From a bacterium (lineage in GTDB: Bacteria > CAYTYR01 > UBA6262): 45,297 nucleotides of DNA. Below, piece by piece: positions 1-45,297 of the stretch. Each line of letters starts with the position of its first letter. Position 1 is the stretch's first letter. Made by a program: the position numbers and the translations under genes. Below the pieces are notes generated by a model. The model searched no databases, was not told the origin of the DNA, and worked only from the letters and a program-made list of their open reading frames with translations. The stretch spans positions 1 to 45,297 of the forward strand of contig JAQTPL010000012.1 of the NCBI GenBank assembly GCA_028712895.1, given 5' to 3'.

Positions 1-391
1 AATCAGAACCGCCCTTGCCGCCGCCCATAGGCAACGTGGTCAGGCTGTTTTTAAATACTTGTTCAAACGCCAAAAACTTTAAGATACTGAAGGTGACGCT
101 GGGATGTAAACGCAAACCGCCCTTGTACGGCCCGATCGCGCTGTTCATTTCAATACGGTAACCGCGGTTGATCTGGATCTCGCCTTTATCGTCTAGCCAG
201 GGAACGCGGAATATGATGGTCCTTTCCGGTTCGACCATTCTTTCGAGGATCTTATGTTTTTGGTATTTGGGATTTTTTTCGATGAAGGGCATAACGGATT
301 CTGCTACTTCTTGCACTGCCTGTTGGAATTCCGGTTCATTGGGGTTCTTGGTTGTTACTAACTTCATAAATTCGTCAACTTTTTTAGACAT
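1..391 (-). CDS. gdhA: Glutamate dehydrogenase, N-terminal part (cut by window edge)
   Basis: The reading frame starts at an ATG whose complement is 389-391, preceded by the ribosome site AAGGAG, and runs off the left edge after 130 codons of an expected roughly 450. The translation carries the Glu dehydrogenase N-domain signature: '[18 protein letters not shown]' followed by 'HPSV', '[14 protein letters not shown]' and 'LPMGGGKGG', which include the substrate-binding lysines of the family. The enzyme interconverts glutamate and 2-oxoglutarate plus ammonia in the cytoplasm; the family pattern resembles the NADP-type hexameric enzymes. It is preceded by a sigma70-type promoter, a two-hairpin leader and an intrinsic terminator (separate entries), so transcription into the gene is probably controlled by antitermination. 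Coenzyme specificity cannot be judged because the Rossmann domain is outside the window. Confidence 0.93.
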
Positions 392-450
392 CTTTTGCTC
401 CTTTGCAAAAATTCTTTCGCGATATTCGCTGTCATTCGAGTAATTTGCCT

Positions 451-487
451 AAAAATAAAAAAAAGACCATAAGACAACTGGTCTTTT
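451..487 (-). terminator. Intrinsic terminator inside the gdhA leader
   Basis: On the minus strand AAAAGACCA (487-479) pairs with TGGTCTTTT (469-461), a 9-bp stem with a 9-nt loop, followed by a run of T broken by one A (460-451). It lies between the leader hairpins and the gdhA start, 60 nt upstream of the ATG, so it would stop transcription before gdhA unless prevented. A competing hairpin GACAA/TTGTC (490-486 with 477-473) would use the same bases and exclude it. It also could end transcripts of the upstream GAF-ANTAR gene. Confidence 0.75.
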
Positions 488-492
488 GTCCC

Positions 493-536
493 GGACTTCC
501 TTGTCCTGTACAAAACATTTGGCACGCCATTGTGCC
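493..536 (-). promoter_or_regulatory. Two-hairpin ANTAR-type RNA target in the gdhA leader
   Basis: On the minus strand the first hairpin is GGCAC-AATGGC-GTGCC (536-521) and the second GGAC-AAGGAA-GTCC (506-493), separated by 14 nt. Both loops are six nucleotides long with A at position 1 and G at position 4, which is the published recognition pattern for ANTAR-domain RNA-binding antiterminators (paired hexaloop motif, often in front of nitrogen-metabolism genes). The pair lies downstream of a good promoter and upstream of an intrinsic terminator and gdhA. The neighbouring upstream gene encodes a GAF-ANTAR protein. Function is inferred from this match; no structure calculation was possible. 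Confidence 0.72.
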
Positions 537-553
537 GCTGATTTATTATAGAA

Positions 554-582
554 TTTATATCATAAAAACTAATACCTGTCAA
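554..582 (-). promoter_or_regulatory. Sigma70-type promoter of gdhA
   Basis: Minus strand TTGACA (582-577), spacer of exactly 17, TATAAA (559-554). The predicted start is near 547, about 11 nt before the first leader hairpin, giving a leader of roughly 155 nt. Confidence 0.75.
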
Positions 583-602
583 TATGCTATAGTAGATTGT
601 TT

Positions 603-1313
603 TTATCTTTTAATCGATTTGGACAGGATGACGGCTTCAGCTATTTCCCGCATACTTTTGCGGGCATTCATACTTTGTTTTTGCATCCGCCGGTAAGCCT
701 CTTCCCCGCTAATTTGCGCGTCTCTGGATAGCATATCCTTGGCCCGTTCCACCAGCTTGCGGGTTTCCAGCTCTTCCTGTATGGACCGGGACCTTTCCAG
801 CAGGCCATGTTGATCGATCACCATGGCTGCCTCGGCAGCGACAGTAGCGACAACAGCTATCTCAGTTTCGGTAAAGTTATGAATAGCGTGAGTATAGCAG
901 TTCAGCACTCCGATAATTTTGCCCCGGACTGTCAAGGGTACACTGAGCAGGGAACATAAACCTTCTTTGATGGCAATGTCCGTATTCCTATACCGGGGAT
1001 CTCTTTTGACATCCAGTACGCTGACCGGCTTTTTTTCTTCCACTACCCGACCGGAGATACCTTCGCCTATCTTTAGGTTCGGTTTTTGATTATATTCAGC
1101 ACTGATGGATTGGGTTGCCCTAACGACCAGCTCTTGTTTTTTTTCATCCACCAGCATCAGGGAACATATTTTCGAGTCCATGACGTCAGCCATGACCATG
1201 ACGATCAGGCGTAAAACATCTTCCAACAGTAAATTACTGGATACTGCCTGGCTGATCCTGGAAAGCGCGGCTATTTGTTTCTTAAATGTTCCTATTTCTT
1301 TGCTGGGAGGCAT
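603..1313 (-). CDS. GAF-ANTAR RNA-binding antiterminator candidate
   Basis: 236 residues. A GAF sensor domain fills about residues 25-165 ('KICSLMLVDE', 'GISGRVVEEKKPVSVLD', 'LLSVPLTVRGKIIGVLNCY') and a C-terminal ANTAR domain residues 178-232 ('LETRKLVERAKDML', 'EEAYRRMQKQSMNARKSM', 'REIAEAVI'). ANTAR domains are three-helix RNA-binding modules that stabilise paired hexaloop hairpins and block terminator formation. There is no receiver domain, so the signal is presumably a small molecule bound by GAF; which one is unknown. The gene is immediately upstream of the gdhA leader, which has such hairpins. Its own 5' region also has hairpins that cover its ribosome site. It is a close paralogue in layout of the GAF-GAF-ANTAR protein at 32588-33823. 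Confidence 0.88.
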   Translation of the reverse strand: MPPSKEIGTFKKQIAALSRISQAVSSNLLLEDVLRLIVMVMADVMDSKICSLMLVDEKKQELVVRATQSISAEYNQKPNLKIGEGISGRVVEEKKPVSVLDVKRDPRYRNTDIAIKEGLCSLLSVPLTVRGKIIGVLNCYTHAIHNFTETEIAVVATVAAEAAMVIDQHGLLERSRSIQEELETRKLVERAKDMLSRDAQISGEEAYRRMQKQSMNARKSMREIAEAVILSKSIKR

Positions 1314-1371
1314 AAAAAATCCACCTTAAGTATTTGGTGGACAACGTAGTCCGGATAGCATCTTTGCTATC
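1314..1371 (-). promoter_or_regulatory. Structured leader of the GAF-ANTAR gene (possible autoregulation)
   Basis: Minus strand: GATAGC-AAAGAT-GCTATC (1371-1354; hexaloop with A1 and G4), then GGAC-TACGTT-GTCC (1352-1339; hexaloop with G4 but U1), then TCCACC-N10-GGTGGA (1341-1320) followed by TTTTTT and the ATG. The last stem contains the ribosome site GGTGG and ends in six T, so it could act as terminator or as ribosome-site lock. It shares three bases (1339-1341) with the second hairpin, so the two exclude each other, as in known ANTAR leaders. Weak points: the second loop lacks A1, and the best upstream promoter would start inside the first hairpin. Confidence 0.5.
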
Positions 1372-1373
1372 TA

Positions 1374-1402
1374 TAAATAACATATACCGGGGCAGGTGTC
1401 AA
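1374..1402 (-). promoter_or_regulatory. Possible promoter of the GAF-ANTAR gene
   Basis: Minus strand TTGACA (1402-1397), 17-nt spacer, TATTTA (1379-1374). The predicted start near 1367 falls in the 5' arm of the first leader hairpin, so either the start is a few bases earlier or that hairpin acts only as DNA. Confidence 0.5.
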
Positions 1403-1421
1403 GGCTATTGCTTCCTGATAA

Positions 1422-2246
1422 TCAAAATAATTTGTCCACAGATGGTCTAATTTCCATTAATTCCATTAACTGCAAGGCATTTTTTACTGCTTTTCCCCCG
1501 TGACAGTTGTTAAAAAAGAGATAGGTAATCTTTGTTTTGGCAAATACTTGCCTGATCTTGGGGATAAATTCCTTAAGCTCCTCCTTATTATATAGGTAAT
1601 TATAGCGTTCAGCTACCGTAGTCTTGAACCAGTGCGGATTGCGACCATGAAAACGGAAGTAGCCAATATCACCGGTCACTTCCGTGATCATGGGCATCAA
1701 GCGGGGCAATTGCGGCTCATCAACACTACACAAACCAAAGCCATAATTCCTGAGGAGCTGATACGTATCTGCTGTAGCCCAGGAATTGTTCCTGAATTCT
1801 ATTATTATCGGTATCTGGCCCATTCTCTCCTTGAATTGCGCCAAATAATCCCTGTTTTCTGCATTATTATTGAATCCTACCGGGAACTGGGCCAGAACCG
1901 CGCCTAATTGCCTATGAACAGCTAATGGTTCAATCCCCGCCAGAAATTCTTTAAAAACATCCTGGTTATTTTGCAGCCGGCCATCCTCATTCCAGAGGTC
2001 GTGGGTCAGGCCTTTATTAGCTTTTACAGTGAATTGAAAATCGCGGTGGGTTTTCCTGACCATGCTGGCCATGGTCCTGGCATTGGGCTGGCGGTAATAG
2101 GTAAAATTGAGCTCTACCGTGTTAAAACCAAGTTCTTGTTCATAGTAGGAAAGCATATTGACAGGAGACAATGTTCTGGGATATATTTCACCTTTCCAGT
2201 CGGCGAAAGAATAGCCGCTGGTCCCGATCTTAAGCGCCTGATCCAT
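1422..2246 (-). CDS. DUF72 (YecE-like) family protein
   Basis: 274 residues, the usual length for the family. The N-terminus has the typical 'IGTSGYSFADWKGEIYP' and 'YYEQELGFNTVELNFTYY', followed by 'FTVKANKGLTHD' and the C-terminal 'FFNNCHGGKAVKNALQ', all conserved in DUF72 TIM-barrel-like proteins. The biochemical role of the family is unknown. Start ATG is preceded by GGAG. The stop lies three bases from the next gene upstream (2250), so the two genes are probably cotranscribed with the small genes further up to about 5.3 kb. Confidence 0.88.
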   Translation of the reverse strand: MDQALKIGTSGYSFADWKGEIYPRTLSPVNMLSYYEQELGFNTVELNFTYYRQPNARTMASMVRKTHRDFQFTVKANKGLTHDLWNEDGRLQNNQDVFKEFLAGIEPLAVHRQLGAVLAQFPVGFNNNAENRDYLAQFKERMGQIPIIIEFRNNSWATADTYQLLRNYGFGLCSVDEPQLPRLMPMITEVTGDIGYFRFHGRNPHWFKTTVAERYNYLYNKEELKEFIPKIRQVFAKTKITYLFFNNCHGGKAVKNALQLMELMEIRPSVDKLF

Positions 2247-2249
2247 ATA

Positions 2250-2666
2250 TCACTCCGTCCCCGGCCGCCAGGAACGCTGGGCTTTCTTCGCTGAACGCAC
2301 GTGTTTGGCCTCGAGCATTTTTTCTTTGGCGCGCTTTGACCGTTTGCGTTTTTGCCGCCGGATCTTCTCTATGCGGCGTTGTTCGGCGGATCTCTCACCC
2401 AGTATCATTGCTTCAATTTTGTCAACCAGTAAGCGCCGCGCCAGGAACCGGTTCAAACTTTGTGATCTTTCCTGTTGGCATTTCACTTCCACACCCGAGG
2501 GGATATGTTTTATATAAACCGCACTGGATACTTTATTAACATTTTGCCCGCCTTTACCCTGGGAACGCACAAAATGTTCGACTAAATCTTGTTCTTTTAT
2601 GCCCAACCTGGCCATTTTCTCAACTAAGGTTTTTTCTTTTTCTAGACTTACACCAAATAACCCCAT
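2250..2666 (-). CDS. GGQ-domain peptidyl-tRNA hydrolase (ArfB-like)
   Basis: 138 residues comprising only a class I release-factor catalytic domain. The motif 'SQGKGGQNVNK' places the GGQ at about residues 39-41, and the C-terminus is a long lysine/arginine-rich tail ('RRQKRKRSKRAKEK'), as in ArfB (YaeJ), where the tail reads the empty mRNA channel of stalled ribosomes. There is no codon-recognition domain, so it is a rescue hydrolase rather than RF1 or RF2. Known ArfB proteins release peptides from stalled ribosomes; a PrfH-like or other subfamily is possible. Ribosome site AGGAG precedes the ATG. Confidence 0.85.
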   Translation of the reverse strand: MGLFGVSLEKEKTLVEKMARLGIKEQDLVEHFVRSQGKGGQNVNKVSSAVYIKHIPSGVEVKCQQERSQSLNRFLARRLLVDKIEAMILGERSAEQRRIEKIRRQKRKRSKRAKEKMLEAKHVRSAKKAQRSWRPGTE

Positions 2667-2674
2667 ATGGGCTC

Positions 2675-3013
2675 CTACCAGGAGTTTCCTGACCGCACAG
2701 CTTCTACATAACTGCGTATTTCATTCTTTTTTAGCAGGTCGTTTTCCGTAAACACAGCTGAATAGCATTCTTTGGTACCTTTGAAATACTGAGCAATGAT
2801 CTGGGTAGTGACTTTCATCTTTTTTGACCGCAAGTATCCCAGGACAATAAAATACTTTCCATTAATATCCAAGGTGGCATTTGATTCAAAACTGATCCCT
2901 TTAATGCTGATATCTATGGTTTCAGCTTCGGCGATCAGCTTCCCATCTTCCAGAGACAGGAGCCCGATTCTTTCCCGGGCTTTAAATCTAGGTAAATTCC
3001 GTTTGTTGGTCAT
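2675..3013 (-). CDS. PilZ-domain protein
   Basis: 112 residues. It shows the two PilZ signatures that bind cyclic di-GMP: an RxxxR stretch near the start ('RFKAR') and the D-x-S-x-x-G stretch 'IDISIKGISF'. The rest is beta-rich as expected for a single PilZ barrel. No partner domain is fused. Ribosome site GAGGTGAG lies before the ATG, 11 bases after the stop of the DUF296 gene. It probably acts as a small adaptor responding to cyclic di-GMP; its target is unknown. Two further PilZ proteins occur in the window. Confidence 0.75.
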   Translation of the reverse strand: MTNKRNLPRFKARERIGLLSLEDGKLIAEAETIDISIKGISFESNATLDINGKYFIVLGYLRSKKMKVTTQIIAQYFKGTKECYSAVFTENDLLKKNEIRSYVEAVRSGNSW

Positions 3014-3024
3014 ACGTTCTCACC

Positions 3025-3468
3025 TCATGGTTCAAGCAATTCGAAGCCAGTAGTCGCTTCTTTTTTCCGTTGGGCATTATTATTGATGATCTCCAGCAGG
3101 ATCACTTCGCCGACTTTCCAGGTCTCTATCCCCAGCCGGATACAGCCAGTAATAGTTTCCTGGTCACGCCCCAAGGCAGCATGCATATGCAACTTCGGCC
3201 TCCCGTTTTCATCAGGAAAGATGGCTCCTACGGCCACAGTTTCATGTATCCCCTCCAGGATTTTATTGATGGTTTCAATCGGTGCTGCCTCTTCCTGTCT
3301 GGGCCCGGAAACTATCGTGCCACCGCCTTTAACGCCGCCTACCAGCAGGCAGATCCCCCGTTTTACAGCCTTTTCAGCGGCTAGGGTTTCAAGCGACTGG
3401 GGTAACCGGTCCCCATCTTCCAGTCGTATCACAAAAACGCGTCCGATATTTCCTTCTGAATATTTCAC
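3025..3468 (-). CDS. DUF296 / PPC-domain protein
   Basis: 147 residues matching the PPC (DUF296) family: 'VFVIRLEDGDRLPQSLE', 'AVKRGICLLVGGVKGG' and the conserved metal-binding-like stretch 'KLHMHAALGR' with two histidines. Plant homologues are AT-hook DNA-binding proteins; bacterial members form trimers of uncertain function. The start is a GTG at 3468 with GAGGG upstream. It sits between a PilZ gene and an acetyltransferase gene and is likely in the same transcript. Confidence 0.85.
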   Translation of the reverse strand: MKYSEGNIGRVFVIRLEDGDRLPQSLETLAAEKAVKRGICLLVGGVKGGGTIVSGPRQEEAAPIETINKILEGIHETVAVGAIFPDENGRPKLHMHAALGRDQETITGCIRLGIETWKVGEVILLEIINNNAQRKKEATTGFELLEP

Positions 3469-3491
3469 CCTGGCTCACCCTCTATTATAGT

Positions 3492-3980
3492 TTATAATTG
3501 TTTCTCCATAATTATTGCCACTAATATCGTATCAGCCACAATATCCTGTTTCGTCCCTTTCTTTTTAAACCCCCGTTTAATGCAAAAACTGAGGCCGCGC
3601 AGGTTGCTATCTTCCACTTCCGTCCGGATAGTCTTAATATAATCCAGCTTTTTTACCACTCTCTCCAGTAGCAATGTGCCTATGCCCTGTCTTTGTTTTT
3701 TGGGCAGGACAAATAAATGTGCCAATTGCAAGGTTGTGGGCTCGATATGCAGGGCAGTGGCTACACCGACAATAGTGCCGGTTTCATCTTTAGCGGCCAG
3801 GAAAATCACATCAGGGTCCGTGATCTGGTGGGCTAAGATATCCGGATCAAGCCAAAACTCAGTTACCTTCATGCTCGTTTCCGGGGATAAGTATTCGTGG
3901 TACGTATCACGCCAGGTGGTTTTAATGACGTTACTGACGGCCGGGATATCAGATACTTTGACTTCATCAATAGTAATCAT
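3492..3980 (-). CDS. GNAT-family N-acetyltransferase
   Basis: 162 residues with the GNAT fold: N-terminal 'VSDIPAVSNVIKTTWRDTY', the acetyl-CoA pyrophosphate loop in 'LFVLPKKQRQGIGTLLLERV' (Q/R-x-x-G-x-G/A pattern) and the C-terminal 'NLRGLSFCIKRGFKKKG'. It transfers an acetyl group from acetyl-CoA to an amine; the acceptor cannot be predicted. Its start overlaps the stop of the M23 peptidase gene by four bases (ATGA), indicating translational coupling. Confidence 0.88.
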   Translation of the reverse strand: MITIDEVKVSDIPAVSNVIKTTWRDTYHEYLSPETSMKVTEFWLDPDILAHQITDPDVIFLAAKDETGTIVGVATALHIEPTTLQLAHLFVLPKKQRQGIGTLLLERVVKKLDYIKTIRTEVEDSNLRGLSFCIKRGFKKKGTKQDIVADTILVAIIMEKQL

Positions 3981-4750
3981 TTGGTAGAATCCTTTATAAT
4001 AGTATAGTAGTTAAAAGGTTTCAGCTTATGATCTTGATATTGCAATACCATCAGATGTACATGAGTAGGACTGGCCTTTTTCTCTGCAGAAAAACCAGTG
4101 CGGCCGATCGTACCGATCACTTCCCCGGCTTTCAGTAATTGCCCGGGCTTGACCATGACTTTATCCAGGTGGGCATAATAAAAAATCATTTGCATGTTTG
4201 GATTGTAAAGCCAGGCCACATTACCGCCGCGCAATGGACTGCCAGGTTGCCAACCGGTATGTGTTCCCAATACCAGGCAATCTGCCACGGCGACAACCGC
4301 TACCGGTTTATGAGTGCGGTCATCAAGGCAATCCTGGTCATTATCCCGGATAATAATATCATGCGCCGGATGTCCGCCATGATTATTACCGTCAAAAAAA
4401 TCATACCCTTTTACCGGACTGGCTCCATAAACAATATCTGGCTGGTAAAGATTACCATTCTTGCCGGCAATAGCACTGATATCATATTCTGGCACCGGGA
4501 AAACCCAATTTTGCCCATAAGCAAAACTATAGTGCCGCGCCAGGGTCTCCAGCTGCGTCATAATACCCGGTAAGTCCTTTTTAGCAGCAGCCTTATCGAT
4601 CGCCCCATCCCGTACCGCCAGTTCAAATTTTTGCCATTCTTCGATAGGATTCGTTTTTAAGGTCCGATGAGCTGAAATATAGTAAAGCAAGGATGCATAA
4701 GCCACGATGATCAGGAAAAATATTGCTTTTAATATAGCGCGTTGATTCAT
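3977..4750 (-). CDS. Membrane-anchored M23-family metallopeptidase
   Basis: 257 residues from the chosen ATG at 4750, which has AAAGGG just before it; a further in-frame start at 4777 would overlap the upstream gene. Residues 5-28 form one hydrophobic segment (signal anchor). The C-terminal half is a LytM/M23 domain with the zinc ligands in 'GGHPAHD' and 'THVHLM', plus 'YYAHLDKV' and 'KAGEVIGTIGRTG'. Such enzymes cut peptide bridges of peptidoglycan, or act as inactive activators; here all expected ligands seem present. An inserted 'DNDQDCLDD' resembles a calcium loop. It is translationally coupled to the acetyltransferase gene. Confidence 0.85.
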   Translation of the reverse strand: MNQRAILKAIFFLIIVAYASLLYYISAHRTLKTNPIEEWQKFELAVRDGAIDKAAAKKDLPGIMTQLETLARHYSFAYGQNWVFPVPEYDISAIAGKNGNLYQPDIVYGASPVKGYDFFDGNNHGGHPAHDIIIRDNDQDCLDDRTHKPVAVVAVADCLVLGTHTGWQPGSPLRGGNVAWLYNPNMQMIFYYAHLDKVMVKPGQLLKAGEVIGTIGRTGFSAEKKASPTHVHLMVLQYQDHKLKPFNYYTIIKDSTK

Positions 4751-4760
4751 GAATCCCTTT

Positions 4761-5348
4761 CTACTGAATAAATTCAAATACAGGTTCAGGCGCAGCTGCC
4801 ACTTGTTCTTGTAATAAGTTTAGATTTACTTTTTTCAAATAACGCCGTAAATTAAAGAAATATTCATGGAACCCATATAGAGACAATTCCCCTAAAGCTT
4901 CCGGTCTGGACCATCCCTGCACATACATCCTATACAGGGCGATCATGGTGCCGGTACGGTCAGATCCATGCTGGCAATGGACAAAATATGGTCTATATCC
5001 GGGGTCAGTAATTACTTTCAGGAAAGCTACTGCTTGCTTCTCCCCGATATTATTAGCAGACATCGGTATGGACACATAGTAAAATCCCATGCCTTTAAGC
5101 CATTTTGCATCTGAATGAAAATCCCTGAGATTAACAATTGTTTTTATCCCCATTTTCTTTAAAGCGGCAAACCCGGGTAATTCAGGCTGAGCACCGCGAT
5201 AGACATCGTCTGAAACTTTAGCGAAATTACTCAATCCCGGGATATCATTTCGCGGCAGGGCTGACTTTTCCGCTGCCATCCCTGGGAAAACAGTAATACT
5301 CAGTAAGGAAATCGCAATTAATATTTTATAGTATTTTTTTATTGTCAA
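4761..5348 (-). CDS. Secreted dual-specificity/tyrosine phosphatase-like protein
   Basis: 195 residues with an N-terminal signal peptide (residues 1-25, hydrophobic core after a KK pair). The phosphatase loop 'HCQHGSDRTG' (Cys125, Arg131) is the classical C-x5-R cysteine phosphatase signature; 'VYRGAQP' and 'GIKTIVNLRDFHSD' are typical of the DSP-like family found in secreted bacterial proteins. It would act in the periplasm on phosphorylated proteins, inositol phosphates or polyphosphate-type substrates; the sequence does not say which. The start is TTG at 5348 with AAGGA rather far upstream, so the start is less certain. The stop is 10 bases before the M23 start. Confidence 0.83.
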   Translation of the reverse strand: MTIKKYYKILIAISLLSITVFPGMAAEKSALPRNDIPGLSNFAKVSDDVYRGAQPELPGFAALKKMGIKTIVNLRDFHSDAKWLKGMGFYYVSIPMSANNIGEKQAVAFLKVITDPGYRPYFVHCQHGSDRTGTMIALYRMYVQGWSRPEALGELSLYGFHEYFFNLRRYLKKVNLNLLQEQVAAAPEPVFEFIQ

Positions 5349-5389
5349 GTTTACTTTTACATCCTTTTAGACACTGAGGTTTCTGACAT

Positions 5390-5522
5390 GGCCTAATTAC
5401 GTAGCGAGAATTTGTATTTTTGAGCGAGCTAATGAATGAGCGACGAAGCTTATCAGCGATAAGTTAGGAGCGAATGAAGCAAGCACAGCCAAAAAGACAA
5501 ATTCACAGTAGTAATTAAGGCC
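5390..5522. repeat. 133-bp imperfect palindrome, MITE-like
   Basis: The sequence is symmetric about position 5456. Both ends read GGCC(T)(T)AATTAC toward the centre, followed on both arms by AATTTGT-TTTTTG, and the centre is CTTATC-AGC-GATAAG. The arms between are imperfect and rich in GAGCGA-type words. It lies between the stop of dinB and the start of the phosphatase gene. A single-stranded copy would fold into one long hairpin. It could be a non-autonomous mobile element or a transcript end structure. Confidence 0.7.
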
Positions 5523-5525
5523 TTG

Positions 5526-6761
5526 TTAGAGACCTCCTTTAGTGAATGTTTTCGCCCACAACCCGCGGGCGAGAATAGGCTGAACCAATTTGCGCTCGCT
5601 TTTCATCATTGCAGCCCGTATCAGGCGAAACTCGCCGTATTTTTCATTGATCCGGTCCATCACCCGGTCCACGCTCTGGGTGCCGGTAAATTCTTCCAGG
5701 AGATACAACTGCCGTGTCTTATGGACCAGGTTGGACACGCTGATACCAATCAGCCGGACAGCCCGGCCCTGCCAGTCAAGCCTGGTAAAGATCTTCCAAG
5801 CCTGCTGGTATATATCATAACCGCTATCCAAAAAATAATCAACAGTTAAATGACGGCTAAAGGTAAAAAAATCACTATAACGCAGGATGAGGCAAACTGT
5901 CCGGCCGCAATAGTTGTCCTTGCGCAGGCGCACCGCCACTTGTTCGCTCAAAGAAAATATATTCCGGCGTATCTCATCGACATCGGCAGTGTCGCGCGCC
6001 AGCGTATGGGTATGGCCCATGGATTTAACCGGCGGTTCATCGTCACTGTAATGCACCGGGGCGCTATCCAGCCCCAATCCCATATTATGCAATACTTCCC
6101 CGACAATGCCAAAGTGCTGGCGCAGCATACTGGCCGGGTAGCAGCCCAGGTCACCGCAGGTATAGATACCGAGGGCATGCAGGTGCTTTTCCATCTGGCG
6201 GCCGACACCGCACAAGTCCTTGATAGGCAGGTTTTCCAGGGTAGTGCTCACCTGCTCCGGAGGAACCAGGATCAAGCCGTCAGGTTTTTTCATATCACTG
6301 GCTAATTTAGCGATCAATTTATTCGGGCCAATGCCGACAGAACAGGTCAAACCCATTTCCACGGCAATAGCTTTTTTGATGGCTTGCCCGGTTTGGAGCG
6401 CGCCAGCATATGATGAGCAGGTATCACTGATATCTAAAAAAGCTTCGTCAATGGAAAATATTTCTGTCTTTGCCGAGAACCGGCGCAAAATATTAAATAT
6501 CTGGCGGGAAGTATCTACATATTTAGCTAAATTGCCGATCACAAAGATCGCCTGCGGGCAAAGCCGGCGCGCTTCGCCGATGCTCATGCCGGCTTTAATG
6601 CCAAAGGGTTTGGCTTCGTAGGAGGCAGCGGAAACAACCGTGCGGGTTTCAGGATTGCCGCAGACAATGACCGGGCGGCCGCGCAAGGCAGGATTGGTCT
6701 TCTGCTCGATCGAGGCAAAAAAAGCGTTCATATCGATATGTAATACAATGCGATTGTTCAT
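5526..6761 (-). CDS. dinB: DNA polymerase IV (Y family)
   Basis: 411 residues, full length. The catalytic acidic residues are in 'HIDMNAFFASIEQ' (Asp10) and 'FSIDEAFLDIS' (Asp105, Glu106); 'YEAKPFGIKAGMSIGEA' and 'CSVGIGPNKLIAKLASD' are the other Y-family blocks, followed by a helix-hairpin-helix thumb and little-finger domain. It copies damaged DNA templates in the cytoplasm. It is the third gene after lexA and a DUF6504 gene in the same direction, so it is probably LexA-controlled. No ribosome site is visible before the ATG (spacer has tandem repeats), so its translation start is less certain. Confidence 0.95.
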   Translation of the reverse strand: MNNRIVLHIDMNAFFASIEQKTNPALRGRPVIVCGNPETRTVVSAASYEAKPFGIKAGMSIGEARRLCPQAIFVIGNLAKYVDTSRQIFNILRRFSAKTEIFSIDEAFLDISDTCSSYAGALQTGQAIKKAIAVEMGLTCSVGIGPNKLIAKLASDMKKPDGLILVPPEQVSTTLENLPIKDLCGVGRQMEKHLHALGIYTCGDLGCYPASMLRQHFGIVGEVLHNMGLGLDSAPVHYSDDEPPVKSMGHTHTLARDTADVDEIRRNIFSLSEQVAVRLRKDNYCGRTVCLILRYSDFFTFSRHLTVDYFLDSGYDIYQQAWKIFTRLDWQGRAVRLIGISVSNLVHKTRQLYLLEEFTGTQSVDRVMDRINEKYGEFRLIRAAMMKSERKLVQPILARGLWAKTFTKGGL

Positions 6762-6778
6762 ATGCGCAGCGATCTGCG

Positions 6779-6841
6779 TTCAGCGGTCAGCGGTCAGAAA
6801 AGCGAGCAGTTGATCTCCTGTACGCTGTACGCTGTGCGCTG
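6779..6841. repeat. Two 7-bp tandem words in the dinB spacer
   Basis: TCAGCGG repeats from 6779 to 6797 (2.6 copies), and GTACGCT, GTACGCT, GTGCGCT follow at 6820-6841. Both have a period of seven. They fill the gap between the DUF6504 gene and dinB. Confidence 0.85.
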
Positions 6842-6842
6842 T

Positions 6843-7088
6843 TTACTGAGGTACGACTTTTAGCAGGTGCCAGACGAGGGTTTTGTTGTTCAGGCAAAGT
6901 TCATAGAGATTGGCAGAATGCAGCACGTTGAAATAATGCAGGATCGCTTCTCCTTCGCGGTCCCGCCAGGTATAGGTCACCTGCTCAACCTTATATTTGC
7001 GGTTCTGCCATGTGAACCAGACCGGGGTGATCTGGTCGCCGGTAAATACCGCGCCGACCCTAATGCGTTCATTAATCGTCTCAATCAT
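6843..7088 (-). CDS. DUF6504-like small protein in the lexA-dinB operon
   Basis: 81 residues from the ATG at 7088, which has GAGG six bases upstream; the earlier in-frame ATG at 7100 contains that ribosome site and is rejected. The pattern of a W..R.Y.V..V...WR core ('VWFTWQNRKYKVEQVTYTWRDR') followed by 'YFNVLHSANLYELCL' and 'LVWHLLKV' resembles DUF6504, a family often encoded beside DinB or ImuB polymerases. No catalytic motif is visible. The gene lies between lexA and dinB, which suggests a role tied to translesion synthesis. The family assignment is from pattern memory and should be tested by profile search. Confidence 0.65.
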   Translation of the reverse strand: MIETINERIRVGAVFTGDQITPVWFTWQNRKYKVEQVTYTWRDREGEAILHYFNVLHSANLYELCLNNKTLVWHLLKVVPQ

Positions 7089-7119
7089 GATTATCCTCAT
7101 ATATAAAATATTATACCAA

Positions 7120-7148
7120 GACTCGCGACCCGAGACTCGCCAACTCGC
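7120..7148. repeat. Tandem word in the lexA/DUF6504 spacer
   Basis: GACTCGC occurs at 7120-7126 and 7134-7140, and AACTCGC at 7142-7148. A -10-like TATAAT (minus strand, 7115-7110) follows, but without a recognisable -35. Confidence 0.6.
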
Positions 7149-7158
7149 AGATTATATT

Positions 7159-7764
7159 TTAGTATTTTCTAAACACTCCCACTACCTTACCGACTATTTG
7201 TATCTCCGGATTAATGATAGGCTGGTACGCGGGGTTAGCTGCTTCCAAGCGGAATTGGCTGTGCCTGGTATCGCGGTATATTTTTTTGACCGTAACTTCT
7301 TCGCCAATGCGGGCGACGACTATCTCTCCGTTCTCGGTGCGGCTATTGATGCGCACCAGGACAAAATCTCCCTCATAGATCCCGGCGCCGCTCATACTGT
7401 CGCCTTTTACCCGCAGGGCAAAATCAGCATTATTACCCAACAACGATCTATCCAGGTTAACATACCCTTCAATATTTTCTATGGCCAATAGCGGAGCGCC
7501 GGCGCGGACTTGTCCCAAAATTGGTATATTCAGGAGCGAAGCCTGGGTCAGCCCGGTAATCTCCAGGAAACGCGCTTTAAACTTGCCCCGTTTGCGGATA
7601 TAGCCTTTGTCCTCCAGTATCCGCAGGTAATCCTGCACTGTGCCGATGGACTTGAACCTGAATTCTTTCATGATCTCCCGCAAAGTCGGCGGCACGCCGT
7701 TCTGCAGCTGAGACTCCTTGATAAAATCAAATATCCCTTTTTGTTTTTCCGTTAATACTTGCAT
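7159..7764 (-). CDS. lexA: LexA repressor
   Basis: 201 residues. N-terminal winged helix ('PPTLREIMKEFRFKSIGTVQ', residues 25-44), then the self-cleavage site Ala88-Gly89 in 'QVRAGAP', the catalytic serine Ser123 in 'GDSMSG' and the catalytic lysine Lys160 in 'EEVTVKK'. LexA represses DNA-damage genes and cleaves itself when RecA filaments form. A 16-bp palindrome is embedded in its promoter (separate entry), implying autoregulation. It heads a probable SOS operon with the DUF6504 gene and dinB. The recognition helix is not of the E. coli or Bacillus type as far as I can see, in keeping with the unusual operator. Confidence 0.96.
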   Translation of the reverse strand: MQVLTEKQKGIFDFIKESQLQNGVPPTLREIMKEFRFKSIGTVQDYLRILEDKGYIRKRGKFKARFLEITGLTQASLLNIPILGQVRAGAPLLAIENIEGYVNLDRSLLGNNADFALRVKGDSMSGAGIYEGDFVLVRINSRTENGEIVVARIGEEVTVKKIYRDTRHSQFRLEAANPAYQPIINPEIQIVGKVVGVFRKY

Positions 7765-7768
7765 TTTA

Positions 7769-7952
7769 ACCTCAGTTTGCCAGTCAATACAAAAAGCAGC
7801 CAGAACGAGGGACAGTCAATACGAGAATCAGTAACTACGAGGTTCAGTCAAAACATATACAGTGCTTTAATTAACTGCTATTCGCTTTTACTGGCAACTG
7901 CTCTTTGTTTTGACTGCTCTTTGTTTTGACTGCTTTTCGTCTTTACTGTATC
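7769..7952. repeat. Opposed arrays of a ~16-bp word in the lexA leader
   Basis: On the plus strand from 7784 to 7865 the word CAGTCAAtACgAgaa repeats about five times with variation; from 7866 to 7952 the same type of word runs on the other strand, where GCAGTCAAAACAAAGA is present as two exact neighbours. The two arrays face each other, so the lexA 5' untranslated region (about 180 nt) could fold into a long imperfect hairpin. Confidence 0.75.
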
Positions 7953-7979
7953 AATACCATACAAATGTATGGTTGTCAA
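7951..7979 (-). promoter_or_regulatory. lexA promoter with embedded palindromic operator
   Basis: Minus strand TTGACA (7979-7974), a spacer of exactly 17, and TATTGA (7956-7951). The spacer holds the perfect 16-bp palindrome CCATACAAATGTATGG (plus strand 7957-7972). A repressor bound there would block polymerase. The palindrome differs from the E. coli (CTGT-N8-ACAG) and Bacillus (CGAAC-N4-GTTCG) boxes. That LexA is the ligand is inferred from position. Confidence 0.8.
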
Positions 7980-7980
7980 G

Positions 7981-8017
7981 GGAAAAAATAAAGGAGGCGA
8001 TTAAAAATGCTTCCTTT
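7981..8017 (-). terminator. Intrinsic terminator after greA
   Basis: Minus strand AAAGGAAGC (8017-8009) pairs with GCCTCCTTT (7998-7990) with one G-U pair, loop of 10, followed by ATTTTTTCC. It lies just after the greA stop and just before the lexA promoter. Confidence 0.8.
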
Positions 8018-8029
8018 ATATATATTAGC

Positions 8030-8500
8030 CTATCGTGAAATTTCTATTATTTTATATTTCAGGGTCCCGGCGGGTATCTTAATCTCTACGATGTCGTCTT
8101 TCTTGAACCCAAGCAGCCCTTTGCCGATCGGTGAATTGATCGAGATCTTGCCTTTAGCGTAATCTGCTTCCATTTCCGACACGAGAGTATAGCATTCTTC
8201 TTCGTTGCAGCCGAGATCCATTAATTTTACGACCGAACCGATGGATATCTTGTCTTTAGGTATCCTGGATTCATCAAGGATCTCGGAACGGCCAAGTTTA
8301 CCTTCCAGCTCACTGATCTTTTTCTCATTGAGGGCCTGCGCTTCTTTCGCTGCGTCATATTCAGCATTTTCTGATATATCGCCTTTTTCCCTGGCTTCGC
8401 CGATCTCTTTGGCTAATTGTTTTCTTTTATTCGTTTTTAAGAAATCAATATCTTCTTTGATCTTTTGGTAAGCTTCCCTGGTCAGATAAATCTTCTCCAT
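8030..8500 (-). CDS. greA: Transcript cleavage factor GreA
   Basis: 156 residues, the usual length. The N-terminal coiled coil carries the acidic tip 'GDISENAEYDAAKEAQ', whose Asp/Glu pair enters the polymerase secondary channel, and the C-terminal FKBP-like domain has 'SIGSVVKLMDLG' and 'SPIGKGLLGFKKDDIVEI'. It rescues backtracked RNA polymerase by stimulating transcript cleavage. GGGAG lies before the ATG. It is the last gene of the run starting with the ferredoxin and ends at a clear terminator. Confidence 0.95.
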   Translation of the reverse strand: MEKIYLTREAYQKIKEDIDFLKTNKRKQLAKEIGEAREKGDISENAEYDAAKEAQALNEKKISELEGKLGRSEILDESRIPKDKISIGSVVKLMDLGCNEEECYTLVSEMEADYAKGKISINSPIGKGLLGFKKDDIVEIKIPAGTLKYKIIEISR

Positions 8501-8531
8501 AACTGCGTATAACTCCCTTTTTATAATCTAA

Positions 8532-8840
8532 TTACTGCTCTTTAATCGTTATTTTAAAATAGGTCCGGCCAATAAAAACAATATCCCCTTCTTTTAACGG
8601 CACCCGGCCGTGCACCTGATTTTTGCCTATAAATGTGCCGTTGGTGCTGGACAGGTCCGACACATAAGCATTACCCTCTTGCAAACCAATAATGGCATGT
8701 TTGCGGGATGCGCGATGATCATCGGTTAGGCACAAACCAGCCTCTTCCCCACGTCCGATGATAATAGAAGAATTATCCGCCACAAAAAAAGTCTCACCCT
8801 TATGGCTGCCAGTGGTTACGGTAATGGTTATTATCTTCAT
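8532..8840 (-). CDS. FHA-domain protein
   Basis: 102 residues consisting of one forkhead-associated domain: 'SIIIGRGEEAGLCLTDD', 'ASRKHAIIGLQEGNAYVSDL' and 'SSTNGTFIGKNQVHGRVPL', which hold the conserved Gly-Arg, Ser-x-x-His and Asn-Gly residues. FHA domains bind phosphothreonine peptides. No kinase of the Ser/Thr type is seen in the window. Its ATG overlaps the stop of the flavodiiron gene by four bases, so it is translationally coupled to it, an unusual pairing. Confidence 0.92.
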   Translation of the reverse strand: MKIITITVTTGSHKGETFFVADNSSIIIGRGEEAGLCLTDDHRASRKHAIIGLQEGNAYVSDLSSTNGTFIGKNQVHGRVPLKEGDIVFIGRTYFKITIKEQ

Positions 8841-10030
8841 ACGAGAATAGCTCCGGCAAATTCTTGCCCGAATTCTCTAGCCTTGGCCAGATCTTCTTCG
8901 GTCGGCGTAAAATTAGCTTTATAACCAGGCTCAAGGGTTTTTAATTTCAGGCTTTTAAACCTGTCCTCGATCATTTTAACCGCTTCCCCGCTCCAGCCGA
9001 AGGAACCATAGGCAGCGGCCAGCTTCAAATCAAGGCTCACTGTTTGAAACAGCCCCAGAACATCCCAAACAGGTTTGGGGATATCCCGGTTTATAGTAGG
9101 TGAACCGACCAGTAATCCATCTGCTTTTTCCAGCTCATTGCGGATCTCGTCTAAGCTTACTTCAGGTATATGGATCACTTTTACTTCAGTTTTCTCTGTT
9201 TTTAATCCAGCGGCAATCTGCTGGGTGATCTTTTCCGTATTCTTATGGGCAGAAAGATAAAGTACCAGGATACTCTTTTTTCCGCCAGGCAGTTTTTCAA
9301 TAGTAGAAAATTCCCGGTATTTCTGGACATACTGCAAGGGATTGTCCCGGTGGATCGGCCCGTGACTAGGAGCAATGATCTTCACCGGCACATCTTTGAC
9401 CTTAGCGACAGCCAAGAGCACCTTTTTTTTGAACGGCCGGACCAGGCAATCAAAATAAAAAGCAAAGTCTTCATTAAAATCACCGGCTGTATCATTAAAC
9501 ATCCCGGTCTCACTATAATAATGGCTGCCGAAAGCGTCACAGGGAAATAATACCTGGTCCTCGGTTAAATAAGTAAACATGGTATCAGGCCAGTGCAGAA
9601 ATGGAGCAATGACAAATTTCAAAGTGCGTCCACCCAGGTCAATACTTAGCTCGTCACTGGCTTCCAACACATTAAATTTACTATTAGTAAGCTCTTGGAG
9701 AAAAAGTGAGCCAGGCTTGGTGATCACCACGGTGACATTGGGGTTGAGCTTCAGGAATTCCAGGAATGAGCCAGAGTGGTCAGGCTCGGTATGGTTAATG
9801 ATTAAATAATCTATTTTCGCCGGGTCGCACACAGTTTTCAGGTTCGTCATAAAATCCTGGGCGAAAATCCCTTTCACGGTATCGATCAAGGCGATCTTAT
9901 TTTGTCCTTTGACCAGGTAAGAATTATAGGTGGTCCCATGTTGAGTCGGGAACAGGTCATCAAAAAGGCGCAATTCCGGATGTATCGCTCCCACCCAGAA
10001 CACATCTTTAACTATTTCAAATGGTTTCAT
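8837..10030 (-). CDS. Flavodiiron protein (FprA-type O2/NO reductase)
   Basis: 397 residues. The N-terminal metallo-beta-lactamase-like domain has the di-iron ligands 'HTEPDHSG' (H-x-E-x-D-H), 'LHWPD', 'FPCDAFG' and 'PSHGPI'; the C-terminal flavodoxin domain starts near residue 255 with the FMN loop 'YLSAHKNTEK'. It reduces O2 to water or NO to N2O in the cytoplasm, using electrons from rubredoxin. The rubredoxin gene is directly upstream. I chose the ATG at 10030, with GAAGGG upstream, over an in-frame TTG at 10036. O2 versus NO preference cannot be told. Confidence 0.95.
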   Translation of the reverse strand: MKPFEIVKDVFWVGAIHPELRLFDDLFPTQHGTTYNSYLVKGQNKIALIDTVKGIFAQDFMTNLKTVCDPAKIDYLIINHTEPDHSGSFLEFLKLNPNVTVVITKPGSLFLQELTNSKFNVLEASDELSIDLGGRTLKFVIAPFLHWPDTMFTYLTEDQVLFPCDAFGSHYYSETGMFNDTAGDFNEDFAFYFDCLVRPFKKKVLLAVAKVKDVPVKIIAPSHGPIHRDNPLQYVQKYREFSTIEKLPGGKKSILVLYLSAHKNTEKITQQIAAGLKTEKTEVKVIHIPEVSLDEIRNELEKADGLLVGSPTINRDIPKPVWDVLGLFQTVSLDLKLAAAYGSFGWSGEAVKMIEDRFKSLKLKTLEPGYKANFTPTEEDLAKAREFGQEFAGAILV

Positions 10031-10044
10031 AACCAAACCCTTCT

Positions 10045-10085
10045 GTTTGACATTCGCGCTATTCGCTGTAATTCGCTGTATTTCG
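10045..10085. repeat. Tandem ATTCGC words between rubredoxin and flavodiiron genes
   Basis: ATTCGCgct, ATTCGCTGTA, ATTCGCTGTA and TTTCG follow one another. This gap has no other visible signal apart from the ribosome site of the flavodiiron gene. Confidence 0.75.
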
Positions 10086-10090
10086 TGTTT

Positions 10091-10249
10091 TTAGATCTTT
10101 TCGAACTGGTCTTTCGGCGCGCCGCACTCCGGGCACACCCAGTCAGCCGGCAATTGTTCAAAAGAAGTTCCCGGAGCAATGCCATTATCCGGGTCTCCTT
10201 TGGCCGGGTCATAGATATAGCCGCAAACTAAGCACTTGAATTTATCCAT
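10091..10249 (-). CDS. Rubredoxin
   Basis: 52 residues, the standard size. The iron ligands are in '[12 protein letters not shown]' and '[13 protein letters not shown]'. The ATG at 10249 has GGAG upstream; an earlier in-frame start at 10291 would overlap the ferredoxin gene and add a tail unlike rubredoxins. It carries single electrons and is the known donor of flavodiiron proteins, whose gene follows. The start lies eight bases after the ferredoxin stop. Confidence 0.95.
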
Positions 10250-10257
10250 GTTGTCTC

Positions 10258-10446
10258 CTATTCTTCGATAGTAATTGCTTCCACAGGGCAATTTTGAGCT
10301 GCTTCCCTGGCAGTGTCTTCCGCATTGGATGGGACGACATCAACAATGACCACCGCTAAGTCGCCATCCATTTTGAAAACATCGGGACAATTATCAGCAC
10401 ACAAATTACAACCGATACAGGTATCACTGTTTACTTTTGCTTTCAT
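10258..10446 (-). CDS. Single-cluster ferredoxin
   Basis: 62 residues with one iron-sulfur motif '[12 protein letters not shown]' and a later 'NCPVEAI', the pattern of monocluster ferredoxins of Desulfovibrio or Thermotoga type. The cysteine spacing (three in C-x2-C-x2-C plus the distant CP) supports one 4Fe-4S cluster; the extra cysteine before the proline could form a disulfide with another. Cytoplasmic electron carrier, probably feeding the rubredoxin/flavodiiron chain encoded downstream in the same run. Confidence 0.9.
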
Positions 10447-10461
10447 GCCGCTATCCCTCCC

Positions 10462-11028
10462 TTATTTTATCCCTAATTCTTGTAACCGGCCCTCATAATC
10501 CTGTTCTCCACCAGAAGAACGCCACTTGATATTCCTTTTTTGGTCTAAATATATAATAGTGGGTATTCCCAATATTTTATACTGGCCGGTGATTTCACCT
10601 TTTTCATCAAGCAGTACCGGATATGGGATCTTATATTTATCCACTAGTTTCTGTACACGATCCCGGCTTTCCTTCGGATCGATATGAATAATTTCCAGTC
10701 CCTTATAATTGTATTTATTATAAAGAGCTTTCAAGGCTGGGATCTCTTGTACGCAATAAGAGCACCACGTCGCGCTGAAGACCAGGATAATCACCTTCTT
10801 TTTGGCAAAATCTTTCATTAAGCTGACCTCATTGCCGGCCAGGTTTTTCAAAGTGAAATCAATAGCTTGCCCGCCGGGACTACCGGCAGGCTGGACTTGA
10901 CGCTGAGAATTGCTGTTTCCGGCAGACTTTGACAGCTCAAGTTCATCTATTTCCCCCGCCATACAGGTTAAAACAATTCCAGCCAGGCAATTTAAAATAA
11001 TTGCTACTAGAACTAGCTTTTTCAACAC
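10462..11028 (-). CDS. Exported thioredoxin-fold (TlpA/ResA-like) protein
   Basis: 188 residues. A signal peptide covers residues 1-24, then a short Ser/Gln/Pro-rich linker, then a thioredoxin fold of the AhpC/TSA-TlpA class: 'IDFTLKNLAGNEVSLMKDF', the active site 'SATWCSYCVQE' and the cis-proline 'LGIPTIIYLD'. It would reduce or isomerise thiols in the periplasm, for example in cytochrome maturation or oxidative stress defence. The start is GTG at 11028 with AGGAGG upstream. It precedes the ferredoxin gene by 15 bases and is probably cotranscribed. Confidence 0.9.
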   Translation of the reverse strand: MLKKLVLVAIILNCLAGIVLTCMAGEIDELELSKSAGNSNSQRQVQPAGSPGGQAIDFTLKNLAGNEVSLMKDFAKKKVIILVFSATWCSYCVQEIPALKALYNKYNYKGLEIIHIDPKESRDRVQKLVDKYKIPYPVLLDEKGEITGQYKILGIPTIIYLDQKRNIKWRSSGGEQDYEGRLQELGIK

Positions 11029-11042
11029 TATTTCCTCCTTTT

Positions 11043-11077
11043 AATCCGTGTGATCATCTTTTAAATCCGTGTGATCA
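11043..11077. repeat. Direct repeat AATCCGTGTGATCA x2
   Basis: AATCCGTGTGATCA is present at 11043-11056 and 11064-11077 (pitch 21). Related words AATCCGCGTAAT occur around the porin gene at 37.9-39.1 kb. Confidence 0.85.
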
Positions 11078-11145
11078 AGACATCCCAAGTGACATCATAT
11101 TCTTTATAATGAATTTTAATATTTTGTCAAGCTCTAAACTGGCTA

Positions 11146-12567
11146 CTACCATTTGATCCTGACCCGGTATGCCACTTTGGTTTCCCCGTTTTTTGGCACA
11201 TTAACAACATACTTCAGGGTGTGGGCTTCCACTTTTTCAGCTTGATGCGAGGATTGCAGTATCTTCCAGTCCCCGGGAACCGGTTCAATAATGCTCACTT
11301 TGGCATCAGCGTTCTTATGATTACGCAGGCTAATCTCCCAGGCAACTTCATAAACCGTACTGGAGACGGCCTTAAAATCTGTTTGTTTCCGTTCCCCGAT
11401 CACATCAAAAGCTTCGCCCATTTTGATCTTGATAGTCTCGTCTTTTGGCGTATGATCAATCCTATCTTCACCGATAAATTGCAGGTTGCCCCGGGGATCT
11501 GCTTTATATACCCGGATAATGCCTTTAGGTAAAGGCATGCCCAGGCGGTTTTCTTTTTTATTGTCAACATTGATATAGACGCCGACTTTCTGGTTAGAGA
11601 TAGGCTGGCCATATGAACTTCGGTAATAATATTCTGCTCCCCAGAAAATCAACTCTTTCCGTACCGGCACATTCGCTGCCTCCAGCAGGCTAATCTGTTT
11701 GGTCTGGTTCTGTTTGATGGTACTTTTCCGATCCAGGGTATAAAGGTGGTATTCAAAAAAACTTTCTTCCTTGAAAGAGCTTTCCCTGGCTACTGCTCCG
11801 GCCATACTCATGGCTTTATCATAACGCATCTCCGGCTCGTTCGCTCTGTTCACATCGCCGGCCACTAACTGGATAGCGGCATCTTTGTAAGTGGCCCCGC
11901 TTTTATTGTCAATAGTCACCCAGCCGCTCACATCCGCGGCATTATCATCCTTATTGAGCACGGTTACATAATCAGCTTTCCAGTTGATACCTCCGGTCAG
12001 GTAACTGACTTCCAGTTTCTGCGCTTTAGCCAGTTCATTTTCCAACAGCCACACCAAGGTCGGTTGGGCGATCAGGTTTTCCGGTATTTCCGGGTAGATC
12101 ACTTGCCCGGGTGCATAGGCATAGATCTCATCTCCTACCTGGAAAATGGGCCCATTATTTACGCTGAGCAGTTTGGCATTATATACTTCTTCTTTACCGG
12201 TATACTGGTTCTTTTCCCTGATTTTGACAGTCTTCCCGACAAATTTTTCCATCAATTTTTCCGGACTGAGCAGGTCATACTCGTAATTTTGTTCCAGTAT
12301 ATTCAGGCTCAAGGGATCAGTTAATGATTTAATATGCACGGTAGTGGGATTGATCTGGCTGGCCACATCCATGAACTTAAGATCAACGGTCCCTTGGGGC
12401 AGGCTAATATTACGGGTGTCTTTCACTAATCCTAAATTAGAATTGTAAATAGTGATAGACAGTGCTTCCTGGTCATTTAAAGTGCTTTTGATCCCTGCCT
12501 CCTTCGCCCCTAAGAAGCCTGGCACCATTATTATCAACAATAATAATCCTTTTGCTTTATTATGCAT
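11146..12567 (-). CDS. Exported DUF4139-domain protein
   Basis: 473 residues from the ATG at 12567, preceded by GGGAGGATAGT; an upstream in-frame start at 12603 is rejected because it lacks a site and spoils the signal peptide. Residues 1-21 are a signal peptide. The body matches DUF4139: 'LSITIYNSNLGLVKDTR' at the start, 'WKADYVTVLNKD...ADVSGWVTIDNKSG' split over the middle, and the repeated beta-sandwich pattern to the end 'GETKVAYRVRIKW'. The role of the family is unknown. It is the last gene of the large signalling run (13.3-20.2 kb). Confidence 0.85.
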   Translation of the reverse strand: MHNKAKGLLLLIIMVPGFLGAKEAGIKSTLNDQEALSITIYNSNLGLVKDTRNISLPQGTVDLKFMDVASQINPTTVHIKSLTDPLSLNILEQNYEYDLLSPEKLMEKFVGKTVKIREKNQYTGKEEVYNAKLLSVNNGPIFQVGDEIYAYAPGQVIYPEIPENLIAQPTLVWLLENELAKAQKLEVSYLTGGINWKADYVTVLNKDDNAADVSGWVTIDNKSGATYKDAAIQLVAGDVNRANEPEMRYDKAMSMAGAVARESSFKEESFFEYHLYTLDRKSTIKQNQTKQISLLEAANVPVRKELIFWGAEYYYRSSYGQPISNQKVGVYINVDNKKENRLGMPLPKGIIRVYKADPRGNLQFIGEDRIDHTPKDETIKIKMGEAFDVIGERKQTDFKAVSSTVYEVAWEISLRNHKNADAKVSIIEPVPGDWKILQSSHQAEKVEAHTLKYVVNVPKNGETKVAYRVRIKW

Positions 12568-12622
12568 ACTATCCTCCCTCGGACCCTGGATTATCCTGCT
12601 CACAGCCGGATAATTGTTTATT

Positions 12623-13366
12623 TTACCTTACTTGCAGCATAAAAGGGATGGTATTCATCTTTTTCTTGGTTCTATATTCCAGCCACAGCTTGTACATCCC
12701 TTTCTGTGGAAAGGTTACCTTGAAATGCAGCTCTGGCCCATAGGTGGCGGCGCCTTGTTCCTCAGATTGGGTTTGCAGATAGATTTCCTGATTAGCATTC
12801 ATGGCGATCAGGTGTGCCCCCCGATCGGCATAAGGCAGCAAAGTTTTGATCGGTTTGCCTGATTTTGTTATCGCGAAAATAAAAGTAAACATAGTTTCAG
12901 TCTTTTCTTTCACTTCTTCCTGATCAGTAATAAAACAGACTGTATCTCCGTCTGCCGTGCGTTTTTCATTATCCAGGTACATTCTCACCGTACCAAACTT
13001 ATTGATCCGCTTGCCCACATCCAGTGGCACAATTTTCACGACCGGCACACTGCCGGCAGGATGGAAATAGAAATAGAGCAGATACCGGTCTTCCTCCGGG
13101 AACATAACCTCTTGCGTAAAATTACCGGCAGCGTCAGCAACCGGGAAAAAATGGAACATCATTTCCAGGTCCTTATCGACCAAGACCAGATGCATCTTCT
13201 GGCCGGCTATTTCCTCCAGGTCCGCTGTCCCGACATTGAAAACCAGGGGGATAGGTATGTTTACCGCCAGTTTAACCGGTTTTTCTTTAAAAGTTATTTC
13301 ATAACCCCAGCCGTTAACTGCCAGGCAGATCAGGAATAAAATGCACAATATTTTTTTCACCTGCAC
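12623..13366 (-). CDS. Exported protein with two Ig-like halves (YtkA-like pattern)
   Basis: 247 residues from the GTG at 13366 (AAAGGGG upstream), which gives a proper signal peptide 'KKILCILFLICLAVNGWG'. Two beta-rich halves follow the layout seen in secreted YtkA-like proteins: each has a histidine-containing 'MHLVLVDKDLEMMFHFFP' or 'AHLIAMN' strand and the C-terminal half ends in 'KVTFPQKGMYKLWLEYR'. I do not recognise a defined family and assign no reaction. The start overlaps the stop of the PilZ gene upstream by 10 bases. Confidence 0.7.
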   Translation of the reverse strand: MQVKKILCILFLICLAVNGWGYEITFKEKPVKLAVNIPIPLVFNVGTADLEEIAGQKMHLVLVDKDLEMMFHFFPVADAAGNFTQEVMFPEEDRYLLYFYFHPAGSVPVVKIVPLDVGKRINKFGTVRMYLDNEKRTADGDTVCFITDQEEVKEKTETMFTFIFAITKSGKPIKTLLPYADRGAHLIAMNANQEIYLQTQSEEQGAATYGPELHFKVTFPQKGMYKLWLEYRTKKKMNTIPFMLQVR

Positions 13367-13710
13367 GGGTTCCCCTTTACTGGATATTGATGTTTGGTCA
13401 CATAGGTGATCAATAAATCCATTTTGTTTTTCGGTAAACTGGTAAATTTTAAGCCAATGAAACAACCATGCTGATTCCGGGTATAATGGGCCACTGAAGC
13501 ATGGACATCATTAAGAATAATGTCCTCACGCAGCATGATCTGCAAGATCAATTTGTCTATCTGGGGGAAAGGCCTGGCCGAGTAAATTTTTGCCCCGCCT
13601 TTGCTGATATCGACTATGACCCCTTCGCCTACAGGAGTAATGGACTCCAAACCGAAAAATTTAACCGGAATAGCAGCCTGATAACGTTGGATACGCAATT
13701 GTTCAGCCAT
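13357..13710 (-). CDS. PilZ-domain protein
   Basis: 117 residues. N-terminal arginine region 'RIQRYQAAIPVKF' and the D-x-S-x-x-G motif in 'VIVDISKGGAKIYS' fit PilZ; the C-terminal part has the usual 'GCFIGLKFTSLPK'. The first arginine motif is not a full RxxxR, so cyclic di-GMP binding may be weak. It overlaps the GATase1-like gene upstream by eight bases. Confidence 0.8.
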   Translation of the reverse strand: MAEQLRIQRYQAAIPVKFFGLESITPVGEGVIVDISKGGAKIYSARPFPQIDKLILQIMLREDIILNDVHASVAHYTRNQHGCFIGLKFTSLPKNKMDLLITYVTKHQYPVKGNPCR

Positions 13711-14464
13711 GCTGGTCCTTGGCTAAGACCAGAGTTATCAAGGCCTGGACAAATTTTATATACTCCTGACCAACTTCCATAAAGTAGCCAGCCGCATTTT
13801 CTATTTTTATTTTTCTCTGTCCCCAATCAACCAAACCGCCGGCCCAGTGCGGGGCCAGATCGCTCATATAGCAGGCGGTGCGCCCTTTACCGGAACAACC
13901 AGCGACCAGAAGCGGATATTCTTTTTTCGAGAGACTGATTTTCGGTAAATTCACTTGCAGGTCCCGTATTGCCAATAACAATTTACTGCCGGGTCGGGGA
14001 ACAACTTTATTATAGCCGCCGATCAATGGCCCCTTTTTAAATCTGGCGCAACTGAATCCCGGATCCCAGTCCCTTTTAGGCAGGATGACTCCTCCTTGGG
14101 AGCAATTGACCCGGTCATCGCGGGCCAAACAACGAACCGGCAAAACTTTCGCTAATTTTGAGTGATCATAATTCCCGTCATAACCATGGAAAGAACCCCA
14201 GCCACCGATCATGAGTAACCCGGTACCGTTATCCACCATCTTGACCAGTTTTTCCTGCGCTGCCCGGGAGATCCGGACAGATGGATAATCACTTAATATT
14301 ATGGCGTCATAGTGTTTATGCAGTTGACGATCCGTTAAAGACCGCCGGGAGGGGACATAGTCAAGCCTATAGCCTAAATGATTGAGCACGCCATAAAGAT
14401 AACGGGCTGCATGCCGCAAATTGTCATCGCCGCAATAAAGGATGAAAATTTTATTATTTTTCAT
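13703..14464 (-). CDS. GATase1-like (PF07090-type) protein
   Basis: 253 residues. The pattern 'KHYDAIILSDYPSVRI', 'GTGLLMIGGWGSFHGYDGNY' and 'KLAKVLPVRCL' is that of the putative glutamine amidotransferase (GATase1_like) family, a flavodoxin-like fold related to ThuA. The nucleophile cysteine of true amidotransferases is not in its usual place, so an amidotransferase reaction is doubtful. No signal peptide. It overlaps the receiver gene upstream by 11 bases and the PilZ gene downstream by eight, so it is firmly part of the signalling run. Confidence 0.75.
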   Translation of the reverse strand: MKNNKIFILYCGDDNLRHAARYLYGVLNHLGYRLDYVPSRRSLTDRQLHKHYDAIILSDYPSVRISRAAQEKLVKMVDNGTGLLMIGGWGSFHGYDGNYDHSKLAKVLPVRCLARDDRVNCSQGGVILPKRDWDPGFSCARFKKGPLIGGYNKVVPRPGSKLLLAIRDLQVNLPKISLSKKEYPLLVAGCSGKGRTACYMSDLAPHWAGGLVDWGQRKIKIENAAGYFMEVGQEYIKFVQALITLVLAKDQHG

Positions 14465-14855
14465 GGTTATCAGGATTACGGGCAGCCAGTAACTCGCGAA
14501 TTTTGGCTAATAGCTTTTCAGCCTCAAAAGGTTTGTTCATGAAGGCATCAGCGCCAACCTCTGCCCCGGTTTTACGGTCACTTTCACCAGCTTTGGCAGT
14601 CAGCATGATAATAGGAATATCCTTATACTGGGCATCGTATTTCAACATGCGGGCGACATGAAATCCATCCATGCCCGGCAGCATCAGGTCTAAAACTATC
14701 AGGTCAGGACGCAGACTGCGAGCCGTATTCAAAGCTTCTTTACCATCCCTGGCGACGATCACTTCATAGCCGGATGATTCCAGCCGCATGCGGATCACGG
14801 TCACGATGTCCGCTGCATCATCTACCAGCAGTATTTTCTTTTTAGTCTCAGCCAT
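14454..14855 (-). CDS. Single-domain response regulator receiver
   Basis: 134 residues from the ATG at 14855 (AAAGGAAC upstream); an earlier in-frame start at 14903 runs through a perfect hairpin and is rejected. The receiver has the acidic pair 'LLVDDAAD', the phosphoacceptor Asp56 in 'LIVLDLMLPGMDGF', the threonine in 'IIMLTAKAGE' and the lysine in 'MNKPFE'. No output domain. It probably receives phosphate from one of the two histidine kinases encoded upstream in the same run. Confidence 0.93.
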   Translation of the reverse strand: MAETKKKILLVDDAADIVTVIRMRLESSGYEVIVARDGKEALNTARSLRPDLIVLDLMLPGMDGFHVARMLKYDAQYKDIPIIMLTAKAGESDRKTGAEVGADAFMNKPFEAEKLLAKIRELLAARNPDNHEK

Positions 14856-14888
14856 TAAATAGTTCCTTTCTTTAGCTGCTATCCGCGA

Positions 14889-14909
14889 GTTCCGATGTCG
14901 CATCGGAAC
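14889..14909. repeat. Perfect 9-bp hairpin between the two receiver genes
   Basis: GTTCCGATG-TCG-CATCGGAAC. It has no T tract on the minus strand side, so it is more likely a processing or mRNA-stability structure than a terminator. Confidence 0.75.
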
Positions 14910-14934
14910 GGACCGCCATCTGCCATCTTTTTAT

Positions 14935-15321
14935 TTAACCGATAAGTTTCTTGATCTGGTCCAACAGGTCTTTAGAATCAAACGGTTTCTTGATGCAGCT
15001 GGCGGCTCCGAGCTCCAGCGCCCGGTCACCCAGCTCCATCACATGGCGGCTGGAAGCAGTGAAAAGAATGATGGGAATACCTTTCACCACCGGGTCATTT
15101 TTCACCGCTTTGCATACCTGATAACCGTCAAGTTTGGGCATTTTCACGTCCAGTAGGATCAGATCCGGATGCTCACTTTTTATTTTAATTAAAGCTTCTT
15201 CCCCATCCCCGGCCAAGATCACATTATACCCCAGGCTGATAATCCGCATCCTGGTTAATTCGGCAATGTCTTTTTCATCATCAACCAATAATATTGTTTT
15301 TACTTTTTTTTCATCACTCAT
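14935..15321 (-). CDS. Single-domain response regulator receiver
   Basis: 128 residues, CheY-like. Acidic pair in 'LLVDDEKD', phosphoacceptor Asp58 in '[14 protein letters not shown]', '[10 protein letters not shown]' and '[11 protein letters not shown]' complete the receiver. The ATG overlaps the stop of the large histidine kinase by four bases, so this receiver is the most likely cognate partner of that kinase. There is no DNA-binding or enzymatic output. Confidence 0.93.
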
Positions 15322-17876
15322 ACTTTTCCTCCTACGTTTGGTACGCCTAAAGCCCGTTCCCTGGCCAGGGCTAGCAGCCCTTCTTGGTCTTCGCCGTCAT
15401 CAGGGAAGAACGCTTCCCCGGCAACTAATTCTACATTTACTTCCTCTTTATCATAAAAATGAGTTTGGCCAGGTGTCAATTTGTGCAATTTCTCCGCAAA
15501 CTGCTCATAATTATTGCCGCTGTCTTTAACCACCACGATCACTGAACCATCAGCCAGCTTGATCAGGCGGTCGTCACGCTGAATCTTCTCCTGCAATGCC
15601 TGGGCAATATCTTCAGTCAGTACCTTGCCCCAAGTCTGCCCGTACCGGCCCAGGATATGCTGGTAATTCTTGATCAAGACCAGCGAGATCACGAACTTTT
15701 CCTGGCGGTGCTTATATTCATCAGCAAACTGCCTGAAAATATCCTGATATACGGTAGTTGGCTCAAAAACCGGCATAGTAAAAGAAAACTGGCTTCCTTT
15801 ATTCATTTCACTGGCTACGGAAATTTTACCGCCATGCGCTTCAACAATTTGCCGGCAGATGGATAATCCCAGGCCGGTGCCTTTGACCCCGGGCTTTACT
15901 TCACGGTCAACTTGTTCAAACTTCTCAAATATCCGCTTCAGGGCTCCCGGCGGGACACCCTTTCCTGTATCTTCAATGGTAAATTCTACCATCGCCGCGC
16001 TGGCACTGCGCCTGACCTTAATGTTGATCTTGCCGCCGCTGTCAGTGAATTTGATGCTATTACCGACCAGGTTGGTCAGCACCTGCAGCAGTCGTGTTTC
16101 ATCAGCATATATGGTAGGCAGACCTTCTTCCAGGGAATACGTTAAGTCCAGCTTCTTGAGCTCTACCAGCGGCATTATCGTCGGCACGAAACCTTCGATC
16201 AGCCGTTGGACCTGCTGTTCATGTTTCACCATTTTCATCCGGCCTGATTCCAGCTTAGCCAGGTCCAGGATATCCTGGATCAGGGTTTCCAGCCGTTCGA
16301 TATTCTTCTTGGCAATATTTAATACCCGCTCCTGCTCTGGCGAGATCACACCGGGCAAAACCCGGTCCATGATCAGGGAAACCCCTTCCTTGATCGCGGT
16401 CAGGGGAGTGCGCAGTTCATGGCTGACCGTGGAAACAAATTCGTCTTTCATAATATCCAGCCGCTCCAATCGTTCATAAGCAATGCCTAATTCCTTGTTT
16501 TTCTGCACTAAATAATTATGAACATTTTCCAGCTCAGTTTTTCCCTCTTCTAATTTTTTTGTCCTCTCCCGCACTTTTTCTTCCAGGATAGTATACGAAT
16601 TCTTTAAATTATCAGCCATGAGATTAAATTGCTCCGCTAACTCCTGCAGTTCATTCCCGGTATGGACCTGGATCCGGTGCTCCAGATTCCCCTGGCCGAT
16701 TATTTCCGACCCCCGATGTAGTTCATAGACCGGCTTGAGAAAATCCCGGGCCAGGGAAACAGCAAAGAAAGGAATAAAAACAACAATCGCAATAATCACA
16801 ATGATAAACCTGGTTTTGACTTCCTGTAAGCCTTCTAAAACCGTAGTTTCCGGAATACTGACCAGGATGATCCAGCGGTTGAATTCCAAGTTGGGATCTA
16901 ACCCTATTTGTACTCCACCGACGTAGCCATATTCTTTGGAGAACGGGATCAAGCCGGAGGTCGCAAACGGAGCGTCTTTGTGCTCCTCTTTATTTTGGCT
17001 GTCATTTTCCCGGTTTCCCGGATTATCACGCTTAACCTTTTGATAGACTTCGTTATCAGCTAATCGTTCTTTCAGATAGCGGGTAAAATGCATACCATTG
17101 TCGTATAACAGCAAGCCCCCCTCATCCAGGATAGTGACAAAAATGTAACGTTTTTCGGCAATACTGCGCATGATCGTATAATGCGTGATCTCACCAACCT
17201 TGCGCAGATCAATGATTCCAAAGATCACGCCGATCAATTTTTTGGTTTTCAGATTCCTGACTGCCCGGCTGATCACTAATTCCGGTTGTTTATCCACTGT
17301 CCCGATACTGGGCGCGGAAAAATAAATCTGGTCACTATTCATCGCCCCGGTAAAATAATCCTTGATAGAGAAATCCTGGCCTTGCCAGTGAGTGGAGGTT
17401 AAGGCCAGCGGTTTGCCATTGGGAGCGATCAATCCTAACAGTTTATAGGAAGATTCTTTTTGCTGGAACTCTTTCAGGTTGTTAATCACGTCTTGCGTGA
17501 GGTTGTCAGCTTCAGGCAAAGCCGGGGTAAATACAGAATACATATTGGACAGGTATTCGATCTCATTGATTCTTTTGTTAAAAAATGAACTGATATTATT
17601 ACTGAGTGTATAAGAAGCGTTTTCCAGATATCCTTTGGCTTCTTTGACTAGCACATATTTGCTTAAATTATAGCCATATATGGCGATCAGGACCGACGGA
17701 GCCAGCGAAGCGCTGAGAAATAAAATTACAAAAACAGGGGTAAGCTTGATCTTGAATTTTTCCCAGAGGTGATATTTAGCCAGGAAATAATAGGGCAGGA
17801 TAAATACGACGATCCCAAAAAAAAGAAAAGAATAAGGGGCTATTAATCTAATGAAGTTTATTACCTGGGGCGTCAT
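15318..17876 (-). CDS. Large sensor histidine kinase (Cache-type sensor, HAMP, HisKA, HATPase, C-terminal extra domain)
   Basis: 852 residues. Membrane segments near 12-32, 46-68 and 356-378 enclose a Cache-like extracytoplasmic sensor (about 70-355, '[20 protein letters not shown]', '[11 protein letters not shown]'). HAMP follows at 380-430, a coiled coil to 475, HisKA with His486 in '[13 protein letters not shown]', and a HATPase domain with '[14 protein letters not shown]', '[10 protein letters not shown]' and '[11 protein letters not shown]'. Residues 715-852 form an added domain resembling a degenerate GGDEF fold ('[17 protein letters not shown]') without the GGDEF residues. It senses an unknown outside ligand and likely phosphorylates the adjacent receiver. 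No clear ribosome site. Confidence 0.93.
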
Positions 17877-17891
17877 ATTATATTATCTCAT

Positions 17892-18311
17892 TTAAGCTGG
17901 GGTATTTTTATCAAGGGTGTTTTTATCGGGATTACTTTTACCGTCGCTCATATGTACGCGACCATATAAGAAAGTGCTGACTGCTGTTGCTTTGAGCGGT
18001 TCCAGGTTGATAAACTGGACACCGGTGTTGAAAAAACCTTCTTTTTCACTGGGGACAACCCACACCACTCTTACTTCAGCAGTGATCCTGGTCCGGTGCA
18101 GGCCTGGCAGGCTGAAAATAAGAATTGCCTTGCTGGCCATTTTCACCCGTTTAGGCAGAAGCACCATCATGCCGCGCTCAGAAAGGTTAACTGCTTTGGT
18201 CAGTGTACTGTACGCACTGCCATCTTCCAGTGAAGCATTGATCACCTGGACGCCTTCTTCAAATTTTATACGCGTGCTTTGCCTGCGTTCCGGCTGTTTA
18301 AAATCGATCAT
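17892..18311 (-). CDS. PilZ-domain protein
   Basis: 139 residues. 'PERRQSTRIKFEEGVQV' contains the arginine motif (RRxxxR-like) and 'AVNLSERGMMVLLPK' the N-x-S-x-x-G motif of PilZ; 'VVWVVPSEKEGFFNTGVQF' is the typical later strand. The arginine motif is the most complete of the three PilZ proteins here, so cyclic di-GMP binding is plausible. A good ribosome site (GGAGG) precedes the ATG. It lies between the two histidine kinase genes. Confidence 0.85.
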   Translation of the reverse strand: MIDFKQPERRQSTRIKFEEGVQVINASLEDGSAYSTLTKAVNLSERGMMVLLPKRVKMASKAILIFSLPGLHRTRITAEVRVVWVVPSEKEGFFNTGVQFINLEPLKATAVSTFLYGRVHMSDGKSNPDKNTLDKNTPA

Positions 18312-18324
18312 AAAAAAACCTCCG

Positions 18325-20232
18325 TTAAGCTGCTGCTCTTATAGGCATGGTAAAAGTGAATTTAGTACCTTTTCCTTTATCGCTGTCAATGGAGATCGTA
18401 CCGCCGTGCATTTCCACCAATTCTTTGCAGATGAATAATCCCAATCCAGTGCCTCCCCGACCGGCGCCGAATTGCTGGAATTTGCCAAAGGCTTTGCCCA
18501 GATTCTCTTTGGCAATACCCACGCCTGTATCCTGGACAGTCACATAGATCTTGTTTTCTTCCGGCTGATTATATGTGGTCAGGGTGATCTGTCCTTCATC
18601 CGGGGTAAATTTAATGGCATTACTGACGAGATTCATGATGATCTGGGTGAATTTATCCTGGTCTACCTGCGTCTCTGGAATATCTCCGGGGATAGCTTTC
18701 AATTCCAGTTTTTTATTTTTAGCCCATAACTGGCTGGAATCAACAACTTTTTTAATTAATTCATTCAGGTCAGCCGGGGCCAGCTTCAATTCCATTTTTC
18801 CGGATTCGATCTTGGAAATATCCAGAAGGTCATTGATCAGCCTTTCCAGCCGGCTAATACCTTCACTGGCCTCGTTAAGAAAATCTTCCTGGTCATGGTT
18901 GAGCTCCCCGGCAATCTTATCCTTGACCATTATTACCGCTCCTTTGATGAGGGTCAAGGGAGAACGTAATTCATGCGAAACATGGGCTACAAATTTATCC
19001 TTTAACTGATCTATCTCTTTTTGCTTGGTCACATCGCTTAATACCGACACAGTACCAACGGTCATACCGCTTTGATCTTCAATAATAGCGCTTGAAGCGC
19101 GCAGGATTTTTCGGGTATTTTCCTGCCCGTGCACCACTATTTCTTCTATCTTATCTCCCTGGTCGCCTGCACTGACCTCTTTGCTGAATGAAGCTATTTG
19201 ATGTTCATTAAGATTTTCGGAGATATGTTTACCGGCTACTTTATCTTTAGGCTTGCCCAGCAATTTTTCCGCGGCTTCATTTATGAACAGGACTTTTCCC
19301 TCTTTATCAACCACTACTAATCCGTCCGATATACTGCGCAGGATCCGTTCGGTTTTTTCTTTTTCCCGGGTTATTTTCTTTTTATCTTCAATCAATTCAT
19401 TGACTGCTTCACGGATTTTAAACTTCATAGTTTCATCAAATTGCTTGGCTTTGGCTACCAGTTCTTTATATTCATCATAGCCGATGCGCTTCATGCGAAC
19501 GGCTTTTTTAACTGCCGGTTCCAGGGCACCGCCAAGCCCGGGACCTAACCCTGGCCCAAGACCGGAACCTAAGCCAGGCCCGAGACCAGAGCCTAAACCT
19601 GGCCCGAGACCAGGGCCTAAGCCTGGCCCGGAACCGCTACCAGTTCCGCTTCCCGAACCCGTCCCGCTCCAGATCCCAGGGCCACTTGTTCCAGCCCCGA
19701 TGATAGTTGGCCTGTTCCGTCTTCTCGGCTTATCCCCAGTCGGGGCAGTAGTGACACTTTCCCCTTTTTTAATTTGGACAAAAGTGCTCTGGTTAACGAT
19801 GATATGGGAAATCTGCTTATTTTTAAGTAACTGGCTTAAACCGCCGTCTTTTACTGTTTTTTGCGGATCGCTCATGAGCACAATGAAATCTTGCAGTTCG
19901 GGTTCCGTAAAATTAATATCAATGGTAAGACTTTCTACCAGGAGATGTTTCAAGGTCCCTGCCAGTAAAGCAACGACTTGACCGGCTTGCTCAGTCAGGT
20001 TGATATTTTCAATAATAATTTTCCCTTCGATAAAACCAATAGTTATTTCTTTGCGACTGGCAAACAATTCCTGCAGTATCCCTTGCAGTTGTTTAAAGGA
20101 ATCCTTGACAAAAGGATGGTCGATAAAATAAAGGCTGGTTTTGCGGACAGTGGAGCCTAAAAGCTTAGCCAGCGAGATAAACCTGGCCAGATCTCTTTCA
20201 TTAACTTGGGGTGATTTATCTTCTTCAGCCAT
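18325..20232 (-). CDS. Soluble PAS histidine kinase with Gly-Pro-Leu repeat linker
   Basis: 635 residues without membrane segments. Residues 1-155 form an alpha/beta N-terminal domain ('FIDHPFVKDSFKQLQGILQ', 'GFIEGKIIIENINL') of a type I associate with HD-GYP and kinase proteins of candidate phyla. Residues 190-236 are a Gly-rich linker of four-residue repeats G-P/S-G-L. PAS follows (295-400), HisKA with His420 in 'FVAHVSHELRSPL', and HATPase (about 520-632; 'NLVSNAIKFTPDEG', 'GTGLGLFICKEL'). Cytoplasmic sensor kinase with unknown signal. It is the first gene of the signalling run, with AGGAAGG before the ATG. Confidence 0.92.
   Translation of the reverse strand: MAEEDKSPQVNERDLARFISLAKLLGSTVRKTSLYFIDHPFVKDSFKQLQGILQELFASRKEITIGFIEGKIIIENINLTEQAGQVVALLAGTLKHLLVESLTIDINFTEPELQDFIVLMSDPQKTVKDGGLSQLLKNKQISHIIVNQSTFVQIKKGESVTTAPTGDKPRRRNRPTIIGAGTSGPGIWSGTGSGSGTGSGSGPGLGPGLGPGLGSGLGPGLGSGLGPGLGPGLGGALEPAVKKAVRMKRIGYDEYKELVAKAKQFDETMKFKIREAVNELIEDKKKITREKEKTERILRSISDGLVVVDKEGKVLFINEAAEKLLGKPKDKVAGKHISENLNEHQIASFSKEVSAGDQGDKIEEIVVHGQENTRKILRASSAIIEDQSGMTVGTVSVLSDVTKQKEIDQLKDKFVAHVSHELRSPLTLIKGAVIMVKDKIAGELNHDQEDFLNEASEGISRLERLINDLLDISKIESGKMELKLAPADLNELIKKVVDSSQLWAKNKKLELKAIPGDIPETQVDQDKFTQIIMNLVSNAIKFTPDEGQITLTTYNQPEENKIYVTVQDTGVGIAKENLGKAFGKFQQFGAGRGGTGLGLFICKELVEMHGGTISIDSDKGKGTKFTFTMPIRAAA
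19525..19660 (-). repeat. In-gene tandem repeat encoding G-P/S-G-L units
   Basis: A 12-bp unit, grouped into a 24-bp higher unit, repeats inside the kinase gene and keeps frame. It forms the flexible linker between N-terminal domain and PAS domain and is expected to vary in copy number. Confidence 0.85.
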
Positions 20233-20287
20233 TAAGCACCTTCCTCACATTATAAATATTATGTACTCGGTGTAATTATCTTATATA

Positions 20288-21259
20288 TTAACCAAATCGC
20301 CTGCTATTTTCAAGTAAAATCTCTGCTATTTCTTTATATGTCGAGCAATGGTAAAGCTGGTTGCGCAAATTCCTGGCTCCCGGGAAATCATGCACATACC
20401 AGCCCAGATGTTTACGCATTTCTATAATCCCGTGTGCTCCTTTTTCTTCCTGCATTAACTGCGTATGCTTTGTGATCGTCTCTACGACTTCACTGAACAG
20501 GGGTTTAGTATAGCGCCCCTTAGCCAGGAATTCCCTGGCCTGGGTAAAGAGATACGGTTTGCCGAGTACGCCCCGGGCCAATCCTACCCCATGGCAGCCA
20601 GTCTGGGACAAGACAGCCTGGATCTGTTCAGGAGTATTCATATTGCCGTTGGCCAGAACTACACCCTTAAACTTTTTTACCGCTTCTTTGATCAACTCTA
20701 TGTTTATCGCCCCGGAAAATTTTTGGGAAAAGGACCGGCCATGCACCATCAGGGCTTGTAACGGCACATTTTTTACAGCGTCCAGGAAATCCAATACCGT
20801 AACCCTGCCGACTTCTGTCCTCGTCTTAATAGATACAGGCAGGCTGGTATTTTCCCGCACCGCCGATAAAACCTCTTTGGCCAGCGCCAGGTTTTTCATC
20901 AAATAGCTGCCAGCCCCGGTTTTGATCACATCTTTGACCGGGCAGCCAAGATTAATATCCAGCCCGGCTGGCTGCACCTGTTCGGTAATATATTTTGCGG
21001 CATAGGCAAAGTGTTCCGGGACTGCGCCAAATATCTGGATAATGAGCGGCTGTTCCTGGTCGGTAAACCTGAATAGCCGCTGGGTCTTGGGGGAATGATG
21101 GAACAAGCCAGTAACAGAAATCATTTCACTGTATACAACATCCGCGCCGGCTTCCCGGCAGATTCGGCGGAATGGGCTGTCAGTCACTCCGGCCATGGGG
21201 GCCAGGGCTAAAATTGGCTGCGGCAAATTCTCCCAAGTAAATTTATTGATTTTTATCAT
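20288..21259 (-). CDS. dusB: tRNA-dihydrouridine synthase (DusB-like)
   Basis: 323 residues from the ATG at 21259. 'LALAPMAGVTDSPFRRICRE' (FMN site), 'LDINLGCPVKDVIKTGAGSYLMKN' in two parts with the catalytic Cys, 'SIKTRTEVG', 'MVHGRSFSQKFSG' and 'GVGLARGVLGKPYLF' define the Dus family. It reduces uridines in tRNA D-loops with FMN and NADPH. A -10 box TATAAT ends seven bases before the ATG, so the transcript may start at the A of ATG and be leaderless; no ribosome site is present. This promoter overlaps the divergent one of the GH94 gene. Confidence 0.93.
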   Translation of the reverse strand: MIKINKFTWENLPQPILALAPMAGVTDSPFRRICREAGADVVYSEMISVTGLFHHSPKTQRLFRFTDQEQPLIIQIFGAVPEHFAYAAKYITEQVQPAGLDINLGCPVKDVIKTGAGSYLMKNLALAKEVLSAVRENTSLPVSIKTRTEVGRVTVLDFLDAVKNVPLQALMVHGRSFSQKFSGAINIELIKEAVKKFKGVVLANGNMNTPEQIQAVLSQTGCHGVGLARGVLGKPYLFTQAREFLAKGRYTKPLFSEVVETITKHTQLMQEEKGAHGIIEMRKHLGWYVHDFPGARNLRNQLYHCSTYKEIAEILLENSRRFG

Positions 21260-21275
21260 AATTATATTATATAAT
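21246..21275 (+). promoter_or_regulatory. Promoter of the GH94 gene, overlapping the dusB promoter
   Basis: Plus strand TTGATT (21246-21251), spacer 18, TATAAT (21270-21275). Start predicted near 21282. On the opposite strand the dusB -10 box occupies 21271-21266, so only one of the two promoters can be occupied at a time. Confidence 0.65.
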
Positions 21276-21294
21276 ACCACAAAGTTTATAAGGA

Positions 21295-21382
21295 GTAAAC
21301 CCCGTTAGAAATAAAAACGGGACAAAGAAAAAATGGGTATTAAATCACCGCCACTAATGGCAGAAATTTCTAACGGGGTAAA
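21295..21382 (+). promoter_or_regulatory. Structured leader of the GH94 gene
   Basis: ACCCCGTTAGAAAT (21299-21312) is the exact reverse complement of ATTTCTAACGGGGT (21366-21379), a 14-bp stem enclosing 53 nt that include the small hairpin GCCA-CTAA-TGGC. A shorter alternative, CCCGTT-N9-AACGGG (21301-21321), would use the left arm and break the long stem. The right arm contains GGGG, the only ribosome-site-like run before the ATG at 21389, so the long stem could hide it. TAACGGGGTAAA (21371-21382) recurs in the leader of the RRM gene. Confidence 0.55.
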
Positions 21383-21388
21383 CCGAAT

Positions 21389-24097
21389 ATGACTAAATCC
21401 AATAAAAATCCAACTTGGCAGTTTATTGATGATCAAGGGACTTTTGTCCTGCCTGATCCGCAAGCCCTTTCGCGTCTCTATTTCCCGTTGTGTAATGAAC
21501 AAGGATTGATCGCGGCAATTACTCCTGACTTGCACGGCGATATTAAAACCGGGCAGAATTCCTTCCTGCTGCAACCAGTATCTGAATTTGACCTGCATAA
21601 TCTTAAGTCCAAGCGTGATTTCTGGCTTTATATTGAAGGAACCGGGGCTTTTTCCCTGGCCACCCTGGGACGGGAAGATACCCGGCTGGAGGCAGGATTC
21701 CTGTACCAAAAAATACTTCGTAAAATAGCCAAAGTAAACCTGGAAACCGAGATCACCAGCTTAGTGCCTGTATCCGGAGAACCAATAGAGCTCATGCGCG
21801 TCACTATTAAGAATACCGGCCGCAAAAAACTGGCAATCACGCCTACCTGCGCCATTCCCATATATGGCCGTTCTGCTGAAAACCTGCGCGATCACCGTCA
21901 TGTTACTTCATTACTGCACCGTATTCTGGTTAGCCGCTCGGCAGTCGCTGTCACCCCGACTATGAGTTTCGATGAACGTGGCCATACTTTAAATAAAACA
22001 TCGTATATAGTACAAGCCTGCACCGGCACTGGAGCCTTGCCGATCGGAGCTTTCCCGACTGTGGAAGAATTTATCGGCGAGGGCGGGGACCTGACCCACC
22101 CGGCCAGCATCCTGCACCAGGTTCCGCCAACTGCCCAGAACGGCGCAACCAGGGCAGGTAAAGAAGCTATGGGCGCCCTGCAGTTTGCCAGGACGGTAAT
22201 TAAGCCCGGCAAAGAACTTTCTTATATTGTGATCATGGGTATTACCGCTGATCTAAAAGATACCAAACGCTGGTTGAAAAAATTCGGTTCTGCAGAAAAA
22301 TTCTCTAAAGCATTAAGCGCAAACCAGGATCACTGGCGCGAACGGCTGGGGCAGATCACGTTTGACACAGATAATGATAAATTCAATAATTGGACTAAAT
22401 GGGTCATGCTGCAGCCGATACTGCGCAAGATCTGCGGCAATTCTTTCCTGCCGGACCATGATTATGGCCGCGGCGGGAGAGGCTGGCGGGATTTATGGCA
22501 GGACCTGCTGGCATTGATCCTGATCCATCCGGGAGAAGCCAGAAGCTCCCTGATCAATAATTTTGCCGGTGTCCGGATCGACGGATCCAATGCCACCATT
22601 ATTGGCCATAAACCCGGAGAATTTATCGCTGACCGTAATAATATTACCAGGGTCTGGATGGATCACGGTACCTGGCCCTACCTTACCTTAGAATTATACC
22701 TGCACCAGACCGGGGATTTTGATATCCTCTTGGAAGAAACTTCCTATTTTCGGGATCCGCAGCTGATGCGCGGCAAATATAAGGATACTGATTGGACTCC
22801 CCAATACGGCTTGCAGTTAAAAACTAAAAAAGGCGAGCTTTACTGGGGCAGTATTATAGAACATATCCTGGTACAGCATCTGGTACAGTTTTATAATGTG
22901 GGAGAACATAATCATATCCGGCTGGAAGGCGCAGACTGGAACGATGGGCTGGATATGGCCTGGGAACGAGGCGAGAGCGTAGCGTTTACAGCATTATATG
23001 CCGGTAACATGATAAAGATCGCTGACTTGTTAGAAACCTTGGGCCAGCGCAAACAAATCACCACCCTCTCCTTAGCGGCTGAAATACTGATCCTGCTGGA
23101 TACCATCGGTACTGCTATTAAGTATAATGTGATCAGCGAAAAACATAAAAACCTGGACCATTATTTTGCCGCGGTCACACCAGCCATCAGCGGCAAGAAA
23201 AAAGAAGTCCCTCTGAATGCTATAATAAAAGACCTGCGGGCCAAAGCAGACTGGCTGCGGCATCATATTAACGAAAATGAGTGGCTCAGTATTAAAGGCG
23301 GCATGAACTGCTATAATGGCTATTATAATAATGACGGATCGAGAGTCGAGGGAGAACAGGCCAAAGGGCTGCGCCTGACTTTACCCGGACAGGTATTCCC
23401 AATTATGGGACAGGTAGCTAAACAGGAACAAATTCCCCAGATCTTTGCCGCTATTAAAAAATATTTACAGGACAAAAACCTGGGCGGCTTTCGGCTCAAT
23501 ACTAATTTCCATGAACTGCAGCTGAACCTGGGCCGGGCTTTTTCATTTTCCTACGGCGATAAAGAAAATGGCGCTTTCTTTAACCATATGTGCGTTATGC
23601 TGGCCTATAGTCTTTACGCTCGTGGTTTTGCCAGGGAAGGCTATGAAGTGCTTAGTTCCATATATCATATGGCGGCAGAAACCGCGCAAAGCAAGATCTA
23701 TCCAGGAATTCCTGAATATTTCAATGCTGCCGGTCGAGGCATGTATCATTACCTGACCGGCTCGGCCAGCTGGTTCATCGTGACCCTGTTGGAAGAAGTA
23801 TTTGGGGTTAAAGGATATTTTGGCGATCTCTTGCTTAATCCTAAATTCTCCCTGCCCCAGATCAATGAACTGGGCCAAATCAGCGTGACTACCACCTTCG
23901 CTGAAAAAAGAATTAAGGTGACTTATAGCAATACCAGGAACCTGGAATATAATAAGTACTCTATCCAAGCGATCACGATTAACGGTGAAAAAACAGATTT
24001 CCGCCTGATCAGTAAAGCTGCAGCCTTGATCTCCCGCCCAGCCCTACTAAAACGCAGCACTAAAAAGGTTAATCTTATTGAAGTAACCCTAGAATAA
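21389..24097 (+). CDS. GH94-type glycoside phosphorylase-like enzyme
   Basis: 902 residues. N-terminal beta-sandwich ('RLYFPLCNEQGLIAAITPD'), then the (alpha/alpha)6 barrel with 'GRGGRGWRDLWQDLLAL', the catalytic-acid motif 'GADWNDGLDMAWERGESV' (Asp516, Asp519), 'GQVFPIMGQVA' and 'YHYLTGSASWFIVTLLEEV'. Family members split beta-linked disaccharides or glucans with phosphate, giving a sugar 1-phosphate, or belong to cyclic glucan synthases. Substrate cannot be fixed; the pattern 'YNNDGSRVEGEQ' is not one I can tie to cellobiose or chitobiose enzymes. No signal peptide, so cytoplasmic. It is the only plus-strand gene in the first 33 kb and ends at a strong terminator. Confidence 0.88.
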   Translation: MTKSNKNPTWQFIDDQGTFVLPDPQALSRLYFPLCNEQGLIAAITPDLHGDIKTGQNSFLLQPVSEFDLHNLKSKRDFWLYIEGTGAFSLATLGREDTRLEAGFLYQKILRKIAKVNLETEITSLVPVSGEPIELMRVTIKNTGRKKLAITPTCAIPIYGRSAENLRDHRHVTSLLHRILVSRSAVAVTPTMSFDERGHTLNKTSYIVQACTGTGALPIGAFPTVEEFIGEGGDLTHPASILHQVPPTAQNGATRAGKEAMGALQFARTVIKPGKELSYIVIMGITADLKDTKRWLKKFGSAEKFSKALSANQDHWRERLGQITFDTDNDKFNNWTKWVMLQPILRKICGNSFLPDHDYGRGGRGWRDLWQDLLALILIHPGEARSSLINNFAGVRIDGSNATIIGHKPGEFIADRNNITRVWMDHGTWPYLTLELYLHQTGDFDILLEETSYFRDPQLMRGKYKDTDWTPQYGLQLKTKKGELYWGSIIEHILVQHLVQFYNVGEHNHIRLEGADWNDGLDMAWERGESVAFTALYAGNMIKIADLLETLGQRKQITTLSLAAEILILLDTIGTAIKYNVISEKHKNLDHYFAAVTPAISGKKKEVPLNAIIKDLRAKADWLRHHINENEWLSIKGGMNCYNGYYNNDGSRVEGEQAKGLRLTLPGQVFPIMGQVAKQEQIPQIFAAIKKYLQDKNLGGFRLNTNFHELQLNLGRAFSFSYGDKENGAFFNHMCVMLAYSLYARGFAREGYEVLSSIYHMAAETAQSKIYPGIPEYFNAAGRGMYHYLTGSASWFIVTLLEEVFGVKGYFGDLLLNPKFSLPQINELGQISVTTTFAEKRIKVTYSNTRNLEYNKYSIQAITINGEKTDFRLISKAAALISRPALLKRSTKKVNLIEVTLE

Positions 24098-24099
24098 AA

Positions 24100-24134
24100 A
24101 GGAGCAGGTTTTTGCCCTGCTCCTCTTTTTTTTA
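24100..24134 (+). terminator. Bidirectional intrinsic terminator after the GH94 gene
   Basis: GGAGCAGG (24101-24108), loop of 7, CCTGCTCC (24116-24123), then C and nine T on the plus strand. A run of A before the stem gives T on the minus strand too, so it can also end the convergent gene at 24170. Confidence 0.92.
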
Positions 24135-24174
24135 TTACCCCTCTACCACTTTATCACTCTATCACTCTATCACT
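24135..24174. repeat. Tandem CTCTATCA words; contains a 19-mer shared with 32.5 kb
   Basis: CTCTACCA, CTTTATCA, CTCTATCA, CTCTATCA follow with a period of eight. The 19-mer TTACCCCTCTACCACTTTA (24135-24153) recurs exactly, on the other strand, at 32506-32524. Confidence 0.88.
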
Positions 24175-24784
24175 TACTTATCTGGTTCTCCGACCTGATT
24201 TCTTTCCTTAATTGTTTATTTTCCTGGTGCTGTTCTGATATATGCTGCTTGGTTTCTGATTTTTGCTGTTGATGGTGGGCCTTGATCGCTTCTTTCTTCT
24301 GTTCCTGCGTCATGGTAGGATCGTTGGCGATCTTTTCGAAGAAAACTATGTTTTCACTGTGCCTCTGCTCACGGAAATTGACATTTTCCTGGTATTGCTG
24401 TTCAAAGTGATTGATCAGCTCTGTTTTCTGGACTTCAGTCAGTTTATTATTGCCAGCCAGGCGGTTTTTCAGGAAAGCCATATTTTCTTCATGCTGTTTC
24501 TGGTTAAAAGCCTTGTTTTCCTCTTTTTGCGTTTTTCTTTGCTGCTCGATCGCGGCTTTCTTTTCTTCTTTAGTCTTGCCTTCCAGGTTTTCTCGCAAAG
24601 CTTTATTTTCCTGGTGTTGTTCTTTCATATGTTCTTGCCTTTCTGCTTTTTGCTGTTCCCTGAACTGCTTCGTTTCCTGTCCCGCGGCTGATCTTTGGCT
24701 CATCCCTTGCCCTTTGTTCGCGGCGCATAATACTGCTGGTAATAAAAATAATCCTGCCAGTGTTAACAACATTACTTTCTTCAT
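24170..24784 (-). CDS. Exported helical protein with LTxxQ-like motifs
   Basis: 204 residues: a signal peptide (1-21, ending 'VLCAANKG') and then almost only Gln, Glu, Lys, Asn, His and Arg in helix-forming order. A unit with H-x-E-N-x-x-F/L occurs at least five times ('QHQENKALRE', 'KQHEENMAFLK', 'QYQENVNFREQ', 'RHSENIVFFEK', 'QHQENKQLRK'). Two stretches, 'LTEVQK' and 'MTQEQKKE', resemble the LTxxQ motif of the periplasmic chaperones Spy and CpxP. A periplasmic chaperone or metal/stress sensor is possible but not shown. AGGAGG precedes the ATG. Confidence 0.75.
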   Translation of the reverse strand: MKKVMLLTLAGLFLLPAVLCAANKGQGMSQRSAAGQETKQFREQQKAERQEHMKEQHQENKALRENLEGKTKEEKKAAIEQQRKTQKEENKAFNQKQHEENMAFLKNRLAGNNKLTEVQKTELINHFEQQYQENVNFREQRHSENIVFFEKIANDPTMTQEQKKEAIKAHHQQQKSETKQHISEQHQENKQLRKEIRSENQISK

Positions 24785-24839
24785 ACTACACCTCCTGTAA
24801 TTTTACCTTCTGCTTATATAGACGCCTGGTGGTATTAAA

Positions 24840-24965
24840 GGTTTACTTAGCAAGATTCGTTTTTCGGTTACGGGTACGATGCCCGATTAAAGCTTTTTAC
24901 GGGTTTCGTGTCCGTTTGCCGTATACCGAGTATCTAATTCGGGCTTCGTTACCCTACACCGTATA
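24840..24965. repeat. Degenerate short words upstream of the LTxxQ-like gene
   Basis: CCGTATACCGAG occurs twice (near 24919 and 24959) and variants of TTACGGGT/GGTTACGGGTACG and TTCGGGCTTCG recur between them. The stretch is noncoding between two minus-strand genes. A TATATAA -10-like run and AGGAGG lie closer to the downstream gene. Confidence 0.55.
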
Positions 24966-24972
24966 CCGAGCT

Positions 24973-26220
24973 TTACCTAGGCGGTTGCCAGTTCTTGATA
25001 ATATCTTGTAGGGTTAGATAGCTTGGTTTTTCAGAAAAATCAGACCGAATCAAGCCAAAATAATCAACCCCGCTGCCAAAATGTTCCTGCGTATCGCGGA
25101 AAAAGGCCCAGAATACTTTATCCACCTGTTCATCCTTAATAAAATCGGTATAAATGAGTTTAACCCAGATCGCCTGTTCCTGTTCATCCGGATTTTTACC
25201 GTTCCACCATTGTTTCACTGTGGAATTTTTGGGCACACCCGGGCAGCCCATCTCGGTTATCCAGATCCGCTTTTTACTGTCTTCAAACCTGGCCATTATC
25301 TTTTTTACCTGGGTAACGGCGCTCTGCGCAGACTTTACCGGAGCAGGCCTTAAAGGAGAGCTCAGGACATGGACATTGACGACATCAAAATAATCTTTGC
25401 CGCCATTCTTATAGATCCATTCTATTTTGTAACCCTCCGCCAGCCCCCCCATAAGGATCTTGCAACTGGGATCTTCGATCTTAGCAGCCTGGTATACGTC
25501 TTTCAACAATGATGTGTAGCGTACCAGCATATCCTGCGGCCGCCAATAGGTCCGGGAGTCAGGTTCGTTCCACACTTCCCAGTATTTTACCTTGTTTTTA
25601 TAACGTTTGATCACCGCAGTAGCGAAGTTTACAAAAAACTTATTTTCACGCGGCGCTGAACACCACAGGTAATCAGGAGCTTCAGCAGCCCACCCGGCGC
25701 AATAGGAAAAAATACCAAGCACGCGGATATTATTTTCGCTCAACAGGTTAACAATGCGATCATAGCGGCTAAAGTCCAATTTGCCCTCTGATTCCTCGAT
25801 ATCGCTCCAGCCAAAATCCATGCGCACATAAGCGATCCCGGCTTTTTTCAGAGCGGTAACCGCTTTATCCAGGTTTTCGCCTTTAAAGGAAAAATTGTTC
25901 CATTTATGGTCCCAATTAAGGAAAGCCAGGGAGGCAAAGGGATTATATCCTATTTCCCGCCAATCATAGGGAGAGGGGTCGTACTGGTTAACGATACCAT
26001 CTTTATCATAATCATCGCCGGCCAGGTCGACAGTGAGCTTACTCTCCTGCGCTGACTCCAAGATGGCTTTCAATTCGTTATCATTGGGGATATAGGCATC
26101 ATTGCGGGCATGCCAGGCCGGGGAATTTTTGGAGAAATCAGGCCAGGGATATTCTATATCGTTGAATTTAAATCCGCACAAGAATATCAGGCTTAACAGA
26201 CCTAGCGCCAATTTTGGCAT
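24973..26220 (-). CDS. Exported clan A-type glycoside hydrolase
   Basis: 415 residues with a short hydrophobic N-terminus (1-17) that is probably a signal peptide. A (beta/alpha)8 barrel is indicated by 'IAYVRMDFGWSDIEESEGKLDF', the acid/base motif 'YWEVWNEPDSRTYW' and the nucleophile motif 'RIWITEMGCPG', as in GH39, GH5 and related clan GH-A families. A calcium-loop-like 'DDYDKDGIVNQYDPSPYD' precedes the barrel. It hydrolyses a beta-glycosidic bond outside the cytoplasm; the substrate is unknown. Family assignment within the clan needs a profile search. Confidence 0.82.
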   Translation of the reverse strand: MPKLALGLLSLIFLCGFKFNDIEYPWPDFSKNSPAWHARNDAYIPNDNELKAILESAQESKLTVDLAGDDYDKDGIVNQYDPSPYDWREIGYNPFASLAFLNWDHKWNNFSFKGENLDKAVTALKKAGIAYVRMDFGWSDIEESEGKLDFSRYDRIVNLLSENNIRVLGIFSYCAGWAAEAPDYLWCSAPRENKFFVNFATAVIKRYKNKVKYWEVWNEPDSRTYWRPQDMLVRYTSLLKDVYQAAKIEDPSCKILMGGLAEGYKIEWIYKNGGKDYFDVVNVHVLSSPLRPAPVKSAQSAVTQVKKIMARFEDSKKRIWITEMGCPGVPKNSTVKQWWNGKNPDEQEQAIWVKLIYTDFIKDEQVDKVFWAFFRDTQEHFGSGVDYFGLIRSDFSEKPSYLTLQDIIKNWQPPR

Positions 26221-26301
26221 TTTTATTTCTCCTTTTATGATTGATGACGGAACCGGTTAATATATTACCATAAATACCAAATTTAATGAATACCTAAAGA
26301 C

Positions 26302-26336
26302 AAACCCTGGGCCGATGTAGTATCAGACCAGGGTTT
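26302..26336. terminator. Hairpin after the RRM gene
   Basis: AAACCCTGG and CCAGGGTTT pair exactly around a 17-nt loop. It lies after the stop of the RRM gene; the T tract on the minus strand is short (GTCTTTAGG), so termination may be weak or Rho-assisted. Confidence 0.55.
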
Positions 26337-26366
26337 AATTGTTGTTATTATTTATCTCAAGTACTT

Positions 26367-26388
26367 ACCCTTCGACTTCACTCAGGGT
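26367..26388. repeat. Short dispersed palindromic element, CCCTTCGAC...CAGGG type
   Basis: ACCC-TTCGACTTCACTC-AGGGT is close to a short imperfect palindrome that I know from intergenic regions of many unrelated bacteria. Only one copy is seen here, 12 bases from the stop of the RRM gene. Confidence 0.5.
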
Positions 26389-26399
26389 TGCTGGCGCAA

Positions 26400-26759
26400 T
26401 TACCATCTCTTTCCGCCGCCACCGCCGCCGTAGCCACCTCTTCCGCCACCACCGCCGTAGCCGCCTCTTCCGCCACCGCCGCCGCCACGCCTGCCGCCGC
26501 CACCGCCGCCGCCTTCAGTTTTCGGGCGAGCTTCGTTCACGTTCAGGTTCCGGCCTTTAAGGTCTTTGCCGTTCAATCCGGCAATGGCTGCCGTGCCTTC
26601 TTCTTTAGTCGGCATTTCTACAAAACCAAATCCTCTTGATTCACCGCTGAATTTATCCTTGATTATGGCTGCAGTAGCCACCTGCCCATAAGCAGTAAAA
26701 GCTTGTTTGAGGTCTTCTTCAGTTACATCTCTTGATAGGTTCCCTACGTAAATGTTCAT
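26400..26759 (-). CDS. RRM RNA-binding protein with glycine-rich tail
   Basis: 119 residues. One RRM domain (1-80) with RNP2 'IYVGNL' and RNP1 'RGFGFVEM', followed by a tail made almost only of Gly, Arg and Tyr ('[10 protein letters not shown]' units). The layout equals cyanobacterial-type Rbp proteins, which act in RNA metabolism and cold response. AAAAGGAG precedes the ATG. Its leader has an inverted repeat and a 12-bp motif shared with the GH94 leader. Gene ends 12 bases from a palindromic element. Confidence 0.95.
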
Positions 26760-26779
26760 CCTTACTCCTTTTCTTTCGA

Positions 26780-26813
26780 TTTACCCCGTTAAAAAACTTT
26801 TTTAACCGAGTTT
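26780..26813 (-). promoter_or_regulatory. Inverted repeat and shared motif in the RRM leader
   Basis: On the minus strand GTTAAAAAA and TTTTTTAAC form a near-perfect palindrome, directly followed by CGGGGTAAA. The 12-mer TAACGGGGTAAA (complement of 26780-26791) is identical to 21371-21382 in the GH94 leader. The T run also makes this a weak terminator-like structure upstream of the ribosome site. Confidence 0.5.
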
Positions 26814-26868
26814 ATTTGCTTAGATTATATTTTAAACCTCCGGCTGGTAAATTGCAAGTAAAATATTT

Positions 26869-29457
26869 TTATTTTTCAACATCTCCGGTAAAAAGAATGA
26901 CTTGCTGGGAGACGATGTCCGCCATCAGCCGGGCTTTTAATGGCTGGATATCCACTACTTTAACCATTTCCCGGTATTTTTTATACTCTGGCGCGATCTT
27001 TTCCAGCATATTCGGTAGTCTCTTAAACAGGGTCCGGTCAAAAACCACGCTCTTTTTTTCGGTATATATGGCCAAGTAGAATATCCCGGTTTCCACCAGG
27101 TCCTGGAAAAAATGCGATCCAAAGGAGATCTCCGGCACGGCATTAACACTGGCAAAGGACAGCTCTCCCAGTGCAGTCATGTTATTTATTTCAGAGAAAG
27201 AAACCGGTACCCCGAGAGACGGGGTGCTTGTTCCCCACCGCCCCGGTCCCAATAGCATGACAGCCATTGTTTCCCGGTACTCGATCTGCCGGTTTATCAC
27301 TCCAATGAGCCTGGCAATATCATATTTCTCTGTTTGGGACAGGGCATCATATTTATCCGGTTGTACATAGATGATCCGGTGAATATCCTGGGACGTATTG
27401 CCGCCCACAAAAGAACCCTGGATCGCTAAAATAATATTCTCCTTCTTAATATCCTTGGGAATAACCACTTTCCGGCCGATCCCTTTACTCTGGTGCGGAC
27501 GGCATTGCAGTAAATTTATCTGGAATCCGGTACGGCCCTTAAAATTGACGGTAAATTCGATATCCACCGGATACTGGTACGCAGCTTCCAGGAGCTTGAG
27601 GATCTGGCGCATAGTATTAACAAAAACAGTATCTTTTAACAATTCATCAAAGGTGATCAACCAGGCTTGCCGGTCTTCCTGGCCCATTTCCCGCAGCCGG
27701 AGCATAGCCTCTTCATCCGGTTCAGCGATCCGCGCTAAACTAAGATCCGTATCTTCGGCCAATAATTCATTAATAGACTTGGTTTGCAGGTTATTTTCTA
27801 TTACATTGATCAAGTCGATCTCATGCTGGGAGAAGCGCTGGGCATTTTTCATCCCGGTGTACGGCTTCAATAACGGGGCATCCAGGGCCACAATGCGGGG
27901 ATAATCACCTTCTACCCGGTTCACAGCCCTGGTACCAAGACCAAATACCAGGCGCAGCATACCTGCTTTAGGATCCATTTCCTTTTTCCAGATATAGGTA
28001 TTGTAAGAGATACCCACGCCGGCCATATCAGGGAAGAAATACTTCTTATGGTAGGAACCGGAAACCCGCTGCACCAGCAGAGCCATCTGTTCGTCTTGCT
28101 GGTCCAAGCCGCGCTGCAAACGATAGGTTAAGGCATCCACATTCATGGTGCTGGCGTAAACACTTTTTACTGTTTCCAGGAAATGCTTGTACCGTTCTTC
28201 CGGTGTGCCCTGGTTAGCGCAAAAAATACTTTCGTATTTACCGGCAAAGGCATTCCCATAAGCATCTTCCAGTAAACTGCTGGAACGGACAATGAACGGC
28301 GATTGGCCGAAATACTCGATCATGGAATGGAATTGTTCTTTTATTTCCTCAGTAAAATCACCAGTCAGTAGCAACTCCCGTAATTGGGCCGCTACCGGGA
28401 AATATCCTTCCCTGGTTTTCTGCTCCATGCGTTTTTTCCACCAGCCGTTTTGTACGATATAGGTGTAAAATACATCTGAGCCAATATAAAAGGAATCATG
28501 CGGCTCTAATTTTTTTTGCCAGTCCCGGTCAGTATTAGACAGGATCTTCCTGGCCAGCAGCATACCTACAGCCTTGCCGCCGACAAAACCAGTGCCGATC
28601 AACCGGGATTTAATGCTGACCAAATCCTCCAACTGGAGATTCTTTTTAGCTAATTCTAAAATACGTTCATCCCTGGCGATCATGATCCTGAGCAGGCGGT
28701 CGATCATCGCGTCCTGGTCTTTTTCTTTTGTTCCGGCGCCGGTTAATTCTTCCGCCCGCAAAAATAACAGGTCCCAGTAATCCAGGTTTCGCCGGGCGCT
28801 TTTAGCGCCCTGGGTCCCAAGGAAGGAAAAGAGCTTGGCTACGTCCACGCTATTGGTTAAAGGAGTGAATTGTTCTTTTTTCTGGATATGCGGCAGGAAC
28901 ATAGTCGGCGAATAGCGGTTCCATACTTTAACCGGATGTACAAAGTAATTATTTTCATAGTGATAGACATCGATCAATAGCTGGGTGATCTCCCGGATCC
29001 GGGCTACGGTACGGAAAGAATGCTTGTTACGGATAATACCGAAATAGGCAATGGTATTTAAAATGAATAAATAGGGACAGGTGATCTTAAAGAAATTCCC
29101 GATCATCAAATCCGTAGCCCAAGCGCTTAAGAGTTCGGAAAGGCAGTCAAATACATAATAGACCCCCTCTCCTTCTTCCCCAATGATCTTGTTCAGCTGG
29201 GTAGAAAAAGATTCAAAACCACTATGGGCATCCAGTTTATAGGTGACGATCTGTTTCCCGGCAGGCAGCAGCGGTTTGTGTTTGGCGAAACGGATATAGA
29301 CAACTCTTTTATGGTCCTTAATGGCCTGCTGTACAAAAGGAGTGACAAAATGCTGATAGTCCTCGATCGTATCTACCTGCCAGACCACATTATCACCGAG
29401 CTGCAACCCGGTGACCAACTTATCTAAGCCCCGTAACCCAGTCGTTACGTTACTCAT
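26869..29457 (-). CDS. KaiC-like/PPDK_N fusion without phosphotransfer domain
   Basis: 862 residues. The N-terminus (1-250) resembles KaiC/RecA-type proteins ('TGLRGLDKLVTGLQLGDNVVW', Walker-B-like 'YYVFDCLSELLS') but the P-loop is missing (QVDTIEDY at its place). From about 290 comes the ATP-grasp domain of PEP synthase/pyruvate phosphate dikinase: 'GTGFVGGKAVGMLLARKIL', 'FIVRSSSLLEDAYGNAFAGK', 'RLVFGLGTRAVNRVEGDYPR' and 'IEFTVN...INLLQCRPHQ'. The swivelling phosphohistidine domain and the PEP-binding barrel are absent. It may be an ATP-dependent kinase or ligase of unknown substrate. GAGGTGG precedes the ATG, 12 bases after the Fe-S protein gene. Confidence 0.85.
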   Translation of the reverse strand: MSNVTTGLRGLDKLVTGLQLGDNVVWQVDTIEDYQHFVTPFVQQAIKDHKRVVYIRFAKHKPLLPAGKQIVTYKLDAHSGFESFSTQLNKIIGEEGEGVYYVFDCLSELLSAWATDLMIGNFFKITCPYLFILNTIAYFGIIRNKHSFRTVARIREITQLLIDVYHYENNYFVHPVKVWNRYSPTMFLPHIQKKEQFTPLTNSVDVAKLFSFLGTQGAKSARRNLDYWDLLFLRAEELTGAGTKEKDQDAMIDRLLRIMIARDERILELAKKNLQLEDLVSIKSRLIGTGFVGGKAVGMLLARKILSNTDRDWQKKLEPHDSFYIGSDVFYTYIVQNGWWKKRMEQKTREGYFPVAAQLRELLLTGDFTEEIKEQFHSMIEYFGQSPFIVRSSSLLEDAYGNAFAGKYESIFCANQGTPEERYKHFLETVKSVYASTMNVDALTYRLQRGLDQQDEQMALLVQRVSGSYHKKYFFPDMAGVGISYNTYIWKKEMDPKAGMLRLVFGLGTRAVNRVEGDYPRIVALDAPLLKPYTGMKNAQRFSQHEIDLINVIENNLQTKSINELLAEDTDLSLARIAEPDEEAMLRLREMGQEDRQAWLITFDELLKDTVFVNTMRQILKLLEAAYQYPVDIEFTVNFKGRTGFQINLLQCRPHQSKGIGRKVVIPKDIKKENIILAIQGSFVGGNTSQDIHRIIYVQPDKYDALSQTEKYDIARLIGVINRQIEYRETMAVMLLGPGRWGTSTPSLGVPVSFSEINNMTALGELSFASVNAVPEISFGSHFFQDLVETGIFYLAIYTEKKSVVFDRTLFKRLPNMLEKIAPEYKKYREMVKVVDIQPLKARLMADIVSQQVILFTGDVEK

Positions 29458-29469
29458 GATCCACCTCTT

Positions 29470-29515
29470 TTACTTTGACCCATTGACACTTTTCTTTGAC
29501 TCTTTGACACTTCCT
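29470..29515. repeat. TTTGAC/CTTTGACACTT tandem words
   Basis: TTTGACcCATTGACACTTtTCTTTGACTCTTTGACACTTCC runs through the stop of the QueG-like gene; ATTGACACTT and TTTGACACTT are the best copies, about 21 bases apart. The repeat is partly coding. Confidence 0.7.
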
Positions 29516-30177
29516 TTACAGGCCTTAACACAAATACCGCAGATATACTGGGGAACATATTTTTTTCTTTGGAATTCCTTAAGCTGGACAAAGCAGGCCT
29601 GATGGTCGAAATCCTGCGGCGTTTCTTTGATCGCTTTGGCCGGGCAGACAGCGATACAAGCCCGGCAGGTCCCGCAACTATCAACCGTGACTGCATCGAT
29701 GGCCAAAGGAAGGTCAGTCAATATCGTCACCAGTCTAACCTGAGCACCATACTGCGGCGTAACCAGCAGGTTATTTCTGCCGATCCATCCCAACCCCGCG
29801 GCTGCGGCTATCTTTTTATGGGACAAATGCCCTCTCTGGTTCTGCCAATCAATAACCTGGGAAGCAGGTATGGGCATGGCTTTATATCCTTGCTCCTGGA
29901 TGGTCGCCGCTAATTTCAAGGCAGACTGGTCCAGGAAATTATTCACCTGCCGGTAATGATTAAAATAAAGTAAGGTAGGATATTCTTTGATCTCTGCTAA
30001 AACCTGGCTTTGCAAAGGGAATCCCAGGGCGATTCCATACCGTAGGTCTTGTATTACTTCCGGCGAGAAAAGAAATTCGCTTTTTAGCTGGGTGACATCA
30101 GCTACTCCAAACAGCCGAAACCCAAGATTAACGGCTAAATCTTTCAGTTTATGATAATTTTGTTCTTGCTGATCCAC
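29470..30177 (-). CDS. QueG-like 4Fe-4S protein (short form)
   Basis: 235 residues. 'AAAAGLGWIGRNNLLVTPQYG' and the iron-sulfur motif 'SCGTCRACIAVCPAKAI' plus a second 'YICGICVKAC' match epoxyqueuosine reductase and relatives, with two 4Fe-4S clusters. True QueG is longer (about 300-380 residues, with a distinct N-domain), so this is a shorter paralogue and its reaction is uncertain. The start is GTG at 30177 with GGAG upstream, inside the end of the lipoprotein gene (29-base overlap). The last dozen residues (Lys/Ser-rich) are encoded by a tandem repeat (see findings). Confidence 0.8.
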   Translation of the reverse strand: MDQQEQNYHKLKDLAVNLGFRLFGVADVTQLKSEFLFSPEVIQDLRYGIALGFPLQSQVLAEIKEYPTLLYFNHYRQVNNFLDQSALKLAATIQEQGYKAMPIPASQVIDWQNQRGHLSHKKIAAAAGLGWIGRNNLLVTPQYGAQVRLVTILTDLPLAIDAVTVDSCGTCRACIAVCPAKAIKETPQDFDHQACFVQLKEFQRKKYVPQYICGICVKACKGSVKESKKSVNGSK

Positions 30178-30631
30178 GGTTTAGCTCCGTTTCAAAATAT
30201 TTTTTCAAGGTTGTCAGCAGTCGGTATTCATTTTCCTTTTTTAGCCTTTCGAGGGAATCTTTAACCGGCACTGTATTACCATCGCTATTGTAGAAATTGC
30301 CTTCAATAATGATCTTTGTTCCTTTTTCCAGACCGATAAAGATAAGCGTATAATGAAATCCGTAAGCATTATATCCTGAGGCATACATATCACCCCCGGC
30401 AATCTCCATTAAACCTTTATCGCTATCCAGATTGACCAGGCGATAATCATACTTATCGGCAAATCGCATTACGGCGCGCCAGGCAGCTTCTGTACTTAAT
30501 ACCACTTCATATTCGGTTTGGGCACTACCGTCTGGCAGCACTGCTGGCAGTCGTGGATGGGCACAGCCAGTCAGGGATGTCAAAATCAAAAAAATTACGA
30601 GTTTCAGGTTGTGAGTTAATCTATCCTGCAT
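30149..30631 (-). CDS. Lipoprotein of unknown function
   Basis: 160 residues. The N-terminus '[15 protein letters not shown]' carries a clear lipobox (L-T-G-C). The rest is a small alpha/beta domain with '[28 protein letters not shown]', a pattern seen in DUF-type lipoproteins with a BamC- or lipocalin-like look, but I do not recognise a family. It sits at the end of mnmG (start overlaps by 11 bases) and its end overlaps the QueG-like gene. Confidence 0.75.
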
Positions 30632-32483
30632 TTGTTCTCCTGTGTAAATACACCATCAAGATGGAGATGGCCGCCGGCGTGATCCCGGAAATGCGTGCCG
30701 CCTGGCCGACTGACGCTGGCCGAAAATGGCTAAGTTTCTCCCGTACTTCCCGGGACAAGGCTAAAATAGCCTGATAATTAAAATCCGCCGGGATCTTCAT
30801 TTCCTCGATCTTTTTAAATTTTTCTATCTCCCGGGCTTGCCGGTCCATAAATCCGGCATATTTAGTCTCGATTTCAATTTCCTGGACCTCGGCCGGGCTC
30901 AAAGTTTGGTCAGGTGGTGACAAGGCAGCGATATGTTTATATGATAATTCATTTCTTTTTAATAATAAAGCTAATTTTTGGGGATTTTTAATGGCGGCAC
31001 TGTGCCAGGAATCCAGTAGGTTATTAGCTTTAGGCGGAGCAATGGAAGTCTTTTTCAACCGCTGTATTTCGGCAGCAATATGCTCTTTCTTTTTTACCAA
31101 CAGCTGCCACTCTTCCGTACCCACTAATCCTAACTGGTAGCCAAACTCCCGTAACCGCAAATCGACGTTATCTTCGCGCAGGACCAGCCGGTATTCGGCG
31201 CGGGAGGTGAACATCCGGTACGGTTCTGCGGTTCCCTTGGTCACCAGGTCATCGATGAGCACGCCGATATACGCCTGGCTGCGGTCCAGGATAAACGGCG
31301 GCCGGCTTTGCACTTTTAAGGCAGCATTGATACCAGCCATCAACCCCTGCGCTGCTGCTTCTTCGTAACCAGTAGTGGCATTGATCTGTCCAGCCAAATA
31401 CAAACCTGACACTTTTTTCGTTTCCAGGGTCAACTGCAATTCTGTCGGGTCCACATAATCGTATTCTATACCATATCCCGGGCGGATAATCCTGACTTCT
31501 TCTAAACCAGGAATACTATGCAGAAATTTTTCCTGCACATCTACCGGCAGGCTGGTAGAAACACCATTGGGATAGTATTCATCTGTATCCAGTCCTTCAG
31601 GTTCCAGGAAGATCTGGTGTCTTTCTTTATCCGGGAAGCGTTTCAGCTTATCTTCAATAGATGGACAGTAACGGACCCCGGTCGCCTTGATCACGCCAGT
31701 ATAGAGCGGTGACCGGTCAAGATTAGCTAAAATAATCTGGTGCGTTTCTGAGCTGGTATAGGTTAAATAGCAAGGCACTTGGGGTAAAGGAAGCTTTTCA
31801 GTGGACAGGGAAAATGGCTGCGGCGGATCATCACCAGGCTGTATCTTAGTCTTGGAAAAATCAATGGTTTTCTTATCCAGCCGCGCACAGGTGCCGGTTT
31901 TCAGGCGGCCGGTTCTCAAACCCAGACAACGCAGTGAATCAGTCAGGCCAAACGCTGGCTGTTCATTGATCCTGCCACCGGGAAAATGTTCCAGGCCGAT
32001 ATGAATGAGGCCGTTTAAAAACGTACCCGGGGTCAGGATCACTGTGTTACCGGTGATAGTTTCACCCTGGTTAGTCTTTAGACCAGTGATCTGACCATTC
32101 TCGGTCAATAATTCTACCACCGCCCCCTGCTTAACTTCCAGGTTAGGCTGTTTGAGTACAGCTTCCTTCATATATATATTATAGCGGTATTTGTCAACTT
32201 GGGCCCGGGTGGACCAAACAGCCGGTCCTTTAGAACGGTTCAACACCCGGAACTGGATGCCACAGGCATCGGTGGCTTTACCCATTTCCCCACCGAGAGC
32301 ATCCACTTCCTTGACCAGCTGTCCTTTGGCCAATCCGCCAACTGCCGGGTTACAACTCATAACCCCTATTTTCTCTATATCCATAGTCAGCAAAAGAGTC
32401 CGGCATCCCAGGCGACTGGCAGCCAGCGCTGCTTCGATCCCGGCATGTCCGGCACCTACTACGATAATGTCATAAGTCTTCAT
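30621..32483 (-). CDS. mnmG: tRNA uridine 5-carboxymethylaminomethyl modification enzyme MnmG
   Basis: 620 residues from the ATG at 32483, which opens with the FAD Rossmann motif '[23 protein letters not shown]'; an upstream in-frame start at 32549 would precede this with unrelated sequence. '[26 protein letters not shown]' in parts, '[16 protein letters not shown]' and '[21 protein letters not shown]' are the family blocks. With MnmE it modifies the wobble uridine of several tRNAs. Only a weak ribosome site (GGACGGG) is visible. mnmE is not in the window. Confidence 0.96.
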
Positions 32484-32499
32484 GCGAAACCCGTCCAAT

Positions 32500-32585
32500 A
32501 AGTGGTAAAGTGGTAGAGGGGTAAGTAAAAAAATACAACCACTTATCACTCTACCACTCTATCACTCTATTACTGTTATTCACTG
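32500..32585. repeat. Tandem CACTCTA words and inverted copies upstream of mnmG
   Basis: AGTGGTAAAGTGGTAGAGG on the left faces CACTTATCACTCTACCACTC and further CACTCTAT copies on the right; GTGGTAGAG/CTCTACCAC can pair. The reverse complement of 32506-32524 is identical to 24135-24153. Confidence 0.88.
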
Positions 32586-32587
32586 TT

Positions 32588-33823
32588 TTACTTATTCATC
32601 TCCGCGGTCAACAGGATCGCTTCTGCTATCTGTTTCATGCTCTTGCGGGTATTCATACTCTGCTGCTGGATTATTTTAAAAGCCTCAGCCTCATTCATGG
32701 TATATTTTTGCATTAAAACACCCTTGGCTTTTTCCACCACTTTCCGGGTTTCCAATGCTTCTTCCATTTCCATGGTCTTATCAAACAATTTAGTATTTTC
32801 TATGGCGATAGCTGCCTGGTTAGCCACTGATTGCAGGATCTTCACTTCTTCTTCACTGAACGAATGTTCATGGGAAGTATAACTATTGATCACTCCGACT
32901 ACTTTATCCTTGATCATCATCGGTACTGAAAGCATACTGACAATGCCCTCTTTCCGGGCCACATCCGGATATTTATAGGCTGGTTCCTGGGTGACATTCA
33001 AAACGGTAACCGGTTTTTTCTCTTTCACTGCCTGGCCGCTGACGCTTTCCCCTACCTTTACGTTTGGTTTTTTGACATATTCCGGACTTAGGGATTGAGT
33101 GGCTTTGATCTCGAGTTCCTGCTTCTTGTCATCCAGTAGCATAATGGAACATATTTTTGAGTTCATCATTTCCGCGGTCATGGTGACCACTAATTGCAGG
33201 ATCTCGTTTAAATACCGTCCCGAGGCAATAGTGGTAGAAATTTTTGACATGGTATCCAGGCGACGTGATTTTTTACGCGATTCTTCATAGAGCCGAGTTT
33301 TTTCAATGGCTGAACCAACCTGCGTCCCAATGACCGCCACTAGGCTCTTTTCCCGGTCTGAATACCGGTGAGCGCTGCGATGCCGTATATTAACCACGCC
33401 AATGACTTCATTCTTGGCGATGATCGGCACCGAAAGGATCGCCTGGAACTTATCTTCAGGTAACCCTTGGAAGAATTTATAGCGCGGGTCTTTCATGGCT
33501 TCTTTATTAATGGCCACGATCTTCTTCTGCTTAGCCGCTGTACCAGCGATCCCTTCGCCAATGTTGAGCCGTACCAGGCCCAGAGTCTTGGGATGCAGGG
33601 GTTTCGCGGCGCGCAGCACCAAATGTTCTTTGGCCTCATCAAAAAGGAACAGATGGCAGGCATCGCTTTTGGTTATTTCCGAAGCAACTTCCAGGATCTT
33701 ACCCAGCAATTCATCCAGATTGGCAATAGTAGAAATGATATCACTGATCCGGTAAAGGACAGTCACTTCTTCCTTTTTCTCTTTTAATTGTTTTTGCAGT
33801 TCTTTAGTATTAGTTTTAGGCAT
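32588..33823 (-). CDS. GAF-GAF-ANTAR RNA-binding regulator
   Basis: 411 residues. A short N-terminal coil, two GAF domains (about 20-170 and 195-345; 'LLSVP'-like 'AILSVPIIAKNEVIGVVNIRH' in part and 'MLSVPMMIKDKVVGVINSY'), and a C-terminal ANTAR domain ('RKVVEKAKGVLMQKY', 'EAFKIIQQQSMNTRKSMKQI'). It is the second candidate reader of the gdhA leader hairpins. The promoter TTTACT-N17-TATAAT ends six bases before the ATG, so the mRNA may be leaderless. Its signal is unknown. It ends upstream of mnmG with a repeat-filled spacer. Confidence 0.9.
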   Translation of the reverse strand: MPKTNTKELQKQLKEKKEEVTVLYRISDIISTIANLDELLGKILEVASEITKSDACHLFLFDEAKEHLVLRAAKPLHPKTLGLVRLNIGEGIAGTAAKQKKIVAINKEAMKDPRYKFFQGLPEDKFQAILSVPIIAKNEVIGVVNIRHRSAHRYSDREKSLVAVIGTQVGSAIEKTRLYEESRKKSRRLDTMSKISTTIASGRYLNEILQLVVTMTAEMMNSKICSIMLLDDKKQELEIKATQSLSPEYVKKPNVKVGESVSGQAVKEKKPVTVLNVTQEPAYKYPDVARKEGIVSMLSVPMMIKDKVVGVINSYTSHEHSFSEEEVKILQSVANQAAIAIENTKLFDKTMEMEEALETRKVVEKAKGVLMQKYTMNEAEAFKIIQQQSMNTRKSMKQIAEAILLTAEMNK

Positions 33824-33829
33824 GCAGGT

Positions 33830-33858
33830 ATTATATCACAATTATCACCCATAGTAAA
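33830..33858 (-). promoter_or_regulatory. Leaderless-type promoter of the GAF-GAF-ANTAR gene
   Basis: Minus strand TTTACT (33858-33853), spacer 17, TATAAT (33835-33830), then six bases and the ATG. The predicted start is the A of the ATG at 33823. Confidence 0.65.
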
Positions 33859-33871
33859 TGCCAATAAAATA

Positions 33872-33926
33872 TTTAACCTACATTTAACATAATGGTAATT
33901 TGCCCTTATTATGCGTCCATTATACT
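33872..33926 (+). promoter_or_regulatory. Pho-box promoter of the PHP phosphoesterase gene
   Basis: Four six-base units at 11-bp pitch: TTTAAC (33872), TTTAAC (33883), GGTAAT (33894), CTTATT (33905), then exactly 10 nt and the -10 box TATACT (33921-33926). There is no -35 box. The same architecture stands before the orphan receiver and the porin, so a PhoB-type activator is inferred. Confidence 0.72.
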
Positions 33927-33951
33927 TATGGTAATAGAAAAGGAGAACATT

Positions 33952-34662
33952 ATGAAAAACAAAGCAGATTTACATATTCATACTTACTACAGTGACGGGC
34001 TGGACAGTCCTGAACAAGTGGTCCGGGCAGCCGCTATAAAAGAACTGGCTGTCATTGCGATCTGTGACCATAACCGCATCAAAGGCGCCCAAAAAGCACA
34101 GGAATTCGCCCAGAGTCATACATATATGGGAGTAGAAGTAATAATTGGGGAAGAGGTCACTACTTTGAACGGTCATATTCTTGGCTTGTTCTTGCATGAA
34201 CGTATTAAACCTGGATTAAGCGCTGAAGAGACCATCGAAAAGATCCATGCCCAAGGTGGGTTAGCAATTCTTCCCCATCCTTTCCATTTCTATATCGGCA
34301 AAAAAAGGGGAAATGTTTCTGCTGGCAAGCTCATCGACACTTTAAAAATAGACGGGATCGAGGTGATCTGTAACTCCAGCATTGCCAGCTGGTGGGCCAA
34401 TATGAAGGCTGCTTTAAAGAATGCCTCCAGTATGCACACTGCTATTGGCTCGAGCGACGCCCATGATTCCCATTTTATCGGACACGGGTACACCTTGTTT
34501 CCGGGAAAAACAGCAGCAGAACTACGCCGCGCGATTGAGCTTAAGCTCTGTACCGCTCATTATCAATTCTGGTCACTAAAGGATCTCTATCTTTCTTTGC
34601 ATACCGGGATCCAGAACCTGGCTAAGTATTATTTTAGTGCCGATAATAACGTGGAATTATAA
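33952..34662 (+). CDS. PHP-domain phosphoesterase
   Basis: 236 residues from the ATG at 33952, with AGGAG seven bases before; an earlier start at 33892 is rejected because it lies inside the promoter. The PHP metal ligands are present: 'DLHIHTYYSDG', 'AICDHNRIKG', 'IIGEEVTT', 'ILPHPFHF' and 'GSSDAHDSH'. Family members include phosphatases of nucleoside 3',5'-bisphosphates and histidinol phosphate, and polymerase proofreading domains. With a Pho-type promoter, a role in releasing phosphate from organic phosphate is the best guess. Confidence 0.9.
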   Translation: MKNKADLHIHTYYSDGLDSPEQVVRAAAIKELAVIAICDHNRIKGAQKAQEFAQSHTYMGVEVIIGEEVTTLNGHILGLFLHERIKPGLSAEETIEKIHAQGGLAILPHPFHFYIGKKRGNVSAGKLIDTLKIDGIEVICNSSIASWWANMKAALKNASSMHTAIGSSDAHDSHFIGHGYTLFPGKTAAELRRAIELKLCTAHYQFWSLKDLYLSLHTGIQNLAKYYFSADNNVEL

Positions 34663-34728
34663 AATCTTGCTTTCTGCTGGGCAATTTTGGTAAAATAATG
34701 GTTATAAAATAGGAATCTGGGAGAATTT

Positions 34729-35424
34729 GTGGGCAAAGTCAAGATACTGGTCATTGAAGATGAAAAAGATATAGTGGAACTGCTGCAGTATAACCTGGAA
34801 AAGGAGAACTTTAAAGTTCTCAGTGCCGGTAATGGGCAGAAAGGCCTGGATTCAGCGCGCAAAAATATACCGGACCTGATCTTGCTGGACCTGATGCTGC
34901 CGGAAATAGACGGCCTGGAAGTATGCCGCATCCTGAAAAAAGATACTAAGACCAGCCATATACCTATCATCATGCTTACCGCCAAATCCGGTGAGAGCGA
35001 CAAGATCGTCGGCCTGGAACTGGGAGCGGACGACTATATCACCAAACCCTTTAGCGTCAAAGAACTGATCGCCAGAATAAAAGCCTTGCTGCGGCGCATG
35101 CATCCTGAAGCCAGGCAAGCTGAGATGGTCAAGATCGGTGATGTTATAATTGATTTCAGTAAATACTTGGTAACCCAGAAAGGCAAGATCATAGAGTTGA
35201 CCACTAAAGAATTCGAACTGCTCAAAGCCCTGATCAATGCCCACGGCCGGGTTATTTCACGGGATAATTTACTGGAAAATGTTTGGGGCTATGATTATTC
35301 CCTGGAAATTACCACCCGCACAGTTGATGTCCATATCCTTTACCTGCGCAAAAAACTGAAAAGTATCGCCGACCGCATCATTACCATAAAAAACGTCGGC
35401 TACCGCCTGGAATTGGAAAGCTGA
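34729..35424 (+). CDS. phoB: Response regulator PhoB-like
   Basis: 231 residues. Receiver domain with 'VIEDEKD', Asp54 in 'LILLDLMLPEIDGL', 'IIMLTAKSGE' and 'ITKPFS'; then an OmpR/PhoB winged-helix domain with 'ELTTKEFELLKAL' and 'RTVDVHILYLRKKL', ending 'TIKNVGYRLE'. It is the best candidate to bind the three Pho-type promoters in the window. The start is GTG with GGGAG five bases before. phoR follows six bases later. Confidence 0.92.
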   Translation: MGKVKILVIEDEKDIVELLQYNLEKENFKVLSAGNGQKGLDSARKNIPDLILLDLMLPEIDGLEVCRILKKDTKTSHIPIIMLTAKSGESDKIVGLELGADDYITKPFSVKELIARIKALLRRMHPEARQAEMVKIGDVIIDFSKYLVTQKGKIIELTTKEFELLKALINAHGRVISRDNLLENVWGYDYSLEITTRTVDVHILYLRKKLKSIADRIITIKNVGYRLELES

Positions 35425-35430
35425 CCCTCC

Positions 35431-37197
35431 ATGAAAATAAACATCTCAACTAAACTTATCTTAAATTATCTCCTGCTGGTAGCGCTGGTTTTCTCAAGCA
35501 CTACTTTTATTATCCTGCACAAATTAAATTTTGAATCAAAAGTCCAGCTTGAAAATGAATTGGTGACCAAAGCGCGTTTAATATCCGAGTTTATTCCCGT
35601 GCAAATCATTAAACAGGAAAATATAAACCAGATCCAGCCCCTGGTCAGAATAGCTAAACAGAAGGCCCAAGCCCGGATCACTATTATCGCCAAAGACGGC
35701 CAGGTCCTGGGGGACTCTGAATCCGAGCCGGAAGCTATGGAGAACCACCGCTCCCGGCCGGAAGTGATCGACGCGCTGCAAGGTAAAATAGGTGTTAGCA
35801 CCCGCTACAGCTATACCCTGCAGAAAAAAATGCTCTATGTCGCTATACCGGCCAAGACCAGCCAAGGAGAAATTGGTGGAACCATCAGGGTCGCCCTACC
35901 CCTCACCACGGTTAATACTTTGACCGTCAATATCTTGCCAAATCTCTGGATCGGCATTATCGTAGCCCTGATCTTAACCATTATCCTGGGATATATCTCT
36001 GCTCATGTGATCACTAAACCAATTCGCCAGATCAATGCCATGACCCAGCAGGCGATCAAAGGGAATTGGTCCCAGAAAATACCAGTCACTACCCAGGATG
36101 AAATGGGGAGTCTGGCCAAGTCATTAAATCTATTATTCCAGCAGGTTCAGGGGAACATTGAAGCTATTAAAAATGAACAAAACAAGATCACGGCTATTAT
36201 CTCCAGCATGAGCGAAGGAGTGATCGCTTGTGATACAGACAGTCGTATCTTGTTGATCAATAAATCCATCGAAAAGACCTTTAATGTGACTGCGGCTGAT
36301 TGCCAGAACAAGATGCTGCTGGAAGCTATCCGCAATAATGAGCTGGATGAAATATTAAGCCTGACCCTGCGGTCCGGACAGGCACAACAAAGTGAATTGT
36401 CAATTCTTGTGCCCATACAGAAGATCTTCCAAATATATGCCAGTCCGCTTAAAAAAGAAGACCAGACAGTCGGAGCCGTCCTGGTCATGCATGATATCAC
36501 CGAATTGAAACATTTGGAAAATGTGCGCAAAGAATTCATTTCCAATGTTTCCCATGAATTAAAAACTCCCCTGACATCAATTAAAGGATTTATCGAAACC
36601 CTGTTGGCCGGAGCCCTGGAAGATAAAAACAATAACCGGCGGTTCCTTTCCATTATCCAGGAACATGCCGACCGGCTGGGCAAACTTATTAATGATATCC
36701 TGGAATTATCCAAGTTGGAATCCAAAGAGATACGATTGGAATTCCAACCTTCGGACTTGCGGGAGATCATCAAGAAAACAGTGGAAACCTTTACCCCTCA
36801 ATTAGTAAAGAGCAAAGTCACCTGTTCGATAAATATTAAGGATCCTCTTCCCCAGGTCCAGGCAGACCAGGATAAGATCACCCAGGTATTGATCAACTTG
36901 ATCGATAATGCCATTAAGTTCAATAAGGAAAATGGTAGTATCATGATCACTGCCGAACTCCAGCCTGATTCCCTGAAAGTCAGTATCAAAGACACCGGCA
37001 TAGGTCTCCCCGCCGCAGATCTGCCGCGCATATTTGAAAGATTTTATCGCGTGGATAAGGCCCGTTCCCGTGACCTGGGAGGGACTGGCCTGGGACTTTC
37101 CATTGTTAAACACATCATTGAAGCCCACCACGGCCAAGTTGGCATCGAAAGCATCCAGGAACGAGGATCCACCTTCTGGTTCACCTTGCCTATATAA
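35431..37197 (+). CDS. phoR: PhoR-like sensor histidine kinase
   Basis: 588 residues. Membrane segments near 10-30 and 172-192 flank an extracytoplasmic region of about 140 residues; HAMP (193-245), PAS (250-350), HisKA with the phosphorylated histidine in 'FISNVSHELKTPLTSIKG', and a HATPase domain ('NLIDNAIKFNKENG', '[11 protein letters not shown]'). The layout is the PhoR/WalK type; identity as phosphate sensor is inferred from phoB and the Pst genes nearby. An extended periplasmic domain sets it apart from E. coli PhoR. Ends at a clear terminator. Confidence 0.9.
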   Translation: MKINISTKLILNYLLLVALVFSSTTFIILHKLNFESKVQLENELVTKARLISEFIPVQIIKQENINQIQPLVRIAKQKAQARITIIAKDGQVLGDSESEPEAMENHRSRPEVIDALQGKIGVSTRYSYTLQKKMLYVAIPAKTSQGEIGGTIRVALPLTTVNTLTVNILPNLWIGIIVALILTIILGYISAHVITKPIRQINAMTQQAIKGNWSQKIPVTTQDEMGSLAKSLNLLFQQVQGNIEAIKNEQNKITAIISSMSEGVIACDTDSRILLINKSIEKTFNVTAADCQNKMLLEAIRNNELDEILSLTLRSGQAQQSELSILVPIQKIFQIYASPLKKEDQTVGAVLVMHDITELKHLENVRKEFISNVSHELKTPLTSIKGFIETLLAGALEDKNNNRRFLSIIQEHADRLGKLINDILELSKLESKEIRLEFQPSDLREIIKKTVETFTPQLVKSKVTCSINIKDPLPQVQADQDKITQVLINLIDNAIKFNKENGSIMITAELQPDSLKVSIKDTGIGLPAADLPRIFERFYRVDKARSRDLGGTGLGLSIVKHIIEAHHGQVGIESIQERGSTFWFTLPI

Positions 37198-37227
37198 CCC
37201 ATCAAAATTAAAATTTAAGACTTTTAC

Positions 37228-37263
37228 CCCCTGTTTATAAAAATGAACAGGGGTCTTCGTTTT
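37228..37263 (+). terminator. Intrinsic terminator after phoR
   Basis: CCCCTGTTT (37228-37236), loop of 8, GAACAGGGG (37245-37253), then TCTTCGTTTT. The T run merges into the Pho box that follows. Confidence 0.85.
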
Positions 37264-37314
37264 ACGCAGATTTTACTTATTGCTAATTTATTTCTATTAT
37301 CCTTCCTTTATAAT
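37260..37314 (+). promoter_or_regulatory. Pho-box promoter of the orphan receiver gene
   Basis: Units TTTTAC (37260), TTTTAC (37271), GCTAAT (37282), TCTATT (37293) at 11-bp pitch, then exactly 10 nt and TATAAT (37309-37314). No -35 box. Geometry equals that at 33872 and 37747. Confidence 0.75.
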
Positions 37315-37364
37315 TATCTTAGACAAAATAAAAAAGAAGAAGTATCCCGAGGGGATAAATACTT

Positions 37365-37751
37365 ATGGATAATAAGATCATCTTAATCGTTGAGGACGAC
37401 CTGTATATTATTGAATTGCTTACCTACAACCTGAACAAAGAAGGATTCAATGTCATTGCCCTTCCCAACGGGGAGACAGTGCTGGAGCTGGCCGGCAAGA
37501 TCAAGCCAGACCTGATCATCCTGGACCTGATGATGCCGGGCTTGAATGGCCATGAAATATTGCACTTGCTTAAACGCAATATGCAACTACACCGCATCCC
37601 GGTAATTATTATCAGCGCTTTGATCAATAAAGATGTCATTAACAAATCTTTTGAACTAAAAGCGGCAGAGTATGTCGCTAAACCTTTTAATGTCGGTGAA
37701 TTGATTAAAATAGTGCGCCGGGTACTGTCCCAAGAGGCGGTTGCGGTTTAA
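37365..37751 (+). CDS. Orphan single-domain receiver in the Pho cluster
   Basis: 128 residues: a complete receiver ('LIVEDDLYII', Asp54 in 'LIILDLMMPGLNGHE', 'VIIISALINK', 'VAKPFNVGEL') with no output domain. It has its own Pho-type promoter and lies between phoR and the porin. It could compete with PhoB for phosphate from PhoR (a phosphate sink) or contact another protein. The stop codon overlaps the next Pho box. Confidence 0.92.
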   Translation: MDNKIILIVEDDLYIIELLTYNLNKEGFNVIALPNGETVLELAGKIKPDLIILDLMMPGLNGHEILHLLKRNMQLHRIPVIIISALINKDVINKSFELKAAEYVAKPFNVGELIKIVRRVLSQEAVAV

Positions 37752-37801
37752 CTTACATTTTACTTGATATTCATTTCACCCTAACATCATTTATTTATAA
37801 T
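37747..37801 (+). promoter_or_regulatory. Pho-box promoter of the porin-pst operon
   Basis: Units TTTAAC (37747), TTTTAC (37758), ATTCAT (37769), CCTAAC (37780) at 11-bp pitch, then exactly 10 nt and TATAAT (37796-37801). The first unit overlaps the stop codon of the upstream receiver gene. The leader of roughly 145 nt that follows holds hairpins CCGCC/GGCGG and GGAATCAG/CTGAATCC (one mismatch). Confidence 0.75.
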
Positions 37802-37870
37802 TAACTTATAAAATATAAATATTTTTGCATAAACAAACAATTAAGGGGGTGATCTATAAAAAACAAAAAT

Positions 37871-37943
37871 TAATCCGCGCCGCGTCCGCCGGCGTACTAG
37901 TGGCGGGGAATCAGTTTTCTGAATCCGCGTAATCAAATTAATA
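37871..37943 (+). repeat. AATCCGCG words in the porin leader
   Basis: TAATCCGCG at 37871 and AATCCGCGTAAT at 37922-37933; reverse-complement copies follow the porin gene (39030-39041, 39051-39063). The word resembles AATCCGTGTGATC at 11.0 kb. Confidence 0.8.
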
Positions 37944-37954
37944 AGGAGGAAGAC

Positions 37955-39022
37955 ATGTTGAAAGCCGTAAAAACAGCAGTTGTTTGTATGTTACTGTTAA
38001 ACTTGAGCCAAATGGCCTTTGCCGCTGCCGGGGATTGGACCTTTAGTGGAACAAACTGGTTAAGGACACGGGTAATAAGCAAGGACCTGCAAGGTCCGCT
38101 GAAGGATACTGATAAAACTACTGATTCCGGATTTTCTGTAGACCGGGGTTATGTCCGGTACACCTACCAGTTCACTGATACGATCAAGGGACAATGGACA
38201 GCGGATTTCTTTTCTGCCAAGACCGGTGATTTCAAGGACGGCGCTGGCATTAAGCTTAAAGAAAGCTATGTTGACCTGCCGGTAGGGATACCGGAAGGGA
38301 AATTAACCTTCGGTTTACAGAAGAACTACCTGGGGTTGATCTATGATTACGATTACCGGATCATCGAAAAAGAATTCATTGACCGGAATGGTATTGACGC
38401 TTCCGCGGATAATGGCCTGGTTGTGAACGGCTTTTTCCCCATGGGGTATGGCACTTATGCTGTTGGCATATATAATGGTGAAGGTTATAAAAAAGCCCTT
38501 AGCCCTGATGTCAACACGGAAGTGGCGGTGGTGACTGATGCCCGGTTTATTGTTATCCCGGGATTGACCGTAGGTGCCAGCTATAAGCGTGATCTGCAGG
38601 GCACTGTGGCCTCTACCGGAAACAATGCTTACAATACCAATAACCTGATGGTCGGTATGATCCGCATCGCGTATGGACAATTTGATATGTGGGGCGAATA
38701 CATTAACCAAAAGATTGATACTTACAGCACGACTTCTAACAAATTCACGGAAGTTAAAAAGAAAGGCTTCTCCCTGATGCCATCGTACCAATTGAATCCG
38801 GCCTGGACCGTATTGGCCAGGTATGATAGCTGGGATCCTAACACTGATACTACTGATAATAAAGTTAATACCATAATAGCCGGTATAAATTACGCTATTA
38901 CCAAAGGTGTTTTACTGCAATTGAATTACCAAAAAGATGATCCGGAAAACAGCGCTACAGCCGCAACAACTCAGTACCTGGCGCAGTTAGCTTGGAGCTT
39001 CTCACGGGTATTCGTACAATAG
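37955..39022 (+). CDS. Outer-membrane porin (OprO/P-like)
   Basis: 355 residues. Signal peptide 1-24 ('LNLSQMAFAAAG' at the cleavage region), then regularly alternating amphipathic strands with aromatic girdles ('GYVRYTYQFTD', 'KLTFGLQKNYLG', 'LLQLNYQKDDP') and a C-terminal strand 'AQLAWSFSRVFVQ'. This fits a 16-18-stranded porin; the phosphate-selective porin type is inferred from the Pho promoter and the pstS gene that follows. AAGGAGG precedes the ATG. Confidence 0.85.
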   Translation: MLKAVKTAVVCMLLLNLSQMAFAAAGDWTFSGTNWLRTRVISKDLQGPLKDTDKTTDSGFSVDRGYVRYTYQFTDTIKGQWTADFFSAKTGDFKDGAGIKLKESYVDLPVGIPEGKLTFGLQKNYLGLIYDYDYRIIEKEFIDRNGIDASADNGLVVNGFFPMGYGTYAVGIYNGEGYKKALSPDVNTEVAVVTDARFIVIPGLTVGASYKRDLQGTVASTGNNAYNTNNLMVGMIRIAYGQFDMWGEYINQKIDTYSTTSNKFTEVKKKGFSLMPSYQLNPAWTVLARYDSWDPNTDTTDNKVNTIIAGINYAITKGVLLQLNYQKDDPENSATAATTQYLAQLAWSFSRVFVQ

Positions 39023-39029
39023 AAATACC

Positions 39030-39063
39030 ATTACGCGGATTCTAAAAACAGATTTCGCGGATT
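39030..39063. repeat. Inverted copies of the AATCCGCGTAAT word after the porin gene
   Basis: ATTACGCGGATT (39030-39041) is the exact reverse complement of 37922-37933, and GATTTCGCGGATT follows at 39051. They lie in the 57-bp gap before pstS. Confidence 0.85.
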
Positions 39064-39078
39064 AAAAAAGGAGGAAAA

Positions 39079-39897
39079 ATGAGTAAAATAATCAAAAGCA
39101 TAAGTATTTTAAGTATCCTGATTTTAACAGCCGGGAATTTGCTGGCCGCGGGGCAGAAACTGACTATGAGCGGGTCTACTACTGTCCTGCCCATAGCCCA
39201 AAAAGCAGCAGAAGAATTCATGAATGAACATCCTGATGTGGACATCAGCGTGCGGGGCGGAGGGTCAGGGGTTGGCGTGGCGGCAATAATGGATGGGACC
39301 GTAGATATCGGCAACGCTTCACGGGCAGCTAAAGCCAAGGAGATCGCCACAGCCCGGGGTAAAGGTGTCAGTATGGTCGGGACAGTAGTCGCCAAAGACG
39401 GGATCTGTATCATAGTCAATAAAGCCAATAGTATCAACAGCATCTCCCTCGAGACAGCAAAAAAGATCTATACCGGAGAGATCAGTAAATGGAGCGAGGC
39501 TGGCGGCAGCGGCGGCACGATCGTGATCATTTCGCGGGATACAGCCAGCGGAACTTTCGAGGTTTTTAATGAAAAAGTGCTCAAAGGAAGTAAAGTAAGG
39601 GAAGACGCTATGATGCTGGCTTCCAACCAGGCGATCTTAACCTCTGTGTCCAGCACTCCGGGAGCGATCGGATACATCGGATTAGGTTATGTCACTGACG
39701 AAGTCAAACCCCTGGTAGTCAATGGAGTCACTGCCTCAAAGGAAACCGTGATCAGCGGCAAGTATCCGGTAAGCCGCCCGTTATATATGTATACTAATGG
39801 CGCGCCTAAAGGACTGGCTAAGCAATTCCTGGATTATCTCTTAAGCCCCACAGGCCAGAAGTTAGTCGAAGAAGTAGGTTTCATCGCAGTTAAGTAA
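39079..39897 (+). CDS. pstS: Periplasmic phosphate-binding protein PstS
   Basis: 272 residues with signal peptide 1-23. The family blocks are 'LTMSGSTTVLPIAQKAAEEF', 'VRGGGSGVGVAAIMDGTVDIGNASR' in parts, 'ISRDTASGTFEVFNEKVL' and 'PGAIGYIGLGYV', which form the phosphate pocket. It hands phosphate to the PstCA channel. AAGGAGG precedes the ATG. A very strong hairpin terminator follows, so PstS is expected in excess over PstCAB. Confidence 0.93.
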   Translation: MSKIIKSISILSILILTAGNLLAAGQKLTMSGSTTVLPIAQKAAEEFMNEHPDVDISVRGGGSGVGVAAIMDGTVDIGNASRAAKAKEIATARGKGVSMVGTVVAKDGICIIVNKANSINSISLETAKKIYTGEISKWSEAGGSGGTIVIISRDTASGTFEVFNEKVLKGSKVREDAMMLASNQAILTSVSSTPGAIGYIGLGYVTDEVKPLVVNGVTASKETVISGKYPVSRPLYMYTNGAPKGLAKQFLDYLLSPTGQKLVEEVGFIAVK

Positions 39898-39920
39898 GAA
39901 CGCCATCGTTCTTACACCCC

Positions 39921-39974
39921 GGCTAAAAGCGCTTAGGGTTTATGACCCGGCGCTTTTAGCCAATCGTTTTTTTT
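39921..39974 (+). terminator. Strong intra-operon terminator between pstS and pstC
   Basis: GGCTAAAAGCGC (39921-39932) pairs exactly with GCGCTTTTAGCC (39950-39961); the loop itself can form GGGT/ACCC. Eight T follow five bases later. It lies between pstS and pstC with no new promoter seen, so it probably lets a fraction of transcripts through. Confidence 0.9.
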
Positions 39975-39997
39975 GCTAACCATTAAAAGGACCGATA

Positions 39998-40882
39998 ATG
40001 ACCATCAAAAAGAATAAAAAAGAAAAATTACTGGAAATATTATTCCTTTTCTTCGCTTTTCTATCCAATATTTTATTAGTCGGCATCATCATTATCCTCT
40101 TTAAGGAAAGTTTACCCCTGTTCAAGGAAATAAAAGTCCTTGATTTCCTGCTGGGCCGGCATTGGTATCCCACTTATGACCCGCCGGAATTCGGCATTCT
40201 GCCATTGATACTCGGGTCATTATGGGTAACTATCGGCTCTTTACTGGTGGCAGTACCGCTGGGACTGGGCGCGGCTATTTATATATCTGAGATCGCTTCA
40301 ACTAACTTAAAAGAAATACTGAAACCAGCGGTAGAGGTGTTGGCTGGTATTCCCTCTGTCGTACTGGGATTTTTCGGTATGGTCGTGATCGCCCCTTTCC
40401 TGCAAAATGTTTTCAAACTGCCTACCGGGCTCAATGCTTTGAATGCCTCTATTTTACTCGGGATCATGGCTATTCCTACGATAACCAGTATTTCAGAAGA
40501 TTGTATTTCCGCGGTACCGCGCGGCTTCAAAGAAGCTTCGTACGCCTTAGGCGCCAATCGCTGGGAAACCATGATCAAGGTCACTGTTCCGGCGGCTTTT
40601 TCCGGCATCAGTTCAGCGGTCATTCTGGGCATGGGACGAGCGATCGGCGAGACCATGACCGTGCTCATGGTCGCTGGCGGCGCGGCTATCATCCCCCATT
40701 CATTCCTACAACCGGTGCGGACCATGACTGCCACTATCGCCGCGGAAATGGGCGAAACAGCTATCGGCAGCGATCATTATTTTGCCCTGTTTGGCATCGC
40801 TGTAGTGCTTTTTATCCTGACCCTTATTTTCAATATCATTGCTGACCTGGTCGCGCAACGTTTCAGGAAAAGGATCGTCTAG
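39998..40882 (+). CDS. pstC: Phosphate ABC transporter permease PstC
   Basis: 294 residues with six predicted membrane segments. 'FNPLPLLLGSLWVT'-like start of the transport domain ('FGILPLILGSLWVTIGSLL'), 'LAGIPSVVLGFFGMVVIAP' and the EAA-loop region 'GFKEASYALGANRWETMIKV' are typical of PstC. It forms the channel with PstA and docks PstB. Its stop overlaps the pstA start by one base. Confidence 0.94.
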   Translation: MTIKKNKKEKLLEILFLFFAFLSNILLVGIIIILFKESLPLFKEIKVLDFLLGRHWYPTYDPPEFGILPLILGSLWVTIGSLLVAVPLGLGAAIYISEIASTNLKEILKPAVEVLAGIPSVVLGFFGMVVIAPFLQNVFKLPTGLNALNASILLGIMAIPTITSISEDCISAVPRGFKEASYALGANRWETMIKVTVPAAFSGISSAVILGMGRAIGETMTVLMVAGGAAIIPHSFLQPVRTMTATIAAEMGETAIGSDHYFALFGIAVVLFILTLIFNIIADLVAQRFRKRIV

Positions 40883-41754
40883 TGCTAAATATAAGTAATC
40901 GTAAATGGCGCGAACTCAAACAACAAATAGGTTTTATGACCGTCCGGCTGGCCGCACTCATTATCTTTATTATACTGGGTATTTTGCTCTACTTCATATT
41001 CAGCCGCGGCATTAAAGTGATCAGTTGGGATTTCCTGACCAAAATGCCGGAGAAAGGCATGACTGCCGGCGGTATATTCCCCGCCATACTTGGTTCTTTT
41101 TATCTTACTATGGGCGCCATATTATTTGCCTTGCCATTGGGTATATTGGCGGCCATTTATATGACTGAATATGCCACCCAGGGGAAGATCATCCGTATTA
41201 TCCGTATCGGAATCAGTAACCTGGCCAGCGTGCCTTCAATTGTTTTCGGATTATTTGGTTTAGCGCTTTTCGTTAATTACCTGAAGTTTGGTGTTTCTAT
41301 ACTTTCCGGGAGCCTGACTCTCGGGATAATGATACTGCCGGTAATAATCCGTGCCAGTGAGGAAGCTTTGCTGCTAGTACCGCATGGTTTCCGGGAAGCT
41401 TCCCTGGCCTTGGGAGCTACGAAGTGGCAGACGATCTATAAAATAGTATTACCTAACGCTATCGGCGGGATCATCACCGGAGCCATACTCGGAGTTGGCC
41501 GGGTAGCCGGAGAAACAGCGCCTATTCTTTTCACGGCAGCGACCTTTTATATCCGCAAACTGCCTGATTCGGTTTTCAGCGAGGTAATGGCCCTGCCTTA
41601 CCACATATATGCTTTAATGACTGAGGGCAGTCACCCTAAAGAACAAAAAGCAATCGCGTATGGCGCGTCTCTGGTGCTTATTATCATGGTGCTGGGGATA
41701 AACCTGCTGGCGATATTGATCCGCAACTATTACAGGAGGAAAAAGAAATGGTAA
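40882..41754 (+). CDS. pstA: Phosphate ABC transporter permease PstA
   Basis: 290 residues, six membrane segments. '[26 protein letters not shown]' in parts, '[19 protein letters not shown]' and the cytoplasmic loop '[20 protein letters not shown]' identify PstA. The start is GTG, overlapping pstC by one base. Overlaps pstB by seven bases. Confidence 0.94.
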
Positions 41755-42524
41755 GCAGTATCGGGGGCGCCAATCTGCGCATGGAAGTAAAAAACCTTAA
41801 TTTCTATTACGGCCGGAGCCTGGCTTTAAAGAATATCAATATGGGGATAGAAAATAATAAAGTCACCGCGGTTATCGGCCCGTCTGGCTGCGGTAAATCC
41901 ACTTTTATCAGGATCTTGAACCGGATGAATGACATAATCATTGGCACCCGGGTGGAAGGCGAGATCCTGCTGGATGAGCAAAATATATATGATCCGCGGG
42001 TGGATGTGGTAGAGATACGCCGCAAGATAGGTATGGTATTCCAGAAATCAAATCCCTTTCCTAAATCAATTTTTGACAACATTGCGTATGGTTTACGAAT
42101 TAATGGGATCAGTAATAAAACAGAGATCATTGACCGGGTGGAAATGAGCCTTAAAAATTCCGCTCTTTGGGACGAAGTAAAGGACCGGCTGGACGATAAC
42201 GCTTTTGAACTCTCCGGCGGGCAGCAACAAAGGCTATGCATCGCCCGGGCGCTGGCCATAGAACCGGAAGTGATCTTATTTGATGAGCCCTGTTCCGCTT
42301 TAGACCCTATTTCCACCGCCAAGATCGAGGAATTGATCAACCAGCTGAAAGAAAAATATACTATTGCCATTGTCACACATAACATGCAGCAAGCAGCGCG
42401 TATTTCTGATTATACCGGGTTTTTTCTACTTGGTGAATTAATAGAATTCGACAAAACAGAAAAGATATTCACTAATCCATCCCAAAAACAGACTGAAGAT
42501 TATATCACCGGTAGATTCGGCTAA
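41748..42524 (+). CDS. pstB: Phosphate ABC transporter ATPase PstB
   Basis: 258 residues. Walker A 'GPSGCGKST', Q-loop '[17 protein letters not shown]', signature '[15 protein letters not shown]', Walker B '[16 protein letters not shown]' and H-loop '[14 protein letters not shown]' are all intact and of PstB type. It drives phosphate uptake. AGGAGG precedes the ATG within the end of pstA. Confidence 0.95.
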
Positions 42525-42533
42525 ATTTAGCGC

Positions 42534-42562
42534 TTGAAACCGCATCCCCAATCTGCTATACT
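42534..42562 (+). promoter_or_regulatory. Promoter of the second pst set
   Basis: TTGAAA (42534-42539), spacer exactly 17, TATACT (42557-42562), placed 10 bases after the pstB stop. The predicted start (about 42569) is only four bases before the ATG of the second pstS, so the transcript is nearly leaderless. No Pho units precede it. Confidence 0.7.
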
Positions 42563-42572
42563 ACTATCCATT

Positions 42573-43364
42573 ATGCGTAACTTATTAGTAATTTATTCTT
42601 TATGCATACTGGTGCTCTCAGGATGCGGCCGCGATAAGGCAGGATCCGGCATTACGGTTGCCGGGTCAACCAGTGTACAGCCATTCGCTGATAAATGGGC
42701 TGAAGTCTATATGGAAGAGAATCCCGGAAAGATCGTCAATGTCCAGGGTGGAGGGTCCAGCGCCGGCATTCAGGCCACCAAAAGCGGCGCCTGTAATATC
42801 GGGACCTCTTCGCGCGATCTGAAATCCGATGAAAAAGATCTGACTGAAATTGTCGTGGCCAGGGATGGATTAGCGATCATAGTCCACCCGCTGAATCCTA
42901 TCGATAACCTGGGCCTTGAACAAGTCAAAGGGATCTTTAACGGGAAGATCAGGAACTGGCGGGAATTAGGCGGGAGCGACAAAATGATCACCGTTGTCAC
43001 CAGGGAGGAAGGATCCGGGACCCGGGGCGCTTTCCAGGAACTGGTCATGAAAAAAGACCGCGTGGCCAAGAGCGCCATAGTGCAGGACTCCAACGGCACT
43101 GTGCGCGAGATCGTAGCCGGCGATCCAAATTCTATCGGGTATATATCCCTGGGATTGGTCAATAATAAGGTCCGGGCCCTTAAACTGAACGGGGTCCCGG
43201 CTACTGATGAAAACATTATTTCAAAAAAATACAAACTGGTGCGGCCGTTCCTTTTCGTCACTAAGGGTGAACCAACACCTGTTTGCCGGGAATTTATCAA
43301 CTTTGTGCAGTCTGCGGAAGGACAAAAACTCGTATCTGAAGAAGGATTGATCCCTGTAAAATGA
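42573..43364 (+). CDS. pstS: Phosphate-binding lipoprotein PstS, second copy
   Basis: 263 residues from the ATG at 42573. The N-terminus 'SLCILVLSGCGRD' is a lipobox (L-S-G-C), so this copy is membrane-anchored, unlike the first. The body keeps the PstS blocks 'ITVAGSTSVQPFADKWAEVY', 'GGGSSAGIQATKSG', 'TREEGSGTRGAFQEL' and 'NSIGYISLGLV'. No ribosome site is visible; the -35/-10 promoter lies only a few bases upstream. The upstream in-frame TTG at 42534 is itself part of the promoter and is rejected as a start. Confidence 0.9.
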   Translation: MRNLLVIYSLCILVLSGCGRDKAGSGITVAGSTSVQPFADKWAEVYMEENPGKIVNVQGGGSSAGIQATKSGACNIGTSSRDLKSDEKDLTEIVVARDGLAIIVHPLNPIDNLGLEQVKGIFNGKIRNWRELGGSDKMITVVTREEGSGTRGAFQELVMKKDRVAKSAIVQDSNGTVREIVAGDPNSIGYISLGLVNNKVRALKLNGVPATDENIISKKYKLVRPFLFVTKGEPTPVCREFINFVQSAEGQKLVSEEGLIPVK

Positions 43365-44218
43365 CCCGTTTAGAGCGTAATGAGCGCCTGATCAAGATCG
43401 CCTTGTTAGTGATCGCCTGTTCAGCAGTATCCATACTGGCAGTGATCACTATTTTTATTTTTTCCGAAGGCACTCCCATTATGTTCAAATATGGATTTAA
43501 AAGCTTTTTATTAGGACTGGATTGGTACCCTTCTGAACAAAGTTTCGGCCTGCTGCCCATGATCATCGGCTCTGTAATGGTGACCCTTGGGTCCCTGATC
43601 GTGGGAGTCCCTTTCGGGCTGGCCTGCGCAATTTTTCTCACTGAATTTTCCAGCCGGCGCTTGCGCCATATATTGAAACCGATCATTGAATTGCTGGCCG
43701 GTATCCCTTCCGTGGTGTACGGTTTTATCGGCGTAGTGATCCTGGTACCGTTCATCCGCGAAAACTTTGGCGGCCCGGGGCTTTCCGTCCTGGCTGCTTC
43801 TATCATCCTGGGGATAATGATACTACCGACCATTATCAGCATCTCTATTGATTCCCTACAAGCAGTGCCGCGCAGTTACCGTGAGGGCTCTATCGCCCTG
43901 GGCGCCACTAAATGGCAGACCACTAAAATGGTTACTTTGAAAGCAGCCCGTTCCGGCATTATTGCCAGTATTATCCTGGGCATGGGACGCGCGATCGGCG
44001 AAACTATGGCAGTGATCATGATCGCCGGTAATGCCATCAATATCCCGCATTCTGTATTGGATCCGGTCCGCACCCTGACTTCTAATATCGCCCTGGAAAT
44101 GGGTTATGCCAGTGGTGAACACCGGGAAGCGCTATTCGCTACAGGAGTAATACTATTTGTGATCATTATGGTCTTAAATACCTTGGCTAACCTCACTTCC
44201 GCTAAAAGGAAGGCCTAA
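43361..44218 (+). CDS. pstC: Phosphate permease PstC, second copy
   Basis: 285 residues with six membrane segments. 'SFGLLPMIIGSVMVTLGSLI', 'LAGIPSVVYGFIGVVILVPF' and '[20 protein letters not shown]' show the PstC pattern. Start overlaps the second pstS by four bases (ATGA), typical of coupled translation. It is as different from the first PstC as separate subfamilies. Confidence 0.93.
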   Translation: MTRLERNERLIKIALLVIACSAVSILAVITIFIFSEGTPIMFKYGFKSFLLGLDWYPSEQSFGLLPMIIGSVMVTLGSLIVGVPFGLACAIFLTEFSSRRLRHILKPIIELLAGIPSVVYGFIGVVILVPFIRENFGGPGLSVLAASIILGIMILPTIISISIDSLQAVPRSYREGSIALGATKWQTTKMVTLKAARSGIIASIILGMGRAIGETMAVIMIAGNAINIPHSVLDPVRTLTSNIALEMGYASGEHREALFATGVILFVIIMVLNTLANLTSAKRKA

Positions 44219-45054
44219 TGCATATCAATCCCCGTCTCGAAGAAGCTGTAGTCAAAGTACTCCTCTGGCTTTTTACCCTCATCACGGTCTTTGTCCTGTT
44301 CTTTATTATTTTCTATATCTTGAAACACGGTTTGCCTGTAGTCAACTACCAGTTCCTGACCACTGACCCAATGGATATGGGCAAGTCCGGCGGCATTTAT
44401 ACCACGATCATCGGCACTATAGCCCTGACCTTGGTAGCCATCCTGATCGCTACGCCACTGGGTATAGGCACGGCCATTTACCTGACAGAATATACCCGGG
44501 AAAACAAGATCACCAAGATCATCCGCTTTGGTTCAGAATGCCTGGCTGGGATCCCTTCGATCATATTCGGTTTGTTCGGTTTTATTTTATTTGTCACAAA
44601 ATTAAAAATGGGTTGGTCAATTTTGAGCGGCAGTTTGACCCTGGCTTTTATGATCCTGCCAACCATTATCCGTACCAGTGAGGAAGCTATTAAATCAGTT
44701 CCCTATAATTTCCGGGAGGTCAGCTATTCCCTCGGCAGTACCCAGTGGCAGACTGTGATCAAAGTGGTCCTGCCCTCGGCTTTGCCCGGCATCCTGACCG
44801 GTGTGATCCTGAGCGTGGGACGCAGTATCGGTGAAACCGCGGCTGTGATCTTTACCGCCGGCAGCGCTTTACGCCTGCCTACTTCCCTGTTCTCTTCTTC
44901 CCGGACCATGGCGGTGCATTTCTATATAATGGCTCGGGAAGGGATATCCATGCCTAATGCTTATGGAACCGCAGCCGTATTGATCATTACTATTTTAATC
45001 ATTAATATCGTCGCCTACCGGTTAATGCACAAGTTTATTAAGAAATACAGTTAG
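44218..45054 (+). CDS. pstA: Phosphate permease PstA, second copy
   Basis: 278 residues, six membrane segments. 'SGGIYTTIIGTIALTLVAI', 'LAGIPSIIFGLFGFILFVT' and 'NFREVSYSLGSTQWQTVIKV' mark PstA. Its ATG overlaps the stop of pstC by one base (TAATG). Confidence 0.93.
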   Translation: MHINPRLEEAVVKVLLWLFTLITVFVLFFIIFYILKHGLPVVNYQFLTTDPMDMGKSGGIYTTIIGTIALTLVAILIATPLGIGTAIYLTEYTRENKITKIIRFGSECLAGIPSIIFGLFGFILFVTKLKMGWSILSGSLTLAFMILPTIIRTSEEAIKSVPYNFREVSYSLGSTQWQTVIKVVLPSALPGILTGVILSVGRSIGETAAVIFTAGSALRLPTSLFSSSRTMAVHFYIMAREGISMPNAYGTAAVLIITILIINIVAYRLMHKFIKKYS

Positions 45055-45074
45055 TCAGGGATTAGAGGATCTTC

Positions 45075-45297
45075 ATGAGTGACGGCATTATTAAAACTGA
45101 TAATTTCAGCCATTATTTTGGTTCTATCCAGACTCTTAAAAAAATAAACCTGGAAGTACGTCGCAATGAGATACTGGGGATTATCGGGCCTGCTGGCAGC
45201 GGTAAATCTACTTTTTTGCGCGCTCTTAACCGCCTTAATGACCTAACTTTCGGTTCACGGATAGAAGGTACTATTAGAATAGACGGGCAAGATATTT
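45075..45297 (+). CDS. pstB: PstB ATPase, second copy, N-terminal part (cut by window edge)
   Basis: 74 codons are visible, starting at an ATG with GAGG upstream, 20 bases after the pstA stop. The Walker A motif 'GPAGSGKST' and the following 'LRALNRLNDLTFGSRIEG' match PstB. The rest lies beyond the right edge; a phoU gene may follow but cannot be seen. Confidence 0.92.
   Translation, partial: MSDGIIKTDNFSHYFGSIQTLKKINLEVRRNEILGIIGPAGSGKSTFLRALNRLNDLTFGSRIEGTIRIDGQDI

Follow-up and report, generated by a model that had tools for sequence, protein, structure and literature searches.

The gdhA locus and its leader

The window (the whole stretch of DNA analysed, 45,297 nucleotides of contig JAQTPL010000012.1) begins with the 5′ part of gdhA, the gene for glutamate dehydrogenase, which runs off the contig end; overlapping sequence ends contig C46 of the same genome. 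A sequence reading places the gdhA leader on the minus strand, between gdhA and a GAF-ANTAR gene, here called ANTAR1. The main features, with their state in the related genome G001 where relevant, are as follows:

1–391, minus strand: 5′ part of gdhA, with the ATG at 391 and a match to Pfam PF02812 (ELFV_dehydrog_N, 5.4e-28)
457–487, minus strand: intrinsic terminator AAAAGACCA-(9 nt)-UGGUCUUUU followed by T8, found by folding
493–506, minus strand: P2 hairpin GGAC-AAGGAA-GTCC, hexaloop with A1 and G4, C:G closing pair
521–536, minus strand: P1 hairpin GGCAC-AATGGC-GTGCC, hexaloop with A1 and G4, C:G closing pair
554–559, minus strand: −10 box TATAAA of the leader promoter, read from the sequence (TACAAA in G001)
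577–582, minus strand: −35 box TTGACA of the leader promoter, read from the sequence (kept in G001)
603–1313, minus strand: ANTAR1, a GAF-ANTAR gene and candidate regulator (ANTAR domain, 5.8e-16)

The elements that the first-pass annotation had read here, a promoter with a 17-nt spacer (between TTGACA and TATAAA), two A1/G4 hexaloop hairpins and a terminator in front of gdhA, are all present on the minus strand, and the neighbouring gene does encode a GAF-ANTAR protein as it had stated. The stem of P1 has 5 bp and that of P2 has 4 bp, both hairpins carrying a six-base loop (AATGGC and AAGGAA, respectively) with A1, G4 and a closing C:G pair. The terminator arms occupy 487–479 and 469–461 and the T8 tract 464–457; the short P2 stem ends 5–6 nt before the 5′ arm, with no overlap as drawn. 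No alternative A1/G4 hexaloop forms within the terminator 5′ arm, as judged by eye on the sequence.

The published ANTAR target consists of paired hairpins with six-base loops, A1 and G4 in each loop, and a terminator overlapping P2 (PMC3369931); EutV mutagenesis showed A1 and G4 to be required (PMC3369931), and SELEX with NasR selected A1/G4 hexaloops with a C:G closing pair (PMC7496416). The P2 loop AAGGAA also fits the AANGRR of the eut 13-mer, and the host genome encodes two ANTAR proteins, one of them adjoining gdhA. By nearly every feature that can be read from sequence, the gdhA element thus appears to be a genuine ANTAR-type leader; the exclusion between P2 and the terminator runs only via a predicted lower stem, and is partial.

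The leader folds with a z-score of −2.89, and none of 200 shuffled sequences folded equally well. A scan of the window for hexaloop pairs (stems of 4 bp or more, linker of at most 20 nt, terminator downstream) found two A1/G4 hexaloop hairpins followed by a terminator in exactly one place in the 45 kb, and the same combination occurred anywhere in 3 of 120 dinucleotide-shuffled windows. The Rfam search gave no match in the window and nothing credible in 380–620.

Conservation of the leader

The comparison set comprised five genomes of the phylum (G000–G004), among which a close gdhA outside the window's own genome was found only in G001 (MAG UBA6262). The two leaders share an unchanged block:

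478–548, minus strand: 71 nt identical in the window and G001, running from approximately the predicted +1 to the terminator 5′ arm

The surroundings have diverged; the third codon positions of gdhA are 73% identical, no identical coding run exceeds 23 nt, and the promoter spacer, the terminator loop and the downstream leader all differ, with TTGACA and the 17-nt spacing kept despite the diverged flanks. Such invariance of 71 nt amid diverged surroundings indicates that the gdhA leader RNA is under selection. Both A1/G4 hexaloops, on which the first-pass annotation had made its reading depend, are retained in this homologous leader, in what is a single comparison. It had also proposed RNA folding and a covariance search among relatives; the leader folds better than shuffled sequences and is kept, but since the element is identical in the sole comparable relative, this is conservation without covariation. 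At 28 loci from other phyla with a gdhA homologue (L005–L032), the leaders contain no A1/G4 hairpin pair.

ANTAR genes and candidate leaders elsewhere

Two further features of the window concern the regulators:

1314–1371, minus strand: candidate ANTAR leader of ANTAR1, recognised by sequence, pattern search and comparison with G001
32588–33823, minus strand: ANTAR2, a GAF-GAF-ANTAR gene, the alternative regulator; the genome has no ANTAR gene besides this one and ANTAR1

ANTAR1 and ANTAR2 have the ANTAR core in common. ANTAR1 is favoured as the regulator because it adjoins gdhA and because an ANTAR1 homologue is the sole ANTAR protein of G002, in which the nadE leader described below is present. 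What stands next to gdhA in G001 is a truncated ANTAR gene, reduced to its C-terminal part and adjoining a transposase-like ORF (L034 1997–3434, G001:C3), and a full-length ANTAR gene is located on another contig, an arrangement that points to duplication or rearrangement; the regulator must therefore be able to act in trans there, and adjacency of the ANTAR gene to gdhA would not seem to be needed. No leader precedes ANTAR2, where a TATAAT stands directly before the ATG. This box ends 6 nt before the ATG (33823–33835, minus strand), which suggests a nearly leaderless mRNA.

The candidate leader of ANTAR1 comprises the hairpins GATAGC-AAAGAT-GCTATC (1371–1354) and GGAC-TACGTT-GTCC (1352–1339), terminator-like arms at 1341–1336 and 1325–1320, and T6 at 1319–1314. 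Its stems are kept in G001, where the P1 loop AGTGCC shares only A1 and G4 with the AAAGAT of the window; the P2 loop begins with U, against the A1 rule. In the window, P1 begins 2 nt downstream of the −10 box, so part of it may escape transcription from that promoter. The 3′ arm GGTGG could double as a Shine-Dalgarno sequence, in which case control of ANTAR1 could be translational.

A search of the five genomes with the pattern GGACNNNGNNGTCC yielded 39 listed matches. All but one of those followed by a T-run, and with their surroundings examined, belonged to gdhA, to the ANTAR1 leader or to a leader that recurs in four genomes. The last of these precedes the gene for a glutamine-dependent NAD synthetase (nadE) with CN_hydrolase and NAD_synthase domains; the leader lies at G000:C41:2819–2919, minus strand (L083), and in L082, L069 and L067. 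Two-hexaloop leaders were found in front of nadE in each of the four genomes that encode ANTAR proteins, and in front of ANTAR1 in two genomes; G000–G003 have both ANTAR proteins and leaders, and G004 has neither.

Both nadE hairpins, AAGAC-AAAGAT-GTCTT and CCGGC-AAAGTT-GCTGG, have A1/G4 loops closed by C:G, and the P1 loop varies across the genomes only at positions 3, 5 and 6. A third hairpin, GGAC-GTRGRT-GTCC, has an invariant stem and overlaps the terminator, which shows one compensatory change across the genomes; in the leaders of G000 and G002, P2 and the terminator are separated by two additional hairpins. In the same locus (L083 2299–2344, minus strand), a sub-threshold match to the Rfam ssnA RNA was noted (27.3 bits, gathering threshold 37.3, E 7.5e-4).

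Further targets were sought in the five genomes with GACAANGNNGTC and with a covariance model, R1. This model was trained on the gdhA, ANTAR1 and nadE leaders and is therefore not independent evidence for them; it revealed no other intergenic member in the five genomes, every weaker match examined lying within an open frame. A looser pattern, AANGRR...T6, was dropped, as it gave 1091 matches against 1419 for the reversed control.

A predicted switch in the P1–P2 linker

Folding of growing transcripts, and of the leaders from both the window and G001, drew attention to three short strands:

510–515, minus strand: switch strand UUUUGU in the P1–P2 linker, which pairs with AAUAAA or ACAAAA in folding
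542–547, minus strand: AAUAAA, possible partner of 515–510 (lower stem of P1, terminator-permitting state), from folding
484–489, minus strand: ACAAAA, downstream half of the lower stem of P2; the AAAA forms the base of the terminator 5′ arm

Pairing of UUUUGU with ACAAAA extends P2 by six pairs across a 3×3 internal loop and takes the A-tract of the terminator, whereas pairing with AAUAAA, close to the 5′ end, lengthens P1 and keeps the terminator intact (−26.0). The extended P2 with a 5-bp terminator core gives −24.8 (about −25), and P1, P2 and the full terminator without either extension give −23.7; the mutually exclusive folds are thus predicted to be nearly isoenergetic. Both partner strands lie within the invariant block, the P2 lower stem is kept in both genomes, and a 6-bp linker pairing arises by chance in 6% of shuffled linkers.

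The linker between the short stems is 14 nt long and shrinks to approximately 5 nt if the predicted lower stem of P2 forms. In the E. faecalis eut leaders, the linker is 5–12 nt (PMC3369931), and the length found here without the lower stem, 14 nt, is the one that abolished or strongly reduced induction in a eutP construct (PMC3369931); a survey of actinobacterial ANTAR RNAs accepted linkers of 2–25 nt (PMC8164766). The UUUUGU/ACAAAA pairing would hence make P2 overlap the terminator and bring the linker within the E. faecalis eut range. The first-pass annotation had found no overlap between the second hairpin and the terminator stem, which holds for the hairpin as drawn but not for the extended P2 predicted by folding. 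The 5-bp terminator core survives extension of P2 (−5.8 kcal/mol), so the exclusion is only partial. It is plausible from the folding models that coupling of P2 to the terminator via a lower stem represents a new way of linking the two.

The following sequence of events can be suggested. By default, a polymerase starting from the promoter at 582–554 would synthesise P1, P2 and the terminator, and transcription would end at T8; with the protein absent, AAUAAA close to the 5′ end may capture UUUUGU and so release the A-tract. A signal would activate a GAF-ANTAR protein, most probably the product of the adjacent ANTAR1 gene, and a dimer of it would bind both A1/G4 hexaloops. The protein-bound RNA would then take the extended P2 form with the UUUUGU/ACAAAA lower stem, which would remove the A-tract from the terminator 5′ arm, block completion of the hairpin and allow gdhA to be transcribed.

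Another possibility is that an ANTAR dimer bound to P1 and the short P2 sterically covers the 5 nt up to the terminator stem, with no competing pairing involved. The narrow gap of 5–6 nt between this hairpin and the terminator 5′ arm agrees with such a block, as does the nadE leader, in which the A1/G4 pair stands further from the terminator, with the two extra hairpins of G000 and G002 in between, so that in this lineage the pair does not always overlap the terminator. The published mechanism, however, is an overlap of P2 and terminator (PMC3369931, PMC7496416), an overlapping lower stem is both available and invariant at gdhA, and the third nadE hairpin (GGAC-NNNGNN-GTCC) does overlap its terminator; purely steric control therefore seems unlikely.

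It could also be supposed that the element is no ANTAR target at all, being the ordinary terminator of the ANTAR gene accompanied by chance hairpins, or the leader of a protein-free RNA switch. The terminator would indeed close the transcript of ANTAR1 as well, a gene with no other terminator noted ahead of gdhA, and Rfam contains no matching family. This explanation is nevertheless very improbable in view of the invariant 71 nt starting from the predicted +1, the A1/G4 and C:G closure in both loops, the recurrence of the A1/G4 rule amid otherwise free variation in the P1 loops of ANTAR1 and nadE, and the presence of leaders that tracks that of ANTAR genes across the five genomes.

The GACAA/TTGTC hairpin, which the first-pass annotation had offered as an intermediate structure of the switch, is the minimum-energy fold of the window RNA when its 3′ end lies at approximately 472–469, but its TTGTC strand reads TTTTT in G001, in contrast to the invariant sequence upstream of it, and when this hairpin is missing the lower stem of P2 prevails in transcripts of that length; the hairpin is not conserved, its role as an antiterminator or intermediate can hardly be credited, and it was rejected. 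The UUUUGU/ACAAAA lower stem of P2 appears, in the folding models, to be the better switch candidate.

The motif fit, the invariance in G001 and the similar leaders at two more genes bear out the first-pass reading of the region as an ANTAR antitermination leader, as far as sequence comparison goes. It is very probable that the gdhA leader is an ANTAR-controlled transcription-attenuation leader with a linker-strand switch; from this evidence we infer binding of an ANTAR protein, which of the two proteins acts, the signal and antitermination itself. With rather less than even confidence, it can further be proposed that GAF-ANTAR proteins of this lineage govern a small regulon comprising gdhA, nadE and the gene of the ANTAR protein. 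The antiterminator would then be of a variant type: the linker strand would switch partners between P1 and P2, and binding would sequester the A-tract rather than rely on an overlap with the G-C stem, nadE employing three stacked hexaloop hairpins.

Comparison with known ANTAR systems

No report of ANTAR control of gdhA or nadE was found in the literature searched, and the main text of PMC3369931 mentions neither glutamate dehydrogenase nor, among the lineages named, the present one. The leaders described here would extend ANTAR antitermination to a deep, uncultured and little-studied bacterial lineage and add gdhA, and probably nadE, to its targets; the linker flip, if true, would explain how an ANTAR hairpin can exert control without contact to the terminator stem.

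The EutV-controlled eut leaders of Enterococcus faecalis (Ramesh et al. 2012, PMC3369931) resemble the gdhA leader in having two small A1/G4 hexaloop hairpins before an intrinsic terminator, C:G closing pairs, a P2 loop that fits AANGRR and, if the lower stem forms, a linker of approximately 5 nt. They differ in that the overlap at gdhA is achieved by a separate P2 lower stem made with the linker and not by the hairpin itself, and in that a one-component GAF-ANTAR protein, rather than a phosphorylated response regulator, is the likely candidate to act on the RNA, with gdhA as the target. The NasR-nasF system of Klebsiella oxytoca (PMC7496416) is similar in its one-component sensor-ANTAR protein, its two C:G-closed A1/G4 hexaloops and its target in nitrogen metabolism; NasR senses nitrate with a NIT domain, whereas a GAF domain is the predicted sensor here. 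Predicted ANTAR leaders of Desulfotomaculum, Pelobacter and others likewise precede central nitrogen genes (glutamate synthase, glutamine synthetase, PII, nitrogenase; PMC3369931). The actinobacterial ANTAR RNAs (PMC8164766) share the dual-hexaloop motif, but a terminator follows only a few of them, and many overlap a ribosome-binding site or a coding region; the gdhA leader belongs to the terminator type.
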